A stretch of 64,000 nucleotides of DNA from Thauera carbonicopians. Lineage in GTDB: Bacteria; Pseudomonadota; Gammaproteobacteria; Burkholderiales; Rhodocyclaceae. Below are positions 1 to 64,000 of the stretch, one piece after another; within the stretch, counting starts at the first letter, position 1; every line of letters starts with the position of its first letter. The stretch covers positions 62,001-126,000 of the forward strand of contig NZ_JANUXN010000009.1 in the NCBI RefSeq assembly GCF_025699485.1, read 5' to 3'. The notes under the pieces are model-generated. The model was not told the DNA's origin, did not search any database, and saw nothing but the letters and a program-made list of their open reading frames with translations. Both the position numbers and the translations under genes were made by a program.

Positions 1-1
1 A

Positions 2-79
2 GGTGCCGAGGGGCTGGAATGGACAGTGCCTTCGCCGGCGCCGCATCACACGTTCGAGGAGGCGCCGGTCGTGAAGTGA
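2..79 (+). CDS. ctaD: Cytochrome c oxidase subunit I, C-terminal end (partial)
   Basis: Only the last 25 codons lie in the window, ending at the TGA at 77-79. The visible tail reads LEWTVPSPAPHHTFEEAPVV, which fits the conserved LEW(T/t)xPSPxPxHxFE end of subunit I of aa3-type haem-copper oxidases. Subunit I carries haem a and the a3-CuB centre in the inner membrane. The genes downstream (ctaG, ctaE, ctaA, ctaB) fit this identity. Confidence 0.85.
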   Translation, partial: GAEGLEWTVPSPAPHHTFEEAPVVK

Positions 80-180
80 GCCGGTGCAGGGTTCGGGGTG
101 AGCGGGGAGCGAGGGTGGAGACGATCGGGAGAGGGAGGCTTGCTCTCCGCCTCACCGCCAGCAAAACGAGGATGGACGAC

Positions 181-297
181 ATGACGCGCAGCGACGACCG
201 CAGGGCAGCCAACCGGCGTATCGGCCTGGTGCTGGCTGCGGTCGCTTTCGCCTTCTTCGTCTTCGTGATCCTCAAGTACAAGGTGTTCGGCCAATGA
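181..297 (+). CDS. Small single-span protein of the cytochrome oxidase cluster
   Basis: A 38-residue protein with a basic N-terminus (TRSDDRRAANRR) and one hydrophobic segment at about residues 15-33. Short proteins of this shape are regularly found between ctaD and ctaG in betaproteobacteria and are usually labelled cytochrome oxidase small assembly protein; their biochemical role is not established. I chose the ATG at 181 because AACGAGG lies about 9 bases upstream; an ATG at 172 is too close to that site. The stop overlaps the ctaG start as ATGA, which suggests translational coupling. Confidence 0.7.
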   Translation: MTRSDDRRAANRRIGLVLAAVAFAFFVFVILKYKVFGQ

Positions 298-893
298 CTG
301 CGCATGCGAAGCGTCGCCTCGCCGCGGACAACCGCCGCCTGTTGCTGCGCCTGGCCATATCGGCGGTGGCGATGTTCGGCTTCGGTTTCCTGCTCGTGCC
401 CTTCTACGAAAAGATCTGCGAAGTCACCGGCATCAACAACTTCCTGCGCCCGGAAGCCGAGCAGGGTGCGCGTGCGGTGGGCAATACGCAGGTCGATGCC
501 AGCCGCAGCATCCTGGTCCAGTTCGATGCCAATCTGCACGATCTGCCGTGGCGCTTCCAGCCGCTGCAGCGCTCGATCGAGGTGCATCCGGGCGAACTGG
601 TCCAGGTCGAATACGAAGTGTCGAACACGCGCGACGTGCCGGTCACCGGCCAGGCGGTGCCAAGCTACGGTCCGCAGGTCGCCGGGCGCCACTTCAACAA
701 GCTGGACTGTTTCTGCTTCGCGCAGCAGACGCTGGCGCCGGGAGAGCGCCGCGTCATGCCGGTGGTGTTCGTCATTGACCCCGCGTTGCCGGAGGACGTC
801 ACGGTCATCACGCTGTCGTACACCTTCTTCGAGCTGCAGGGGCGCAACACGGCGGCTGCGGCGACGGTTGCAGCGCCGGTGTCGGGAGGCTGA
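294..893 (+). CDS. ctaG: Cytochrome c oxidase copper-insertion protein CtaG/Cox11
   Basis: A 199-residue Cox11-family protein, the usual length. One transmembrane helix at about residues 17-38 is followed by a periplasmic immunoglobulin-like domain. The copper-binding CFCF motif is present in the stretch LDCFCFAQQTL near residue 140. Cox11 delivers copper to the CuB site of subunit I. It overlaps the preceding small gene by 4 bases and lies between ctaD and ctaE, as expected. Confidence 0.95.
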   Translation: MTAHAKRRLAADNRRLLLRLAISAVAMFGFGFLLVPFYEKICEVTGINNFLRPEAEQGARAVGNTQVDASRSILVQFDANLHDLPWRFQPLQRSIEVHPGELVQVEYEVSNTRDVPVTGQAVPSYGPQVAGRHFNKLDCFCFAQQTLAPGERRVMPVVFVIDPALPEDVTVITLSYTFFELQGRNTAAAATVAAPVSGG

Positions 894-896
894 GCG

Positions 897-1121
897 GTGG
901 GCACGGGGCGCGACGAAGCCACGCCTGGAGCGCCGCGCCAGGCCGGTTTCTGGGCGACGATGCGCGCCGTGCTGTGGTCCTTCTTCGGCGTGCGCAAGCG
1001 GCAGGCCTATCTGGACGACGCCGGATCGCTGAATCCGCTCGCCGTGGTCGCCGCCGGTGTGCTGGCGGGGGCGATCTTCATCATCACCATCGTCGTCGTG
1101 GTACAGGTGGTGCTCGCCTAG
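897..1121 (+). CDS. DUF2970 small membrane protein
   Basis: A 74-residue protein with a GTG start at 897, three bases after the ctaG stop. It has a soluble N-terminal part containing FWATMRAVLWSFFGVRK, then a hydrophobic helix at about residues 48-73. The WSFFGVR(K/R) segment followed by one membrane span is typical of DUF2970, a family found beside cytochrome oxidase genes in betaproteobacteria. Its function is unknown. Confidence 0.8.
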   Translation: MGTGRDEATPGAPRQAGFWATMRAVLWSFFGVRKRQAYLDDAGSLNPLAVVAAGVLAGAIFIITIVVVVQVVLA

Positions 1122-1144
1122 CGGCACCGAACAGGGAGAAAGCC

Positions 1145-2020
1145 ATGAGTCAGACAACAGCCGCTCGGGGGTTCGACCATTACTTCGTGCCCGAACCGTC
1201 GACCTATCCCATCTTCGGCTCGGTTGCGCTGCTGCTGTTCGGCGCCGGGGCCGCACTGTGGCTCAACGACGTGCCGGCCGGGCCGTGGGTTTTCTTTGCC
1301 GGCGTGGCGATCCTGATCTACATGTTGTTCGGCTGGTTCGGCCAGGTGGTGCGCGAATCCGAGTCCGGCCGCTACGGCAGGCGGGTGGGGCTGTCCTTCC
1401 GCTGGTCGATGGGCTGGTTCATCTTCTCGGAAGTGATGTTCTTCGCCGCCTTCTTCGGCGCGCTGTTCTATGCCCGCGTGCTGTCCGTGCCCTGGCTGGC
1501 CTCGGGCGACAACGAGACGCTGCTGTGGCAGGGTTTCAGCAGTGTCTGGCCCACCGCCGGGCCTTATACGCCGAGCGGCGCAGAGGCCTTCACGCCGATG
1601 GGTGCCTGGGGCATCCCGGCGATCAACACGCTGATCCTGCTGACTTCGGGTGTCACGCTGACCTGGGCGCACCATGGCCTGCGCGCCGAGCGGCGCGGCC
1701 AGCTCAAGGCGGGGCTGGTCGCCACCATCGTGCTCGGCTTGATCTTCCTCGGCCTGCAGATCTATGAATACGGGCATGCCTATGCCGAGCTCAATCTGCG
1801 GCTCGACAGCGGCATCTATGGCGCGACCTTCTACCTGCTCACCGGCTTCCACGGCCTGCACGTCACCATCGGCGTGATCATGCTGACGGTGATGCTGGCG
1901 CGCGCGCTGGCAGGCCATTTCAGTCCGCAGCACCACTTCGGTTTCGAGGCTGCGGCCTGGTACTGGCATTTCGTCGATGTGGTATGGCTGATCCTGTTCG
2001 TCGTCGTCTACCTGCTATAG
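1145..2020 (+). CDS. ctaE: Cytochrome c oxidase subunit III
   Basis: A 291-residue integral membrane protein with several predicted helices. It has the subunit III signatures WSMGWFIFSEVMFFAAFF in the N-terminal half and GFHGLHVTIG followed by WYWHFVDVVWLILF at the C-terminus. It starts MSQTTAARGFDHYFVPEPS, preceded by AGGGAGAAAG. Subunit III stabilises the haem-copper oxidase core and may help proton uptake. Confidence 0.97.
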   Translation: MSQTTAARGFDHYFVPEPSTYPIFGSVALLLFGAGAALWLNDVPAGPWVFFAGVAILIYMLFGWFGQVVRESESGRYGRRVGLSFRWSMGWFIFSEVMFFAAFFGALFYARVLSVPWLASGDNETLLWQGFSSVWPTAGPYTPSGAEAFTPMGAWGIPAINTLILLTSGVTLTWAHHGLRAERRGQLKAGLVATIVLGLIFLGLQIYEYGHAYAELNLRLDSGIYGATFYLLTGFHGLHVTIGVIMLTVMLARALAGHFSPQHHFGFEAAAWYWHFVDVVWLILFVVVYLL

Positions 2021-2039
2021 CCGCCTGGGAGCCGATGCG

Positions 2040-2876
2040 ATGCCTGCCGCTGCCCGCTTCCGCCTGTTGCTGCCCTTGCTGGCAGGCGCACTGGTGGCCG
2101 CCGTCACGCTGGCGCTCGGCAACTGGCAACTGCGCCGCGCCGAGGAAAAGCAGGCGCTGCAGGCAGTGCTCGACGCCGCCGCGCGGCGTCCGGCGCTGGC
2201 GCTCGACAGCCTGGCGGAAGGCGCAGAGCCGATGTCCGGCCAGCGCCTGAGGCTCGAAGGCGAGTGGCTGCCGGCGGCGGGCATCTTCCTCGACAACCGC
2301 ACCCATGCCGGCCGCGCCGGCTACCAGGTGCTGATGCCGCTGCGCCTGACCGACGCCTCCGGCGTGGTGCTGGTCAGTCGGGGCTGGGTGCCGGCCGGCG
2401 CCGATCGCGCGATCCTGCCCACGGTGCCGACCGAGCCGGGGCGTGTGACGCTGGAAGGGCGGATGCAGAGACCGGAAGCAGGGGCTTTCACGCTGGCGCG
2501 GGACGGCGAGCTTGCACAGGGCCGCTTGTGGCAGGTGCTGGACATTGTGCAACTGGCCGCGCGGACGGACATCGGCGGCGGCGTGGCAGGGCAGACGGGG
2601 CGCCCGGGCTTGCCGCTCTGCAGCGTGCGGGCGGGGGAGAGGGAACACGCGGGTGCATGCTTCGCCACCTGGCTGGTGCTGCAGACCTCCGCATCGGCCG
2701 ATGGCTTGGTGCGCGACTGGCCGGCGCCGTCGGCCGGCATCGAACGCCATCATGGCTACGCTTTTCAGTGGTATGCGCTGGCTGTGCTCGCCACCGTGCT
2801 GAGCTGCGCCCATGCCTGGCGCCTTTTCCTGCGGAGACCCGACGATGAACGGAAGCCTCGCCTCGCCGGACGCTGA
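2040..2876 (+). CDS. SURF1 family cytochrome oxidase assembly protein
   Basis: A 278-residue protein with SURF1 topology: an N-terminal helix at about residues 7-27, a periplasmic domain, and a C-terminal helix at about residues 240-260. Family motifs are LGNWQLRRAEEKQAL after the first helix, FLDNRTHAGRAGYQVLMPL in the middle, and GYAFQWYALAVLA at the end. Bacterial Surf1 proteins help supply haem a to the oxidase. Its 3' end overlaps the next gene by 32 bases. Confidence 0.93.
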   Translation: MPAAARFRLLLPLLAGALVAAVTLALGNWQLRRAEEKQALQAVLDAAARRPALALDSLAEGAEPMSGQRLRLEGEWLPAAGIFLDNRTHAGRAGYQVLMPLRLTDASGVVLVSRGWVPAGADRAILPTVPTEPGRVTLEGRMQRPEAGAFTLARDGELAQGRLWQVLDIVQLAARTDIGGGVAGQTGRPGLPLCSVRAGEREHAGACFATWLVLQTSASADGLVRDWPAPSAGIERHHGYAFQWYALAVLATVLSCAHAWRLFLRRPDDERKPRLAGR

Positions 2877-3510
2877 ACACAGCCGCTCCGCGCTTGCGCC
2901 CAAGGAGCGAAGCAGGGCGCGCCGCACCCTGCTGCTGCTCGCGCTGGTCTGTGTGCTGCCGGTGCTCGCGTCCTACCTGATGTTCTACGTCTGGCAGCCG
3001 GAGGGGCGGGTGAACAACGGCATCCTGCTCGAACCCGTGCCGCTGCCGGATTCCCGCCTGCCGGGCATCGGCGGCCAGCCGGAGCTGAGCCGCGCTGACC
3101 TGCAGGGGCACTGGACCTTGCTGCTCGCGGCGCCCTCGATCTGCGACAGCGCCTGTGCCCGCGCGCTCTACGTGTCACGCCAGGCACGCCTGGCGCAGGC
3201 CCGCGAGATGGATCGCGTCGCCCGCGTATGGCTGCTGACCGACGGCGGCAAGCCGGCCGAGGGGCAGTTGCCCGGTGCTTTGCTGGCCGATGTGCTGCAC
3301 ATCGCCCGTGCCGATGCCGGCTGGCTGGCTGCGCTGCCGCCGCCGGCGTCCGGCAGCCTGACGGGGACGATCTACCTCGTCGATCCCCTGGGCAACGTGA
3401 TGATGCGTTTCGACGACCGGCTCGACGTCACCGAAGCGGCGCGCGCGCTGACCAAGGATCTGCAGCGCCTGCTGAAGTACTCGGCGCTGGGCAGGGGAGA
3501 GCGGCCGTGA
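2845..3510 (+). CDS. SCO-like thioredoxin-fold membrane protein with CxxxC
   Basis: A 221-residue protein with one helix at about residues 23-44 and then a thioredoxin-like periplasmic domain. The sequence APSICDSACARALY keeps the CxxxC spacing of SCO copper chaperones. The later segment LTGTIYLVDPLGNVMMRFD aligns with the SCO region that normally carries the third copper ligand, a His, but that His is absent here. I chose ATG 2845 over an upstream in-frame start at 2812 because GGAGA sits 8 bases upstream. A role in oxidase assembly is inferred from the position. Confidence 0.75.
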   Translation: MNGSLASPDAEHSRSALAPKERSRARRTLLLLALVCVLPVLASYLMFYVWQPEGRVNNGILLEPVPLPDSRLPGIGGQPELSRADLQGHWTLLLAAPSICDSACARALYVSRQARLAQAREMDRVARVWLLTDGGKPAEGQLPGALLADVLHIARADAGWLAALPPPASGSLTGTIYLVDPLGNVMMRFDDRLDVTEAARALTKDLQRLLKYSALGRGERP

Positions 3511-4619
3511 TGGCCATGCTCGCCTGGTATCGCCGGCTCGCACTCGGGGCGCTGCTGCTGACCTTCATCGTCGTCGTCTTCGGTGCCTACGTCCGTCTGG
3601 CCGATGCCGGTCTCGGCTGTCCGGACTGGCCGGGCTGCTATGGCAAGCTGACGCCGGCGCATGCGGCCGACGTCATCCGCGACGTGCATGCCGCCGAACC
3701 CCACGGGCCGGTCAGCCTGCCGAAGGCGTGGAAGGAGATGATCCATCGCTATCTGGCCGCCAGCCTCGGCCTGCTCATCCTTGCCATTGCCGCGCTGGCA
3801 TGGCGCCTGCGCGGCCATCCGCGCGCCGCGCCCGGGGTGGCGCTGGCGCTGGTCGGCGTGGTGGTGTTCCAGGGCCTGCTCGGCAAATGGACGGTGACGC
3901 TGCTGCTGGAGCCGGCCATCGTCACTGCACACCTGCTCGGCGGGCTGACCACGCTGGCGCTGCTGGCCTGGCTGGCGCTGCGAGCCTGTGGTGCGGGGCA
4001 GGCCCATGCAAGGGTGAGCCAGGACGGTTGGGGATATGGCAGTCCTGAACGCGATCATCCTCGATATACGTCAATGTTGTCGGCCGGGGCGCGGCTGGCC
4101 TTCGTGCTGCTCGTCATCCAGATTGCCCTCGGCGGTTGGACCAGCACCAACTACGCCGCACTCGCCTGTATGGATTTCCCGACCTGCCACGGCAGCTTTT
4201 CACCCGAGGCCGACTACGCCAATGCCTTCCATGTCGTGCGCGAGCTGGGCATGACGGCCGATGGCGAGCTGCTGTCGAACGCCGCGCTCACCGCTATCCA
4301 CTGGTCGCACCGCATCGGCGCGCTGGTGGCAGGCGGGGCCCTGCTGCTGCTGGGCTGGACGCTGTGCCGGCGGCGTGACACTTTCGATACCGGTGCGGCG
4401 CTGCTGGCGGCGCTGGTGCTGCAGATCGGGCTGGGCATCGCCAATGTGCTGCTGTCGCTGCCCCTGCCGCTGGCGGCGGCGCACAACGCGGGTGCCGCCC
4501 TGCTGGTCGGCATCATGGTGTGGGTGAATTTCCGGCTGGCTGCGCCGGGTGTCGTGGTGCAGCCAGCGCGGCGGCGTCACGGTGCACTGCCGGTCGTGTT
4601 CGAGGAGGGGAGGCCATGA
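3510..4619 (+). CDS. ctaA: Haem A synthase (COX15/CtaA)
   Basis: A 369-residue polytopic protein of the COX15/CtaA family, which oxidises the C8 methyl of haem O to give haem A. Family features are [21 protein letters not shown] near the start, the EMIHRYLAA segment with a haem-ligand His, a second-half repeat ([21 protein letters not shown]), and later His residues in [10 protein letters not shown] and AAAHNAGAA. The ATG at 3510 shares its A with the preceding TGA. A GTG at 3507 is an alternative start. Confidence 0.95.
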
Positions 4620-5512
4620 AGACATTTGCCCTGGGAGCGGCGCGTGCCGGCCGTCTGCGCGCTTTCTACGTTCTGACCAAGCCCAAGGTGAACACGCTGA
4701 TCGTGTTCTGTGCGGTGATCGGCATGTTCCTCGCCGTGCCCGCGGGGCTGCCGGATGCACTGACCGTGTTTGCTGCCACGCTCGGCATCGCCTGTGTGGC
4801 CGGCGCCGCGGCAGCGATGAACTGTCTGATCGAACGCCAGATCGATGCCCGCATGGCGCGGACCCGGGGCCGCCCCTTGCCGCGTGGTGATCTGGCGCCC
4901 GCCGAGGTGCTGCTGTTCGCCGGTATGCTGGGCGGCTTTGGCCTGATGGTGCTGCACCAGGCGGTCAATCCGCTGACGATGTGGCTGACGCTGACCACTT
5001 TCATCGGCTATGCGGTGGTGTATACGGTGCTGCTCAAGCCCCATACGCCACAGAACATCGTCATCGGCGGTGCGTCGGGCGCGATGCCGCCGGTGCTGGG
5101 CTGGGCCGCGGTGTCGGGCGAAGTCAATGCCGATGCACTGCTGCTGTTCCTCATCATCTTCGCGTGGACGCCGCCCCATTTCTGGGCGCTGGCGCTGTAT
5201 CGCACTGCCGACTACGCGCGTGCCGGGCTGCCGATGCTGCCGGTGACGCACGGTGCCGAATTCACCCGGCTGTCGGTGCTGCTGTATACGCTGATCCTGT
5301 TCGGCGTCACGCTGCTGCCCTTTGCCACGCGCATGAGCGGCGCGCTCTATCTCGGTGTGGCGGTGGGGCTCGGCCTGCGCTTCATCCTGTATGCGTGGCG
5401 CTTGTACCGCGATTACAGCGATACCCTGGCGCGGCGCACCTTCCGCTTTTCCATCGTCTACCTGTTCGGACTGTTCGCGGCGCTGCTGGTGGATCATTAC
5501 CTGCCCTGGTGA
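4616..5512 (+). CDS. ctaB: Protohaem IX farnesyltransferase (haem O synthase)
   Basis: A 298-residue UbiA-superfamily prenyltransferase with about eight helices. The first Asp-rich site lies in [20 protein letters not shown], and the substrate-binding region [13 protein letters not shown] is also clear. It converts haem B to haem O, the substrate of CtaA just upstream. Its ATG overlaps the ctaA stop as ATGA, so the two enzymes are likely made together. It is also called cyoE. Confidence 0.97.
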
Positions 5513-5610
5513 TGCGTCCGGGTGCGGCAGCTTGACGCACGGGCTGTCCCCGGTGTGCCGCGAACGTCTATCATCGGGCGCTGACCGAACAAGCAGCATC
5601 AAGGTGCCCG

Positions 5611-6213
5611 ATGTCTCTTTCCCTTGCCCGTTTCCTGCGTCCGCTGGCCGCGCCCCTGCTCGCGCTCGGCCTGCTCGCCGCCTGCACGCCTCCTGCGCCC
5701 GTCTTCCACAGCACCGACATCACAGGCGCGGAGTACGGCCAGAAGCTGCGACTCACCGACCATCATGGCCGGGAGCGCACGCTGGCGGACTTCAAGGGCA
5801 AGGTCGTGACGATCTTCTTCGGCTACACCCAGTGCCCGGATGTCTGTCCGACTGCGCTGTCCGACATGAGCATGGTGATGCAGCAGCTCGGTGCCGATGG
5901 CGACAAGGTCCAGGTGCTGTTCGTCACCGTCGACCCCGAACGCGACACGCCGGCGCTGCTGGCGGAATACGTGCCGGTGTTCGACCAGCGCTTCCTCGGG
6001 CTGTACGGCACGCCGGAGCAGATCGCCGAGGTTGCCAAGGATTTCCGCGTCTTCTACCGCAAGAGCGGCGATCTCGACGGCCATTACACCGTCGACCACT
6101 CGGCCGGCACCTACGTGTTCGACCCGCAGGGCCGGCTGCGCCTGTACATGAAGCATGGAGCGGAACCAGCCGAGGTCACGGCCGACATTGCGGCGCTGCT
6201 GGCGGGGAAATGA
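5611..6213 (+). CDS. SCO1/SenC copper chaperone lipoprotein
   Basis: A 200-residue exported lipoprotein: an N-terminal signal with the lipobox LLAAC, then a thioredoxin-like SCO domain. The CxxxC copper motif is in FGYTQCPDVCPTALS, and the third ligand His is in YTVDHSAGTYVFD. SCO proteins deliver copper to the CuA site of subunit II. It follows ctaB after about 100 bases, and a hairpin terminator follows it. Confidence 0.93.
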   Translation: MSLSLARFLRPLAAPLLALGLLAACTPPAPVFHSTDITGAEYGQKLRLTDHHGRERTLADFKGKVVTIFFGYTQCPDVCPTALSDMSMVMQQLGADGDKVQVLFVTVDPERDTPALLAEYVPVFDQRFLGLYGTPEQIAEVAKDFRVFYRKSGDLDGHYTVDHSAGTYVFDPQGRLRLYMKHGAEPAEVTADIAALLAGK

Positions 6214-6255
6214 GCCAGCGAACGTGGGGCCAGCGAATGCGCTGACGGTAAACGA

Positions 6256-6282
6256 GAAACGGCGACTCAGGGTCGCCGTTTC
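6256..6282. terminator. Bidirectional hairpin terminator between SCO1 and rpoH genes
   Basis: An 11-bp perfect stem, GAAACGGCGAC / GTCGCCGTTTC, with a 5-base loop. It sits between two convergent genes. A-rich sequence on the left arm and T-rich on the right would let it work in both directions. Confidence 0.75.
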
Positions 6283-6305
6283 CATTGATGCGCCGAGAAT
6301 GCAAT

Positions 6306-7157
6306 TCAGACAGCGTCGGTCAGCATGCCGCGCATCTTCTGCATCGCCTTGGCCTCGATCTGGCGAATGCGTTCAGCGGAGACGCCGTATTCCGCCGCCA
6401 GTTCGTGCAGCGTGGCGCTGTCGCCTTCGGCCAGCCAGCGGCGCTGGACGATGTTGCGGCTACGGTCGTCGAGGCTGGCCAGGGCATTGCGCAGGCCGAC
6501 GTCCTGCATGTGGGCGAGCTGCGTGCGGGCCAGCGCCTCGGAAGGTTCGGCGTGCGGATCGGGAAGGTAGGCGATCGGCGCGAAACGCTCGTCGTCATCG
6601 TCGCCGCTGCCTTCCAGCGGAATGTCGCGGCCGCCGAGGCGGGTTTCCATCTCGACCACCTCCTCGGGCTTGACGCCGAGCTGGGTGGCGATCGCATCGA
6701 CTTCGACCGGATTCAAGGTGCCGGCGTCCTGCTTCAGGCTGCGCAGGTTGAAGAACAGCTTGCGCTGGGCCTTGGTGGTGGCGATCTTCACCAGCCGCCA
6801 GTTCTTCAGCACGTATTCGTGGATCTCGGCCTTGATCCAGTGCATCGCGAACGAAACCAGGCGCACGCCGCGCGTGGGGTCGAAACGCTTCACCGCCTTC
6901 ATCAGGCCGACGTTGCCTTCCTGGATCAGGTCGGCGTGCGGCAGGCCGTAGCCCAGGTAACCGCGTGCGATCGCGACCACCACCCGCAGGTGCGACATCA
7001 CCAGCTGGCGCGCCGCGTCGACGTCTCCCTGCTCGCGCAGGCGCGTTGCCAGTTCCACTTCCTGCTGCTCGCTGAGCATGGGCATGCGATTGACGCTCTG
7101 GATGTACTGATCCAGGCTGCCGGCGGCGGGAACGGGAAACGACAGGGCTTGAGACAT
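6306..7157 (-). CDS. rpoH: RNA polymerase heat-shock sigma factor RpoH (sigma-32)
   Basis: A 283-residue sigma-70-family protein. Region 1.2/2 starts with LDQYIQSVNRMPMLSEQQE. Region 2 contains DLIQEGNVGLMKAVKRFDP and GVRLVSFAMHWIKAEIHEY, followed by the RpoH box-like stretch KIATTKAQRKLFFNLR. Region 4 ends with a helix-turn-helix (LHELAAEYGVSAERIRQIE). I chose the ATG at 7157 because AAGGAGG lies 10 bases upstream. A perfect CIRCE inverted repeat lies about 30 bases upstream of the start, implying HrcA control on top of the usual sigma-32 controls. Confidence 0.97.
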   Translation of the reverse strand: MSQALSFPVPAAGSLDQYIQSVNRMPMLSEQQEVELATRLREQGDVDAARQLVMSHLRVVVAIARGYLGYGLPHADLIQEGNVGLMKAVKRFDPTRGVRLVSFAMHWIKAEIHEYVLKNWRLVKIATTKAQRKLFFNLRSLKQDAGTLNPVEVDAIATQLGVKPEEVVEMETRLGGRDIPLEGSGDDDDERFAPIAYLPDPHAEPSEALARTQLAHMQDVGLRNALASLDDRSRNIVQRRWLAEGDSATLHELAAEYGVSAERIRQIEAKAMQKMRGMLTDAV

Positions 7158-7186
7158 AGGCTTGTGTCCTCCTTGTGTGCTCGATT

Positions 7187-7213
7187 TTAGCACTCGCGGT
7201 TTGAGAGTGCTAA
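7187..7213. promoter_or_regulatory. CIRCE element (HrcA operator) upstream of rpoH
   Basis: TTAGCACTC, a 9-base spacer, then GAGTGCTAA: an exact match to the CIRCE consensus bound by the heat-shock repressor HrcA. It lies 30-56 bases upstream of the rpoH start, where a promoter and 5' leader would be. No other gene starts nearby, so rpoH is the expected target. Confidence 0.93.
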
Positions 7214-7281
7214 ATGCGGGAGGGAGTTCCGTGCTGTTCTTGGCAGGGCGCCGATCATCCGGCACCCTGCCGCCGTATCGA

Positions 7282-8550
7282 TCAGAACAGGTTCATCGGA
7301 TAGTCGACGAACACGCGGATCTCGTTGCCTTCGCTGTTATAGGCGCGGGCGTCCTCCGAAACGCGCAGGAAGGACGCGCGCAGGCGGATGCTCAGATCCT
7401 TGGCCGCACCGCTCTGCACCTTGTAGCTCAACTGGTTGAACCATTCGCGTTCCTTGCCGCGGCTCGGCGCGCCGGCGTCGATGTTGTCGCCGCGGACGTA
7501 GGCGACGACGTAGCTCAGGCCGGGCACGCCGTATTCGGTGAAGTCCACCGCGTAGCTCAGTTGCCAGGAGCGCTCGTCCTTGGCGTTGAAATCGGACCAG
7601 AAGGAGTTGGCGAGGAAGATCGTGCTGCCGCCGTTGCCCACCCAGCCTTCGTCCTGGTAGAAGCCGTAGTTGAAGCCGACGTCGCCGCTGCTGCGCTGGT
7701 GCGCCACGGTGAAGGCGTGAGGGCCGGTGGCGTAGGTCGCGGCCAGGCTCCAGATGCGGTTCTTGCCTTCGTCGGCGTCGAACTTCCTGTCCTGCTTGGT
7801 GTTGTAGCCGTTGAAGTCGAGCGTGAGCGAATCACCCTGCGCCAGCGGGCGCACGTAGTTCAGGTTGATGTACTGGCGCTTCAGCACGTCCTCGATGTCC
7901 GATGCATACAGTGCGCCGCTGAACACTTCGTTGAACTGGTAGCGGCCGCCGATTAGGTCGATGGCCTTCAAGCCGCCGCCGTCGCGGCTTTCGTCGCTCT
8001 TGCGCGCTTCGGCGTGGAAGCGGCCGGCATGCAGCGTCAGGCCTTCGATTTCGTTCGAGGTGATCATCGTGCCGGTGAAGCTTTCCGGCATCAGGCGCGA
8101 GGCGTCGTGGTTGAGCACCGGCAGCGTCGGCCGCAGATCGCCGTAGGCGAGCACGGTGTTGGAGAAGCGCAGCTTGATCGAGGCGCCCGCCCGGGCGACA
8201 TCGCGCTCGACGTCGCCATTGTTGTCCACGCGGAAGAAGTCGATGCCCGCTGCGCCCGCCCGGCCGCGGCCGCTGTCGAGGCGGACGGCATACAGGCCGA
8301 AGGCATCGACGCCGAAACCGACCGTGCCCTGGGTGAAGCCCGAAGTGAAGTTCAGCACTGCACCCTGGCCCCATTCGGCCTTGTCCTGTCTGCCTTGCTT
8401 GTAATCACGGCTGATGTAGGCATTGCGCAGGAACAGGTCCAGCGAGCTGTCCTCGATGAAGCCGCGCGCTTCGGATTGGCCTGCGCCCATTGCCGGGGCC
8501 GTGGCCGCCAGGCTGAGGGCGATCGAACACGCCCATTTCTTCGACGTCAT
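7282..8550 (-). CDS. OprD-family outer-membrane porin
   Basis: A 422-residue exported protein with a signal peptide (about residues 1-25, ending APAMGAGQ). The mature N-terminus reads RGFIEDSSLDLFLRNAYISRDYKQG, then AEWGQGAVLNFTSGFTQGTVGFGVDAFGLYAV, both typical of OprD/OccD-type substrate-specific channels. It has many alternating beta-strand segments and ends in a terminal Phe (YPMNLF), as barrel proteins do. The start at 8550 has AAGGA upstream. OprD-family members usually import small organic acids or amino acids; the substrate here cannot be told. Confidence 0.9.
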   Translation of the reverse strand: MTSKKWACSIALSLAATAPAMGAGQSEARGFIEDSSLDLFLRNAYISRDYKQGRQDKAEWGQGAVLNFTSGFTQGTVGFGVDAFGLYAVRLDSGRGRAGAAGIDFFRVDNNGDVERDVARAGASIKLRFSNTVLAYGDLRPTLPVLNHDASRLMPESFTGTMITSNEIEGLTLHAGRFHAEARKSDESRDGGGLKAIDLIGGRYQFNEVFSGALYASDIEDVLKRQYINLNYVRPLAQGDSLTLDFNGYNTKQDRKFDADEGKNRIWSLAATYATGPHAFTVAHQRSSGDVGFNYGFYQDEGWVGNGGSTIFLANSFWSDFNAKDERSWQLSYAVDFTEYGVPGLSYVVAYVRGDNIDAGAPSRGKEREWFNQLSYKVQSGAAKDLSIRLRASFLRVSEDARAYNSEGNEIRVFVDYPMNLF

Positions 8551-8699
8551 TGTTTTTTCCTTGCTGTTGTTTGATGTGTGGCGGATGCGTTGCATCGAAT
8601 GCAGCCGCGATCTCCCCGGGCGCGATTTTCGCATGCTTCGCCGCAGGGGAACCGGATGTTTAGCCTCCCGGCCTTCTTTGACGACGCCAGGAGGCAGTA

Positions 8700-10019
8700 A
8701 TGAGGAACATGGACACGAGGCAGTGCCACGTGATCGAGCAATCGCCGGCCGCAACGGCTGCTACCGACGCCTATGCACTGCTGTTCGAACTGTGGCAGCG
8801 CTCGTCGCCCGGCCGCCGGGCAGCGACGGTCGCCAAGTACCGCAAGGTTCTGGATGCCTTCACCGCCTTCGCCGGCGGGATGCCGCTTGCGGATGTGCGC
8901 CGCAGGAATCTGCTGGCTTTCCGCGACCACCTGCTCGCATCGCGCCAGAGCCCGGTCACCGTCAGGCACAAGCTGGGCATCATCAGGACCCTGTTCGGAA
9001 CGGCGGTCGATCATGAACTGGCAGCGTCGAATCCGGCTGCCGAACTCAGAATGCAGGAAGCGGTGCCACGTAAAGCCCGCATCGCATTCACCGCGGACGA
9101 TCTGAACCGCCTGTTCCGCGCTGAAATCCACATGGCAGGCAAGCGCCCGAAAGGTGGCGGCAGGGAGGCTGCGTTCTGGCTGCCGCTGCTGGCCCTGTTC
9201 ACCGGCGCGCGGGTCGAGGAACTGGCGCAATTGCTGGTCAGCGACGTGCGCCATGCCCAGGGTCTGGGGCACTACCTGCAGATCAGCGACGACGCCGGGC
9301 ATGCGCAGCTCAAGAACCCGGCTTCGCGCAGGCGGATTCCGCTCCATGCGACGCTGCTGGATTGCGGCTTCCTGGATTACCTTGCCGGCCGGCAGGGGGT
9401 GGGGCTGCTGTTTCCCGATCTCCGGCCGAATCCGCGCGGCAAGCTCGGCGGTTACTTCAGCACCTTCTTTTCAGGCTATCTGCGCAGAAAGGTCGGCATC
9501 GGCGACGGCCGCAAGGTCTTCCACTCCTTCCGCCACACTTTCAAGGACACTTGCCGCGCGGTGGGCATGGAGGAGGAAGTGCATGACGCGCTGACCGGCC
9601 ATGCCGCACCGCGGGCGAGCCGCCGCTACGGCAACGAGCAGTATCCGCTCGAGCCTCTGTTCGAAGCCATTGCCCGCTTCGATATCCCCGGTCTGGACAT
9701 CGCGCACCTTCACACCAGGGCGCCCGCGCAGCCGCGCTACGGTACGGCTCTCCGGCCGGTCTCGGCCTATTATGGTGTCGTCATCGCCTTCGCCTTGCCC
9801 AGGCCGCGGCAGGACATCGCGCCTTTCGTGCTTGCCATCTGGCAGGGGCTCGAAGCGGGTTTCGACATCGCGTCGAATCAGCTTCTGTTCGGCGAATTGC
9901 CGCGCAGCAAGCGGGTGCTCGTCGATGCGTGGATCGAAATCCACCGGGAAGAGCTAATGGCCAATTGGTACTTAGGCAGGCAGACCGGCGAGTATTTCAG
10001 GGTCGAACCGCTGCGGTGA
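8700..10019 (+). CDS. Tyrosine recombinase with C-terminal DUF4160-like extension
   Basis: A 439-residue phage-integrase-family protein. An N-terminal SAM-like core-binding domain covers about residues 25-115. The catalytic domain covers about 130-335, with R171 (TGARVEEL), K205, H275 and R278 (HSFRHTF), H301 (LTGHA) and nucleophile Y310 (SRRYG), so it looks active. Residues about 353-439 are an added segment (SAYYGVVIAFALP, then LPRSKRVLVDAWIEIHREEL) resembling DUF4160, a small domain normally seen alone. AGGAGG precedes the ATG at 8700. No cargo genes, tRNA or obvious attachment repeats flank it. Confidence 0.85.
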   Translation: MRNMDTRQCHVIEQSPAATAATDAYALLFELWQRSSPGRRAATVAKYRKVLDAFTAFAGGMPLADVRRRNLLAFRDHLLASRQSPVTVRHKLGIIRTLFGTAVDHELAASNPAAELRMQEAVPRKARIAFTADDLNRLFRAEIHMAGKRPKGGGREAAFWLPLLALFTGARVEELAQLLVSDVRHAQGLGHYLQISDDAGHAQLKNPASRRRIPLHATLLDCGFLDYLAGRQGVGLLFPDLRPNPRGKLGGYFSTFFSGYLRRKVGIGDGRKVFHSFRHTFKDTCRAVGMEEEVHDALTGHAAPRASRRYGNEQYPLEPLFEAIARFDIPGLDIAHLHTRAPAQPRYGTALRPVSAYYGVVIAFALPRPRQDIAPFVLAIWQGLEAGFDIASNQLLFGELPRSKRVLVDAWIEIHREELMANWYLGRQTGEYFRVEPLR

Positions 10020-10051
10020 GGGTAGGTGAAATGGAGCGAAGGGCGTGGACG

Positions 10052-10076
10052 AAAAAACGGGCGCCGAAGCGCCCGT
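10052..10076 (-). terminator. Rho-independent terminator of the minus-strand porin gene
   Basis: An 8-bp stem, ACGGGCGC / GCGCCCGT, with tetraloop TTCG read on the minus strand, followed by six T. It lies just past the porin stop at 10106. A shorter T run on the plus strand could also stop the recombinase transcript. The same stem-loop follows the second porin at 12965. Confidence 0.88.
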
Positions 10077-10105
10077 TTTGCTTTCAAACCTGTCGGGAGG
10101 ACAGA

Positions 10106-11203
10106 TTAGAAGGTGTGGCGAACGCCGATGGCGAACAGGTCGGAGTTGTCGCCGCCGGTGGAGCCAGCCTGAGCGCCCACCAGACCCATGGTCAAGCCAT
10201 TGTCGTTATCGGTGCGGTTGAAGGCAGCGTAGGCAGTGGTGCGCTTCGACAGCGCGTGGGTGTAGGCCAGGGTGTAGGACTTGGCCTTGTCGTCCGAACC
10301 GTCAGACCAGTCGAGCTTGGTTTGGCCATAGGCGACATGGACATTACCCGCGGCGCCGACCGGGACGATCAGGCCAACCTGCCACAGATCGGCGTCGTCA
10401 TTCTTCGAGCCGTAAATGTTGTCAACCGACTGGTAGGAAGCGTGCAGCGACACAACGCCGAAGTCATAGCTGGCACCCAGACCCCATTCCTTCTGCTTGT
10501 CGTCCAGACCGGCAACCGCGTACTCGTTCTTGACCACTTGGTAGACACCGCCGACCTTCAGCGGGCCGTTGGCGTAGTCCAAGCTCAAGCCGTAGGCGTC
10601 GTCGTCGCTCGGCTTCTCACCCAGTTCGATAGCAGGACGGGCACCGAAGCCAGCGCCGAGGGCGTTTTCCGTATAGTCCGTGCCGGTCGAATAAATGGCG
10701 CGGGCGGTCAGGCCGGAGAAGGTGCCAGTGTAAGCCACCGAATTGCTCCAGCGCGCCGGGGTGTTCGGGGTGATGGTCATGCCCGACTGGCTCGACAGGA
10801 TGGATTGCGGGCTGATTGCAGCACCAGCCAGGGCGTCGTAGTTGAAGAAGTAGCCCGGCGCGTACTGACGACCGAGGCTGACGGTGCCGAAGCCGCCGGA
10901 CAGGCCCACGAAGGCTTGACGCGATTGCGCCTTGCCGCCGATCTGGTCGTTACCGCTGCCGATGTCGAAACCCTGCTCCAGCACGAACACGGCCTTCAGG
11001 CCGTTGCCCAGGTCTTCGGTACCGCGGAAACCCAGACGGCTACCCGACAGGGCGCCGTCGCCGATGCCACGGAAATCGTTGTCATCATGCTTGCCGAAGC
11101 CGATATAGGCGTCCGCCACACCGTAGATGGTGACGTTGGACTGCGCGAAGGCCGGGGCCGAAACCAGGCCGGCGATGGCCAGCGCGATCAGTTTCTTCTG
11201 CAT
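10106..11203 (-). CDS. General porin (Gram-negative trimeric type), copy 1
   Basis: A 365-residue outer-membrane protein: signal peptide MQKKLIALAIAGLVSAPAFA, mature start QSNVTIYGVADAYIGFGK, and the typical DLGNGLKAVFVLEQGF, QAFVGLSGGFGTVSLGRQYAP and terminal F motifs of the Neisseria/Comamonas-type 16-strand porins. The start at 11203 has GAGGAG 7 bases upstream. It is divergent from, and closely similar to, the porin at 11796-12920. Confidence 0.95.
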   Translation of the reverse strand: MQKKLIALAIAGLVSAPAFAQSNVTIYGVADAYIGFGKHDDNDFRGIGDGALSGSRLGFRGTEDLGNGLKAVFVLEQGFDIGSGNDQIGGKAQSRQAFVGLSGGFGTVSLGRQYAPGYFFNYDALAGAAISPQSILSSQSGMTITPNTPARWSNSVAYTGTFSGLTARAIYSTGTDYTENALGAGFGARPAIELGEKPSDDDAYGLSLDYANGPLKVGGVYQVVKNEYAVAGLDDKQKEWGLGASYDFGVVSLHASYQSVDNIYGSKNDDADLWQVGLIVPVGAAGNVHVAYGQTKLDWSDGSDDKAKSYTLAYTHALSKRTTAYAAFNRTDNDNGLTMGLVGAQAGSTGGDNSDLFAIGVRHTF

Positions 11204-11368
11204 TTGTTTCTCCTCAAATTGAAGTTGAGACCTTGGCATCTGCCTCGGCCCTACTCACCTCTCTGGCGAGAAGTTGGTGCGATTCTGCAAATCTGCCGCT
11301 GCCCTTGCAAGCCTCGCAGCGCGAAAACACCACATTCAGGGCAAGTCTGTTGCGGGCATGCAACAAGG

Positions 11369-11473
11369 CTAGTCAATCAGCTTCTTTATCCAGACGAGAC
11401 GGAGCGGCGACCGGGCCAACAGTCTCTCGTCGGCGCCCATCCAGATCAGGGTGCGAGTGCCCAGGGCGATCAA
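11369..11473 (-). pseudogene. Fragment of a PIN-domain (VapC-like) toxin
   Basis: About 34 codons on the minus strand read LIALGTRTLIWMGADERLLA and then degenerate to a stop. This resembles the first strand and helix of a PIN toxin (typically LDTHxLIWxxADDxRL), but the first catalytic Asp is Gly and the rest of the domain is missing. The possible TTG start overlaps the stop of the antitoxin remnant at 11470, as a toxin start usually does. The call rests on pattern and context. Confidence 0.55.
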
Positions 11474-11695
11474 GCCAGCACCACCGTCCAATCATCTGCG
11501 GCAAGTGACGGCACGATGTCGCCCCGGATGCGCAGACCAGGATGAGGGCCGAAAGGAGGGGTTCTGTGCTTGCCTGTGCTGTGTATGGGCTGAGTACGGC
11601 AACAGGTTTACAGTGACGGTCTCACCCGTCGCGGCGACCTGATCCATGATGACAAGGCTGCGAGTCTTGAATTCGGAAGTCTGGATGATCTGCAT
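11470..11695 (-). pseudogene. Frameshifted Phd/YefM-type antitoxin
   Basis: Read from ATG 11695, the first frame gives MQIIQTSEFKTRSLVIMDQV and continues AATGETVTV, the N-terminal DNA-binding part of a Phd/YefM antitoxin. The match then continues in a second frame (KPVAVLSPYTAQAS) and finally in a third (PPFGPHPGLRIRGDIV, ending with TGA at 11470-11472), the usual C-terminal toxin-binding part of such antitoxins. Two small indels therefore break one antitoxin gene. A PIN toxin fragment follows directly. No intact product is expected. Confidence 0.72.
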
Positions 11696-11795
11696 GGAAA
11701 ATTCCAATGGAATATAACGGATGGCCATGGCCGGATTAAAGGCTGGGCCATGACGCCCCTTGGTTCTTCTGGGAAATCGGGATATCGAACGATTC

Positions 11796-12920
11796 ATGCA
11801 GAAGAAACTGATCGCGCTGGCCATCGCCGGCCTGGTTTCGGCCCCGGCCTTCGCGCAGTCCAACGTCACTATCTACGGTGTGGCGGACGCCTATATCGGC
11901 TTCGGCAAGCATGGTGAAAACGACCTGCGTGGCGTTCAGAGCGGTGCTCTGTCGGGTAGCCGTCTGGGTTTCCGCGGCACCGAAGACCTGGGCAATGGCC
12001 TGAAGGCCGTGTTCGTGCTGGAGCAAGGCTTCAACATCGACACCGGCTCTGAAATGGGTTCGGGCTATCAGCGTCAGGCCTTCGTCGGCCTCGGCGGCTC
12101 GTTCGGCACTGTAGCCCTGGGCCGTCAATACGCGCCGGGTTACTTCTTCAACTATGACGCCCTGGCTGCCGCCACCGTCGGTCCGCACTCCATCCTGTCC
12201 GGTGGCATCGGTCTGACCATCAGCCCGACCAGCACGGCGCGCTGGAGCAACTCGGTTAGCTACACCGGCAGCTTCTCCGGCCTGACTGCCCGTGCCATCT
12301 ATTCGACTGGCCCGGGTTACTCGGTCACGTGGCCTGACGAGGACGCGGTCAATGCTGGCTCGGTGGAAACGGGCAAGAAGCCGAGCAACGACGACGCTTA
12401 TGGCCTGGGCCTGGAGTACGCCAACGGTCCGTTGAAGGTCGGTGCGGTGTATCAGGTCGTTAATTTCAAGGGCGCATCCAATCTTGACCCGTTCGGAGAT
12501 TCTCGGACTGGTGACAAGAAGCAGAAGGAATGGGGTCTGGGTGCCAGCTATGACTTCGGCGTTGTGTCGCTGCACGCTTCCTACCAGTCGGCCGACAACC
12601 TAGTCGGCTGGAAGGATGATGATGTCGATCTGTGGCAAGTTGGCCTGATCGTCCCGGTCGGTGCCGCGGGTAACGTCCATGTCGCCTACGGCCAAGCCAA
12701 GCTTGACTATTCGGACGCTTCGGATGACAAGGTCAAGTCCTATACCCTGGCCTACACCCACGCTCTGTCGAAGCGCACCACCGCCTACGTCGCCTACAAC
12801 CGTACCGACAACGATGACGGTCTGGCCTTCGGTCTGGTCGGCTATGGGCACAAGGCTGGCTCGGAGTACGGCGGCAAGAACTCCGACCTGCTGGGCATCG
12901 GTATCCGCCACACTTTCTAA
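11796..12920 (+). CDS. General porin (Gram-negative trimeric type), copy 2
   Basis: A 374-residue porin closely related to copy 1. The signal peptide is the same, and the first 117 bases differ at one position only. It also shares LGRQYAPGYFFNYDALA and the C-terminal NSDLLGIGIRHTF. It differs in loops, for example an insertion near DPFGDSRTGDKK. The start at 11796 matches copy 1, but the leader is unrelated and I see no good ribosome binding site; an in-frame TTG at 11760 would add 12 residues. A rho-independent terminator follows. Confidence 0.93.
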   Translation: MQKKLIALAIAGLVSAPAFAQSNVTIYGVADAYIGFGKHGENDLRGVQSGALSGSRLGFRGTEDLGNGLKAVFVLEQGFNIDTGSEMGSGYQRQAFVGLGGSFGTVALGRQYAPGYFFNYDALAAATVGPHSILSGGIGLTISPTSTARWSNSVSYTGSFSGLTARAIYSTGPGYSVTWPDEDAVNAGSVETGKKPSNDDAYGLGLEYANGPLKVGAVYQVVNFKGASNLDPFGDSRTGDKKQKEWGLGASYDFGVVSLHASYQSADNLVGWKDDDVDLWQVGLIVPVGAAGNVHVAYGQAKLDYSDASDDKVKSYTLAYTHALSKRTTAYVAYNRTDNDDGLAFGLVGYGHKAGSEYGGKNSDLLGIGIRHTF

Positions 12921-12964
12921 TCTGTCTGGCCTGACCAGGCCTCCCCGACAGATTTGAAAACAAG

Positions 12965-12990
12965 ACGGGCGCTTCGGCGCCCGTTTTTTT
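12965..12990 (+). terminator. Rho-independent terminator of porin copy 2
   Basis: An 8-bp stem, ACGGGCGC / GCGCCCGT, with loop TTCG and then seven T, about 45 bases after the porin stop. It is the same stem-loop as the terminator of porin copy 1, in inverted orientation. Confidence 0.92.
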
Positions 12991-13000
12991 CTTGTGTCGC

Positions 13001-13108
13001 TCAGACCTGCCCCACGATTGGATTGGCCGTGGCTGCACGGCGCTTGGCGGATTCTTGTCTGTGCTCCAGTGGGTAAAAACAGGACGTGGATTACATTGAA
13101 ACGCTCAT
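13001..13108 (-). pseudogene. Possible remnant of a PemK/MazF-type toxin
   Basis: The stop of the AbrB-type antitoxin overlaps an ATG as ATGA, the usual antitoxin-toxin junction. Past that ATG the first frame reads MSVSM then stops. A second frame reads NVIHVLF, like the DVVLVPF of PemK/MazF toxins. The first frame resumes with HRQESAKRRAATANP, like the SKRRPA motif. The sequence then dissolves. This fits a toxin destroyed by indels, but the matches are short. Confidence 0.42.
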
Positions 13109-13335
13109 AGACCACGATAGGCGTCTTCATCCGCATCGCCTGCCCATTCGGTCAGCGTGCCCTCGCGTGCGTGACGATATTCGAGGCCGAATGGCTGCGT
13201 CCGTCTCACGACTGCAGTGCCCTCCGAGCCGAACTCCCAGGCGGTGAGGCCGCCACGCGAGACATGAAGTGCCTTGCGGATGTTCGCTGGAATCGTGGTC
13301 CGGCCTTTCGCAGCAACTGTGGTGATGACTTGCAT
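13105..13335 (-). CDS. AbrB/MazE-type antitoxin, apparently without an intact toxin
   Basis: A 76-residue swapped-hairpin AbrB/SpoVT/MazE-type DNA-binding protein. The N-terminus TTVAAKGRTTIPANIRKAL is the DNA-binding fold. The C-terminus GTLTEWAGDADEDAYRGL is the acidic toxin-binding tail typical of TA antitoxins. GAAGGA precedes the ATG at 13335. The gene normally found directly downstream, a PemK/MazF or YhaV-like toxin, is not intact. It is divergent from the Phd-VapC pair at 13466. Confidence 0.8.
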   Translation of the reverse strand: MQVITTVAAKGRTTIPANIRKALHVSRGGLTAWEFGSEGTAVVRRTQPFGLEYRHAREGTLTEWAGDADEDAYRGL

Positions 13336-13421
13336 GGTCCGTCCTTCTCGGCCCGTTTGCGTTGGCAGCATGGTGCAGCAAGTAGGTGTTGTGCAGCCTT
13401 TCTGTTGCCACCCGCTTGGCT

Positions 13422-13454
13422 GTGAATGTAATGTTCACTTGTTCGTGAAACATT
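13422..13454. promoter_or_regulatory. Alternating GTGAA/TTCAC half-sites upstream of the Phd-VapC pair
   Basis: Three half-sites in alternating orientation: GTGAA (13422-13426), TTCAC (13434-13438) and GTGAA (13445-13449). The last two form the wider inverted repeat AATGTTCAC-N6-GTGAAACATT. It ends about 11 bases before the antitoxin start, so it is a plausible autoregulatory operator of this toxin-antitoxin operon. It could also influence the divergent AbrB gene. Confidence 0.6.
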
Positions 13455-13465
13455 GGAGTGAGTAA

Positions 13466-13705
13466 ATGGAAGCCACTGTCAGGGATTTGCGCTTGCACAC
13501 GGCCGAAGTGCTTGCTGCAGCGGATCGTGGAGAGCGGGTACTCATTACGCTTCGCGGGCGGCCCCGCGCGGTGTTGACGCGCTGCGATGCGCCTGAGGGT
13601 ATTCGGCGCCCGGAGCGTAATCCGGCATTCGGACTCTGGGCCGATCAAAATGAGGATGTGGATGCGCTGGTGCGTCGTCTGCGGCAGGGCAGGGCCTTGC
13701 CGTAA
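13466..13705 (+). CDS. Phd/YefM-type antitoxin
   Basis: A 79-residue antitoxin. The N-terminal part MEATVRDLRLHTAEVLAAAD and RGERVLITLRGRPRAVLTRC matches the Phd/YefM fold, which binds the operator. The C-terminal part (NPAFGLWADQNEDVDALVRRLR) would wrap the toxin. The sequence GGAG lies upstream of the ATG. Its TAA overlaps the toxin ATG as TAATG. Confidence 0.88.
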   Translation: MEATVRDLRLHTAEVLAAADRGERVLITLRGRPRAVLTRCDAPEGIRRPERNPAFGLWADQNEDVDALVRRLRQGRALP

Positions 13706-14082
13706 TGCTGGTCGATACCGACATCCTGATCTGGAACCTGCGTGGCAACAGCCGGGCTGCCGACCGTCTCGATGCAATGCCGGGGTTCTGCATTGCTGCC
13801 GTTTCCTACATGGAGCTCGTCCAGGGGGTTCGCGACAAGAATGAATTGCGCCTGCTCAGGCAGGCGCTGGCTTACTGGTCGGCACGGGTCATCCAGATCG
13901 ACGAGGCCGTGTCCGCACGTGCCTGCTTTCTGGTCGAACAGTATGCGCTTTCGCACTCGATGCAACTTGCCGATGCCTTGATCGCGGCAACGGCGCTGGA
14001 GCATGGCTTCGAACTGATCACCGCGAACGATCGTCACTACCAGCATATCGATGGTCTTGGCATCGAGGTTTTTCGGCCGTGA
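13705..14082 (+). CDS. VapC-type PIN-domain ribonuclease toxin
   Basis: A 125-residue PIN-domain protein. The metal-binding acidic residues are all visible: D4 (MLVDTDILIW), E37 (VSYMELVQG), D90 (QLADALIAA) and D109 (TANDRHY). The length is normal and the gene looks intact. VapC toxins cleave RNA, often initiator tRNA or rRNA, and are held inactive by the antitoxin encoded just upstream with one base of overlap. Confidence 0.93.
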   Translation: MLVDTDILIWNLRGNSRAADRLDAMPGFCIAAVSYMELVQGVRDKNELRLLRQALAYWSARVIQIDEAVSARACFLVEQYALSHSMQLADALIAATALEHGFELITANDRHYQHIDGLGIEVFRP

Positions 14083-14220
14083 AACCTTGTCGGCATGAAT
14101 AGGGTGCCTGCCGAAGCAATGAACCAAACGCATTGAGCGATCGAAAGATTCAATCCTTTACAATGCCGCTCTTTGACTCTTTCGCCGCGCAGCCGATGCG
14201 GCGAGCATCCGTCTTCCAGC

Positions 14221-15018
14221 ATGTCGACTTATGCCATCGGCGACATCCAGGGCTGCTACGCGCAATTGGCGCGCATGCTCGAGCGCGTCGCCTTCGATCC
14301 TTCGTGCGACCGCCTGTGGCTGGTCGGTGATCTGGTCAATCGCGGCCCCGATTCCTTGCGGGTGCTGCGTCTGCTGCGCGAGCTGGGGGAGGCGGCGGAC
14401 GTGGTGCTGGGCAACCACGATCTCTACCTGCTGATGGTGGCGGCCGGCTACAGGCGGCGCGGCAGCGACGACACCCTACGCCAGGTGCTGGAAGCGCCCG
14501 ACCGCGACGAGCTGCTGCACTGGCTTGCGCGCCAGCCCCTGGTGAGGCTCGAAGGCGAGCACCTGCTGGTGCATGCGGGGCTGCTGCCGGGCTGGACGGT
14601 GGAGCAGGCGAAAGCCCTGTCCGACGAGGTGGGTGCGGCGCTGGCCGGGCCGCAGGCGCGCAAGTTCCTGCTCGAACTGGCGGGCAACGAGCCGGAGCGC
14701 TGGAGCGACAAGCTCAAGGGCTGGGATCGCCTGCGGGTGATCGTGAATGCCTGCACCCGGATGCGCTTCTGCACGGCCGACGGCCGCATGGCGCTGCGCG
14801 CCAAGGGGCCGCCCTCACAGGCGCCGGCCGGGACCTTGCCGTGGTTCCGCGTGCAGGGCCGGCTCAGCCGGACGCATACCGTCGTCTGCGGGCACTGGTC
14901 GGCGCTGGGCTTCCATCGCGAGCCGGGGTTGATCGCGCTCGATTCGGGCTGCGTGTGGGGCGGCAAGCTGACCGCGGTGAGAATCGAGGACGGCGCGGTG
15001 TTCCAGGAGCCGGGCTGA
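14221..15018 (+). CDS. apaH: Symmetrical bis(5'-nucleosyl)-tetraphosphatase ApaH
   Basis: A 265-residue calcineurin-like phosphatase. It starts STYAIGDIQGCYAQL (the GDxxG metal motif), then GDLVNRGPDS and LGNHD, with later His residues in HAGLLPGW and VVCGHWSALG. ApaH splits Ap4A into two ADP and can remove nucleoside-tetraphosphate caps from RNA. The length is close to the E. coli enzyme (about 280). The start at 14221 is fixed by the family N-terminus; the ribosome binding site is weak. Confidence 0.95.
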   Translation: MSTYAIGDIQGCYAQLARMLERVAFDPSCDRLWLVGDLVNRGPDSLRVLRLLRELGEAADVVLGNHDLYLLMVAAGYRRRGSDDTLRQVLEAPDRDELLHWLARQPLVRLEGEHLLVHAGLLPGWTVEQAKALSDEVGAALAGPQARKFLLELAGNEPERWSDKLKGWDRLRVIVNACTRMRFCTADGRMALRAKGPPSQAPAGTLPWFRVQGRLSRTHTVVCGHWSALGFHREPGLIALDSGCVWGGKLTAVRIEDGAVFQEPG

Positions 15019-15909
15019 TCAGCGCGCTTCGTGATCCGTGCAGCCGATGCTGCGCATGATCGTGGCGCGTGCCGTTTGCGCCAGGCTGCGGCGGTCGATA
15101 CCGCGGTGGTCGACGCCGTCGCGGGTTTCGATCGGCGCCGCCGCGCTGACGCAGGCGACGGTTTCGCGTTCGGCGACGATGTTGGCAAGGCACTGGCCGA
15201 GCGTCAGTTCGCCGTCGTAGGCGGGGGCGCGGCTGTAGCTGCCGTCCGGCTTGCGATAGCTCAGCGCCAGCGGCTGCACGGCGTGGCCGCAGGCGATGGC
15301 TGGCTGAAGCAAGGCGGCATGGAAGTGGAGCACGTGGCTGCCGTCGGTGGTCGTGCCTTCCGGGAAGATCGCGACATTGTCGCCGGCATCGAGCAGCGCG
15401 GCGATCTCGGCATTGATGATGCGGGCGTGGCCGCGGCTGCCGCGGCGCAGGAAGATGGTGTCGCTCCTGGCCGAGAGCCAGCCGATCACCGGCCAGTTGC
15501 GTACTTCGGCCTTGCTGACGAAGGCGGACGGCGCGACGGCATTGATGACGAAGATGTCCACCCAGGAAATGTGGTTGGCGACCAGCATCGTGCCTGGCTC
15601 GATCGGTGCGCCCTGGAGCTGCAGGCGAAGCCCGAGGATGTCGAGCAGGCGCCGCGACCAGCGCCGGCGCAGGCCGAGCAGGGTGGGACGGGCGCAGAAG
15701 GGGGCGGCCAGCAGCAGCGTCAGCACGCCGCCCAGCAGGTGCAGGGCCAGGCGCAGGTAGCGCCAGGCACACAGCGCGGCAGGGGCAGGGTGCTGCGCCC
15801 TGCTTGCAACCGAGGAGGGAGTGAGCGCCGGAGCGAAAGGATCGGGGGCCGGCCCAGTGCAGTCGCCGGGATGACTGGCATGTTCCATGGCCTGCCCCGA
15901 TCGATCCAT
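15019..15909 (-). CDS. PlsC-family 1-acyl-glycerol-3-phosphate/lyso-lipid acyltransferase (OlsA-like)
   Basis: A 296-residue acyltransferase with a membrane helix at about residues 45-65. It carries the HX4D motif (NHISWVDIF), FPEGTT, and the intervening FLRRGSRG block of the PlsC family. The ATG at 15909 shares its A with the stop of the upstream OlsB-like gene, and AAGGA precedes it. Coupling to olsB suggests it is OlsA, which adds the second acyl chain to lyso-ornithine lipid, rather than the housekeeping PlsC. That choice is inferred from context. Confidence 0.82.
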   Translation of the reverse strand: MDRSGQAMEHASHPGDCTGPAPDPFAPALTPSSVASRAQHPAPAALCAWRYLRLALHLLGGVLTLLLAAPFCARPTLLGLRRRWSRRLLDILGLRLQLQGAPIEPGTMLVANHISWVDIFVINAVAPSAFVSKAEVRNWPVIGWLSARSDTIFLRRGSRGHARIINAEIAALLDAGDNVAIFPEGTTTDGSHVLHFHAALLQPAIACGHAVQPLALSYRKPDGSYSRAPAYDGELTLGQCLANIVAERETVACVSAAAPIETRDGVDHRGIDRRSLAQTARATIMRSIGCTDHEAR

Positions 15910-16676
15910 CAGTCCTTGCGTTCCATGAAGTGCCGCGCGTAGCGGTCGTCGACCTTGCTCATCGGCATCAGGATGGGCAGGTCGGCGGTGTTGAAGTCGG
16001 GGTCCCACGCCGGGGCGCCGCAGATCCACGCGCCGGCGCGCAGGTAGCCCTTGATCAGCGGCGGCGCTTCGGCGGTGAGGTCGGCGCGCAGTGCTGCCAA
16101 CGGCAGCGGGCAGCGCGGGAAGACGTGATATTCCGCCGGCGCCAGGTGCCGGTCGCGCAGGCGATTATACAGACTGGCCGCGGCGTGCCCGCCGTCGGCC
16201 ATGCTGATCGAGGCGCAGCCGACGAGGTAGTCGTAGCCGTTGTCCTTCATGTAGCGCGCCAGGCCGCCCCAGAGCAGGGCGATGACGGCGCCGCTGCGGT
16301 ATTCCGCGTCGATGCACGAGCGGCCGATCTCCACCAGGCGGGGGCGCAGGTGCTGCAGGCGGGTAAGGTCGAATTCGTTCTCGGAGTAGTAGCCGCCGAC
16401 CCTGCGCGCGGCGCTCGGCGACAGGATGCGGTAAGTGCCGACGATGCGGCCGGCGTCTTCGTCGCGGACGATGAGGTGTTCGCAGAAGGGGTCGTAGAGG
16501 TCGCGATCGACGCCGGGGCTGCGGGTGGCCAGGCGGGCTCCCATTTCGTCGGCGAAGACGCGGTAGCGCAGCTTCTGCGCTTCGAGGATCTCGGTTTCGC
16601 AACTGGCGAGGCCGACGTGGAGCCTGCGGCTCTTGCGGGCGGCGGCCTCCTGGCGTGGCTGGCGGTTCTCGAGCAT
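15909..16676 (-). CDS. olsB: L-ornithine N-alpha-acyltransferase OlsB-like GNAT protein
   Basis: A 255-residue acyl-ACP-dependent acyltransferase of the GNAT fold (autoinducer-synthase-like/hemolysin-like group). Family features are EILEAQKLRYRVFADEMGA, YDPFCEHLIVRDED, VGTYRILSP, VEIGRSCIDAEYRSG and MADGGHAAASLYNRLR. OlsB attaches a 3-hydroxyacyl chain to ornithine, the first step to ornithine lipids, which are phosphate-free membrane lipids. It is translationally coupled to the OlsA-like gene. Confidence 0.85.
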   Translation of the reverse strand: MLENRQPRQEAAARKSRRLHVGLASCETEILEAQKLRYRVFADEMGARLATRSPGVDRDLYDPFCEHLIVRDEDAGRIVGTYRILSPSAARRVGGYYSENEFDLTRLQHLRPRLVEIGRSCIDAEYRSGAVIALLWGGLARYMKDNGYDYLVGCASISMADGGHAAASLYNRLRDRHLAPAEYHVFPRCPLPLAALRADLTAEAPPLIKGYLRAGAWICGAPAWDPDFNTADLPILMPMSKVDDRYARHFMERKD

Positions 16677-16853
16677 GGTCTGGCTCCGTTCCGTTGGGAC
16701 GGATGCATTCTCGAAACTCCGTGTTGCGCTGCGGTGACGGGCGGGTTACGGCCGCATGACCGGGCACTGCCAGGGCAGGATGGAAGGCCGCGGGCGGGGA
16801 ATGGCGGCCTCGTATAATGACGGCCTTTTCCCTTCCTTGTCGGGCCATTCCCT

Positions 16854-17789
16854 ATGTCCATTCTCGTCTGCGGGTCGATCGCCTACGACTCGATCATGGT
16901 GTTCCCGGATCGTTTCAAGAACCACATCCTGCCCGAGCAGATCCACATCCTGAACGTGTCCTTCCTGGTACCCGACATGCGCCGGGAGTTCGGCGGCTGC
17001 GCCGGCAACATCGCCTATTCGCTGAAGCTGCTGGGCGGCGATCCGCTGATCATGGCGACGGTCGGCGAGGATGCCGCGCCTTACCGCTACCAGTTGCAGA
17101 AGCTCGGCTTGCGCCAGGATCACGTGCGCGAGGTGCCGGGCACCTTCACTGCGCAGTGCTTCATCACCACAGACCTGGACGACAACCAGATCACCGCCTT
17201 CCATCCGGGCGCGATGCTGCATTCGCATCTGAACGACGTCGGCGACGCCGAGGGGGTGAGGCTGGGCATCGTCTCGCCCGACGGACCCGAGGGCATGCTG
17301 CGCCATGCGCGGGGATTCGCCCGGCTCGGCGTGCCTTTCGTCTTCGATCCGGGCCAGGCTCTGCCCGTGCTCGGTAGCGAAGCGTTACTGGAATGCCTGC
17401 AACTGGCTCGCTACTGCACGGTCAATGACTACGAGGCCCGCCTGATGTGCGACAAGACCGGCCGTAGCGAGGCCGAACTGGCGGCGATGGTGGAAGGTTT
17501 CGTCGTCACGCTGGGTGCGGAGGGTTCGCGCATCCACCGCGGCGGCGAAGTGCAGAACCTGCCGGCGGTGGAGCCCGACGCGATCGTCGACCCCACCGGC
17601 TGCGGAGATGCCTACCGCGCCGGTTTGCTGTACGGACTCGCGAATGGCTGGGACATGCTGAAGGCGGGCCGCCTTGCCGCGGTGATGGGCGCATTCAAGA
17701 TCGCGCATCGCGGCGGACAGAATCACGTGCCGACGCGCGACGGCATCGCCGCGCGCTATCGGCAGGCATTCGGAGAAGATGCATGGTGA
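16854..17789 (+). CDS. PfkB-family carbohydrate/nucleoside kinase (adenosine kinase-like)
   Basis: A 311-residue ribokinase-fold enzyme. The N-terminus SILVCGSIAYDSIMVFPDRF and the GG-containing FGGCAGNIAYSLKLLGGDPL are substrate-site motifs. DPTGCGDAYRAGLLYGL is the PfkB signature with the catalytic Asp. The overall pattern resembles the bacterial adenosine kinase-like subgroup, but the substrate cannot be fixed from sequence. A TATAAT-like hexamer lies at 16813-16818. The end overlaps the next gene by 7 bases. Confidence 0.88.
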   Translation: MSILVCGSIAYDSIMVFPDRFKNHILPEQIHILNVSFLVPDMRREFGGCAGNIAYSLKLLGGDPLIMATVGEDAAPYRYQLQKLGLRQDHVREVPGTFTAQCFITTDLDDNQITAFHPGAMLHSHLNDVGDAEGVRLGIVSPDGPEGMLRHARGFARLGVPFVFDPGQALPVLGSEALLECLQLARYCTVNDYEARLMCDKTGRSEAELAAMVEGFVVTLGAEGSRIHRGGEVQNLPAVEPDAIVDPTGCGDAYRAGLLYGLANGWDMLKAGRLAAVMGAFKIAHRGGQNHVPTRDGIAARYRQAFGEDAW

Positions 17790-18256
17790 ATGGGAAGTCG
17801 ATGAATCTGCGTGCCGTCACCGCTGCGCTCGCCGCATTGCTGCTGCTGGGCGGCTGCGCCCAGGGGCTGGGCGGCGGGGCGTATTCGCGCACCGAGGCGC
17901 GGCGGGCGATGACCGTGCAGTTCGGCACTGTCGAGTCGGTGCGCGCGGTACAGCTCGAAGGCACCAAGACGCCGATCGGCTCGGTCGCCGGCGCCGCGGT
18001 CGGCGGCATTGCCGGCAGCTCGGTCGGCGGCGGCCGCGGTGCCGCTGCGGCAGCGGTCATCGGCGCAGTGGCCGGCGGCGTCGCCGGTGCCGCGATCGAG
18101 GAAGGCGCGACGCGGACGCGCGGTGTGGAAGTGACCGTGCGGCTCGACAACGGCCAGTTCCTGGCGGTCGTGCAGGCGGATGAAGGCGAGGCTTTCCGCG
18201 CGGGTGAGCGGGTACGCGTGCTGCGCGACGCCGGCACGGTGCGGGTGTCGCGCTAG
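17783..18256 (+). CDS. Glycine-zipper outer-membrane lipoprotein (SlyB-like)
   Basis: A 157-residue lipoprotein with signal and lipobox LLLLGGC. The central glycine zipper contains SVAGAAVGGIAGSSVGGGRG and AVAGGVAGAAIEEGATR, as in the SlyB/Pcp family. The C-terminal small beta domain reads VEVTVRLDNGQFLAVVQADE and ends VRVLRDAGTVRVSR. Such proteins help outer-membrane integrity. GGAGA precedes ATG 17783; a second in-frame ATG at 17801 (MNLRAV) is a possible start. Confidence 0.85.
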   Translation: MVNGKSMNLRAVTAALAALLLLGGCAQGLGGGAYSRTEARRAMTVQFGTVESVRAVQLEGTKTPIGSVAGAAVGGIAGSSVGGGRGAAAAAVIGAVAGGVAGAAIEEGATRTRGVEVTVRLDNGQFLAVVQADEGEAFRAGERVRVLRDAGTVRVSR

Positions 18257-18282
18257 GCGCCGGCTTCGATGCGGGCGGAGGA

Positions 18283-19671
18283 TCAGGGGTAGAACACACC
18301 GACCCGATAGCCCGTCGGGGCGAGATCGGGGGCGGCGAAAGCGATGCGGGAATTGACCGCGCGGCGGCTGGCGAAAGTGTCGCCATGCTGTGCGGGCGGA
18401 ATCCATTCGTGGGGAGCGAGCACGCGGCGCGCGACCGGCGTGTCGCGTGCGTCGGTCAGCGTCAGTTCAAAATGGGGCCACGCCTGTGCGTATTCGGCGC
18501 GGTTGCTGATCGTGGCATACAGGATGTACTGGCCGGGCTTGCCGGGTTCCGACTGTAGATCTGAGCTGTCGACGCTGATCAGTTCCACGTCGCGCGGAAA
18601 GGGGACCGTGCACTTGAGTGCGGCGCACGCCGTCTCCAGCAGCGGGCGCAGCCCCGGCAGATCACGCGCGATTTCCATGCGGTAGAGATAGACGCACTGC
18701 GCAGCCAGCAGGCCGCCGAGCAGGCCGACCGTCAGGCTGGCCAGGGCGCGCTGGCGCGAGCTGGCGGGTGCCTTGGGGCGGCCGTATTTCGCATCGAGCT
18801 GTTCGATGTCGATGTGGGCCGCTTCGGGGGCTTCTCTGGCAGCTGCCCGATGGGCGGGCTGAGGCGCGGCCGGCCTGAGCAGCGAGGTGTCGTCCTGCTC
18901 GCCGGTGCCTGTGTTCGCGGTTCCGGTGGTGTCCGAGGTCGGCGTGCTTGAGGCAGGGCGCTCAGCTTCAGGCCGCTCCGCATCGTCGGAAGCGGCGCCG
19001 ATATCGGCGCTGTCCCCAATGGCGTGTGAACCGGCGAAGCTGTCTTCCTGGCCGGGCTGCGAGAGGCTGGGCCGGGTATCGGGCGCCGCGTCGGCTGCTG
19101 CTCGCCGGCCGCTTCGAAGCACTTCGGGCAGTACTGGAGGCGCGTCTTCCGCTGTCGCCTCCTCCTCGGCCGTGTCCGAACCGCGGGGCATGGGGGCATG
19201 GGCAGGAAGTTCGTGCGGATCGTCGAGGACTGGATCTTCGGCGGCCGGCGCTGCTGCCGACTTTTCTTCCAGCACGATGAAGCCGGCGTCTTGCGGACGG
19301 CCGCCCCGCGGATGCTCATCCGCCGGGAGCCCGTCCTGAGGATCGGCCTCCTGAGGGGCGACCTCCTGGGGTTCTGCCTCTCGCGGCTCGGCAAGACCAT
19401 GAGCGGCCGAACCATGCGGGGCCTGATGCGGCTCGGGCTCCGGCGTGGCCTGATGCGGCCAAGCCCGGTATGAAGCGGGCGATGGTGCCGGATATGCGTC
19501 CTGCGTCACCCGGGCTGTGTGAGCGGTGCTGGAGGGCGGGACGATCTCGTGTTCGAGTGCGTTGAAGGGGTGGAAGCAATGGCCGCAGCGGACTTCGCCC
19601 TGGCGCGCGCGTAGTTGCTCCGGGCCGAGCCGGAACGTCGTCTGGCAGGCGGGGCAGCGTGTCAGCATCAT
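18283..19671 (-). CDS. Zinc-ribbon DUF3426 membrane protein
   Basis: A 462-residue protein with an N-terminal MJ0042-type zinc ribbon (CPACQTTF with CGHC, residues about 6-30). A long low-complexity linker follows, rich in Pro, Glu, Ala and Asp (about 45-290). Then come one transmembrane helix (LASLTVGLLGGLLAAQCVYL) and a periplasmic DUF3426 domain (TISNRAEYAQAWPHFELTLTD, VLAPHEWIPP). It directly follows prmA with a stop/start overlap, a common arrangement in betaproteobacteria. Its function is unknown. Confidence 0.85.
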   Translation of the reverse strand: MMLTRCPACQTTFRLGPEQLRARQGEVRCGHCFHPFNALEHEIVPPSSTAHTARVTQDAYPAPSPASYRAWPHQATPEPEPHQAPHGSAAHGLAEPREAEPQEVAPQEADPQDGLPADEHPRGGRPQDAGFIVLEEKSAAAPAAEDPVLDDPHELPAHAPMPRGSDTAEEEATAEDAPPVLPEVLRSGRRAAADAAPDTRPSLSQPGQEDSFAGSHAIGDSADIGAASDDAERPEAERPASSTPTSDTTGTANTGTGEQDDTSLLRPAAPQPAHRAAAREAPEAAHIDIEQLDAKYGRPKAPASSRQRALASLTVGLLGGLLAAQCVYLYRMEIARDLPGLRPLLETACAALKCTVPFPRDVELISVDSSDLQSEPGKPGQYILYATISNRAEYAQAWPHFELTLTDARDTPVARRVLAPHEWIPPAQHGDTFASRRAVNSRIAFAAPDLAPTGYRVGVFYP

Positions 19672-20570
19672 GCTGCGGAGCGTTGCCCCTCCAGCCGGAT
19701 CCAGCCGTCGTGCGTCGCACCGACCTGCAGCGCGATGAACGGCGCCCAGGCTTCGATGACCTGGCCGGCCTGGGTTTCGAGCACGCCGGACAGGGCCACG
19801 CGGCCGCCCGGCGCGACGCGCGCGGCGATGGCGGGGGCAAGCACGCACAGCGGGTTGGTCAGGATGTTGGCGACGACGAGGTCGAAGGTGTCGCCCAGCG
19901 GCACGCCGGAGTGCTGCAGGCGGATTGCCACGGCGTTGCGCTCGGCATTGTCGCGCGCGGCGTCGACGGCCTTGTCGTCGATGTCGATGCCCAGCACTTC
20001 GGCCGCGCCCAGCTTGGCGGCGGCGATGGCGAGGATGCCGGAGCCGCAGCCGTAGTCGAGCAGGCTGCAGCCGGGGGTGACGGCGTCGCACAGCCATTCC
20101 AGGCACAGCCGGGTGGTCGGGTGCGAGCCGGTGCCGAAGGCCATGCCGGGGTCGAGCTCGATGTTGATCGCGCCGCCGTCCGGCGCCTGGTGCCACGAGG
20201 GCACGATCCACAGCCGCTCGGTGATGCGGATGGGGTCGAACTGGCTCTGCGTGAGCTGGACCCAGTTCTGCTCGGCGACTTCCTCGACGGTGTACGGCGG
20301 GACGCCGTCCAGCCCCGCGGCCTGCGCGGCTTCGGCCAGCAGCGACTCGAGCGCGTCGCCGCCGGTGCTGCCGTCGATCAGCGCGATCACCCGGCTGTGG
20401 TCCCACAGCGCGGTCGGCAGGTGGCCCGGCTCGCCGAACTGCGGCGTTTCCGCGTCGGTGCCGGCGTCGGCGTCCTCGATGGATACCGACAGCGCGCCGG
20501 CCTCCATCAGGGCGTCGGACAGGGCCTCGGCGCGGGCGGCGTCAGCCTGCAGGGTGACCGAGATCCACAT
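19668..20570 (-). CDS. prmA: Ribosomal protein L11 methyltransferase
   Basis: A 300-residue SAM-dependent methyltransferase. An N-terminal L11-recognition domain (MWISVTLQADAARAEALSDA) is followed by PGMAFGTGSHPTTRLCLEWL. The class I SAM-binding site LLDYGCGSGILAIAAAKLGA and the catalytic NIL block DLVVANILTNPL come next. It trimethylates ribosomal protein L11. It lies 4 bases downstream of accC, in the same operon direction. Confidence 0.97.
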   Translation of the reverse strand: MWISVTLQADAARAEALSDALMEAGALSVSIEDADAGTDAETPQFGEPGHLPTALWDHSRVIALIDGSTGGDALESLLAEAAQAAGLDGVPPYTVEEVAEQNWVQLTQSQFDPIRITERLWIVPSWHQAPDGGAINIELDPGMAFGTGSHPTTRLCLEWLCDAVTPGCSLLDYGCGSGILAIAAAKLGAAEVLGIDIDDKAVDAARDNAERNAVAIRLQHSGVPLGDTFDLVVANILTNPLCVLAPAIAARVAPGGRVALSGVLETQAGQVIEAWAPFIALQVGATHDGWIRLEGQRSAA

Positions 20571-20574
20571 CGGC

Positions 20575-21933
20575 TCAGCTCTTCACTTCGTTGCGGTAGG
20601 CCAGCTTGTGTTCCAGGTAGTGGATGCTGGTGCCGCCTTCGATGAAGCGCGGGTCGAGCATCAGGGTCTGGTGCAGCGGCACGTTGGTCTTGATGCCTTC
20701 GACCATCATCTCGGACAGGGCGATGCGCATGCGGCGGATGGCCTGGTCGCGGGTGTCGCCGTAGGCGATCAGCTTGCCGATCATCGAGTCGTAGTGCGGC
20801 GGCACGGTGTAGCCGTTATAGACGTGCGAATCGACGCGGATGCCGGGGCCGCCGGGCGTATGCCAGTTGGTGATGCGGCCGGGCGAGGGGGTGAACTTGA
20901 ACGGGTCCTCGGCGTTGATGCGGCATTCGATGGCGTGGCCGCGGAAGCTGATGTCGCGCTGGCCGAACCACAGCTTCTCGCCGGCGGCGACGCGGATCTG
21001 TGCCTGCACCAGGTCGATGCCGGTGATGTATTCGGTGACCGGGTGCTCGACCTGCAGGCGGGTGTTCATCTCGATGAAGTAGAACTCGCCGTTCTCGTAC
21101 AGGAATTCGAAGGTGCCGGCGCCGCGGTAGCCGATCTTGCGGCAGGCTTCGGCGCAGCGTTCGCCGATCTTGGCGATCAGCTTGCGGTCGATGCCGGGCG
21201 CGGGCGCTTCCTCGATGACCTTCTGGTGGCGGCGCTGCATCGAGCAGTCGCGCTCGCCCAGATAGACGGCGTTGCCGTGCTGGTCGGCGAGGATCTGGAT
21301 TTCGACGTGGCGCGGATTCTCGAGGTACTTCTCCATGTACACCACCGGGTTGCCGAAAGCTGCCTGGGCTTCGGCGCGGGTGGTGGTGACGGCGTTGAGC
21401 AGCGCGGCTTCGGTATGCACCACGCGCATGCCGCGCCCGCCGCCGCCACCGGCGGCCTTGATGATGATCGGATAGCCGATGGCGCGCGCGATCCTGATGA
21501 TTTCCTTCGGCTCTTCGGGCAGCGCACCGTCGGAGCCGGGCACGCAGGGTACGCCGGCGGCTTTCATCGCGTCCTTGGCGGAGACCTTGTCGCCCATCAG
21601 GCGAATGGTCTCGGGGCGCGGGCCGATGAAGACGAAACCCGACTGCTCGACGCGCTCGGCGAAGTCGGCGTTCTCGGACAGGAAGCCGTAGCCGGGGTGG
21701 ATGGCCTCGGCATCGGTGACTTCGGCGGCCGAGATGATCGCCGGCACGTTGAGGTAGCTCAGCGTGGATGAGGCGGGACCGATGCAGACCGATTCGTCGG
21801 CGAGGCGGACGTACTTGGCTTCGGTGTCGGCCTCGGAATGCACCGCGACCGTCTTGATGCCCAGTTCGCGGCAGGCGCGCAGGATGCGGAGGGCGATCTC
21901 TCCGCGGTTGGCGATGAGGATCTTCTCGAACAT
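20575..21933 (-). CDS. accC: Biotin carboxylase subunit of acetyl-CoA carboxylase
   Basis: A 452-residue biotin carboxylase, close to the 449 of E. coli. It starts [20 protein letters not shown]. The ATP-grasp glycine loop is [14 protein letters not shown]. Catalytic blocks include [20 protein letters not shown] with the metal ligands and [14 protein letters not shown]. It carboxylates biotin on AccB, the first step of fatty-acid synthesis. It follows accB after 7 bases, the standard accBC pair. Confidence 0.98.
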
Positions 21934-21940
21934 GGCGCGA

Positions 21941-22396
21941 TCAGCCGATGACGAAGAGCGGTTGGCCGTATTCGACCGGCTGGCCATTCTCGACCAGGAT
22001 GGCCTTGACCACGCCGGAGAACTCCGACTCGATCTCGTTCATCAGCTTCATCGCTTCGATGATGCACAGGCGGTCGCCTTCGGCGACGGTCTGGCCGATG
22101 TCGACCAGGGGCTTGGCACCGGGCGCCGAGGCGCGGTAGAAGGTGCCGACCATCGGCGACTTGACGATGTCGCCTTCGGGCAGCGCGTCCGCTGCGGCTT
22201 CGGCCGCTGCCGGCGCAGGGGCCGCGGCGACCGGCGCCGGTGCGGCAACCGGGGCGGGGGCGACGTAGGTGGCCGGCGCGGCCACGCCCATGTGTTTGGC
22301 GATGCGGACCTTCTCCTCGCCTTCGGTGACTTCCAGCTCGGAAATTCCGGACTCCTGGACGAGGTCGATGAGTTTCTTCAGCTTGCGCAGATCCAT
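21941..22396 (-). CDS. accB: Biotin carboxyl carrier protein of acetyl-CoA carboxylase
   Basis: A 151-residue BCCP. The N-terminal helix reads [20 protein letters not shown]. An Ala/Pro-rich linker covers about residues 45-75. The C-terminal biotinyl domain carries [10 protein letters not shown], whose Lys is biotinylated. GGAGAAATAG precedes the ATG at 22396. accB and accC form one transcription unit with prmA and the DUF3426 gene behind them. Confidence 0.98.
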
Positions 22397-22783
22397 GCTA
22401 TTTCTCCATGCTTGACGATGCCGCCCCGCGGGCGGTGCTCGTCGGCGTCAATGTTCTCGTTCCCGCAGGCATGCGCGGGCCGCTGGGCCGGCAGGCTGCG
22501 GTGCTTCGATGGGGCGAGGATGGTGCAAGGGCGCGCCTTGCGAATGTGGTGGCGCAGCGGACGGACGGGCCGCAGGCGGACGGGCAGAGGGGCCTGGCCG
22601 GTACGGCAAAACGGGGCCGCAGCGGCCGCTCAGACGCTTTGGAAAGTGGTGCAGCGGGTGCTTGCAGACAGTCGCCTGCGGGACCGCGAAGTGCCGTGGG
22701 GCCGCGTTTTCTGCGCTTCATGACGGCAAGTTTGCAGCAAATCGATGCAAATTGTCCACATCGACGTTGGCCCGGCCGCTGTC
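22397..22783 (-). other. 387-bp intergenic region upstream of accB
   Basis: No convincing gene. The aroQ gene often found upstream of accB is not present here, and neither strand gives a frame resembling a known protein. It most likely holds the accB promoter and a long leader. I see no clear -35/-10 pair or strong terminator. Confidence 0.5.
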
Positions 22784-23329
22784 TCAGGATGGCAGCAGTG
22801 CGCGGATTCTGCTCTCGAGTTCGTCCCGTTTCAAGGTGCCCAGCTTGATGTGGCGGGCCTTGCCGTCGCGATCGATGATGATGGTGAAGGGCAGCGCACG
22901 GGCAGTGTTGCCGAAGTCCTTCGCCAGGCTGAGGGTTTCGGGGCCGGCGATCAGCAGCGGATAGGGGACGTCGAATTCCTCACCGAAGGCGCGAACCTTG
23001 TCGAGGCTGTCGATGCTGATGCCGACGAACTGGACCGGCCGGCCGGCAAACGCCTGGCTGGCGGCGGCGAAGTCCGGAATCTCCTCGCGGCAGGGCGGAC
23101 ACCATGTCGCCCAGAAATTGGCGACGACGACCTTGCCGCGCCACTGCTCCAGCGCCTGCGGCCGTTCTTCGGTGTCCGGCAGCGTGAGCGCGAACAGGGC
23201 ATCGATCGCCGCGTCGGGCACGACATGGGTCTGGCCGGCGGGGGAGGCGCCGCGATTGGCGAAGTAGCCGGCGACGCCGGCGAGGATGGCGACGGCGAGG
23301 ATCAGCAGGGTCTGGAAAGTGCGGCTCAT
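22784..23329 (-). CDS. TlpA/ResA-like thiol-disulfide oxidoreductase
   Basis: A 181-residue membrane-anchored thioredoxin-fold protein. One N-terminal helix covers about residues 6-24. A periplasmic domain with GKVVVANFWATWCPPCREEI carries the WCPPC redox motif. The cis-Pro region follows in ARALPFTIIIDRDGKARH. Such proteins reduce periplasmic disulfides, for example in cytochrome c maturation. The partner is unknown here. It lies 11 bases after the preceding gene. Confidence 0.9.
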   Translation of the reverse strand: MSRTFQTLLILAVAILAGVAGYFANRGASPAGQTHVVPDAAIDALFALTLPDTEERPQALEQWRGKVVVANFWATWCPPCREEIPDFAAASQAFAGRPVQFVGISIDSLDKVRAFGEEFDVPYPLLIAGPETLSLAKDFGNTARALPFTIIIDRDGKARHIKLGTLKRDELESRIRALLPS

Positions 23330-23340
23330 CGGCGTGTCCT

Positions 23341-23952
23341 TCAGGCGTCCGCGGCGGGAGAGGCGCCCTCGTCCTCGGCTTCGAGCAGGGCTTCGACCTG
23401 GGCCAGCCGCGCCCGTTCCTGGCCGCGCCGGCCGTTGCGTTCGGCGCCGGCCGGGTAGATCGACAGCCGCACCGGGACTTCGTCCCAGTCGAAGCTCAGT
23501 ATCGCTTCAGGGCTGTTCGGCGCCGGGCGGCGCGGTTCGCGGTGCTCGTAGTGGAAGTCCTGGTTGAGGAAGAAGATCTCGACTTCCTTGGCGCTTTCGG
23601 GGAAGAGTTCGATCTCCAGTTCGGAATAGCGCCCTGCGGTGCCGTCCAGCGCGCCGCCGGTCAGATAGGGGCGGAAATCGGCCAGCAGGCGCATGACCTC
23701 GACCGCGGCGCTGCGCATTTCATGCAGGCGCTCGGGCTGCTCCTCGTCCTGGTACAGCGCCTGCCAGGCACGCAGTTCGGCCTCGATCTCGGCATTGGTC
23801 GGCAGGGCGTCGGAGTCGGCGCCGCCGAGCTGCTTGGCTGCCTTGCGCTTGGCGAAGCCGAAGTCGCTGATGCCGTCTTCGGCCATCATGCGGGCTGCCA
23901 GCGCGGCGATCTCGCGCCGCAGGGTGCCGTTGGGGGTCGCGTGTGAGTGCAT
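23341..23952 (-). CDS. Conserved hypothetical protein divergent from mpl
   Basis: A 203-residue soluble protein with no recognised catalytic motif. The N-terminal region contains MMAEDGISDFGFAKRKAAKQ, a segment also seen in some uncharacterised nucleotidyltransferase-associated proteins. The middle and C-terminal parts are acidic (YSELEIELFPESAKEVEIFF). Homologues commonly sit beside mpl in betaproteobacteria and are sometimes mislabelled as UDP-N-acetylmuramate-alanine ligase. It is probably co-transcribed with the TlpA-like gene. Confidence 0.7.
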   Translation of the reverse strand: MHSHATPNGTLRREIAALAARMMAEDGISDFGFAKRKAAKQLGGADSDALPTNAEIEAELRAWQALYQDEEQPERLHEMRSAAVEVMRLLADFRPYLTGGALDGTAGRYSELEIELFPESAKEVEIFFLNQDFHYEHREPRRPAPNSPEAILSFDWDEVPVRLSIYPAGAERNGRRGQERARLAQVEALLEAEDEGASPAADA

Positions 23953-24032
23953 GATGGGGGTCGGGTAGAATGCGGGCCCATTCTACACGGGCCGGTTTCA
24001 TCCGGATGACGGCCTCCCGGAGCTTCTTCGTC

Positions 24033-25385
24033 ATGCACATCCACATCCTCGGCATCTGCGGCACTTTCATGGGCGGCGTGGCGCTGCTCGCGCGCGCGGC
24101 CGGCCACGTCGTCACCGGCTGCGATGCCAACGTCTATCCGCCGATGAGCACCCAGCTCGAAGAGCAGGGCATCCGCCTGGTCGAAGGCTACGATGCTGCG
24201 CAGCTCGATCTGGCGCCGGACGTGTTCGTCGTCGGCAATGCGGTGTCGCGCGGCAACCCCCTGCTCGAAGCGATCCTGGATCGCGGCCTGCTCTATGTGT
24301 CGGGGCCGCAGTGGCTGGCCGAGCACGTGCTGGCGGGGCGCTGGGTGCTGGCGGTGGCGGGCACCCACGGCAAGACCACGACGACCTCGCTGCTGGCCTG
24401 GATGCTGGAGGATGCCGGCCTGAACCCCGGCTTCCTGGTCGGCGGCGTGCCGCAGAACTTCGGCGTGTCGGCGCGGCTGACCGAGTCGCCGTTCTTCGTC
24501 ATCGAGGCCGACGAGTACGACACCGCCTTCTGCGACAAGCGCTCGAAGTTCGTCCATTACCGGCCGCGCACCGCGATCCTGAACAACCTCGAATTCGACC
24601 ATGCCGATATCTTTGCCGACCTGGCGGCGATCGAGACGCAGTTCCACCACCTGGTGCGTACGATCCCGGCCAGCGGCAGGGTGATCGCCAACGGCCGTGA
24701 GGACAGCCTGAGGCGGGTGATCGAGCGCGGCTGCTGGTCCGAGCTGGAATGGTTCAACGACGCCGCGCAATGGCAGGCCGACGCGGGTATGTCGGAGGCC
24801 GAGGCAGTGTTCAGCCTGGGCGGCAAGGAACTGGGCCGGGCGGAGATGCCGCTGGCGGGCAGCCACAACCGCGAGAACGCGCTGGCGGCGATCGCGGCGG
24901 CGCGCCACGTCGGCGTCACGCCGGCGCAGGCGATCGCCAGCCTGGCGCGCTTCGGCGGCATCAAGCGCAGGCTGGAGCTGCGCGGCACGGAACGAGGGGT
25001 CCGTGTCTATGACGATTTCGCCCACCACCCGACGGCGATCGCGCTGACCGTGGGCGGCCTGCGGCGGCGGGAGCCGCAGGGGCGCATCCTGGCGGTGCTG
25101 GAACCGCGCTCGAACACGATGAAGCTGGGCGTGATGAAGGCGCAACTGCCGGCCAGCCTGGCCGAGGCCGACGCGGTGTTCTGCTATGCGGGCGATCTGG
25201 GCTGGGATGCGGCGGCGGCGCTGTCGCCGCTGGGCGAGCGGGCGCGGGTGCATGAATCGCTGGATCGCCTGGTGGCGGACGTGGCTGCGGCCGCTCGGCC
25301 GGGCGATCACGTGCTGGTGATGAGCAACGGCGGCTTTGGCGGCGTGCACCAGAAACTGCTGGATGCGCTTGCCGCCGCTGCCTGA
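24033..25385 (+). CDS. mpl: UDP-N-acetylmuramate:tripeptide ligase Mpl
   Basis: A 450-residue Mur-ligase-family enzyme. It starts MHIHILGICGTFMGGVALLA, the Mpl form of the Mur N-terminus. The ATP loop is [18 protein letters not shown]. The substrate and metal blocks are VIEADEYDTAFCDKRSKFVH and LNNLEFDHADIF, followed by YDDFAHHPTAI. Mpl reuses cell-wall tripeptide (L-Ala-gamma-D-Glu-meso-DAP) during peptidoglycan recycling. ATG 24033 is supported by the family N-terminus; an upstream ATG at 24006 is less likely. Confidence 0.96.
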   Translation: MHIHILGICGTFMGGVALLARAAGHVVTGCDANVYPPMSTQLEEQGIRLVEGYDAAQLDLAPDVFVVGNAVSRGNPLLEAILDRGLLYVSGPQWLAEHVLAGRWVLAVAGTHGKTTTTSLLAWMLEDAGLNPGFLVGGVPQNFGVSARLTESPFFVIEADEYDTAFCDKRSKFVHYRPRTAILNNLEFDHADIFADLAAIETQFHHLVRTIPASGRVIANGREDSLRRVIERGCWSELEWFNDAAQWQADAGMSEAEAVFSLGGKELGRAEMPLAGSHNRENALAAIAAARHVGVTPAQAIASLARFGGIKRRLELRGTERGVRVYDDFAHHPTAIALTVGGLRRREPQGRILAVLEPRSNTMKLGVMKAQLPASLAEADAVFCYAGDLGWDAAAALSPLGERARVHESLDRLVADVAAAARPGDHVLVMSNGGFGGVHQKLLDALAAAA

Positions 25386-25415
25386 AGGAACTGTCCGCGG
25401 GGTTGCCCGGAGGGC

Positions 25416-26063
25416 TTACTTGCGTGCGTTGGTCGGATTGTCGAGCCGGCGCGCTTCTTCGTCGCTGACGTACTCGAACACGCGCACCACCTTGCTGACG
25501 CCCTTGCTGGTGCGGGCGATCTCGGCGGCGGCGTCGGCTTCGGCGCGGGTGACGATGCCGAGCAGGAAGACGACGTTGGCTTCGGTCACGACCTTGATGT
25601 TGTGCGCCGAGAAACGCCCGGCGTCGAGGAAGCGCGCCTTGACGTTGGACGTGATCAGGGTGTCGTTGCCGCGCGCGGTCAGCGTCGAGTTGGGGCCGAC
25701 TGCCACTTCGTTGATCACGCCGCGGACGTTCTCGACGCCGGCAACGAGGCCGTCGAGCTGGCTGCGCACGGTGTCGTTCGGGGCTTCGCCCGTCAACAGC
25801 ACGTTGCGGTTGTAGGACGTGACGTTGATATGGACGGTGTCGCCGAAGCGTTCGCGGATGCGGCTGGCGACTTTCCATTCGATGCCCTCGTCCTCGACGT
25901 AGGCGCCGCTGGTGCGCCGGTCGGCGACCATCGCGGCGCCGGCGCCGACGCCGGTGGCGACCACCGGGAAGCAGCCTTGCAGCAAGGGCAGGGTGCCCGC
26001 AGCGGCGAGGCCGAGCAGGAGACGGCGGCGGGACGGGCTGGGGGTGTCATGCGTAGGGCGCAT
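25416..26063 (-). CDS. Dual BON-domain outer-membrane lipoprotein (DolP/YraP-like)
   Basis: A 215-residue protein with an Arg-rich signal (SRRRLLLGLAAAGTLPLLQGC) whose Cys forms a lipobox. Two BON domains follow: about residues 60-125 (VHINVTSYNRNVLLTGEAPN) and about 135-200 (IKVVTEANVVFLLGIVTRAE). It matches E. coli DolP (YraP), which supports outer-membrane integrity and septal peptidoglycan cleavage. It shares one base with the diaA stop, as in the yraNOP order of E. coli. Confidence 0.9.
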   Translation of the reverse strand: MRPTHDTPSPSRRRLLLGLAAAGTLPLLQGCFPVVATGVGAGAAMVADRRTSGAYVEDEGIEWKVASRIRERFGDTVHINVTSYNRNVLLTGEAPNDTVRSQLDGLVAGVENVRGVINEVAVGPNSTLTARGNDTLITSNVKARFLDAGRFSAHNIKVVTEANVVFLLGIVTRAEADAAAEIARTSKGVSKVVRVFEYVSDEEARRLDNPTNARK

Positions 26064-26656
26064 CAGTCTTCCACTCCAAGTAATAGACAATCGATGCCGT
26101 CGCACAGGCAATGCAGGATCAGCAGATGCAGTTCCTGAATGCGCGCCGTGCGCTCGGCGGGGGCGCAAAGGTGGATGTCTTCGGGGCCGAGAAGTTCGGC
26201 AGTGGCGCTGCTGTTGGCGCCGGTCAGGGCGATGACCCGCATGTCGCGCTCGTGCGCGGCGCCGATGGCTTCGAGAATGCGGGGCGAATCGCCGTGTGCC
26301 GACAGCGTCAGCAGGATGTCGCTCGGCTGGCCGAGGGCGAGGATCTGGCGCGACAGCAAGCCTTCGGGCGAGGGGTCGCCGGCGATGGGGGCCAGCGTCG
26401 AGGCGTCGGCGCTGAGCGCGAACGCGGCCAGCGAGGGGCGTTCGAGTTCGAAGCCATTGACCAGTTGGGCAGCGAAGCGCCGTGCGTCGCCGGACGAGCC
26501 GCTGCCGCCGCAGATCAGGATCTTGCCGTTGTCGAGCAGGCTGGTGGTGATGGTCTCGATCGCGCCGGCGATCGGCGCGGCCAGCATTTCGAGCGCATCG
26601 AGCGTGGTGCGTGTGTTGTCCTGGAACTGGCGTGAGATGCGCGCGATGAGATCCAT
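26063..26656 (-). CDS. diaA: SIS-domain protein DiaA/GmhA family
   Basis: A 197-residue SIS-domain protein. It starts MDLIARISRQFQDNTRTTLD, then LLDNGKILICGGSGSSGDARRFAAQLVNG, the sugar-phosphate-binding Ser-rich loop, and LTLSAHGDSPRILEAI. DiaA binds DnaA and helps timely initiation of replication; related GmhA proteins are phosphoheptose isomerases. The yraN-diaA-BON context favours DiaA. Confidence 0.85.
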   Translation of the reverse strand: MDLIARISRQFQDNTRTTLDALEMLAAPIAGAIETITTSLLDNGKILICGGSGSSGDARRFAAQLVNGFELERPSLAAFALSADASTLAPIAGDPSPEGLLSRQILALGQPSDILLTLSAHGDSPRILEAIGAAHERDMRVIALTGANSSATAELLGPEDIHLCAPAERTARIQELHLLILHCLCDGIDCLLLGVED

Positions 26657-26700
26657 GTCGCAAGAGTCGTCCGCTGGGCTGGGAAGTCTAGCATGCCGGC

Positions 26701-27129
26701 TCAGCCGGCATCGAAGGCGCCGCGCAGCCAGGTGATGCGGGCTTCGTCGAGGTCGTCGAGCAGCACGGCGTCGAAGCGGCAGGGGGCGGTCTGGAAGCGG
26801 CGGCCCGGATCGTTGAGCCACCAGCGCGCCGCCAGCAGCACGCGGCGCTGCTTGGCGGCGGTGATGCTCTCGCCGGCACCGCCGAATCTGGCGTTGGTAC
26901 GCAGCCGCACTTCGACGAAGACGACGCTGCCGCGCTCCAGGCAGATCAGGTCCACTTCGCCGCCGCGGCAGCGGACGTTGCGGGCGAGGATGCGCAGGCC
27001 CTGCGCTTCGAGATGGCGCGCGGCCAGTTCCTCGGCGAGCCGGCCGCGCACTTGCGCCGGCGTCGCACGGGCGCCGACAATGTCGTCCGTCGCGGCGGGC
27101 GCGCGGCTTGTGCGACTGCCCGCCGTCAT
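26701..27129 (-). CDS. YraN/UPF0102 family endonuclease-like protein
   Basis: A 142-residue protein of the restriction-endonuclease-like YraN family. Its key block is [20 protein letters not shown], then [21 protein letters not shown], with the catalytic E-x-D and E-V-(K/R) type residues. The usual Lys of VEVK is Arg here (VEVR). Function is not established; a nuclease role is inferred from the fold. It is divergent from rsmI; the gene lpoA (yraM) that separates them in enterics is absent. Confidence 0.88.
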
Positions 27130-27174
27130 TCCGGAGTCCTCGCCAGGCGGCGCTCGCGCGCCGCAGCCATCGCC

Positions 27175-28074
27175 ATGAATATCATCATTCCCCGCTCCAG
27201 CGTCGCGCTGCCCGAAAGTCCGCTGTCCAGTACGCCGTCATTGTATGTGGTGGCGACGCCGCTCGGGAACATCGGCGACATGGGCCTGCGCGCGATTGCC
27301 GTGCTGAAGGCGGTCGACCTCATCGCCGCCGAGGATACCCGCCACAGCCAGCGCCTGCTCGATGCCTTCGGCGTCGATACGCGCATGCTCGCGGTGCATC
27401 AGCACAACGAGCAGGAGGCGGCCGGGCGCCTGATCGCGCTGCTCGAGGCCGGGCAGCAGGTGGCATTCATCACCGACGCCGGCACGCCGGCGGTGTCCGA
27501 TCCCGGCGCGCGGCTGGTGGCGCGGGTGCGCGAGGCGGGCTTTCCGGTGGTGCCGGTGCCCGGGGCCTGCGCGGCGATCGCGGCACTGTCGGTGGCGGGG
27601 CTGGCCGAAGGCGGCTTTCGCTTCGTCGGCTTCCTGCCGGCGAAGTCGGCGGCGCGGCAGGCGGTCTTGCAGCCGCTGCGCGACGAGGCTGCGGCGATGG
27701 TGTTCTACGAAGCGCCGCATCGCATCGCCGAATGCGTGGCCGACTTCGAGCTGATCTTCGGCGGCGAGCGCGAGCTGCTGATCGCGCGGGAGATGACCAA
27801 GCTGCACGAGCAGATCGTGCGCATGCCGCTGGCCGAAACCGAGGCATGGTTCGCCGCCGATCCGAACCGCAGCCGCGGCGAGTTCGTGCTGGTGCTGGCA
27901 GGCAAGCCGGCGGGCGCGGAGCTGGACGCCGAAGCCGAGCGGGTGCTGGCGCTGCTGCTCGGCGAACTGCCGCTGAAGCGCGCCGCCCGGCTTGCCGCCG
28001 ACATCACCGGAGCATCGAGGAACACGCTGTATGCGCGGGCGCTGGCCATGCGCGAAGGGAGCGGAAACGAATAA
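27175..28074 (+). CDS. rsmI: 16S rRNA (cytidine-1402-2'-O) methyltransferase
   Basis: A 299-residue tetrapyrrole-methylase-fold enzyme. It has [60 protein letters not shown] and [12 protein letters not shown]. RsmI methylates the 2'-OH of C1402 in the ribosomal decoding centre. The ATG at 27175 (MNIIIPRS) is used; it is divergent from yraN. Confidence 0.96.
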
Positions 28075-28177
28075 TCGGCGGCGCAGCGTGACGCATGGCC
28101 GCAGCATGCGATTCCACCCGCGCCCAAGCCTGATGCGAGAGCCTATAATCGGCGCTCCGGCTTCAAGGATTCGCACA

Positions 28178-29212
28178 ATGCAATCGATCACCCTGGTTCG
28201 TCCCGATGACTGGCATCTCCACGTGCGCGACGATGCGGCGCTCGCCGCCGTGGTTCCGCATACGGCCGAGCGCTTCGGCCGGGCGCTGATCATGCCGAAC
28301 CTGAAGCCGCCGGTGACGACCACCGAGCAGGCCCTGGCCTATCGCGAGCGCATCCTCGCCGCAGCGTCCGGCACGCGCTTCGATCCGCTGATGAGCCTGT
28401 ACCTGACCGACAACCTGCCGCCCGACGAGATCGACCGCGCCGTCGCGTCCGGCCATGTCGTCGCCGCCAAGCTCTATCCGGCCGGCGCCACGACCAACTC
28501 CGACGCCGGCGTGACCGCGGTCGACAAGATCTATCCGGTGCTCGAGCGCATGGAAAAGCGCGGCCTGGTGCTGTGCGTGCATGGCGAGGCGACCGGCGCC
28601 GACGTCGATGTGTTCGACCGCGAACGGGTTTTCATCGAGCGCACGCTGTCGCCGCTGGTGCGGCGCTTCCCGGGGCTGAAGATCGTCTTCGAGCACATCA
28701 CCACCGCCGAGGCGGCGCAGTTCGTGCGTGCGGCGGGCAGCCACGTCGCCGCCACCGTCACCGCGCACCACCTGCTGCTCAATCGCAACGCCATCTTCCA
28801 GGGCGGCATCCGTCCGCACCACTACTGCCTGCCGGTGCTCAAGCGCGAATCCCACCGCGAGGCGCTGCTCGCGGCCGTCACTTCGGGCAGCGCGCGCTTC
28901 TTCCTCGGCACCGATTCGGCGCCGCATGCGCGCAGCGCCAAGGAAAACGCCTGTGGCTGCGCGGGCTGCTATACCGCCCACGCCGGCATCGAGCTTTATG
29001 CCGAAGCGTTCGATGCGGTCGGCGCGCTCGACAAGCTGGAGGCCTTCGCCAGCCTCAACGGCCCGGCCTTCTACGGCCTGCCGGCCAATGCCGACACCAT
29101 CACGCTGCAGCGCGAGGACTGGGCGGTGCCGGCGTCCTACCCCTATCTCGGCGAAGATCCGCTGGTGCCGCTGCGCGCCGGCGAGACGATCGCGTGGAAA
29201 CTGCTTGCCTGA
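28178..29212 (+). CDS. pyrC: Dihydroorotase
   Basis: A 344-residue class II dihydroorotase. Metal ligands are in the DDWHLHVRD motif near the start, the carboxylated Lys in [17 protein letters not shown], and later ligands in VLCVHGE, VFEHITT and LGTDSAPHA. It makes dihydroorotate in pyrimidine synthesis. AAGGA lies upstream of ATG 28178, and a TATAAT box at 28144-28149 is a likely -10. Confidence 0.97.
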
Positions 29213-29222
29213 GGGAGCATTC

Positions 29223-29660
29223 ATGGTGACGCGTATCGCCCGATTCGGCCGAGCGCTGGCTGTGCTCGGCGTGCTGCCGGTGCTGGCGGCTTGCGAGAAC
29301 AGCGCGACCGCCTACATGATCGACGGCAAGGATCATGCGCTGATCCTGGTGCGGGAGCAGAAATTCTTCTGGGACGACGAGCTCAAGCAGGCGGTGATCG
29401 CCTCGCGCCTGCCCAAGTGCCAGAAGCGCGTGTCCATCCACCCGGGTTCGACCACGCTGGTCGAGATGCGGGTGTATGAGGCGGGCGACCAGTTGTGGGC
29501 GCTGCAGCAGGGGCCGCGCTGGTATCTCGCCAGCACCGAAGTGTGCCGGGTGCAGGACTGGGACAACGCCGACGGCAAGCCGCCGGGTCCCTGGGTCGGC
29601 AGTTTCGTGCTCAAGGACGGCGCACCGGCTTTCGTTGCCGCGCCGGCCGGCCAGGACTGA
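29223..29660 (+). CDS. Hypothetical lipoprotein downstream of pyrC
   Basis: A 145-residue exported protein with a lipobox (LPVLAACEN). The mature part contains YMIDGKDHALILVREQKFFW, two Cys residues (LPKCQKRV and TEVCRVQDW) and no known domain. It follows pyrC after 10 bases, with a GGGAG site just before the ATG, so it is probably co-transcribed. I do not recognise its function. Confidence 0.7.
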   Translation: MVTRIARFGRALAVLGVLPVLAACENSATAYMIDGKDHALILVREQKFFWDDELKQAVIASRLPKCQKRVSIHPGSTTLVEMRVYEAGDQLWALQQGPRWYLASTEVCRVQDWDNADGKPPGPWVGSFVLKDGAPAFVAAPAGQD

Positions 29661-29683
29661 AGACCCGGCGTATAATCCGCCGC

Positions 29684-30128
29684 GGGAAGTTCGCCAGGCA
29701 GTCGCTGCGCACCTCGTCGTGCGTGGAGGAAAGTCCGGGCCCCGCAGAGCAGGATGCCGGCTAACGGCCGGGCGCCGTGAGGCGACGGAAAGTGCAACAG
29801 AGAACAGACCGCCGATGGCGCATGCCGGGGAGCTTGCTCTTCGACGGCGCACAGGCAAGGGTGAAACGGTGCCATGGCCCGCGCAAGCGGGCTGCGGGCC
29901 GATGCGAAAGCGTCGGCGGGTAAGAGCCCACCGCAGGACTGGCAACAGGACTGGCACGGCAAACCCCATCCGGGGCAAGGCCAAATAGGGGAGCATCGGC
30001 GTGGCTCGCGTCGCTCCCGGGTAGGCTGCTAGAGCGCCATGGCAACGTGGCGCCCAGAGGAATGACTGCCCGACGCCACCGGCTTGCCGGCGGCGTTCGA
30101 CAGAACCCGGCTTATCGGCGAACTTCCC
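29684..30128 (+). ncRNA. rnpB: RNase P RNA, bacterial class A
   Basis: The conserved core is clear. The 5' strand GGGAAGTTCGCC pairs with GGCGAACTTCCC at the 3' end to form P1. GGAGGAAAGTCCGGGC (CR-I) follows, then ACAGAGAACAGACCGCC, GGTGAAACGGTGCC, GCAAGGCCAAATAGGGG and the terminal GACAGAACCCGGCTTATCGG. It is the ribozyme that trims tRNA 5' leaders. At about 445 nt it is longer than E. coli M1 RNA (377 nt). The extra length is mainly an extended P12 region near 29872-29918 and a GC hairpin near 30071-30097. A TATAAT at 29671 is a good -10. Confidence 0.96.
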
Positions 30129-30173
30129 TTTCCCTTTTTTCCTTTCGTTCCCCGATTCGGGCAGGCACGGCCA

Positions 30174-30285
30174 CGGCTCGAATACAAGCTCCGCCATTCA
30201 TGGCGGAGTCGGCGAGGCGAGCGTCCCTGGAACCGAAGGCTCCACAGGCTCGTGGCGAGGAAGCCCTGGCCTGACTCAGATGCCT
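30174..30285 (+). repeat. Dispersed intergenic repeat, copy 1 (after rnpB)
   Basis: About 110 bases that match a second copy after secA (52302-52425). Shared landmarks are CATTCATGGCGG / CGTTCATGGCGG, GTCGGCGAG, CCGAAGGCT, CACA(G/A)GC, GGCGAGGAAGCCC and TGACTCA. Copy 1 contains a near-perfect palindrome CCGCCAT-TC-ATGGCGG. No gene fits. Confidence 0.75.
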
Positions 30286-30370
30286 GGCAGGCAGCGTCGC
30301 CGCAGCGCCTGCCTCTTTCTCGCTCGCGGGCGTGTCCGCAGGGCCCGTCCGGCCTTTGCCGCGGACGTTC

Positions 30371-30390
30371 TTCCCCACTTTCTCCCACTT
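30371..30390 (-). promoter_or_regulatory. Possible upstream MraZ-type boxes in opposite orientation
   Basis: On the minus strand the sequence reads AAGTGGGAGAAAGTGGGGAA, two AGTGGG boxes spaced exactly 10 bp, like the boxes at the mraZ promoter but inverted and about 180 bp upstream. Whether MraZ binds here is unknown. Between rnpB and mraZ (30129-30621) I see this, the repeat and the promoter but no gene. Confidence 0.45.
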
Positions 30391-30524
30391 GTCCCCGGTC
30401 CGGGCACGAGTTCACCCGTTTTCGCATGTCGATACATGATCTTCCTTGATTTTTCAGGGTTTATCCGATCTTTGTGGATGCGGCATAAGTCATTGTGTCA
30501 CAAAGAAATTCCTGATCCGTCAGC

Positions 30525-30553
30525 TTGACCGGGTAGAGCCTTTCCACTAAAGT
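30525..30553 (+). promoter_or_regulatory. Probable sigma-70 promoter of the dcw cluster
   Basis: TTGACC at 30525-30530 and TAAAGT at 30548-30553, separated by 17 bp. This is the best promoter-like pair upstream of mraZ, and its -10 touches the first MraZ box. Confidence 0.65.
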
Positions 30554-30590
30554 GGGGTTAAGTGGAAAAAAGTGGGGAAAAGTGTCGATC
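30551..30590 (+). promoter_or_regulatory. MraZ operator: four AGTGN repeats with 10-bp period
   Basis: Four direct repeats begin AGTGG, AGTGG, AGTGG and AGTGT at 30551, 30561, 30571 and 30581, exactly one helical turn apart. MraZ is known to repress its own operon by binding such 10-bp-spaced TGG(G)-containing repeats. They overlap the -10 and the likely transcription start, which fits repression. Confidence 0.85.
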
Positions 30591-30621
30591 AGACGCTGCC
30601 CCAATCCAGTCAGGGGGGTCA

Positions 30622-31065
30622 ATGTTCCAGGGAGCCGCTGCGCTCAATCTCGATGCCAAGGGTCGCCTCGCGATCCCTGCCCGGCATCGTGATGCCCTGG
30701 CCGTCGAAAACGGCCAGGTGGTGCTGACCGCCCATCCCCATGGCTGCCTGCTCGTCTACCCGGTGCCCGCCTGGGTGCCGATTCGCGACACGGTGCTGGC
30801 CGCGCCCGGCCTGGATCCGACTTCCGCCATGCTCAAACGCCTGCTCGTGGGCTTCGCCCAGGAGGAATCCCTCGATGCCGCCGGCCGCGTGCTGGTGGCG
30901 CCGTCGCTGCGCCAGTTCGCCAAGCTCGACAAGCAGGTCTGGCTGGTGGGCCAGGGCAGCCACTTCGAACTGTGGTCCGACGAAGGCTGGCAGAAGCAGC
31001 AGGAAGCCATGCTGGCGCTGATGAACGCGGGCCTGCCGCCCGGCTTCGAGAGTCTGGCGCTGTGA
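30622..31065 (+). CDS. mraZ: Transcriptional regulator MraZ
   Basis: A 147-residue protein with two SpoVT-AbrB-like repeats: [20 protein letters not shown] and [20 protein letters not shown]. It is the first gene of the division and cell-wall cluster and binds the repeated boxes at its own promoter. The start at 30622 has a GGGGGG site 5 bases upstream. The stop overlaps the rsmH GTG start. Confidence 0.96.
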
Positions 31066-32024
31066 GTACCGCGATGCCTGCCGCCGAAGCGCCTGCTGTT
31101 GTTCACGTCACCGTGCTGCTGAAAGAGGCGGTCGATGCGCTCGACGTCAAGCCGGGCGGGGTGTACGTCGACGGCACTTTCGGCCGTGGCGGACATAGCC
31201 GCGCCGTGCTCGAACGTCTCGGGCCGGAGGGGCGGCTGATCGCCTTCGACCGCGATCCGGCGGCGATCGCGGCGGGCCGGGCACTGGGCGATGCGCGGCT
31301 GACGCTGGTGCATGAGGCTTTCAGCTCGCTGGACGAAGTGCTGGACGAGCTGGGTGTGGTGCAGGTGGATGGGGTGTTGCTGGATCTCGGGGTGTCTTCA
31401 CCCCAGCTCGACGAGGCGGCGCGAGGCATGAGCTTTCGCTTCGATGCGCCGCTGGACATGCGTATGGATACCAGCCGCGGGCAGACCGTGGCGGACTGGC
31501 TGGCGGAAGCGTCCGTCGGCCGGATGACGGAGGTGATCAGGGATTATGGCGAGGAACGGTTTGCTCATGCGATTGCAAAGGCGATTGCAACTGCTCGGAC
31601 AGGGGGGGCTGTTGCAACCACTGGACAACTTGCCGCGATCGTGGAAAAAGCGGTCCGTACACGCGAGCCGGGGCAGCACCCGGCGACACGCACCTTCCAG
31701 GCTCTACGGATTTTCATCAATCAGGAGCTCGAGGAGCTGACGCGCGTGCTGCCGGCCTGCGTGAACCGTCTCGGTACGGGCGGCCGGCTGGTGGTGATCA
31801 GCTTCCATTCCCTCGAAGACCGCATCGTCAAGCGTTTCATGCGTGACGAATCCCGTCCGCCGGTGCTGCCGGCCCGGCTGCCGATCCGTGCCGCCGAGCT
31901 GCCGCCGCCCCGCCTGCGCCTGGTCGGCAGGGCGCTGCGGCCGGTTGCCGCGGAAGTGGCGGCCAATCCCCGTTCGCGCAGCGCGGTGATGCGGGTGGCC
32001 GAACGCGCCGGGGGCGAAGCATGA
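31062..32024 (+). CDS. rsmH: 16S rRNA (cytosine-1402-N4) methyltransferase
   Basis: A 320-residue RsmH/MraW. It has [32 protein letters not shown] (SAM site), [29 protein letters not shown], and [16 protein letters not shown]. It methylates N4 of C1402, the same nucleotide modified by RsmI. I used the GTG at 31062, which overlaps the mraZ stop by 4 bases; ATG 31074 (MPAAEAPAV) is an alternative. Confidence 0.95.
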
Positions 32025-32290
32025 AGATGCGCTTCGATGCCGTGCTGGTGGCGCTGACGGTGGCGAGTGCGCTGGGGGTGATCTCCGCCCAGCACCAGGC
32101 TCGCAAGCTGTATGCCGAGTTCGAGCGCGAGCAGGCGCGGGCGCACAGTCTCGAAGTGGAATGGGGTCAATTGCAACTTGAACAAAGCACCTGGGCCGCG
32201 CATGCCCGGGTGGAAAAGCTCGCGCGGGAAAGGCTGGGCATGCGCCCGCCCGTGCCGGGCCAGGTCCTGGTGGTGGAGCCGTCATCATGA
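32021..32290 (+). CDS. ftsL: Cell division protein FtsL
   Basis: An 89-residue bitopic protein: a short cytoplasmic start, one helix at about residues 5-24 ([20 protein letters not shown]), then a periplasmic coiled coil ([19 protein letters not shown]). FtsL forms a complex with FtsB and FtsQ and activates FtsWI. It overlaps rsmH and ftsI by 4 bases each. Confidence 0.93.
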
Positions 32291-34062
32291 AGAAGAGCCA
32301 ACGTGCGGTCACCTTCAATCACAACCCCTTGCTCAAGCGCGAGCTGCCGATGTGGCGCCCGCGCTTTCTGCTGCTCGCGCTGCTGGCGGGATCGATGACG
32401 CTGGCCGGGCGCGCCCTGTATCTGCAAGGCGTCAATAACGATTTCCTCCAGGCCAAGGGCGAGTCGCGCTACGCGCGCACGATCGAGATTCCGGCCACGC
32501 GTGGCCGCATCACCGACCGCCACGGCGACATGCTGGCGGTCAGCACGCCGGTGCGCTCGGTGTGGGCGATGCCAGCCGATGCCAAGCTCGAGCCCGCGCA
32601 GGCGCGCGAACTGGCGCGGATGCTGGAAATGGACGTGCGCGAGCTCAACGAGAAGCTCGCCAGCCAGCGTGATTTCGTCTACCTGAAGCGCCAGTTGTCG
32701 CCGGAAGCAGCCCAGCGCATCGCCGATCTCGAGCTGCCCGGCATCCACCAGCAGCGCGAGTTCCGCCGCTACTACCCGGGCGGCGAGGTGATGGCGCACA
32801 TTCTCGGTTTCACCAACGTCGAGGACCGCGGCCAGGAAGGCATCGAACTGGCCTTCGACAAGCAGCTCGCCGGTGAGCCCGGCCTGCGCCGCGTGATCAA
32901 GGACCGCCGTGGCCAGATCATCGAAGGCGCCGAGGCCGTCCGCCCACCGCGCGAAGGCGAGGAGGTGGCGCTGTCGATCGACGGCAAGATCCAGTACCTC
33001 GCCTGGTCGGCGCTGCGCGACACGATGAAGGAGCACAAGGCCAAGGCGGGCGCGGCGGTGGTCATCGATTCGCGCAGCGGCGAGATCCTCGCGATGGTGA
33101 ATGCGCCGACCTTCAACCCCAACAACCGCCGCAACCTGACCGGCGAGCAGTTGCGCAACCGGGTGTTCACCGACAGCTTCGAGCCGGGCTCGGTGATGAA
33201 GCCCTTCGTCGCCGGGCTCGCGCTCGATCGCGGCAAGGTCAGGCCGACGACGATGATCGACGCGACCGCCGGCCGCATGACCATCGGCACGGCGACGATT
33301 TCGGATTCGCATCGCCACGACAAGCCGATGACCGTCGCCGAAGTGATCCAGAAATCCTCCAACATCGGCACGGTCAAGCTTGCCCAGCATTTCACGCCGA
33401 CCGAGATGTGGCAGCTGTTCGACGACCTGGGCTTCGGCAAGCCGCTCAATCTCGGCTTCCCGGGCGAAAGCGGCGGACGGCTGCGCCCGGCCAAGAGCTG
33501 GAAGCCGATCGAGCAGGCGACGATGTCCTACGGCCACGGCATTTCGGTCAGCCTGATCCAGATGGCGCGCGCCTATCTCGCCTTCGCGCGCGATGGCGAA
33601 CTCGTGCCGCTGTCGCTGACCCGTCTCGAAGGCACGCCCAGCAATGGACGGCGGATCTTCTCGGTCGAGACTGCCCGGGTGATGCGCACGATGCTCGAGT
33701 CGGTGACCCAGACCGGCGGTACCGCGACCAAGGCCCAGGTGGCCGGCTACCGTGTCGCCGGCAAGACCGGTACTGCGCTGAAGATCGAGAACGGCCGCTA
33801 CGTCAAGCGCTACATCGCCTCCTTCGTCGGTTTCGCACCGGTGTCGAACCCACGCCTCGTCGTTGCCGTGATGATCGACGAGCCGGGTGCCGGCAGCTAC
33901 TACGCTGGCACCGTGGTCGGGCCGCTGTTCTCGCGCATCATGGAAGGCTCGCTGCGCTCGCTGGGCGTGGCGCCGGACGCACCGCTGACGCCGCTGCATC
34001 TTGCCCGCCGGCAGAGCGAAGAAGGCGAAGCCGCCACCGGTGCGGTGCGGGAGAGCATGTAA
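32287..34062 (+). CDS. ftsI: Peptidoglycan transpeptidase FtsI (PBP3)
   Basis: A 591-residue class B penicillin-binding protein. It has an N-terminal helix at about residues 24-44, a pedestal domain, and a transpeptidase domain with SxxK at S302 (EPGSVMKP), SSN at 357-359 and KTG at 493-495. It cross-links septal peptidoglycan and works with FtsW. It starts in the ftsL stop (ATGA) and murE follows immediately. Confidence 0.97.
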   Translation: MKKSQRAVTFNHNPLLKRELPMWRPRFLLLALLAGSMTLAGRALYLQGVNNDFLQAKGESRYARTIEIPATRGRITDRHGDMLAVSTPVRSVWAMPADAKLEPAQARELARMLEMDVRELNEKLASQRDFVYLKRQLSPEAAQRIADLELPGIHQQREFRRYYPGGEVMAHILGFTNVEDRGQEGIELAFDKQLAGEPGLRRVIKDRRGQIIEGAEAVRPPREGEEVALSIDGKIQYLAWSALRDTMKEHKAKAGAAVVIDSRSGEILAMVNAPTFNPNNRRNLTGEQLRNRVFTDSFEPGSVMKPFVAGLALDRGKVRPTTMIDATAGRMTIGTATISDSHRHDKPMTVAEVIQKSSNIGTVKLAQHFTPTEMWQLFDDLGFGKPLNLGFPGESGGRLRPAKSWKPIEQATMSYGHGISVSLIQMARAYLAFARDGELVPLSLTRLEGTPSNGRRIFSVETARVMRTMLESVTQTGGTATKAQVAGYRVAGKTGTALKIENGRYVKRYIASFVGFAPVSNPRLVVAVMIDEPGAGSYYAGTVVGPLFSRIMEGSLRSLGVAPDAPLTPLHLARRQSEEGEAATGAVRESM

Positions 34063-35562
34063 ATGGGCAAGGTCGCGTCGATCCTGGCCTGCCTGCGTGC
34101 GGCGGGCGTGCAGCCTGCCGGCATCACCGCCGACTCGCGCAAGCTCGGCGTCGGCGAGGTGTTCGCGGCATGGCCGGGTTTTCGTACCGATGGCCGCCGC
34201 TACCTGGCTTCGGCGATCGAGGGGGGGGCCGCGGCCGTGCTGTGGGAAAGCGTCGATGGTTTCAACCCGGGGCACTTGCCGGTGCCGTCGCTGCCGGTCG
34301 AAGGTCTGCGCGAGCTTGCCGGACATCTCGCCCACGAGATCTACGGCCATCCGTCCGAGCAGCTCTGGCTGGCGGGAGTGACCGGGACCAACGGCAAGAC
34401 CACGGTGAGCCAGATGCTCGCTGCCGCGCTGCAGGGCCTGGGAACGCGCTGCGGCATCGTCGGCACCCTCGGCAACGGCTTTCCGGGGGAATTGGAGAGC
34501 GCGCTCAACACCACGCCCGACGCGCTGGAACTGCATCGGCTGCTGGCCGGCTTCGTTGCGGCCGGCGCGGGCGCGGCAGTGATGGAAGTGTCGTCGATCG
34601 GCCTCGACCAGGGCAGGGTGAACGGCGCCTGCTTCGACGCGGTGATCTTCACCAACCTGAGCCGCGACCACCTCGATTACCACGGTTCGATGGAAGTCTA
34701 TGGCGACGCGAAGGCCCGCCTGTTCGCGCTCGGCAGCAGCGCGACCGCGATCATCAACATCGACGATCCGTTCGGGCTGATGCTGGCGCGGCGCCTGGCC
34801 GGCGAAGGCCGCGAGGTGATCGCCTGCACGCTGTACCAGGCCAATGTCGATGCCGTACCCGGTGCGCGCGTGCTGTTCGCCGACCGGCTGCAGTCGTCCG
34901 CCACCGGCTTCCGCTTCGCGCTGCAGTGGGACGGGCGCACTGCGGACGTCCAGGTGCGCGTGGTCGGGCATTTCAACGTCTCCAACCTGTTGCTGGTCGC
35001 CGCGGCCCTGCTCGTCCACGGTCTTCCGTTCGACGAACTGGCTCCCCATCTGGCGCGCCTGCAGCCGCCGGAAGGACGCATGCAACTGGTGGGCGGCGTC
35101 TGCGAACCGCTGATCGTGATCGACTATGCGCATACCCCGGATGCGCTCGCCCAGGTGCTCGAATCCCTGCGGCCGACGGTGAGGTCGCGCCAGGGCAGGC
35201 TGGTCTGCGTGTTCGGCTGCGGCGGTGACCGCGACCCCGGCAAGCGGCCGCTGATGGGCGAGGTGGCACGCCAGTTGGCCGATCGCGTCATCGTCACCAG
35301 CGACAATCCGCGCACCGAGGACCCGCAGAAGATCCTCGAAGCGGTTGCGGCCGGGGCAGGGCCGGCGGCCGAGCACATCGTCGATCGTGCCCGGGCGATC
35401 GGCTTCGCCGTTGCCGAGGCGGCAGCGGACGACGTCGTGGTGATCGCCGGCAAGGGCCACGAGCCTTACCAGGAAATCCACGGCCGGCGCCTGCCGTTCT
35501 CCGATCTCGAACAGGCCGATCTCGCCCTGCGCGCCTGGCATGCCCGAGGTGCGCAGCGATGA
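34063..35562 (+). CDS. murE: UDP-MurNAc-L-Ala-D-Glu:meso-DAP ligase
   Basis: A 499-residue Mur ligase with the ATP loop [15 protein letters not shown]. The motif DNPRTEDP, in VTSDNPRTEDPQKIL, is the meso-diaminopimelate recognition signature, so this adds meso-DAP rather than Lys. The Mur core blocks VMEVSSIGLDQGRV and NLSRDHLDYHG are present. The ATG at 34063 directly follows the ftsI stop. Confidence 0.97.
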   Translation: MGKVASILACLRAAGVQPAGITADSRKLGVGEVFAAWPGFRTDGRRYLASAIEGGAAAVLWESVDGFNPGHLPVPSLPVEGLRELAGHLAHEIYGHPSEQLWLAGVTGTNGKTTVSQMLAAALQGLGTRCGIVGTLGNGFPGELESALNTTPDALELHRLLAGFVAAGAGAAVMEVSSIGLDQGRVNGACFDAVIFTNLSRDHLDYHGSMEVYGDAKARLFALGSSATAIINIDDPFGLMLARRLAGEGREVIACTLYQANVDAVPGARVLFADRLQSSATGFRFALQWDGRTADVQVRVVGHFNVSNLLLVAAALLVHGLPFDELAPHLARLQPPEGRMQLVGGVCEPLIVIDYAHTPDALAQVLESLRPTVRSRQGRLVCVFGCGGDRDPGKRPLMGEVARQLADRVIVTSDNPRTEDPQKILEAVAAGAGPAAEHIVDRARAIGFAVAEAAADDVVVIAGKGHEPYQEIHGRRLPFSDLEQADLALRAWHARGAQR

Positions 35563-36971
35563 TGAGCCTGCAGGACGCGGCCCGCGCACTCGCCGCACAC
35601 GGCGCGCACGCCACCGCTACGGTGCGCTTCGGCAGCGTCGGCTCCGACAGCCGGGCGCTGGTGCCGGGCCAGCTGTTCGTCGCCCTGCGCGGCGAGCGTT
35701 TCGACGGCCATGCTTTCGTCGGCACCGCGGCCGAGGCCGGCGCCGCGGCGGCGCTGGTGGATGCGCGCTGGTTCGCCGAAAACCCCGCACCGGTGCTGCC
35801 GGTGGTGGTGGTCGACGACACCCGGCGCGCGCTCGGCACGCTGGCCGCGGCCTGGCGCGCGCGCTTCGCGCTGCCGCTGGTCGGCATCACCGGCAGCAAC
35901 GGCAAGACCACGGTCAAGGAAATGTGCGCCGCCATCCTGCGCGCCCAGGCCCGCCGCGAAGGCTTCGGCGACGAGTCGGTGCTGGCGACGCAGGGCAATC
36001 TGAACAACGACATCGGCCTGCCGCTGAGCCTGCTCGGCCTGCGCGATTTCCACCGCGCCGCGGTGATCGAGATGGGCATGAACCAGCCAGGCGAGATCGC
36101 CTATCTCACCGGCCTGGCGCAGCCGACGGTGGCGATCGTCAATAACGCCCAGCGGGCGCACCTGCAGGGCATGGGCACGCTGGACGAAGTCGCGCAGGAG
36201 AAGGGCGCGATCTACGGCGGGCTCGGCGCAGCCGGCGCTGCCGTGATCAATGCCGACGATCCGCATGCGGACGGCTGGCGCCGTCTCAACGACGGGCGCC
36301 GGATTGTGACATTCGGTATCGACCGCGCTGCCGACGTGCGCGGACAAGCTAGCCTTCGCGGCCTCGGCTCGCGGGTGGAACTCGACACGCCGCAGGGCCG
36401 CATCGAATTCGCGCTGCAGGTGCCCGGCCTGCACAACGTGCGCAACGCCGTCGGCGCCGCCGCGGCCTGCCTGGCGGCGGGGGCGACGCTCGAAGCGGTG
36501 GCCGAAGGTCTGGCTGCCTTCGCCGGCAGCCGCGGCCGCCTGCAGCGGCGCGAGGGCGTGAACGGCGCGGTGATCCTGGACGATTCCTACAACGCCAATC
36601 CCGACTCCGTGCGTGCCGGGATCGACGTGCTGGCGGCGATGCCGGGCCATACCTGGCTGGTGCTGGGCGACATGGGCGAAGTGGGTGAAACCAGCGCCCA
36701 GGTGCACGACGAGATCGGCGGCTACGCCAAGAGCAAGGGCATCGACGGCCTGTTCGCACTGGGCGACATGACGGCGGTGGCGGTGCGCAATTTCGGCGAG
36801 GGCGGGCGTCACTTCAACTCGCCCGAGGCGCTGGCCCGGGCGCTGTCGGCGCGGCTCGATGCGGACTCGGTGGTGTTGGTGAAAGGCTCGCGCTTCATGC
36901 GCATGGAAAGAGTGGCGGATGCGCTTGCGGCAGTGCACAATTCCGCCCCTTCGAACGGAACCGGCTCCTGA
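35559..36971 (+). CDS. murF: UDP-MurNAc-tripeptide:D-Ala-D-Ala ligase
   Basis: A 470-residue Mur ligase. The ATP loop is [19 protein letters not shown]. The core blocks are [33 protein letters not shown] and [17 protein letters not shown]. MurF adds D-Ala-D-Ala to complete the pentapeptide. It overlaps murE by 4 bases. Confidence 0.97.
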
Positions 36972-36972
36972 C

Positions 36973-38061
36973 ATGCTGTTGGAAATCGCACTCTGGCTCA
37001 GCCAGGACATTCGTGGCTTCAACGTCTTCGGCTACATCACGCTGAGGACGGTGCTGGCCGCGCTGACCGCGCTGGCGATCTCGCTGATCGCCGGCCCCGG
37101 CGTCATCCGCTGGCTGGCGGCCAAGAAGATCGGCCAGGCGGTGCGCGACGACGGTCCCAAGTCGCACCTGACCAAGGCCGGCACGCCGACCATGGGCGGC
37201 GCGCTGATCCTGATCTCGATCGGCATCACCGTGCTGCTGTGGGGCGACCTGAAGAACGACTACGTGTGGGTGACGCTGTTCGTCACCCTCGGCTTCGGCG
37301 CCGTCGGCTGGGTGGATGACTGGCGCAAGGTCGTGCACCGTGACCCGAAGGGGCTGGCGAGCCGCTGGAAGTATTTGTGGACTTCGGCGATCGCGCTGGC
37401 GGCGGCGATCTACCTCGGCCTCAGCGCCGACACGCCGGCGCAGACCGAACTGATCGTGCCCTTCTTCAAGGCCGTGGCTTATCCGCTGGGCATCTTCGGC
37501 TTCATCGCGCTGACCTATTTCGTCATCAACGGCACCAGCCACGCGGTCAACCTGACCGACGGTCTCGACGGCCTGGCGATCATGCCGACGGTGATGGTGG
37601 CCGGCGCGCTCGCCATCTTCGCCTACGTCGCCGGCCACGCCGGCTTCTCGAACTACCTCGGCGTGCCCTACATCGCCGGCGCCGGCGAGCTGGCGGTGTT
37701 CTGCGGCGCGATCTGCGGCGCCGGGCTCGGCTTCCTGTGGTTCAACGCCTACCCGGCGGAAGTCTTCATGGGCGACGTCGGCGCGCTGGCGCTGGGCGCG
37801 GCGCTGGGCACCATCGCCGTCATCGTGCGCCAGGAAATCGTGCTCTTCATCATGGGCGGGCTGTTCGTCGCCGAGACCCTGTCGGTGATGGTGCAGGTGC
37901 TGTACTTCAAGGCCAGCGGCGGCAAGCGCATCTTCCGCATGGCGCCGCTGCACCACCACTACGAGCTGGGCGGCTGGAAGGAAACGCAAGTGGTGGTCCG
38001 CTTCTGGATCATCACCATCATGCTGGTGCTGTTCGGATTGTCGACGCTGAAACTGAGATGA
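36973..38061 (+). CDS. mraY: Phospho-MurNAc-pentapeptide transferase (lipid I synthase)
   Basis: A 362-residue polytopic enzyme. Catalytic blocks are [29 protein letters not shown] (the paired Asp), [12 protein letters not shown] and [15 protein letters not shown], ending with the [11 protein letters not shown] motif. MraY links phospho-MurNAc-pentapeptide to undecaprenyl phosphate. ATG 36973 lies one base after the murF stop. Confidence 0.97.
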
Positions 38062-39458
38062 GCGAGCTGACGGGCAAACACGTTCTGGTGCTCGGGCTCG
38101 GCGAATCGGGCCTGGCGATGGCGCGCTGGTGCGCACTGCGCGGCGCGCGCCTGCGCGTCGCCGACAGCCGTGCCGTGCCGCCCGGCCTGGACGCGCTGCA
38201 CGAGGACGCGCCGCTGGCCGAAATCGTCAGCGGCAGCTTCGGCGCCGAAGTGCTCGATGGCATCGATCTCGTCGCCCTCAGCCCCGGGCTGGATCCGCGC
38301 ACCGGCGTCGCCGCCGAAGCCTATCGCCGCGGCCTGCCCGTCACCGGCGAGATGAGCCTGTTGGCGCAGGCGTTGGCCGAACTCGGCGTGCGCGAGCGCA
38401 GCCGCATCCTCGCCATCACCGGCACCAACGGCAAGACCACCACCACCGCGCTGACCGCCGCGCTGGCGCAGTCGGTCGGCGTCGACGCGGTCGCCGCCGG
38501 CAACATCAGCCCGGCTGCGCTCGACGTGCTGATGGAGCGCCTCGAGCTGGGCATCGAGCTGCCCGCCTGCTGGGTGCTGGAACTGTCCAGCTTCCAGCTC
38601 GAGACCCTCGACGGCTTGGATGCCGAGGCGGCGACGGTGCTGAACGTCAGCGACGACCACCTCGACCGCTATGCCGACGTCGAGGCCTATGCCGCGACCA
38701 AGGCCGCGGTCTTCCGGGGACAGGGCGTGCAGGTGCTGAACCGCCAGGATGCGCGCGTCGCGGCGATGGTCCTGCCGGGCCGCCGGGTGATCCGCTTCGG
38801 CGTCGACATGCCCGGCGCCGAGACGGATTACGGCATCGCCTGCCACGACGGCGCCGACTGGCTGGTGCGCGGCGGCCAGCCGCTGCTGGCGGTGGCCGAA
38901 CTGCCGCTGGCCGGGCGCCACAACGCCGCCAACGCGCTGGCCGCGCTGGCGCTGTGCGAAGCCGGGCTGGGCATGGCACCCGTGCAACTGATTGCCGGCC
39001 TGCGCGCCTTCTGCGGCCTGCCGCACCGCGTCGAACTTGTCGCCGAGCGCGCCGACGGCGTGCGCTTCTACGACGACTCCAAAGGCACCAACGTCGGTGC
39101 GACGGTCGCCGCGCTGGACGGCTTCGACCGTCCGGTGGTGCTGATCGCCGGTGGCGACGGCAAGGGCCAGGATTTCTCGCCGCTCGCACCCGCGGTCGCC
39201 GGCAGGGCGCGAGCGGTGCTGCTGATCGGCCGCGATGCGGCGCGCATCGAAGCTGCGCTGGCCGGCGCCGGCGTACCGCTGGAGCATGCGGCCGATCTGG
39301 ATGCCGCGGTCGGCCGCGCCGCCGAACTGGCGCAGCAAGGGGATGCGGTGCTGCTGTCTCCCGCCTGCGCCAGCTTCGACATGTTCCGCGGTTATGCCCA
39401 TCGCGCCGAAGTGTTCATTGCCGCGGTGCGGCGCCTGCCGGAGGTCGATGCGCGATGA
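38058..39458 (+). CDS. murD: UDP-MurNAc-L-Ala:D-Glu ligase
   Basis: A 466-residue Mur ligase. An N-terminal Rossmann-like [20 protein letters not shown] is followed by the ATP loop [18 protein letters not shown] and later [24 protein letters not shown] and [17 protein letters not shown]. It adds D-Glu. It overlaps mraY by 4 bases. Confidence 0.97.
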
Positions 39459-40681
39459 AGCTCGGTTCCAGCCTGACGAACATGTTCGCCACCGTCTCGG
39501 GCAAGTCCGCAGCACCGAGGGCGGGCGATCGCTTCGCGCGCGGCGGCAGCTTCATGCGCGAACTCGATCCGCTGCTGATCTGGTCGGCCGTCGGCCTGCT
39601 GCTGCTCGGACTGGTGATGGTGTATTCGGCTTCGATCGCGATCGCCGAAGGCAGCCGTTTCACCAACTACCAGCCTTATTACTTCGTCGCGCGCCACGCG
39701 GTGTTCATGGCCATCGGCGTCGGCTGCGGGCTGCTCGCCTTCCAGCTGCCGATGGCGCGCTGGCAGCAACTGGCGATGCCCTTGTTCGTCGCCGGCGTGG
39801 TGCTGCTGATCGTGGTGCTGATTCCGGGCGTGGGGCGCGAAGTCAATGGCGCGCAGCGCTGGCTGTCGCTCGGGCCGGTCAACCTGCAGCCGTCGGAGCT
39901 GATGAAGATCTTCGCCGCGCTGTATGCCGCCGACTACACGGTGCGCAAGCTCGACGCCATGAGCAGCTTCAAGCGCGGCTTCCTGCCGATGATGGCGGTG
40001 ATCCTGTTCGTCGGCTTCCTGCTGCTGCGCGAGCCGGACTTCGGCGCCTTCGTCGTCATCACCACGATCGCCTTCGGCGTGCTCTTCCTCGGCGGCGTCA
40101 ATGGCCGGGTGTTCGCGCTGCTGGCGATCGCCGCGGTGATCGGTTTCGTCACCCTGATCCTGATTTCGCCCTACCGCCTGGAACGCGTGCTCGGCTTCAT
40201 GGACCCGTGGAAGGATGCCTTCGGCAAGGGCTACCAGCTGTCGCATGCGCTGATCGCCTTCGGCCGCGGCGAATGGTTCGGCGTCGGCCTGGGCGCGAGC
40301 GTGGAGAAGCTGTTCTACCTGCCCGAGGCGCATACCGATTTCCTGCTCGCGGTCATCGCCGAGGAACTCGGCTTCGTCGGCATCATCGCGGTCATCGCCA
40401 TGTTCGCGCTGCTGGTGCAGCGCGCCTTCGTGATCGGCCGCGAGGCGATCCGGCTCGAACGCTACTTCGCCGGCCTGGTGGCCCAGGGCATCGGCCTGTG
40501 GATCGGCGTGCAGTCCTTCATCAACATGGGCGTCAACATGGGCCTGCTGCCGACCAAGGGCCTGACCCTGCCGCTGATGAGCTTCGGCGGCTCGAGCATC
40601 GTCGCCAACTGCATCGCGCTGGCGATCCTGCTGCGCTGCGACTGGGAAGTGCGGCAACTGAAGCGCGGGGTCCAGCCATGA
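39455..40681 (+). CDS. ftsW: Septal peptidoglycan glycosyltransferase FtsW
   Basis: A 408-residue SEDS protein with about ten helices. Signature blocks are [85 protein letters not shown] and [15 protein letters not shown]. It polymerises lipid II together with FtsI. It overlaps murD and murG by 4 bases each. Confidence 0.97.
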
Positions 40682-41748
40682 AGACGCTGATGGTCATGGC
40701 CGGCGGCACCGGCGGCCACATCTTCCCCGGCATCGCGGTGGCCGAAGCCCTGCGCGCGCACGGCTGGCGCATCGTCTGGATGGGCAACCCGGACGGCATG
40801 GAAGCCCGCATCGTGCCGGCGCGCGGCTACGACACCGCCTGGGTGCGCTTCGGCGCGCTGCGCGGCAAGGGCCTGGTGCGCAAGCTGATGCTGCCGCTGA
40901 ACCTGCTGTCGGGCTTCTGGCAGGCGCTGCGCGCGCTGCGCCGCAGCCGGCCCGACGTGGTGCTGGGCATGGGCGGCTACATCACCTTCCCGGGCGGCAT
41001 GATGGCGGCGCTGCTCGGCCGTCCGCTGGTGCTGCACGAGCAGAACTCGGTGGCGGGGCTGGCCAACCGCGTGCTCGCCGGCGTCGCCGAGCGGGTGCTG
41101 ACGGGCTTCCCCGAGGTGCTGAAGAAAGGCCGCTGGGTCGGCAATCCGGTGCGTGCGGAGATCGCCGCCGTGGCGCCGCCGGGCGAGCGCTTCGCCGGCC
41201 GCGAAGGTCCGCTGAAGCTGCTCGTCGTCGGCGGCAGCCTCGGCGCGGCGGCGCTCAACGACGCGGTGCCGGCGGCGCTCGCCCGCCTGCCGGCCGACGG
41301 CCGGCCGCAGGTGCTGCACCAGGCGGGCGAGAAGCAGATCGAGGCCTTGCGCACCGCCTATGCGCGCGCGCAGGTGGAGGGCGAGCTGCGTCCCTTCATC
41401 GATGACATGGCGAGCGCCTACGCGCAGGCCGATCTGGTGATCTGCCGCGCCGGCGCGCTGACGGTGTCCGAACTCGCCGCGGTGGGAGCGGCCAGCCTGC
41501 TGGTGCCTTTCCCGCACGCGGTGGACGACCACCAGACCGGCAACGCCCGCTTCCTCGCCGATCGTGGCGCGGCCTATCTGCTGCCGCAAACCGAACTCAA
41601 CGCCGAACGGCTGGCCGGCATCCTCGCCAGCATCGACCGCCCGCGCCTGCTGCAGATGGCGGAGAACGCCCGTGCCCTGGCCCGCCCGCAGGCGGCTGCC
41701 GAAGTGGCGCGTGTCTGCGAGGAGCTGGCCGGCGGAGACAAAACATGA
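40678..41748 (+). CDS. murG: UDP-GlcNAc:lipid I GlcNAc transferase (lipid II synthase)
   Basis: A 356-residue GT28 enzyme. It has the first glycine loop [51 protein letters not shown], the second loop [13 protein letters not shown] and the donor-site block [35 protein letters not shown]. MurG completes lipid II. Its TGA overlaps the ATG of a short murC-like duplicate. Confidence 0.97.
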
Positions 41749-41852
41749 AGCACAAGCTCAGGAATATCCATTTCGCCGGAGTGTCGGCTCGCGACGCCAA
41801 GGCCTTGTTCGGGGCGCCGCTCGATCGCCATGAGGGTAATGGCCGTGAAGCA
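41745..41852 (+). pseudogene. Truncated duplicate of the murC 5' end
   Basis: A 35-codon frame starts [20 protein letters not shown] and ends at TAA 41850-41852. Its first 36 bases match the true murC start (41845 on) at 29 positions, and four of the seven differences are silent third-base changes. It sits exactly where murC would be expected to start, in an ATGA overlap with murG. After residue 12 it no longer resembles MurC. Confidence 0.75.
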
Positions 41853-43260
41853 TAAGGTCAGGAACATCCACTTCGTCGGCATCGGCGGCTCCGGCATGAG
41901 CGGCATCGCTGAAGTGCTGGTGAACCAGGGCTATGCGGTGAGCGGCTCCGATCTCGGCGACAACGCCGCGACGCGCCGGCTGCAGAAGATGGGCGCCCGC
42001 GTCATGCGCGGCCATTCGGCCGACAACGTCGCCGGCGCCGACGTGCTAGTGGCTTCCACCGCGGTCAAGGCGGACAACCCGGAAGTGGTGGCGGCGCGCG
42101 AGCGCAATATCCCGATCGTGCCGCGCGCGCTGATGCTGGCCGAACTGATGCGCTTCAAGCAGGGCATCGCCATCGCCGGCACCCACGGCAAGACCACCAC
42201 CACCTCGCTAGTGGCGAGCATCCTCGCCGAAGGCGGCATCGACCCGACTTTCGTCATCGGCGGCCGGCTCAACGCCGCCGGCGCCAACGCGCGCCTCGGC
42301 AAGGGCGAATACCTGGTGGCCGAGGCCGACGAGTCCGATGCCTCCTTCCTGCTGCTGAGCCCGATGGTCGCGGTCGTCACCAATATCGACGCCGACCACA
42401 TGGACACCTACGGCCACGATTTCGGCCGGGTCAAGCAGGCTTTCGTCGATTTCCTGCAGCGGCTGCCGTTCTACGGCGTCGCCGTGCTGTGCGAGGACGA
42501 CGCCAACGTGCGCGAGATCATGCCTCAGGTGTCGAAGCAGATCGTGCGCTACGGCCTGTCGCCGAGCGCCAACATCCGCGCCGAGAACGTGCGTGCCGAC
42601 GGCGGCCGGATGCTGTTCGACTGCGTACGGGTCAATGGCACGACCACGCGCTTGCCGATCGAGCTCAACCTGCCCGGCATGCACAACGTGCTCAATGCGC
42701 TGGCGGCGATCGCGGTGGCGACCGAAGTGCAGGTGCCGGACGAGGCCATCGTCAAGGCGCTGGCGGATTTCAGCGGCGTCGGCCGCCGCTTCCAGCGCTA
42801 CGGTGAAGTGCAGTTGGTCGATCTGGACGGCGACGAGGCCGGCAGCTTCACGCTGGTGGACGACTACGGCCATCACCCGGTGGAAATGGCGGCGACGATC
42901 GCCGCGGCACGCGGCGCTTTTCCGGACCGGCGCCTGGTGCTGGCCTTCCAGCCCCATCGCTACACCCGCACGCGCGACTGCTTCGAGGACTTCGTCAAGG
43001 TGCTGTCCTCGGTCGACGGCCTGCTGCTGGCCGAAGTCTATGCCGCCGGCGAGGCGCCGATCGTCGCCGCCGACGGGCGCTCGCTGGCGCGTGCGATACG
43101 CGTCGCCGGCAGTGTCGAGCCGGTGTTCGTCGAGGACATCGCCGACATGCCGAAGATGATTCTGTCCACCGCGCGCGACGGCGACGTGGTGATCACCATG
43201 GGCGCGGGCAGCATCGGCGCAGTGCCGGGCAAGCTCGCATCGATCGAGGACGTGACGTGA
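41845..43260 (+). CDS. murC: UDP-N-acetylmuramate:L-alanine ligase
   Basis: A 471-residue Mur ligase. It starts [19 protein letters not shown], with the ATP loop [45 protein letters not shown] and [16 protein letters not shown]. It adds the first residue, L-Ala, of the stem peptide. I chose GTG 41845 because GAGGG lies about 8 bases upstream and homologues begin MKHKV; ATG 41839 and ATG 41830 are in-frame alternatives. Confidence 0.95.
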
Positions 43261-44171
43261 AGGCGCGGTTCGGCAAGGTGGCGGTGTTGTTCGGCGGAAC
43301 GTCGGCCGAGCGCGAGGTGTCGTTGATGTCCGGCCGGGCGGTGCTGGCCGCGCTGCAGGGCGCCGGCGTGGATGCGCATGCCTTCGATCCGGCCGAACGC
43401 GACCTGCACGCGCTGAAGGACGAAGGCTTCGAGCGCGCCTTCATCGCCCTGCACGGCCGCGGCGGCGAGGACGGCACGGTACAGGGTGCGCTGGAGCTGA
43501 TGGGCATTCCCTACACCGGCAGCGGCGTGATGGCTTCGGCGCTGTCGATGGACAAGTGGCGCACCAAGATGGTGTGGCTGGCCTGCGGCCTGCCGACGCC
43601 GCGCTACGCGATTCTGGATGCCGGCACCGACTGGGATGCGGTGGTGGCCGAGCTCGGCCTGCCGATCTACGTCAAGCCGGTGCATGAAGGCTCGAGCATG
43701 GGCGCGACCAAGGTCGTCGTCGCGGAGCAGTTGCAGGCGGCCTGGGAGCTGGCGGCGCGCTACGACAGCCTGGTGATCGCCGAGGAATTCATCGAGGGCC
43801 AGGAGTTGACCGCGCCCTTCCTCGAAGACCAGGCACTGCCGCTGGTGCGCATCGTCGCGCCGAACGGCAACTACGATTACCAGCACAAGTATTTCACCGA
43901 CGACACCCGCTACGACTGCCCCTGCGGCCTGCCGGCCGGGCAGGAGGCCGAACTGCGGGCACTGGTGATGAAGTCCGCGCGCGTGCTCGGCTGCCGCGGC
44001 TGGGGCCGCGGCGACCTGATCCTGACCGCCGAAGGCAAGCCCTACCTGCTGGAAATGAACACTTCGCCCGGCATGACCAGCCATTCGCTGGTGCCGATGT
44101 CGGCGCGCGTGGCCGGGCTGGAGTTCGACGCCCTGTGCCTGAAGATTCTCGAAGGAGCCCGTCTTGGCTGA
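43257..44171 (+). CDS. ddl: D-alanine--D-alanine ligase
   Basis: A 304-residue ATP-grasp ligase. It has [59 protein letters not shown], and [15 protein letters not shown] with the metal-binding Asn/Glu. It makes D-Ala-D-Ala for MurF. GTG start overlapping the murC stop (GTGA). Confidence 0.97.
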
Positions 44172-45033
44172 AGTCGGTGCCCGGCCCGCGGCCGTTCGTC
44201 CTGCCGCCATCCGTTCCGCCCGACCGGCGGCGCGGGCGGCCGCGGCGCGCGACGGCAAGGGGCTGTGGCACAGGCCGGCGCTGCTGAACCTGATCTCCGA
44301 CCTGCTGACCCTGCTGGGGGCGGTCGGCCTGGGCTGGGCGCTGGTGATCTGGTTCGTGTCGCGGCCGCTGTTCCCGATCGGCGAGGTCGTGGTGCTGACG
44401 CCGCCGACGCAGGTCACCGAGGAGCAACTCGAGTACGCCGCGCGCACCGCGATCGACGGCAACTTCTTCACCGTCGATCTGGAGGCGGTGAAAGCGACGT
44501 TCGAGAAGCTGCCCTGGGTGCGCAAGGCCGAAGTGCGCCGGCGCTGGCCCGATGCGCTCGAACTGCGCATCGAGGAGCATCAGGCGGTGGCCTACTGGAC
44601 GGTGTCCGACAGCGGCGACGCGCGGCTGGTGAATGTACAGGGCGAAGTCTTCGTTGCCGCCAGCGACGCCGACATGCCGCATTTCGACGGCCCACAGGGC
44701 ACGTCGGGCTGGCTGCTGGCACGTTACGGCGAATTTTCCGAACTGCTACAGCCGATGGGCGTGCAACTGGTCGGACTGGTGCTGTCGGCGCGTCAAGCAT
44801 GGCAGCTCAAGCTCGACAACGGCCTAGTGATCATGCTCGGCCGCGAGCAGGAAAGGTCTCTACTCGCCGACCGGCTCAAGCGCTTCATCGCGGTGTGGCC
44901 GCGGGTGCGCGAGCAGGTCGACATCGACATCAAGGTAGCGGATCTGCGCTACCCGAGCGGATTTGCGCTGACGCCGGCCGACGGTACGGTGCTGCTGCAG
45001 GCCGCGCCGCAAAGTGGCAGAAAGGGCAGGTAA
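44164..45033 (+). CDS. ftsQ: Cell division protein FtsQ
   Basis: A 289-residue bitopic protein. A basic, Ala/Arg-rich cytoplasmic part is followed by a helix at about residues 45-65 and the POTRA domain ([39 protein letters not shown]) with the FtsQ beta domain after it. TTG start at 44164 inside the ddl coding end, an 8-base overlap. FtsQ links the early and late division proteins. Confidence 0.94.
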
Positions 45034-46262
45034 TGAGCAAGGAATACAAGGAACTGATCGTCGGACTCGACATCGGCACGACCAAGGTGACCTGCATGGT
45101 CGCCGAGGTGCGGCCCGACGGCCGGCTCAACGTCGTCGGCCTGGGCACCCAGCCCACCAACGGCCTCAAGCGCGGCGTGGTGGTCAATATCGAAGCCACG
45201 GTGGATGCGATCTCGCGCGTGCTGCAGGAGGTCGAGCTGATGGCCGAATGCAAGATCCACGACGTCTATACCGGCATCGCCGGCAGCCACATCAAGAGCT
45301 TCAACTCCAGCGGCACGGTGGCGATCAAGGAGAAGGAAGTCACGCCGACCGACGTCGATCGGGTGATCGAGGTCGCGCGGGCGATGCCGATTCCGGCCGA
45401 GCAGCAGATCCTGCACATCCTGACCCAGGAATTCATTATCGACGGCCAGGGCGGCGTGCGCGAGCCGATCGGTATGAGCGGCGTGCGCCTGGAAGTGAAG
45501 GTGCATATCGTCACCGGCGCGGTGTCGGCGGCGCAGAACGTGATCAAGTGCGTGCGCCGCTGCGGCCTGGAAGTCATGGACCTGAGCCTGCAGCCGCTCG
45601 CCTCCAGCTATGCGGTGCTGACCGAGGACGAGAAGGAGCTGGGGGTGTGCATGGTGGATATCGGCGGCGGCACGACCGACATCGCGGTGTTCACCCAGGG
45701 CGCGATCCGGCACACCGCGGTGATTCCGGTGGCGGGCGACCAGATCACCAACGACATCGCCATGGCGCTGCGCACGCCGACCGCCGAGGCCGAGGAGATC
45801 AAGATTCGCCACGGCGTGGCGATGCACCAGATGGCCGACCCGGAAGAGATGATCGAAGTGCCCGGGGTGGGCGACCGGCCGCCGCGCAAATTGTCGCGCC
45901 AGGCGCTGGCCGACGTCATCGAGCCGCGCGTGTCCGAGCTGTTCGAACTGGTCCAGGCCGAGCTGCGCCGCAGCGGCTACGAGGAACTGCTGTCGTCCGG
46001 CATCGTTCTGACCGGCGGTTCGGCGGTGATGCGCGGCATGGCCGAGCTGGGCGAGGACGTGTTCCACATGCCGGTGCGCGTGGGCGCGCCGCAGTACGAC
46101 GGCGGCCTGGCGGACGTGGTCTGCCAGCCGCGCTACTCCACCGCGATGGGTCTGGTCATGGAAGGCGCGGCGCAGCGCCGGCGGGGTTTCCAGGCACGCG
46201 ACACGCGCAGCGTGAAACAGTTTTTCGGCCGCATGAAGTCGTGGTTCGAACGCAATTTCTGA
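45033..46262 (+). CDS. ftsA: Cell division protein FtsA
   Basis: A 409-residue actin-like ATPase. It has LIVGLDIGTTKVTCMVAEV (phosphate 1), the 1C domain with TGIAGSHIKSFNSSG, VDIGGGTTDIAVF (phosphate 2), VLTGGSAVMRGM (adenosine motif) and a C-terminal amphipathic membrane anchor (FGRMKSWFERNF). FtsA tethers FtsZ to the membrane. It starts in TAATG overlap with ftsQ. Confidence 0.97.
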   Translation: MSKEYKELIVGLDIGTTKVTCMVAEVRPDGRLNVVGLGTQPTNGLKRGVVVNIEATVDAISRVLQEVELMAECKIHDVYTGIAGSHIKSFNSSGTVAIKEKEVTPTDVDRVIEVARAMPIPAEQQILHILTQEFIIDGQGGVREPIGMSGVRLEVKVHIVTGAVSAAQNVIKCVRRCGLEVMDLSLQPLASSYAVLTEDEKELGVCMVDIGGGTTDIAVFTQGAIRHTAVIPVAGDQITNDIAMALRTPTAEAEEIKIRHGVAMHQMADPEEMIEVPGVGDRPPRKLSRQALADVIEPRVSELFELVQAELRRSGYEELLSSGIVLTGGSAVMRGMAELGEDVFHMPVRVGAPQYDGGLADVVCQPRYSTAMGLVMEGAAQRRRGFQARDTRSVKQFFGRMKSWFERNF

Positions 46263-46419
46263 ACGGATGCGAAAAGTCCAGGAATTTTGTCATGGTGTCA
46301 TTTTGTATTAAGGCCGATTTGGCAGCCCGTATTTAGTATTACACTTTCCGGAATTTACTAGATGCAGGCGGATCGGTATTCGTTGTTGAGCAGGGCCGTT
46401 AATCCAGGAGGCGAGGCAA
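46263..46419 (+). promoter_or_regulatory. AT-rich ftsZ leader region
   Basis: The only sizeable non-coding gap inside the cluster between mraZ and ftsZ. It is clearly richer in A/T than its neighbours (for example TTTTGTATTAAGG and CGTATTTAGTATTACAC) and ends in a strong ribosome binding site, AGGAGGCGAGG, before the ftsZ ATG. A dedicated ftsZ promoter is likely; TTGGCA (46319) and TACACT (46340) are candidate elements, but their 15-bp spacing is short. Confidence 0.5.
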
Positions 46420-47568
46420 ATGTTTGAAATCGTTGAGAAGGAACCGTCCGGTACGGTCATCAAGGTGATCGGTGTCGGTGGCGCGGGTGGCAATGCCGTC
46501 GACCACATGATCCGTGAAGGGGTGAAGGGGGTGCATTTCATCACCGCCAACACCGACGCGCAGGCGCTGAACCGCTGCCTGGCGTCGCACAAGGTCCAGC
46601 TCGGCGGCACCGGCCTCGGCGCCGGCTCCAAGCCGGAAGCCGGACGTGCTGCGGCGCAGGAGTCGCGCGAGGAGATCGCCGCCGCGCTGGAAGGCGCGCA
46701 CATGGTGTTCATCACCGGCGGCATGGGCGGCGGCACCGGCACCGGCGCTGCTCCGGTGGTGGCCGAGATTGCCAAGGAGATGGGCATCCTGACCGTCGCC
46801 GTGGTGACCAAGCCCTTCGACTTCGAGAACCGCATCCGCGTCGCCGAAAGCGGCGTCGAGGAGCTGACCCGCCACGTCGATTCGCTGATCGTCGTGCTCA
46901 ACGACAAGCTGCTCGACGTCTATGGCGACGATGCCGGCTTCGAGGAGTGCTTCCGTTCGGCCGACAACGTGCTGCGCTCGGCGGTCGGCGGAATTGCCGA
47001 GATCATCAACGTGCCCGGCCTGGTCAACGTCGACTTCCAGGACGTGCGCACCGCGATGGCCGAAATGGGCCGCGCGATGATGGGTTCGGCCGAAGCCGCC
47101 GGCATGGACCGCGCCCGCATCGCCGCCGAACAGGCCGCGGTGTCGCCGCTGCTCGAAGGTACCGAGCTGTCGGGCGCGCGCTGCGTGCTGATCAACATTA
47201 CCGCCAGCAAGTCGCTGAAGATGTCCGAAGTGCGTGACGCGGTGAAGACCGTGCAGGCCTTCGCCGCGCCGGAAGCCTTCGTCAAGTACGGCACGGTGTT
47301 CGAAGAGAGCATGGAAGACCGCATCCGCATCACTGTCGTCGCCACCGGCCTCGGCGCGCCGCGTTCGGCCCGCCAGCCGATCATGGAAGTGGTGAAGGGC
47401 ACCGGTACCTACGGTCCGGCGATGGGCGGCAGCGGCGCGGTCGACATGAACAGCCTCGACGTGCCGGCGGTGATGCGCACCGGCCGCCGCACCACGGTCG
47501 AAGCGATGAGCACCAGCGGCGTCGGCACCTACGACATCCCGGCTTTCCTGCGCCGCCAGGCCGACTGA
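46420..47568 (+). CDS. ftsZ: Cell division GTPase FtsZ
   Basis: A 382-residue tubulin homologue. It has [17 protein letters not shown], the GTP tubulin signature GGGTGTG at residues 103-109, the T7 loop region [11 protein letters not shown], and the C-terminal tail [14 protein letters not shown], which binds FtsA and other partners. It forms the division ring. A strong ribosome binding site fixes the start. Confidence 0.98.
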
Positions 47569-47618
47569 GCGCCGTCTGCGCCGGTGCCGGGCGCTGCTCT
47601 GCAGCGTCCGGCGTCCGA

Positions 47619-47670
47619 CGGGCATCTGCCGCGAACCGCCGCCTCCGGTTCGCGGCAGATGCCCGTTTCG
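47619..47670 (+). terminator. Long hairpin terminator after ftsZ
   Basis: A perfect 19-bp stem (47619-47637 with 47647-47665; arms CGGGCATCTGCCGCGAACC and its complement) with a 9-base loop, followed by TTTCG. It should end the dcw transcript before lpxC, which then needs its own promoter in 47671-47848. Confidence 0.8.
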
Positions 47671-47848
47671 TCTTGGGGCGGCAGGTGGTCGCATGCCTGT
47701 TCCCCGTTTCCACAGCCCATCCCGCGAACGGGGAGAGGCGCTGAACGGCGGCAGGTATGTCCGTGCAACAGCTTTGCTGCATTGCACCCATAGTCCGTAC
47801 CGTCGGCGGGTGCGTGCTAAACTGCTGGCCGATATAAGGAATTTAACA

Positions 47849-48775
47849 ATGATCAGGCAGCGCACCCTCAAATCCATCGTCAAGGCCACCGGCGTCGGTC
47901 TGCACGGCGGGCGCAAGGTGACGCTGGTGCTGCGTCCGGCGGCACCGGACACCGGCATCGTCTTCCACCGCGTCGATCTCGATCCGCCGCTGACCCTGCC
48001 GGCCGATCCCTACGCCGTCTGCGACACGCGGATGTGCTCGGGGCTGGAGAAGAACGGCGAGAAGGTCGGCACCGTCGAGCATCTGATGTCGGCGCTGGCC
48101 GGCCTCGGCATCGACAACCTGCACGTCGACGTCGATGCGCCCGAGATCCCCATCCTCGACGGCAGCTCCGCGCCCTTCGTGTTCCTGCTGCAGTCGGCGG
48201 GCATCGAGGAGCAGAAGGCGCCGAAGAAGTTCCTGCGCGTGAAGAAGCCGGTCGAATACCGCGAAGGCGACAAGTGGGTGCGCCTCGATCCCTACGACGG
48301 CTTCAGCCTCGAATTCTCCATCGTCTTCGACCATCCCGCGATCGACCGCACGGCGACGTCGGTCAAGGTCGATTTCGCCACCCACTCCTACATCCGCGAC
48401 GTCGCCCGCGCGCGCACCTTCGGCTTCATGCAGGACGTCGAGTTCATGCAGTCCAACGGCCTCGCGCTCGGCGGCAGCCTCGACAACGCGATCGTGATGG
48501 ACGAGTACCGCGTGCTCAACGCCGAGGGCCTGCGCTACGCCGACGAGTTCGTCAAGCACAAGGTGCTCGATGCCATCGGCGACCTCTACCTGTGCGGCCA
48601 TCCGCTGCTGGCCTCCTATGCGGCACACAAGGCCGGCCACGCGCTGAACAACCAGATCCTGCGCGTGCTGCTCGAAGACCGCGAAGCCTGGGAAATCGTC
48701 AGCTTCGAGCAGCCCAAGGCCACGCCGCCGGCCGTCGTCCACCAGTTCGGCGACGTCCTGCCGGCCCAGGCCTGA
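47849..48775 (+). CDS. lpxC: UDP-3-O-acyl-N-acetylglucosamine deacetylase
   Basis: A 308-residue LpxC. It has [40 protein letters not shown] (zinc His), [16 protein letters not shown], and [20 protein letters not shown] (zinc His and Asp). It catalyses the first committed step of lipid A synthesis. It follows ftsZ after 280 bases that include a terminator. Confidence 0.98.
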
Positions 48776-48803
48776 TGCCGGCCACGATCACGGAGCAGCG
48801 CCG

Positions 48804-48992
48804 ATGCTAATCATGCGTCTGCTGCTGTTGCTGGCGGTGCTCGGCATCGGCGGCTCGGTGATCCTGTGGCTGCTCACCGGCAATCCGCGCTACAAGCTGT
48901 GGGCGTGGAAGGCTTTCCGCATCGTCGTCGTGTTGCTGCTGGCCGTGCTGGCCTTGTTCGCCATCGAGCGTGTGCTGGTGCCGATGATCTGA
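48804..48992 (+). CDS. Small membrane protein downstream of lpxC
   Basis: A 62-residue protein with two predicted helices (RLLLLLAVLGIGGSVILWLL and FRIVVVLLLAVLALFAIERV) joined by TGNPRYKLWAWKA. A similar small protein is common after lpxC in Rhodocyclales-type genomes. Function unknown. ATG 48813 is an alternative start. Confidence 0.65.
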   Translation: MLIMRLLLLLAVLGIGGSVILWLLTGNPRYKLWAWKAFRIVVVLLLAVLALFAIERVLVPMI

Positions 48993-49030
48993 ACGGCCCT
49001 GGCGGCCTTGGGCCGCCACTTTCCCTGCCG

Positions 49031-49462
49031 CTACTCGCGCCCGCGCCTGACCAGGCGCTCGAGAGATTCGCGCAAGGGTGAATCCGGCGGCAGCGAGGCG
49101 GCGAATTCCGACAGACTGGCCTTGGCGTCGGCCGATATGTGACGCTCCGTCGCCGGCGGACGCCAGGCCCGCTGCTCCGGCGTCCCGACCTTGACCCTGA
49201 TCGTACCCAGCGCGTGGCCGGCACGCAGGAAGTGCTCCTGCAGGCTGGGCAGCATCTGCTTGAGCCGCACTGCGGTGGCGCCGTTGCGCGTGGTGATGAC
49301 CAGCACGTCGTCCTTCAGGTTGGCGACGTGGCACTGCTCGGCTAGTTGCAGGGGCAGCACGGCTTCCAGCGTGCCCTGCAGCCGCCGCAGGCGGGCGGCG
49401 TGGTCCTGCAGGCGGGCGAGGGATTCGACGCTGCCGAGAAAACGATGGAGGGGGCGGCTCAT
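49031..49462 (-). CDS. dciA: DciA-type helicase-loader protein (DUF721)
   Basis: A 143-residue DUF721 protein. The N-terminal domain includes LQGTLEAVLPLQLAEQCHVA and LVITTRNGATAVRLKQMLPS, followed by a polar tail. DUF721 proteins of bacteria lacking DnaC/DnaI-type loaders act with the replicative helicase DnaB. It is divergent from secA, a conserved pairing. Start taken at ATG 49462 (MSRPLHRFLGSV). Confidence 0.85.
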   Translation of the reverse strand: MSRPLHRFLGSVESLARLQDHAARLRRLQGTLEAVLPLQLAEQCHVANLKDDVLVITTRNGATAVRLKQMLPSLQEHFLRAGHALGTIRVKVGTPEQRAWRPPATERHISADAKASLSEFAASLPPDSPLRESLERLVRRGRE

Positions 49463-49569
49463 GGGGCGTGGGAAAGAGGAATGCGGGAGGTCGTGCCGTG
49501 GTGCGCAGTGGGGCACCCTGTACGGCATGATAAACTCGCGCCTTTGCCGAATCGACGTCCACCTCCAAC

Positions 49570-52299
<2,730 letters not shown>

Positions 52300-52301
52300 C
52301 C

Positions 52302-52425
52302 ACGGGTCGAGCGCAAGCCCTGCCGTTCATGGCGGGGTCGGCGAGACAAGCGTTCGTGGAGCCGAAGGCTTCACAAGCCCGCGGCGAGGAAGCCCCGGTT
52401 TTCAGGCTGGGGTGACTCACATGCA
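52302..52425 (+). repeat. Dispersed intergenic repeat, copy 2 (after secA)
   Basis: Begins 2 bases after the secA stop and matches the repeat at 30174-30285 along most of its length, with a short insertion (TTTTCAGGCTGG) near 52399-52410. Shared blocks include TTCATGGCGG, GTCGGCGAG, CCGAAGGCT and GGCGAGGAAGCCC. Both copies follow the 3' end of a conserved gene. Confidence 0.75.
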
Positions 52426-52886
52426 CGAGACTGCAAGTGCGGCGGGCATGGTGTTCGCCGCCCGTAGTCCTTGATGTCGAGGCGGCTGCAGGGGCTTTGT
52501 GTCGGATTCTTTTACGTTTTCGACGCCGCCGGCTTCAATACGAAGAAAAACAAATATGAGAATCAGCGGTTTGTATGATCTGGCCTGCTGATTGCTTGAC
52601 GCTCTCCATCACGATATTCCATAACTGAATTGCAAGATGGCATGAGACGGATCTGGCTTCAGGTTCGTCGGATGGCTGTGGGCGCAAGGCCCGCGCCTGC
52701 CGTCTTGTCGCCCCCATGCCCGCCCCATGCATGAGGGCGGGACGTGATGCCTTGCCCGGCGAATTCGGTGCGATGGCTTCATGAGCTGTGCGGGGCAGGC
52801 GAGTGTGTGTCACGGCCGTGAATCTCGATTCGGGAGAGACAGATGGCGGAGCATGCTGTTCGATCTGGCGCGATGGAAGGGCGGGC
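52426..52886 (+). other. Intergenic region between secA repeat and sigma-54 regulator
   Basis: About 460 bases without a recognisable gene. It includes an AT-rich stretch around 52505-52565 and a sigma-54 site at 52581-52596. The remainder may be a long leader of the regulator gene. Confidence 0.5.
52581..52596 (+). promoter_or_regulatory. Sigma-54 promoter upstream of the regulator gene
   Basis: TGGCCTGCTGATTGCT matches the -24/-12 consensus TGGCACG-N4-TTGCW: TGGC, G at the seventh position, and TTGCT with the required 10-base GG-to-GC spacing. It lies about 290 bp before the regulator ATG, so the leader would be long. It could drive the regulator and the barrel gene behind it. Confidence 0.6.
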
Positions 52887-54236
52887 ATGTCCGACAGGAC
52901 GTGCGTAAAGGCGTCGAGGCGGGCGATCGTGCTCGACCGTACTGGCTATGCCATAGCCGAGCTCGAAGCGCTTCACCTGTCCGGCTGGATGTTCCAGCGA
53001 GTGGCGACGATGGATGCCGCACGCAAGGCCCTGAGTTGCGATCCGCCACCGATCGGCCTCGTGGCCTTCGATTCCGGGCGGCCCTGGTCCCTCGGTGAGC
53101 TGGAGAGCGTGCTCCGGCGCCCCGACATCGAATGGATCGCGCTGCTCGGCCCGGATCTGCTGAACAGCGACCGACTGGAGCCGGAGCTGCTGCGCAGTTT
53201 CCATGATTTCCACTCCCGGCCCCTGGACAGGGAGCGGCTGTCGTGCACGCTGGGCCATGCCCATGGCAAGGTCGAGCTGTGCCGGCATGCCTTGGCACCC
53301 CGCCGCGAGTGCGGCGCATACGGCATGACGGGGACGAGCTCCGGAATGCGCCAGCTGTATCGTCAGATCGACAAGATCCTGACGGTCGATGCACCGGTAC
53401 TGATCGGTGGCGAATCCGGCACCGGCAAGGAGCTGGTTGCGCATGCCATTCATCAGTATTCGGTGCGCGCACGGGGGCCCTTCATCGCCATGAACTGCGG
53501 GGCGATCGCGCCCAGCCTGATCCAGTCCGAACTGTTCGGCCACGAGCGGGGCGCGTTCACCGGTGCCGCCCAGCGCAAGATCGGCAACATCGAGGCGGCC
53601 AACGGCGGGATTCTGTTTCTCGATGAGATCGGCGATCTGCCGCTGGAAATGCAGGCGAATCTGCTGCGTTTCCTGCAGGAGAAATGCATCACCCGGGTCG
53701 GTTCGACCGAGCGGGTGAAAGTCGATGTCCGGGTCATCGCGGCGACGCATGTCGACCTGGTGCGCGCGGTCACCCAAGGCCGTTTCCGCGAGGATCTGTA
53801 CTATCGCCTCAATGTCCTGCATCTCGGGCTGCCCGCCTTGCGCGAACGACGCGAGGACATTCCCCTGCTTGCCGAGTGCATCTTCGCCGAGCACCGGGAG
53901 CAGGCGGCTCCCCAGGTGCGCGGCTTCAGCAGCGTGGCACTCCAGGCCATGATGCGCTACGACTGGCCCGGCAACGTCAGAGAGCTGGTCAACCGGGTTC
54001 AGCGCGCGATGATCATGACCGAGAGCCGCCTGATCGGTCCAACCGACCTCGGGCTGTCGTCGGAACCGGAGCAGGGCATGCCGACCCTGGACGAAATCCG
54101 TACCAGGGTCGAGCGCGAACTGATCGAAACCAGCCTGAAGACGCACGGCAACAACGTTTCGGAGACGGCTCGCCGTCTGGGTATTTCCCGGGTCACCTTG
54201 TACCGCATGATCGACCGTCTGAAGATCGTCCTCTAG
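52887..54236 (+). CDS. Sigma-54-dependent Fis-family activator, VpsR-like
   Basis: A 449-residue enhancer-binding protein. The N-terminal domain (about residues 12-135) resembles the VpsR-type receiver-like domain; I do not see the standard receiver aspartate cluster. The AAA+ domain has Walker A GESGTGKE (175-182), GAFTGA (222-227, needed to contact sigma-54) and Walker B ILFLDE (242-247). The C-terminus is a Fis-type helix-turn-helix (NVSETARRLGISRVTLYRMI). It probably controls the neighbouring exported-protein operon. Start at ATG 52887, after GGAAGGG. Confidence 0.93.
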   Translation: MSDRTCVKASRRAIVLDRTGYAIAELEALHLSGWMFQRVATMDAARKALSCDPPPIGLVAFDSGRPWSLGELESVLRRPDIEWIALLGPDLLNSDRLEPELLRSFHDFHSRPLDRERLSCTLGHAHGKVELCRHALAPRRECGAYGMTGTSSGMRQLYRQIDKILTVDAPVLIGGESGTGKELVAHAIHQYSVRARGPFIAMNCGAIAPSLIQSELFGHERGAFTGAAQRKIGNIEAANGGILFLDEIGDLPLEMQANLLRFLQEKCITRVGSTERVKVDVRVIAATHVDLVRAVTQGRFREDLYYRLNVLHLGLPALRERREDIPLLAECIFAEHREQAAPQVRGFSSVALQAMMRYDWPGNVRELVNRVQRAMIMTESRLIGPTDLGLSSEPEQGMPTLDEIRTRVERELIETSLKTHGNNVSETARRLGISRVTLYRMIDRLKIVL

Positions 54237-54288
54237 CCGGCCCGTGGGCGGAGGTCTCGACGCAGTAGTTTTACTGGGAGCAACTGCG

Positions 54289-55602
54289 ATGAAGAAGACA
54301 CAGTCGTACCGAAGCAGATTTGCCCGTCCACTTCTCGGCGTGCTCGTCGCTGTGCTGGGGCAGCCGGTGCTTGCCGAGGATGCGGAAGAGGACGTCGGCA
54401 GCATCGCCGAGCGCTTCGAAGCCCAACTCCAGCAGATCGAGATCCTGAAGCGCGAACTGGCCAGGCAGGAGGCGGCACTCAAGGCCTTGCGCCGGGAAGT
54501 CGATCTGCGGCAGCGAGCTCGAGGGCAGGATGGGGCCCCTGCCCGGGCGGCGCCGATTGCCGTCGCCCAGGCGGATGCAGCACCAGTGGAGCCTGTCGGA
54601 CAAGCGCCGGAGGCGCCCGAGCGGCCGCCGGAGGTCGCGCCCATCTTCGAGCAGCCCGGAGTGCTGACACCGCCCGGAAAGTGGATCGTCGAGCCCTCGT
54701 TGCAGTACTCGTACTCGTCCAGCGACAGGATCGCCCTGGTCGGCTACACGATCATTCCGGCGATCCTGATCGGCTTGATCGACGTGCGCAACGTCAAATC
54801 GAACTCCTTCACGGCGACGCTTTCGGTGCGCCGGGGCATCACCAACCGTTTCGAGCTCGAGGCGCGTATTCCATATGTTTACCGCTACGACAATACGCGC
54901 GGACGGGAGATCCTGGATCCCGAACGGGTACGCGAGTTCTATTCCGATCAGAAAGGGCAGGGGATCGGTGACGTCGAACTGATCGGTCGCTACCAGCTCA
55001 ACGACGGCGGCAGCGATTCGCCGTATTACATCGCTTCGCTGCGCTTCAAGGCCCGCACCGGCAAGGATCCCTTCGAGGTGCCGACCAGCCTGACGGTCGA
55101 CCCGTCCGACCCGAATACCGGCGCGAGGACGGGCATGCAGCGTGATCTGCCGACCGGCTCCGGCTTCTACTCGCTGACACCCGGGCTGACCGTGCTCATT
55201 CCGTCCGACCCGGCCGTTTTTTTTGGCGGGATCAGCTATCAGTACAGCTTCAAGCGCAAGAACGTGACGCCGAACCTGGTCGGCGATGTCGATCCGGCCG
55301 ATTATGCCTATTCCTCGATCCAGCCCGGCGGCGTGCTCGGCTTCAACTTCGGCATGGGGCTGGCACTGAACGAACGTTCGTCGTTCAGCATCGGTTACGA
55401 CCATCTGTCGGTCGGCAAGACCGACGCCAGGTATGCCGACGGCCAGCGTGCCGAAGGCGTGCGCGTCCAGCTCGGCACGCTACTGCTGGGTTATTCCTAC
55501 AAGCTCGATTCGATGCGGACCGTCAATCTGTCGCTCGGCGTCGGCGTCACACGCGACACGCCCGACGTGCAGATGACGCTGCGCATGCCTTTCTCGCTGT
55601 AG
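54289..55602 (+). CDS. Outer-membrane beta-barrel with N-terminal coiled coil (FapF-like)
   Basis: A 437-residue exported protein. The signal peptide ends VLA at residue 29. A coiled coil covers about residues 36-75 (AERFEAQLQQIEILKRELAR). A Pro/Ala-rich linker follows, then a barrel-like domain from about residue 120 (GKWIVEPSLQYSYSSSDRIA) to the terminal FSL. The barrel resembles the phenol-degradation MetA-like (PF13557) group. A coiled coil before a barrel is the architecture of FapF, the amyloid exporter of Pseudomonas. It follows the activator after 52 bases; GGGAG precedes ATG 54289. Confidence 0.8.
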   Translation: MKKTQSYRSRFARPLLGVLVAVLGQPVLAEDAEEDVGSIAERFEAQLQQIEILKRELARQEAALKALRREVDLRQRARGQDGAPARAAPIAVAQADAAPVEPVGQAPEAPERPPEVAPIFEQPGVLTPPGKWIVEPSLQYSYSSSDRIALVGYTIIPAILIGLIDVRNVKSNSFTATLSVRRGITNRFELEARIPYVYRYDNTRGREILDPERVREFYSDQKGQGIGDVELIGRYQLNDGGSDSPYYIASLRFKARTGKDPFEVPTSLTVDPSDPNTGARTGMQRDLPTGSGFYSLTPGLTVLIPSDPAVFFGGISYQYSFKRKNVTPNLVGDVDPADYAYSSIQPGGVLGFNFGMGLALNERSSFSIGYDHLSVGKTDARYADGQRAEGVRVQLGTLLLGYSYKLDSMRTVNLSLGVGVTRDTPDVQMTLRMPFSL

Positions 55603-55614
55603 GGCGCAAGCGAA

Positions 55615-55647
55615 ACGGGCCGGCTCATCGGGCATGAGCCGGCCCGT
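55615..55647. terminator. Convergent hairpin between barrel gene and exported-protein operon
   Basis: A perfect 14-bp stem, ACGGGCCGGCTCAT / ATGAGCCGGCCCGT, with a 5-base loop, lying between two convergent genes. It has no strong T run, but its position suggests termination of both transcripts. Confidence 0.7.
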
Positions 55648-55696
55648 GCTGCAGCCGGCAGGGCAAGCCTCGTCCGGTCGGCCTGGAACGGCGAAA

Positions 55697-56263
55697 TCAG
55701 CGCATCTGCGCCGCGCGCGTCACGGCTTCCTGCATCGCCTGCTCCATGCGCACGCCCTGCATGACTTCCAGGCTATTGACCGTTGCGCTGATCGTCGTGA
55801 TGGTCTGCAGCTTCTGGTTGTCGAGCGAATTCTGGACGATCGTGGCAAGCGAGTTGGCCGGTAGAAGGTGTGAAATGTTGTTCGGCCCGCTCTGTATCAA
55901 TGCCAGAGCGCTGCCGGGCGACAGGGGGATGCCGGCGGCGGACTGGCCGCCAGCCGGATTCGGGCCGTCCAGGCGCAGGCTCGTGGTGCTGTGCAGGACG
56001 CCGTTGATCAGCACGACGCGTTCGATGCCGAAACGCATCTGCAGGCCGCCGGGGGTTTCGAAGCCGCCGCGCAGGGTGTCGAGGCGGGCGTCGGCGATCG
56101 TCGCCGCGGCCAGCAGATGATCCAGCCGGTCCTGCCGCGCCGTTGCCCCCGTTTCGGCGAAATCCGCTCCGCTGGCGGGCTGGCTCGCCGCGTACGCGCA
56201 CAGGCCGGCAGCGATCATGGCCAGCAGGGGCGTTCGTGTGTGGTGGAGGGGCCGGCTGGGCAT
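55697..56263 (-). CDS. Exported protein with LDTxRGG motif, last gene of sigma-54 operon
   Basis: A 188-residue protein with a signal peptide (about residues 1-33). At residues 61-67 it carries LDTLRGG, almost identical to LDTQRGG in the 119-residue protein of the same operon. Hydrophobic residues at -12 (I56), -7 (L61) and -4 (L64) relative to G67 fit a double-glycine cleavage site. The rest includes GGLQMRFGIERVVLINGVLH and a polar Ser/Asn/Gln-rich C-terminal region (SLATIVQNSLDNQKLQTITT). No known enzyme domain. Confidence 0.75.
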   Translation of the reverse strand: MPSRPLHHTRTPLLAMIAAGLCAYAASQPASGADFAETGATARQDRLDHLLAAATIADARLDTLRGGFETPGGLQMRFGIERVVLINGVLHSTTSLRLDGPNPAGGQSAAGIPLSPGSALALIQSGPNNISHLLPANSLATIVQNSLDNQKLQTITTISATVNSLEVMQGVRMEQAMQEAVTRAAQMR

Positions 56264-56280
56264 GGTGTGTGCTCCGTCGC

Positions 56281-56979
56281 TCAGAAATCCACCATGCTGG
56301 GCCGGGTCAGGCTGTGTCGCACGATGTTGTCCTGATGGGAGCGCACCGGAGCGTGCGGCCGGACGCTCCAGTCGTCTGCGTGGTTGAAGCGCGCCAGCTC
56401 CATGTGACTGGTCACGACCAGCAGGATGCCGTTGGTCCAGTGGCGCTCGAAGTCGGTGCGTGCGACCACGCGCGTACCCATCGCCGGATCGCCGAGCAGG
56501 ACGTCGCCGTCGCGCACGCCCTTGATGACGACGAAGTGGGCGTAGCCGTTTTCGTTGATCAGGGCAATCGCGGGAATGCCCACGCCGGCGAGCTCGTCCA
56601 GGCTCGCCTCGACGCCATTGGTTTCGAAGCCGCGGCTGTCGAGATAGCGCTTCATGTCCAGCATCGAGAAGCCGTCGTGGCGGATCTTCTCCTGGTCGCC
56701 GTGCTCGAACATGACCTGGAAGACGGACGATTCATCGACCTCCCAGCCGTAGTGATGCGTCAGCAGCGTGGCAACGGCCGCCGAGCCGCAACTGAAATCG
56801 TATTGCTGGCGAAGCGTCGCGAGAAAGCGGTTGCCCTTCATGCTCACGGTGGGGACCGAAAGCGTCCCGCCCAGCGGTGCCGTCATCTGCAGGCGTTCGG
56901 CATGAGCAGCGGTGCCACCGAGCAGAACCGCCAGCATCGCGCAGGGCATCAGAGTATGGCGCAGGGAGCCGGCGAACAT
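56281..56979 (-). CDS. Periplasmic C39-family cysteine peptidase (FapD-like)
   Basis: A 232-residue exported peptidase. The signal peptide ends at about residue 27 (TAAHA). The C39 catalytic site is visible: Q59 and C64 (QQYDFSCGSAA), H148 (NGYAHFVVIKG) and D164 (LLGDPAMG). There is no ABC-transporter part, so it is a stand-alone enzyme, like FapD of the Fap amyloid system. C39 peptidases cleave after double-glycine motifs; two neighbours carry such motifs. Confidence 0.9.
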   Translation of the reverse strand: MFAGSLRHTLMPCAMLAVLLGGTAAHAERLQMTAPLGGTLSVPTVSMKGNRFLATLRQQYDFSCGSAAVATLLTHHYGWEVDESSVFQVMFEHGDQEKIRHDGFSMLDMKRYLDSRGFETNGVEASLDELAGVGIPAIALINENGYAHFVVIKGVRDGDVLLGDPAMGTRVVARTDFERHWTNGILLVVTSHMELARFNHADDWSVRPHAPVRSHQDNIVRHSLTRPSMVDF

Positions 56980-56990
56980 GGCAGCGGACC

Positions 56991-57350
56991 TCACTGCACC
57001 TGGACGTTGAGGATCACGGCGTTCTGGATCAGCACGCCGTTGCCCGAATTCTGGATCACCATGGGCAGTCCGGCTGCGCCTGCGAGCGCATTGTCGGACA
57101 CGATGTTGTGGCCGGTGACGAGGTCGTACGCTTGAACTTCGCTGACCGCACCCGAAGCGTGAATTTCGCTCAGATGCACGTCGCTGCCGCCGCGCTGGGT
57201 ATCCAGCACTTCCGTATCGATGATCCGTCCGAAGCCGGTCAGCGATGCAGGTGAACCCTCGGGTTCGCTGGCGTGCGCGCTGTCTGGCGCAGAGCATGAG
57301 AAGGCCAGGGCGATTCCTAGTGCGACCATGATTTGCAAAGCGGATTGCAT
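56991..57350 (-). CDS. Small exported protein with LDTxRGG and Fap-repeat-like tail
   Basis: A 119-residue protein with a signal peptide (about residues 1-27). It has LDTQRGG at 49-55, where I44, L49 and the GG pair give double-glycine spacing. Residues 82-112 align without gaps to residues 556-586 of the large glycine-rich protein next to it (13 of 31 identical, sharing ALA, AG, QN and G-x-G-x-L-x-Q). If cut at GG, a polar, beta-prone fragment of about 64 residues would remain. Function not established. Confidence 0.75.
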   Translation of the reverse strand: MQSALQIMVALGIALAFSCSAPDSAHASEPEGSPASLTGFGRIIDTEVLDTQRGGSDVHLSEIHASGAVSEVQAYDLVTGHNIVSDNALAGAAGLPMVIQNSGNGVLIQNAVILNVQVQ

Positions 57351-57416
57351 GATGCTGCCCCTCCATGAAGTGTGCAGCAGGGCTTGGCAGCGATGCCGCC
57401 GCCAAGCCCCTCTCGC

Positions 57417-59204
57417 TTACCGCAGCGTCATGTTCGCCTGCACATTGACGCTCTGTTGCACCAGCGCACCGATGCCCGTGTTCTGGGCTGCGACGGTGAT
57501 GCCCGCAGAGTTGGCAAGGGCGCTGCCCGCGATGGTGTTGGACATGTCGAACGTCCCCGCATTGACTGCCACGGAACCGCCTGCGCCGCCGGATCCACCG
57601 GTGCCCCCCACGCCCGAACCACCGGTGCCGGCACCGGCATAGGCCGCACCGCCTGCACCGCCTGCGCCGCCCTGGCCGCCCTGGCCGGAGCCGCCTGCGC
57701 CGCCGGCAGCAGCCGTGGCCGCACCGCCGCTCGCATCTCCGCTCGACGCAGTGCTGGTGGCATCGCCGCCAGTGCCGCTACCTGCGGTCGCCGTGCCGCC
57801 GGCCGCCGTGCCGCCTGCGCCGCCGCTGGCCGAACCGGCGTTCGCGGTGCCACTGGTCGCCGTGCCGCCATTGCCGCCGTAGCCGGCAGTATTGGTGGCC
57901 GAGCCTGCCTGACCGCCATTGGCCGCGCTGTTGCCGGCCGCCGCGCTGGCGCCGCCGGAGCTGCCTGCACCGCCCGTGCCGCTGCCCTCGCCTCCGGCCA
58001 CCGAGACTGCCCCGGTCATGCCGCCAGAGGAGGTGGCACTGCCACCTGCGCCGCCAGCTCCACCCGCGGCGCTGGGGCTGTTCGAGGCATTGGCTGCATC
58101 GTTGCCGCGGCCATTCGCCCCGGCCGTGGCCGAGCCAGCCTTGGCGAAGCTGCCGGCACCGTCGGCGCTGCCTCCGCTTGCGCCGCTGCCGCCTGCCGAG
58201 CTACCGCCTCTGGCGCCGCCGCCGGCGCCGAAGGCTCCGCCGCCACTGGCGCTGTCGTACGCCTTGGCACCGCCGCCGCTCGAGCTGGCGTCGCCACCGC
58301 CGCCTGCCAGCGCGCCCATGGCGCCACCACCGTCGCCGCCATTGGCACCACGGGCGCCGCCGCTGCCCGCATCACCACCGATGCCTGTGCCGCCGCCGCC
58401 AGCGATGGCCGAACCGTTGCGTGCACCGCCGCCGCTGCTCATGCCTCCAGCGGACAGGGAATCCGAATCGCCGCCGATGGCATTTCCACCGTATGCGCTG
58501 CCGCCAGCGGCGCCGCTGCCGCCGTTGCCGCCGAAGGCCTTGCCACCGTCACCGCCGGCTGCACCCTTGGCATTGCCGCCCAGGCCCACGCCACCATTGC
58601 CGCCGTAGGCCTTGCCGCCGTTGCCGCCATTGGCGCTGCCGAGGTTGCCGGCGCTGTTGCCGAGGCCATGCACGCTGATTCGGGTCACCGTGCCGTCGAG
58701 CCTGGACAGCGCTACGACCGAGGTCCTGTTGAAGGAGTCGGCCAGATTCGATGTCGCATTGCCGATGCCTGCCGCGGCCGAACCGGCGGCGTTGGCCGCC
58801 GCCCTGGCAGACGTGTCGCTTCTGCTCAGATTGGTGCTCTTGCTGCTGCTCTTCGAGATCGAGGTCGTACTGTTGTCGGACTTGTCGATCGAGGTCGTGC
58901 TGTTGTCGGATCTGTCGATCGACGTGTTTCTCACTCGATTGTCCGACTGATCCCTGCTGTCCGCATTGCTGATCGAGACGTTCTTGACTCGATTGTCGGA
59001 GTTGTTGCTGTTGTCGGTCGACCATGTGGCACTCGAGTACTCGTTGGCGAGTGCGCCAGTGCCACCGCTCTGGTTCGAATGTGCCTCGGCGTTCTGCTGT
59101 ACGTCGCCGTCGTGTTGCGCCAGGTTGTTGGTGGGGTTCGCCATGGCTGGCGAGGAAAGACCGAATGCGAGAGCAATCGCGCTTGCGAGCAGACTGTGTT
59201 TCAT
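57417..59204 (-). CDS. Large glycine-rich secreted protein, first gene of sigma-54 operon
   Basis: A 595-residue exported protein. The signal peptide ends AMA at 22. A Ser/Asn/Asp-rich region at about 25-130 carries tandem short units (DRSDNSTTSI, DKSDNSTTSI). Then comes a GG-x-GG low-complexity region at about 195-550 with an Ala/Ser/Asn mix (GGNGGKAYGGNGGVGLGGNA). The end (556-595) matches the tail of the small neighbour. It has no adhesin or autotransporter barrel domain. A surface fibre or matrix role is inferred. A sigma-54 site lies about 64 bases upstream of the ATG at 59204. Confidence 0.8.
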   Translation of the reverse strand: MKHSLLASAIALAFGLSSPAMANPTNNLAQHDGDVQQNAEAHSNQSGGTGALANEYSSATWSTDNSNNSDNRVKNVSISNADSRDQSDNRVRNTSIDRSDNSTTSIDKSDNSTTSISKSSSKSTNLSRSDTSARAAANAAGSAAAGIGNATSNLADSFNRTSVVALSRLDGTVTRISVHGLGNSAGNLGSANGGNGGKAYGGNGGVGLGGNAKGAAGGDGGKAFGGNGGSGAAGGSAYGGNAIGGDSDSLSAGGMSSGGGARNGSAIAGGGGTGIGGDAGSGGARGANGGDGGGAMGALAGGGGDASSSGGGAKAYDSASGGGAFGAGGGARGGSSAGGSGASGGSADGAGSFAKAGSATAGANGRGNDAANASNSPSAAGGAGGAGGSATSSGGMTGAVSVAGGEGSGTGGAGSSGGASAAAGNSAANGGQAGSATNTAGYGGNGGTATSGTANAGSASGGAGGTAAGGTATAGSGTGGDATSTASSGDASGGAATAAAGGAGGSGQGGQGGAGGAGGAAYAGAGTGGSGVGGTGGSGGAGGSVAVNAGTFDMSNTIAGSALANSAGITVAAQNTGIGALVQQSVNVQANMTLR

Positions 59205-59627
59205 GGCGTCCTCCACTGGTTGTCGGCAGGGCCCGTGCATGATGCAGAACCCCTGCAGAGTGGCGTCAGCAAACGCTGTGCCAGGCATGCCAAAGTGGCT
59301 GGATGCGAGATGTACGGAGTTGTTTCGGCGAACGGGCGGTGCAGGTGAGAAGCCTGCGGGAGGGGCCGATTGTCCATTTTCTGTACAGCGGTGCCGGACG
59401 GTGCCGCATGGTCCGGCCGCCGGAACGCGTGTCGTGGCGCGGCTTGTCGCTTTGAAAGGGGCGAAAGGGCCGGAGTCCGTTGCTGTAACGCTGGTGATAC
59501 ACGTCAGGGATATCGCCCTGGCCCTGCGTGCCAGGCTGCGACAGCGTCGATGAAGGGCTGATCCGCTATCATTCGACCTTATTTCGCGTCGGGCACCTCT
59601 GCCCGGCAAGCCTGCAAGGAGCCTCGC
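59205..59627. other. Divergent intergenic region with sigma-54 site
   Basis: 423 bases between the leftward glycine-rich gene and argJ. It holds the minus-strand sigma-54 promoter at 59268-59283 and, presumably, activator sites upstream of it (a loose inverted repeat TGTCC-N7-TGTACA lies near 59368-59385). A TATCAT near 59567 could be the argJ -10. No gene seen. Confidence 0.5.
59268..59283 (-). promoter_or_regulatory. Sigma-54 promoter of the exported-protein operon
   Basis: On the minus strand TGGCACAGCGTTTGCT matches the -24/-12 consensus TGGCACR-N4-TTGCW at every conserved position. Transcription would start near 59257, about 53 bases before the ATG of the glycine-rich gene. Confidence 0.85.
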
Positions 59628-60866
59628 GTGGCCGTCAATCTGAATACTCCGAATCCCGTCGATCTGCTGCCGGTTGCCGGCGTCCGTCTGGGTGTTGCCG
59701 AAGCCGGCATCCGCAAGGCCGCCCGCCGCGACCTGACCGTGATCGAACTCGCCGAAGGCAGCCGCGCGGCGGGCGTGTTCACCCGCAACCGCTTCTGCGC
59801 GGCCCCGGTGCAGGTGTGCCGTGAACATCTGCCATCCGGGGCGATCCGGGCGATGGTGATCAACACCGGCAACGCCAATGCCGGTACCGGCGAGCCCGGC
59901 CTGGCCGCGGCGCGCAGTACCTGCGCGGCGCTGGCGAAGGAAATGAACATCGCTGCCGGGCAGGTGCTGCCGTTCTCGACCGGCGTGATCCTGGAGCCGC
60001 TGCCGGTCGACCGGCTGATCGCCGCCCTGCCGCGCGCGATCGCCGATCTGCGGACCGACGGCTGGTTCGATGCCGCGCACGCGATCATGACCACCGACAC
60101 GCTGGCCAAGGCGGTGTCGAAGCAGGTGCAGATCGGCGGCAGCACTGTGACGCTGACCGGCATCAGCAAGGGCGCCGGCATGATCCGGCCGAACATGGCG
60201 ACGATGCTCGGCTTCCTCGCCTGCGACGCCGCCGTCGCCCAGCCGGTGCTCGATGCGCTGATCCGGGAAGCGGCCGATCTGTCCTTCAACAGCATCACAG
60301 TCGATGGCGACACTTCGACCAACGATTCCTTCATCCTGATCGCCACCGGCCGGGCCGGCAACGCCGAAATCACCGCCGCCAGCGGCGCCGACTACCAGGC
60401 GCTGCGCGATGCGGTAGTCGAGGTGTCGATCGCGCTGGCGCAGGCCATCGTGCGCGACGGCGAGGGCGCGACCAAGTTCATGACGGTCGCGGTCGAAGGC
60501 GGCCGTGATCGCGACGAGTGCCGCAAGGTCGGCTATGCGGTGGCGCATTCGCCGCTGGTGAAGACGGCCTTCTTTGCCTCGGATCCCAACCTCGGCCGCA
60601 TCCTGGCTGCGATCGGCTATGCCGGCATCGACGACCTGGAGGTGTCGAAGCTGCGCGTGTGGCTCGGCAATCCGGACGAAGCCGTGCTGGTCGCCGAGCA
60701 CGGCGGCCGGGCGGCGTCCTACGTCGAAGAGGCGGGCGCGCGCATCATGGAGCACGCCGAACTGTCGGTGCGCATCGACCTCGCTCGCGGCCAGGCTGCC
60801 GCGACGGTGTGGACCTGCGACTTCTCGTACGACTACGTCAGGATCAACGCGGATTACCGTTCCTGA
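59628..60866 (+). CDS. argJ: Bifunctional glutamate N-acetyltransferase/ornithine acetyltransferase ArgJ
   Basis: A 412-residue ArgJ. It has [36 protein letters not shown], the self-cleavage motif [13 protein letters not shown] (Thr becomes the new N-terminus and nucleophile) and [19 protein letters not shown]. It recycles the acetyl group in arginine synthesis. GTG start at 59628 after AAGGAG. Confidence 0.97.
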
Positions 60867-61075
60867 GATCCCGCTGGAGTGGGCGGGGGCCGCGCAGCCA
60901 GCGAAACGGAACCCGTCGATCGCGCTGGTCTGCCTCGATGAGGCGGGTTTCGCCTGCGGCGCTGTCTCCGCGGCCCGGCCCACGCTGCCGGCTGCGGCTC
61001 GCAGCGTGAGCCGCGCGGCGATTTCCTTGGCGGCCCCGGCAGCACCGGCGCCGACGATGCCGAGGGCATTGGCTC

Positions 61076-61552
61076 CTATTCCCGTGCGATCTCCTGCTCG
61101 AAAACGACCGCCGCCTGGCGTGCCACTCGCGCGACATCGAGGCTGAGCGCGAGTCCCGATTCATCCAGCTCGTCGAGTTCGAACCACCTTGCTTCGAGTG
61201 CGTCGTCTCCGGCGATCGGCTGGCCCGACCGCCACTTGCACAGCACTGCAATCAGGATGAAGTGCCGGCGCAGCCCGCCGCCGTCATCGCGGTCGAAGAC
61301 ATCGACCGCGGTGAAGACCCGATGCGCTTCGGCGTGAACGCCGGTTTCTTCGAGCAGTTCGCGGACCGCCGCATTCTCGATCGTTTCTCCGGCGTCGATC
61401 TTGCCGCCCGGGAAACCCCAGCGTCCGGCATCGGGCGGATTGGCTCGCCGCACCAGGAGTATGCGGCCGTCGAGAAACACGGCGGCGATGGTCGCTGCGA
61501 TCGGCCGGAGCGGCGGCTCGGCGGGATGTGAAGGGGAGGTTCTTTCCGGCAT
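61076..61552 (-). CDS. Nudix hydrolase, MutT-like
   Basis: A 158-residue Nudix protein. The Nudix box GGKIDAGETIENAAVRELLE continues ETGV and has all signature residues (G-x5-E-x7-REUxEExGU). RILLVRRANPPDAGRWGFPG fits a MutT/NUDT-type nucleotide hydrolase. Substrate unknown. Start at ATG 61552 (MPERTSP). The 209 bases between argJ and this gene hold no recognisable feature. Confidence 0.88.
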   Translation of the reverse strand: MPERTSPSHPAEPPLRPIAATIAAVFLDGRILLVRRANPPDAGRWGFPGGKIDAGETIENAAVRELLEETGVHAEAHRVFTAVDVFDRDDGGGLRRHFILIAVLCKWRSGQPIAGDDALEARWFELDELDESGLALSLDVARVARQAAVVFEQEIARE

Positions 61553-61691
61553 GGCATGCTCCCGGGATGAGGCCGGCAAACAGGCGGTATTCCAGCGCCT
61601 ACCTTTGCCGGCATGGAAACGATAGCTTGGGTTTCCGGCCGCAAGGCATTCGATTATGCCGGTTCCGGCCGTGCCTGGCGGCGGCAGCGAT

Positions 61692-62657
61692 TCATCCGAA
61701 GCTCGCGCAGGCATCGCGCAGGGCCGCTCGCATCGCCGGTTCGAAGGGATCGTGCCCCGCGTCGTCCACCCACGCCAGTCGGCCGCCGGGCAGGCGCCGG
61801 TGCAGCGCGAGCGCGCCTTCCGAGCGGCAGACCGCATCCCGGCGGCCGTGCAGCAGGACGATCGGCAGGCCGGCGAGCGCGGCGGCCTGGCGCTGCCATT
61901 CGCCCTCGGCCAGGAAGCAGTCGTGGCGGAGGTAGTGGGCCTGCACCCGGTATTTGTCCAGCATACGTGCGGCGCCTGTCTCGTCGAGTTGCGGCAGCGG
62001 CACCGGCCGGCCGCGGGTGAGACTGTCTTCCCATTGCATCCAGTGGCGGACGACGTCCAGCGCCAGGTCGTGGTCGTTCCCGAGCGCCGCGTCGCAGGTC
62101 CGTTCCGCCAGCCGCCCATTGCCCGGCACGCAGGCGGCGAGCCGGGCATGCGCCGTCGGCTGCAGCGCGGCCGCGCCGTCGAAGAACCAGTCGATGTCGC
62201 TGCGGCGGGCGAGGAAGATGCCGCGCAGTACGGCGCCGAGGCAGGCGGCGCGATGCTGCGCGCTCCAGGCTAGCGCCAGCGTCGACCCCCATGAGCCGCC
62301 GCTGACCAGCCAGCGTTCGATGCCGAGATGGCGGCGCAGGCGCTCGATGTCGGCCACCAAGCCGGTCGTGGTATTGGCGGCCAGTGCGCCGCGCGGCGTG
62401 CTGCGGCCGCAGCCGCGCTGGTCGAACATCACGATGCGGAAGCGCTTGGCGTCGAACAGGGCGGGGTGGCGCGGACTGCAGCCGCTGCCCGGGCCGCCGT
62501 GCAGGAACAGCAGCGGCGTGCCGTCCGGGTTGCCGTATTGCCCGAACCAGATCGCGTGGCCGTCGCCGACTTCCAGCATGCCCTGCTGCCAGGGCTGCGA
62601 GTGGTCTGCGAAAGAGGCTCCGGAACGGACTTCGTCGGGGGCTGGGCTGTCGTTCAT
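61692..62657 (-). CDS. Proline iminopeptidase (alpha/beta hydrolase)
   Basis: A 321-residue S33 peptidase. It has LFLHGGPGSGCSP (oxyanion loop), FDQRGCGRSTPRG, the nucleophile elbow GGSWGSTLALAW (Ser of GGSWG) and HGRRDAVC with the acid, and a late His in DDAGHDPFE. It releases N-terminal proline from peptides. ATG 62666 is an alternative start. Confidence 0.92.
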   Translation of the reverse strand: MNDSPAPDEVRSGASFADHSQPWQQGMLEVGDGHAIWFGQYGNPDGTPLLFLHGGPGSGCSPRHPALFDAKRFRIVMFDQRGCGRSTPRGALAANTTTGLVADIERLRRHLGIERWLVSGGSWGSTLALAWSAQHRAACLGAVLRGIFLARRSDIDWFFDGAAALQPTAHARLAACVPGNGRLAERTCDAALGNDHDLALDVVRHWMQWEDSLTRGRPVPLPQLDETGAARMLDKYRVQAHYLRHDCFLAEGEWQRQAAALAGLPIVLLHGRRDAVCRSEGALALHRRLPGGRLAWVDDAGHDPFEPAMRAALRDACASFG

Positions 62658-62854
62658 GGCGGTCATGCTACTGCTGCACGGCGAGGCCCGCGCCGGCGGC
62701 ACACCAGCTTCATGAAAATCTTGAGGCCGGCTTCAGGGCTTTGCCGATGCCCGCGATCGCTGCCAGGCGCAGGCTATGCACCGTGCTCCGGACGCTTCGT
62801 CCCGCACCGCACCGGGCGAACCGGCAAACCCCCGACCACGACAGGAGACACACC

Positions 62855-62929
62855 ATGAAATGGGAAACCCCGACTGCCACCGACATGCGTTTCGGCTTCG
62901 AAATCACCATGTACATCGCGAACCGCTGA
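62855..62929 (+). CDS. pqqA: PQQ precursor peptide PqqA
   Basis: A 24-residue peptide, [20 protein letters not shown] followed by IANR. The conserved Glu16 and Tyr20 (E-x3-Y) are joined to make the cofactor pyrroloquinoline quinone. AGGAGA precedes the ATG by about 9 bases. A hairpin follows before pqqB. Confidence 0.97.
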
Positions 62930-62939
62930 TGCCGTCGCC

Positions 62940-62962
62940 CGGGAGCTGCGCGGCAGCTCCCG
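62940..62962 (+). terminator. Hairpin between pqqA and pqqB
   Basis: A 10-bp stem CGGGAGCTGC / GCAGCTCCCG with a 3-base loop, in the pqqA-pqqB gap. It has no T run, so it may act as an attenuator or an mRNA stabiliser that keeps pqqA message in excess, rather than a full terminator. Confidence 0.6.
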
Positions 62963-62987
62963 GCCAGGCAGGGATGGAGGGCTGCAG

Positions 62988-63902
62988 GTGAAAGTACGTG
63001 TTCTCGGCTCGGCTGCCGGCGGCGGATTCCCGCAGTGGAACTGCAACTGCCGCAACTGCGACGGCCTGCGCCGCGGCAGCGTGCGTGCCCGTGCCCGCAC
63101 CCAGTCGTCGATCGCGGCGAGCGGCGACGGCGAGAACTGGGTGCTGTTCAATGCCTCGCCCGACATCCTGCAGCAGTTGCGCGAGACGCCGGAATTGCAG
63201 CCGGCACGTTCGCTGCGCGACACCGCGATCCGCGCCATCGTGCTGATCGATGCGCAGATCGACCATACCACCGGCCTGCTGATGCTGCGCGAGCACCGCC
63301 AGCCGCAGGTGCTGTGGTGTACCGCGCCGGTGCGCGAGGACCTGAGCACCGGCAACCCGCTGTTCGGCGTGCTCGGCCATTACTGCGGGCTGGATCTGCA
63401 CGAGATTCCGCTGCAGGGCGGCTTCAGCATTCCCGAAGTGCCCGGCATCGGTTTCGCCGCGCTGCCGATCAGCAGCAATGCGCCGCCGTATTCGCCGCGG
63501 CGCGACCGGCCGCAGCCGGGCGACAACATCGGCGTCACGCTGAGTTGTACGGACAGCGGCCGCCGCCTGTTCTACGCGCCCGGCCTCGGCGAGATGACGC
63601 CCGACGTCTGGGCGGCGATGCAGGCCGCCGACTGCGTGCTGGTCGATGGCACCTTGTGGACCGACGACGAGATGATCCGTCTCGGCGCTTCCGGCAAGAC
63701 CTCACGCTCGATGGGGCACCTGCCGCAGAGCGGCCCCGGCGGCATGCTGGAGTGGCTGGAGCAACTGCCGGCCACGACCCGCAAGATCCTGATCCACATC
63801 AACAACACCAATCCGATCCTGGACGAGGACAGTCCCGAGCGTGCCGAGCTGGATGCACGCGGCGTGGAAGTCGCCTGGGATGGCATGGTGATCGAACTCT
63901 GA
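62988..63902 (+). CDS. pqqB: PQQ biosynthesis protein PqqB
   Basis: A 304-residue metallo-beta-lactamase-fold protein. It starts [20 protein letters not shown] with the Cys-rich motif, followed by [20 protein letters not shown] and [18 protein letters not shown] with the metal-site DxxH. PqqB hydroxylates a PqqA-derived intermediate. GTG start at 62988. Confidence 0.97.
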
Positions 63903-63948
63903 GCGGCTGTGCTGCTGCCTGCCGAGGATTGCCCGATGGGAGCGACTG

Positions 63949-64000
63949 ATGGACGCTGAACTGATTGCCCCGCCGCCTGCTGCGTCCGCTGTCGATGATG
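63949..64000 (+). CDS. pqqC: Probable PqqC, N-terminal codons only (cut by window end)
   Basis: An ATG at 63949 after GGGAG opens a frame reading MDAELIAPPPAASAVDD to the window edge. Position after pqqB fits pqqC, the oxidase of the last PQQ step, but these residues are not diagnostic and would be an extended N-terminus. Confidence 0.6.
   Translation, partial: MDAELIAPPPAASAVDD

What the first reader, a model, noticed from the sequence alone, without database searches (positions are those of the whole stretch)
52581..59283. Fap-like amyloid/fibre export system with a different part list
Seen: a coiled-coil outer-membrane barrel, a stand-alone Sec-exported C39 peptidase, two small exported proteins and a 595-residue glycine-rich exported protein, next to a sigma-54 activator and closed by a convergent hairpin. 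Known: the Pseudomonas Fap functional-amyloid system has a coiled-coil barrel (FapF), a C39 peptidase (FapD) and low-complexity fibre proteins. Here the fibre candidate is a GG-x-GG protein rather than a FapC-type repeat protein, and gene order and orientation differ. Inferred: a diverged or new class of surface-fibre secretion with its own substrate type.
Basis: partly seen in the sequence, partly recalled or inferred. Interest (0 to 1): 0.85.

Follow-up and report, generated by a model that had tools for sequence, protein, structure and literature searches.

The report
Sister system of Fap fibre export
This is a widespread but apparently unnamed relative of the Pseudomonas amyloid-export machine; two of its exported proteins carry a clear cutting signal for the machine's own protease, which suggests where the still unexplained Fap protease cuts.

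Summary
A FapF-related barrel, a FapD-related C39 peptidase, two small exported proteins and a 595-residue Gly-rich exported protein lie between two sigma-54-like sites. It is not a plain fap operon: no FapA, FapB or FapC match was found and the peptidase clade is sister to FapD (100/99). The set recurs: 91 of 102 loci, in beta-, gamma- and deltaproteobacterial records, keep the order Gly-rich, P119, C39, P188. Among 121 family genomes P119 was found in exactly the 11 with the close C39. FapE has the motif in register as RG[RK], 18 of 18. This predicts the FapD site, called unknown in 2017-2018. (2) The fibre candidate ends in a module split by a 354-residue Gly-rich loop; P119 is a stand-alone copy of it. 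(3) The operon has a conserved sigma-54 promoter, and the locus is a 7.3-kb difference from two congeners at secA-argJ. Cleavage and fibre are inferred; structure prediction was off.

The parts
52300..59624 (.). extent of the difference between secA and argJ that holds the whole module
   Evidence: blastn of the window against two congeners: similarity stops at 52299 (secA stop) and resumes at 59625 (G103) or 59629 (G048); the gap there is about 20 bp (G103) and about 110 bp (G048)
52581..52596 (+). sigma-54-like -24/-12 site upstream of the activator gene (score 13.2 of 14.9)
   Evidence: not conserved upstream of the activator in relatives (6 of 60 at 12.5 or more, against 1 of 60 shuffled), so tentative
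52788..54236 (+). sigma-54 enhancer-binding activator with VpsR-like N-terminal domain (start codon uncertain)
   Evidence: Pfam; an activator of this family lies within about 6.5 kb in 59 of 102 loci
54289..55602 (+). FapF-related outer-membrane barrel with N-terminal heptad (coiled-coil) region
   Evidence: NCBIfam FapF E 1e-43; profile of 72 window-type barrels hits PDB FapF at E 3.6e-56
55615..55647 (.). convergent hairpin, 14-bp stem, between the barrel and the minus-strand operon
55697..56263 (-). P188: FapE-like exported protein with double-glycine leader; predicted mature part 121 aa
   Evidence: leader and first mature residues align with FapE
56063..56098 (-). P188 leader IADARLDTLRGG; predicted cut after Gly67
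   Evidence: RGG in 87 of 87 rows
56281..56979 (-). C39 peptidase with Sec-like signal, FapD-related; presumed catalytic Cys64, His148 and Asp164 invariant in 13 aligned rows
56991..57350 (-). P119: stand-alone assembly module with double-glycine leader; predicted mature part 64 aa
57186..57221 (-). P119 leader IDTEVLDTQRGG; predicted cut after Gly55
   Evidence: Leu at -7 and Gly at -2 in 86 of 86 rows; Gly at -1 in 78 of 86
57417..59204 (-). 595-aa exported major substrate (fibre candidate)
58653..58718 (-). first half of the assembly module in the major substrate (VVALSRLDGTV...)
   Evidence: family profile aligned with the first half of the contiguous module, 0 of 60 shuffles as good
57567..58628 (-). 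354-residue Gly-rich loop (41% Gly) between the two halves of the module
57420..57566 (-). second half of the assembly module (NTIAGS...AQNTGIGALVQQSVNVQANMTLR)
   Evidence: family profile prob 98.6, E 7e-16 against the contiguous module, 0 of 60 shuffles as good
59268..59283 (-). sigma-54 -24/-12 promoter TGGCACAGCGTTTGCT, 63 nt upstream of the major-substrate start
   Evidence: score 14.4 of 14.9; 72 of 102 major genes score 12.5 or more against 3 of 102 shuffled

Best explanation
This is a sister class of the Fap system: a machine under sigma-54 control that exports, and most likely assembles, a surface protein fibre or matrix. All products except the activator cross the inner membrane by Sec (signals seen by eye). 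In the periplasm the C39 peptidase removes bacteriocin-type double-glycine leaders from two minor subunits, P119 (after Gly55) and the FapE-like P188 (after Gly67). The freed P119, a stand-alone copy of the major protein's assembly module, acts as nucleator or base. The FapF-type barrel, with its periplasmic coiled coil, passes the subunits to the surface, where the major protein joins through its split C-terminal module and displays its large low-complexity loop. Shown by sequence: gene set, order, homologies, leaders, promoter, co-occurrence. Inferred: cleavage, export path, nucleation, fibre.
For: Barrel: 72 of 72 family members match the NCBIfam FapF model (best E 9e-55; all 72 also match FilC, best E 1e-25). 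A profile built without any FapF hits only FapF in the PDB below E 0.05 (E 3.6e-56). Peptidase: FapD E 4e-42; the tree puts 41 window-type rows (100/99) beside 16 rows from FapE-bearing loci (99/97), joined at 88/80. Leaders; among 724 other signal-like ORFs of the same loci 4 have the RGG form and 48 the looser GG/GA form, against RGG in 98 of 98 P188 and 69 of 99 P119 by the same pattern. P188 to FapE with leader: score 37.5, maximum of 100 column shuffles 18.5. P119 to P188: prob 97, E 1.7e-10 with leader, prob 90, E 1.9e-6 without. P119 to the contiguous module: prob 97.5, E 8.5e-12. Co-occurrence. Promoter. In Pseudomonas, FapD Cys38 is needed for FapC secretion and FapE peptides of the first ~70 residues are missing (PMC5557850, passages).
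Against: No structure, expression or secretion data. P119 lacks GG in 8 of 86 rows (GK 3, GM 2, GR 2, GA 1), so cleavage may be dispensable there or the specificity looser. P119 leaders lack a clear hydrophobic residue at -4 (Gln 19, Leu 19 of 86). P119 with leader does not align significantly with FapE (8 of 100 shuffles as good), and P188 does not on the mature part alone. The major substrate is not FapC-like (37 of 100 shuffles as good), so homology does not imply amyloid. An activator is near the module in only 59 of 102 loci. The profile E-values are for a comparison of two profiles, not for a database.
Confidence: 0.72

Rival explanations
1. It is an ordinary, diverged fap operon whose FapA-C and FapE have drifted beyond recognition.
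For: FapF and FapD homology over most of their length; P188 is FapE-like at its start; P119 shows a weak resemblance to FapC repeats (1 of 100 shuffles as good). Missing the NCBIfam equivalog cut-offs is no strong sign, since the clear fap locus L040 misses three of four of them too.
Against: The peptidase clade is separate from FapD with full support. fap-type loci exist in the same family (L040: FapC over its cut-off, with FapD, FapE and FapF matches; L039: FapC and FapE matches), and one genome, G132, holds both types of peptidase. The major substrate shows no FapC repeat. Gene order differs.
Confidence: 0.12
2. A peptide-export system: the peptidase frees small diffusible peptides (bacteriocin or signal), and the Gly-rich protein is a side component.
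For: The leaders are of bacteriocin type; the predicted mature P119 is only 64 aa.
Against: P119 is homologous to the assembly module of the major proteins and P188 to the fibre-associated FapE; no ABC exporter domain among the six proteins; the major protein's module is found in 92 of 102 loci.
Confidence: 0.08
3. The exported product is a non-amyloid coat, glue or gel made by the low-complexity protein, assembled as above but without cross-beta structure.
For: The body is Gly-rich (median 28% Gly over 109 proteins) or, in the low-Gly ones read, Asn/Ser/Asp-rich (8 of 13 read), unlike FapC; only the module is kept.
Against: The module has the Q/N-rich, short-strand look of amyloid repeats (by eye); machinery relatives export amyloid.
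Confidence: 0.35
4. The barrel is a COG4313/MetA-type uptake channel and the neighbouring genes serve something else.
For: 12 of 72 barrels match Phenol_MetA_deg (best E 3e-8) and 26 the autotransporter barrel (best E 2e-5).
Against: All 72 match FapF, with a far better best E-value; the window barrel has no Pfam match at E 0.01; a barrel lies beside the module in 95 of 102 loci.
Confidence: 0.03

Closest known systems
Fap functional amyloid system of Pseudomonas (fapABCDEF)
   Same: FapF-type barrel with N-terminal heptad region, exported FapD-type C39 peptidase, a FapE-like protein whose leader and first mature residues align, Sec-exported substrates; fap-type loci L039 and L040 also have a related sigma-54 activator nearby.
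   Different: No FapA, FapB or FapC match; major substrate with its own split module and Gly-rich loop; an added minor subunit P119; GG at the leader instead of RG[RK]; barrel apart from the minus-strand operon here (opposite strand in 52 and same strand in 43 of 95 loci with a barrel); separate peptidase clade.
Fil 'putative pilus system' of Acinetobacter
   Same: Stand-alone C39 peptidase (FilB E 8e-33) and barrel (FilC E 9e-15).
   Different: Different partners (a FadL-type FilD named in NCBIfam; FilE and FilF recalled); no P119, P188 or assembly module found in the Fil-type locus read (L196); its peptidase falls outside the Fap plus window group. The gene taken as FilA only has a leader-like stretch ending in GQ.
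Peptidase-containing ABC exporters of double-glycine peptides (PCAT, ComA)
   Same: C39 fold and double-glycine leader recognition; best PDB match E 1e-10.
   Different: Here the peptidase is free and predicted to sit in the periplasm, the cut would follow Sec transport, and no ABC part is fused to it.

Membership tests
Fap system | FapF-type 12-strand barrel with plug and periplasmic trimeric coiled coil | tested here: inconclusive
   Sequence match across barrel and N-terminus but below the FapF equivalog cut-off (149 against 700 bits); the fap-type barrel of L040 also misses it (506 bits). Strand count, plug and trimer not tested: structure prediction unavailable.
Fap system | FapD: exported C39 peptidase with catalytic residues | tested here: met
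   Cys64, His148 and Asp164 invariant in 13 rows; FapD model E 4e-42 but 144 bits against a cut-off of 330, which the L040 enzyme also misses (299 bits).
Fap system | FapC/FapB fibre subunits with Fap repeats | tested here: not met
   No NCBIfam match; profile comparison with 24 FapC-type repeats: major protein's C-terminus 37 of 100 shuffles as good, P119 1 of 100.
Fap system | FapE | tested here: inconclusive
   No match of P188 to the NCBIfam FapE model (50 rows); homology over about 33 columns around the leader, not significant over the mature part alone.
Fap system | FapA | tested here: inconclusive
   None of the six proteins matched a model named FapA; whether the libraries hold one was not checked.
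Fap system | single operon in the order A-B-C-D-E-F | tested here: not met
   Major substrate-P119-C39-P188 in 91 of 102 loci, barrel on the opposite strand in 52 of 95.
Fil pilus system (Acinetobacter) | FilB and FilC with their Fil partners | tested here: not met
   FilB and FilC models matched far below cut-off (114 of 475 and 55 of 630 bits); no other Fil-named model matched any of the six proteins in the lists shown.
Double-glycine leader substrates of C39 peptidases | Gly at -2, Gly/Ala at -1, hydrophobic residues at -4, -7, -12 (rule recalled) | tested here: met
   P188: -2 and -1 Gly 87 of 87, -7 Leu/Met 87 of 87, -12 V/L/A/I/M 87 of 87. P119: -2 Gly 86 of 86, -1 Gly or Ala 79 of 86, -7 Leu 86 of 86, but -4 variable.
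Functional amyloid | cross-beta fibres, Congo red or ThT binding | not testable with these tools
   No wet-lab data.

The most novel reading that the evidence does not exclude
Across the Fap family and its sister class, a periplasmic C39 peptidase licenses fibre export by cutting a bacteriocin-type leader after Sec transport. It frees a nucleator (P119) and a FapE-type starter at a fixed [hydrophobic]xxxx[L/M]xxx[R]G[G/R/K] site. The fibre protein is modular: a conserved C-terminal assembly module accepts interchangeable low-complexity bodies, in the window a 354-residue Gly-rich loop inserted inside the module itself. This would name the unknown FapD cutting site and define a general, re-programmable surface-display system.
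Probability: 0.5. Interest if true: 0.82.

Novelty: new variant of a known kind. Interest (0 to 1): 0.68.

Why it matters
The substrate and cutting site of FapD, without which FapC was not secreted in the published assay, are called unknown in the 2017 and 2018 papers that I read in part, and the 2017 paper says that Fap proteins lack canonical C39 sequences. The sister system carries such sequences plainly, and aligning it with FapE picks out one predicted site that mass spectrometry can test directly. It also suggests that FapD/FapF-type machinery serves more than FapC amyloid: the 2013 survey met FapD and FapF relatives outside fap operons and counted them as non-specific hits of two larger families (PMC3792158, passages). 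A module that accepts Gly-rich or Asn-rich bodies is of interest for engineered living materials.

Tried and rejected
Rejected readings. Ordinary fap operon: separate clade, no FapC. Fil system: and L196. MetA channel. Sigma-54 control of the activator gene itself: the site at 52581 is not conserved (6 of 60 against 1 of 60 shuffled).

Led nowhere. P188 against FapE on the mature parts alone: E 0.02, prob 2. P119 with leader against FapE: 8 of 100 shuffles as good. Major protein's C-terminus against FapC repeats: 37 of 100; P188: 84 of 100. First half of the module against P119 alone: 1 of 60 shuffles as good. Rfam in 52200-59700: no match at gathering score. Edges of the insertion: no direct repeats within either edge stretch; GC 0.63-0.70 throughout. 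FapE in plasmids: one Acidithiobacillus plasmid. The held gene tables are empty for the C. metallidurans, A. baumannii and Photobacterium stretches. No named Pseudomonas FapE was read here, so the register in Pseudomonas itself is untested.

Cautions on counts. Gene calls are mechanical ORFs. The signal-peptide rule is my own crude one (it accepted 88 of 99 P119 and 66 of 98 P188). The promoter score is a hand-made consensus with mononucleotide shuffles as control; its 102 genes are major genes with at least 300 nt upstream, paralogues included, and not the same set as the 102 loci. In one search the order counted 81 of 102 because over-long frames upset the sort; sorted by stop codon it is 91 of 102. 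The leader rows come from L029-L123 and the window, without the 14 class loci and without three divergent loci whose P119-like genes my model missed (L119, L121, L122: all three end in RGR). Alignment A5, used for the P119 searches, holds the window and rows from the 10 other positive family genomes, so those hits are by construction; the 110 negatives are the informative part, and only a capped number of first-look candidates per genome is scored. Ten of 86 Gly-rich proteins did not fit my pattern for the first half of the module. FapE ORFs were picked by a pattern that includes the motif, but each of the 16 loci gave exactly one, so none was dropped.
Full report
WHAT IS THERE. Between secA (49570-52299, +) and argJ (59628-60866, +) lie six genes in two converging units. 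Plus strand: a sigma-54 activator with a VpsR-like domain (52788-54236) and a 437-aa barrel (54289-55602). Minus strand, in transcription order: a 595-aa protein (59204-57417), a 119-aa protein P119 (57350-56991), a C39 peptidase (56979-56281) and a 188-aa protein P188 (56263-55697). The units meet at a 14-bp hairpin, 55615-55647 (z -3.95). All except the activator begin with a Sec-like signal peptide, judged by eye.

MACHINERY. The barrel matches NCBIfam FapF (E 1e-43) and more weakly FilC; the peptidase matches FapD (E 4e-42) and FilB. Both stay below the equivalog cut-offs (149 of 700 and 144 of 330 bits). That alone says little, since the clear fap locus L040 also misses the cut-offs for FapD, FapE and FapF and passes only that for FapC. 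A profile of 72 window-type barrels that contains no FapF finds only FapF in the PDB below E 0.05 (E 3.6e-56). All 72 match the FapF model, and all 72 also match FilC, less strongly by best E-value. Presumed catalytic Cys64, His148 and Asp164 of the peptidase are invariant in 13 rows. In a tree of 67 peptidases the 41 window-type rows form one group (100/99), the 16 rows from loci with FapE another (99/97), and the two are joined at 88/80, away from 10 Fil-type and other stand-alone C39 enzymes.

HOW CONSTANT THE SET IS. In 10 of 10 close family relatives the same six genes stand in the same arrangement. Over 102 loci (10 from the family, 78 named, 14 from the class) P119 is present in 97, P188 in 97, the barrel in 95, the major protein's C-terminal module in 92, the activator in 59, and all four of module, P119, P188 and barrel in 87; several of the misses lie on short contigs. 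The order major-P119-C39-P188 holds in 91 of 102. Hosts of loci with the set include Zoogloeaceae, Burkholderiaceae, Oxalobacteraceae, Comamonadaceae, Lysobacteraceae, Rhodanobacteraceae and Geobacteraceae (record titles, some families). Alphaproteobacterial members are more diverged: L121 and L122 have the peptidase with P119-like leader genes by eye, and a Polymorphobacter plasmid has P119, C39, P188 and barrel matches, all but the peptidase annotated as hypothetical proteins (L197). In 121 genomes of the window's family P119 was found in 11, exactly the 11 with the close peptidase. In 369 class genomes P119 was found in 13, all among the 15 with C39 bits over 240. Of the two others, G270 has a weak P119 match (E 7e-5), and G429 has a Gly-rich protein and P119-like and P188-like genes by eye (L179, L177).

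THE LEADERS. P188 reads [V]xxxx[L]DxxRGG|F: over 87 rows, RGG in 87, Leu or Met at -7 in 87, Phe at +1 in 81. P119 has Leu at -7 and Gly at -2 in 86 of 86, Arg at -3 in 76, Gly at -1 in 78 (Lys 3, Met 2, Arg 2, Ala 1). This is the spacing of bacteriocin double-glycine leaders (rule recalled; the 2017 Fap paper quotes a GG consensus). Among 724 other signal-like ORFs of the same loci, 4 carry the RGG form and 48 the looser GG/GA form; by the same RGG pattern 98 of 98 P188 and 69 of 99 P119 are found (crude rule). FapE from fap-type loci (16 matches in 15 of 369 class genomes, plus L039 and L040) shows the same motif in register, ending RG[RK]|[YF]: 18 of 18. P188 and FapE profiles that include the leader align over the leader and the start of the mature part up to FG[IV]E with score 37.5; 100 column shuffles reach at most 18.5. 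On mature parts alone there is no significant match, and P119 with leader does not align with FapE beyond chance (8 of 100). In three divergent loci (L119, L121, L122) the P119-like protein ends its leader in RGR, while P188 of L119 and the P188-like ORF of L121 have RGG, so one enzyme may accept both. Rouse and colleagues wrote that Fap proteins lack canonical C39 sequences and that the target of FapD is unclear, with mass spectra pointing to processing of FapE within its first ~70 residues (PMC5557850, passages; PMC6173800, sections 6 and 8). The same paper also considers cutting of FapF. The present alignment turns the FapE idea into one predicted site.

THE MAJOR PROTEIN. Its constant part is not the GG-x-GG body. 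Thirteen relatives have under 12% Gly; the eight that I read are rich in Asn, Ser and Asp and end in the same module, there contiguous or nearly so. In the Gly-rich proteins the second half of the module (prob 98.6, E 7e-16; 0 of 60 shuffles as good) is separated from the first half (0 of 60 shuffles as good) by the Gly-rich stretch, 354 residues in the window. The first half was located by pattern in 76 of 86. Mature P119 aligns with nearly the whole contiguous module (63 columns, prob 97.5, E 8.5e-12) and with the major proteins' C-terminus (0 of 100 shuffles as good). P119 and P188 are related with the leader (prob 97, E 1.7e-10) and without it (prob 90, E 1.9e-6). Similarity to FapC repeats is weak for P119 (1 of 100 shuffles as good) and absent for the major protein's C-terminus (37 of 100).

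CONTROL AND GAIN. TGGCACAGCGTTTGCT lies 63 nt before the start of the major gene. Sites scoring 12.5 or more of 14.9 precede 72 of 102 major genes against 3 of 102 shuffled regions, mostly 50-120 nt upstream. Two of two sampled congeners lack a peptidase and a P119 match and have secA and argJ side by side (gaps of about 20 and about 110 bp), while the window has 7.3 kb there. No direct repeats within the edge stretches, no integrase among the six proteins scanned and no composition jump, so the mode and direction of the change are open.

HOW IT WORKS, MOST LIKELY. Sec export of all parts; periplasmic trimming of P119 and P188 by the C39 enzyme; passage through the FapF-type barrel; P119 as base or nucleator for the major protein through the shared module; display of the low-complexity loop. 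Homologies, motifs and co-occurrence are shown; cleavage, export, nucleation and fibre are inferred.

KNOWN OR NEW. The 2013 survey found that FapD and FapF profiles hit far more proteins than fap operons explain (96% and 69% non-specific) and took these as two larger families (PMC3792158, passages). The 2018 review reports co-located fapD and fapF homologues in five further phyla (PMC6173800; its figure S1 not seen). A 2025 survey of GTDB kept only clusters with FapB/C repeats (PMC12392863, passages). My searches of the open library (listings) and term look-ups in PMC12520557 (no occurrence), PMC6173795 and PMC3684753 (passages) brought no description of this gene set or of a FapE cutting site; subscription papers are not covered. 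Fifty P119 rows match no NCBIfam or Pfam family and fifty P188 rows only one stray NCBIfam hit. I rate it a new variant of a known kind.

Noticed in passing
L041:9692-10099 (-), beside the C39 gene at 8022-8711: A stand-alone C39 peptidase with a signal-like start lies near a 135-aa protein with a GA-type leader (LSTDEMKETEGA) and a small bacteriocin-like tail, and a barrel-like protein by eye: perhaps Sec export plus periplasmic trimming of a peptide.
   Followed up: no
L196:5661-6530 (+), Acinetobacter Fil-type locus: The gene before the C39 gene begins with a leader-like stretch (MDDAALSAATGQ) in the same register as FapE, P119 and P188; L184 has a similar one (MDESAMSDVSGQ). Other C39-barrel systems may share the trick.
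   Followed up: partly
G132, contig C11, near 248993 and 338440: One genome carries both the window-type peptidase (module in L170) and a second peptidase next to a FapE match on the same contig.
   Followed up: no
L076 (Massilia kyonggiensis): Two copies of the major-P119-C39-P188 set stand in tandem; several other loci (for example L035, L046, L049, L060) have two major-protein genes.
   Followed up: no
window 52300-59624 against G048 and G103: The module is a clean 7.3-kb difference between congeners at the secA-argJ junction, without direct repeats within its edge stretches.
   Followed up: partly
Cupriavidus loci (L077, L101, L103, L109, L195) and Rhodanobacteraceae loci (L105, L107, L114, L116): No sigma-54 activator was found in the stretch held although a sigma-54-like site precedes the major gene, so an activator may act from elsewhere.
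   Followed up: no
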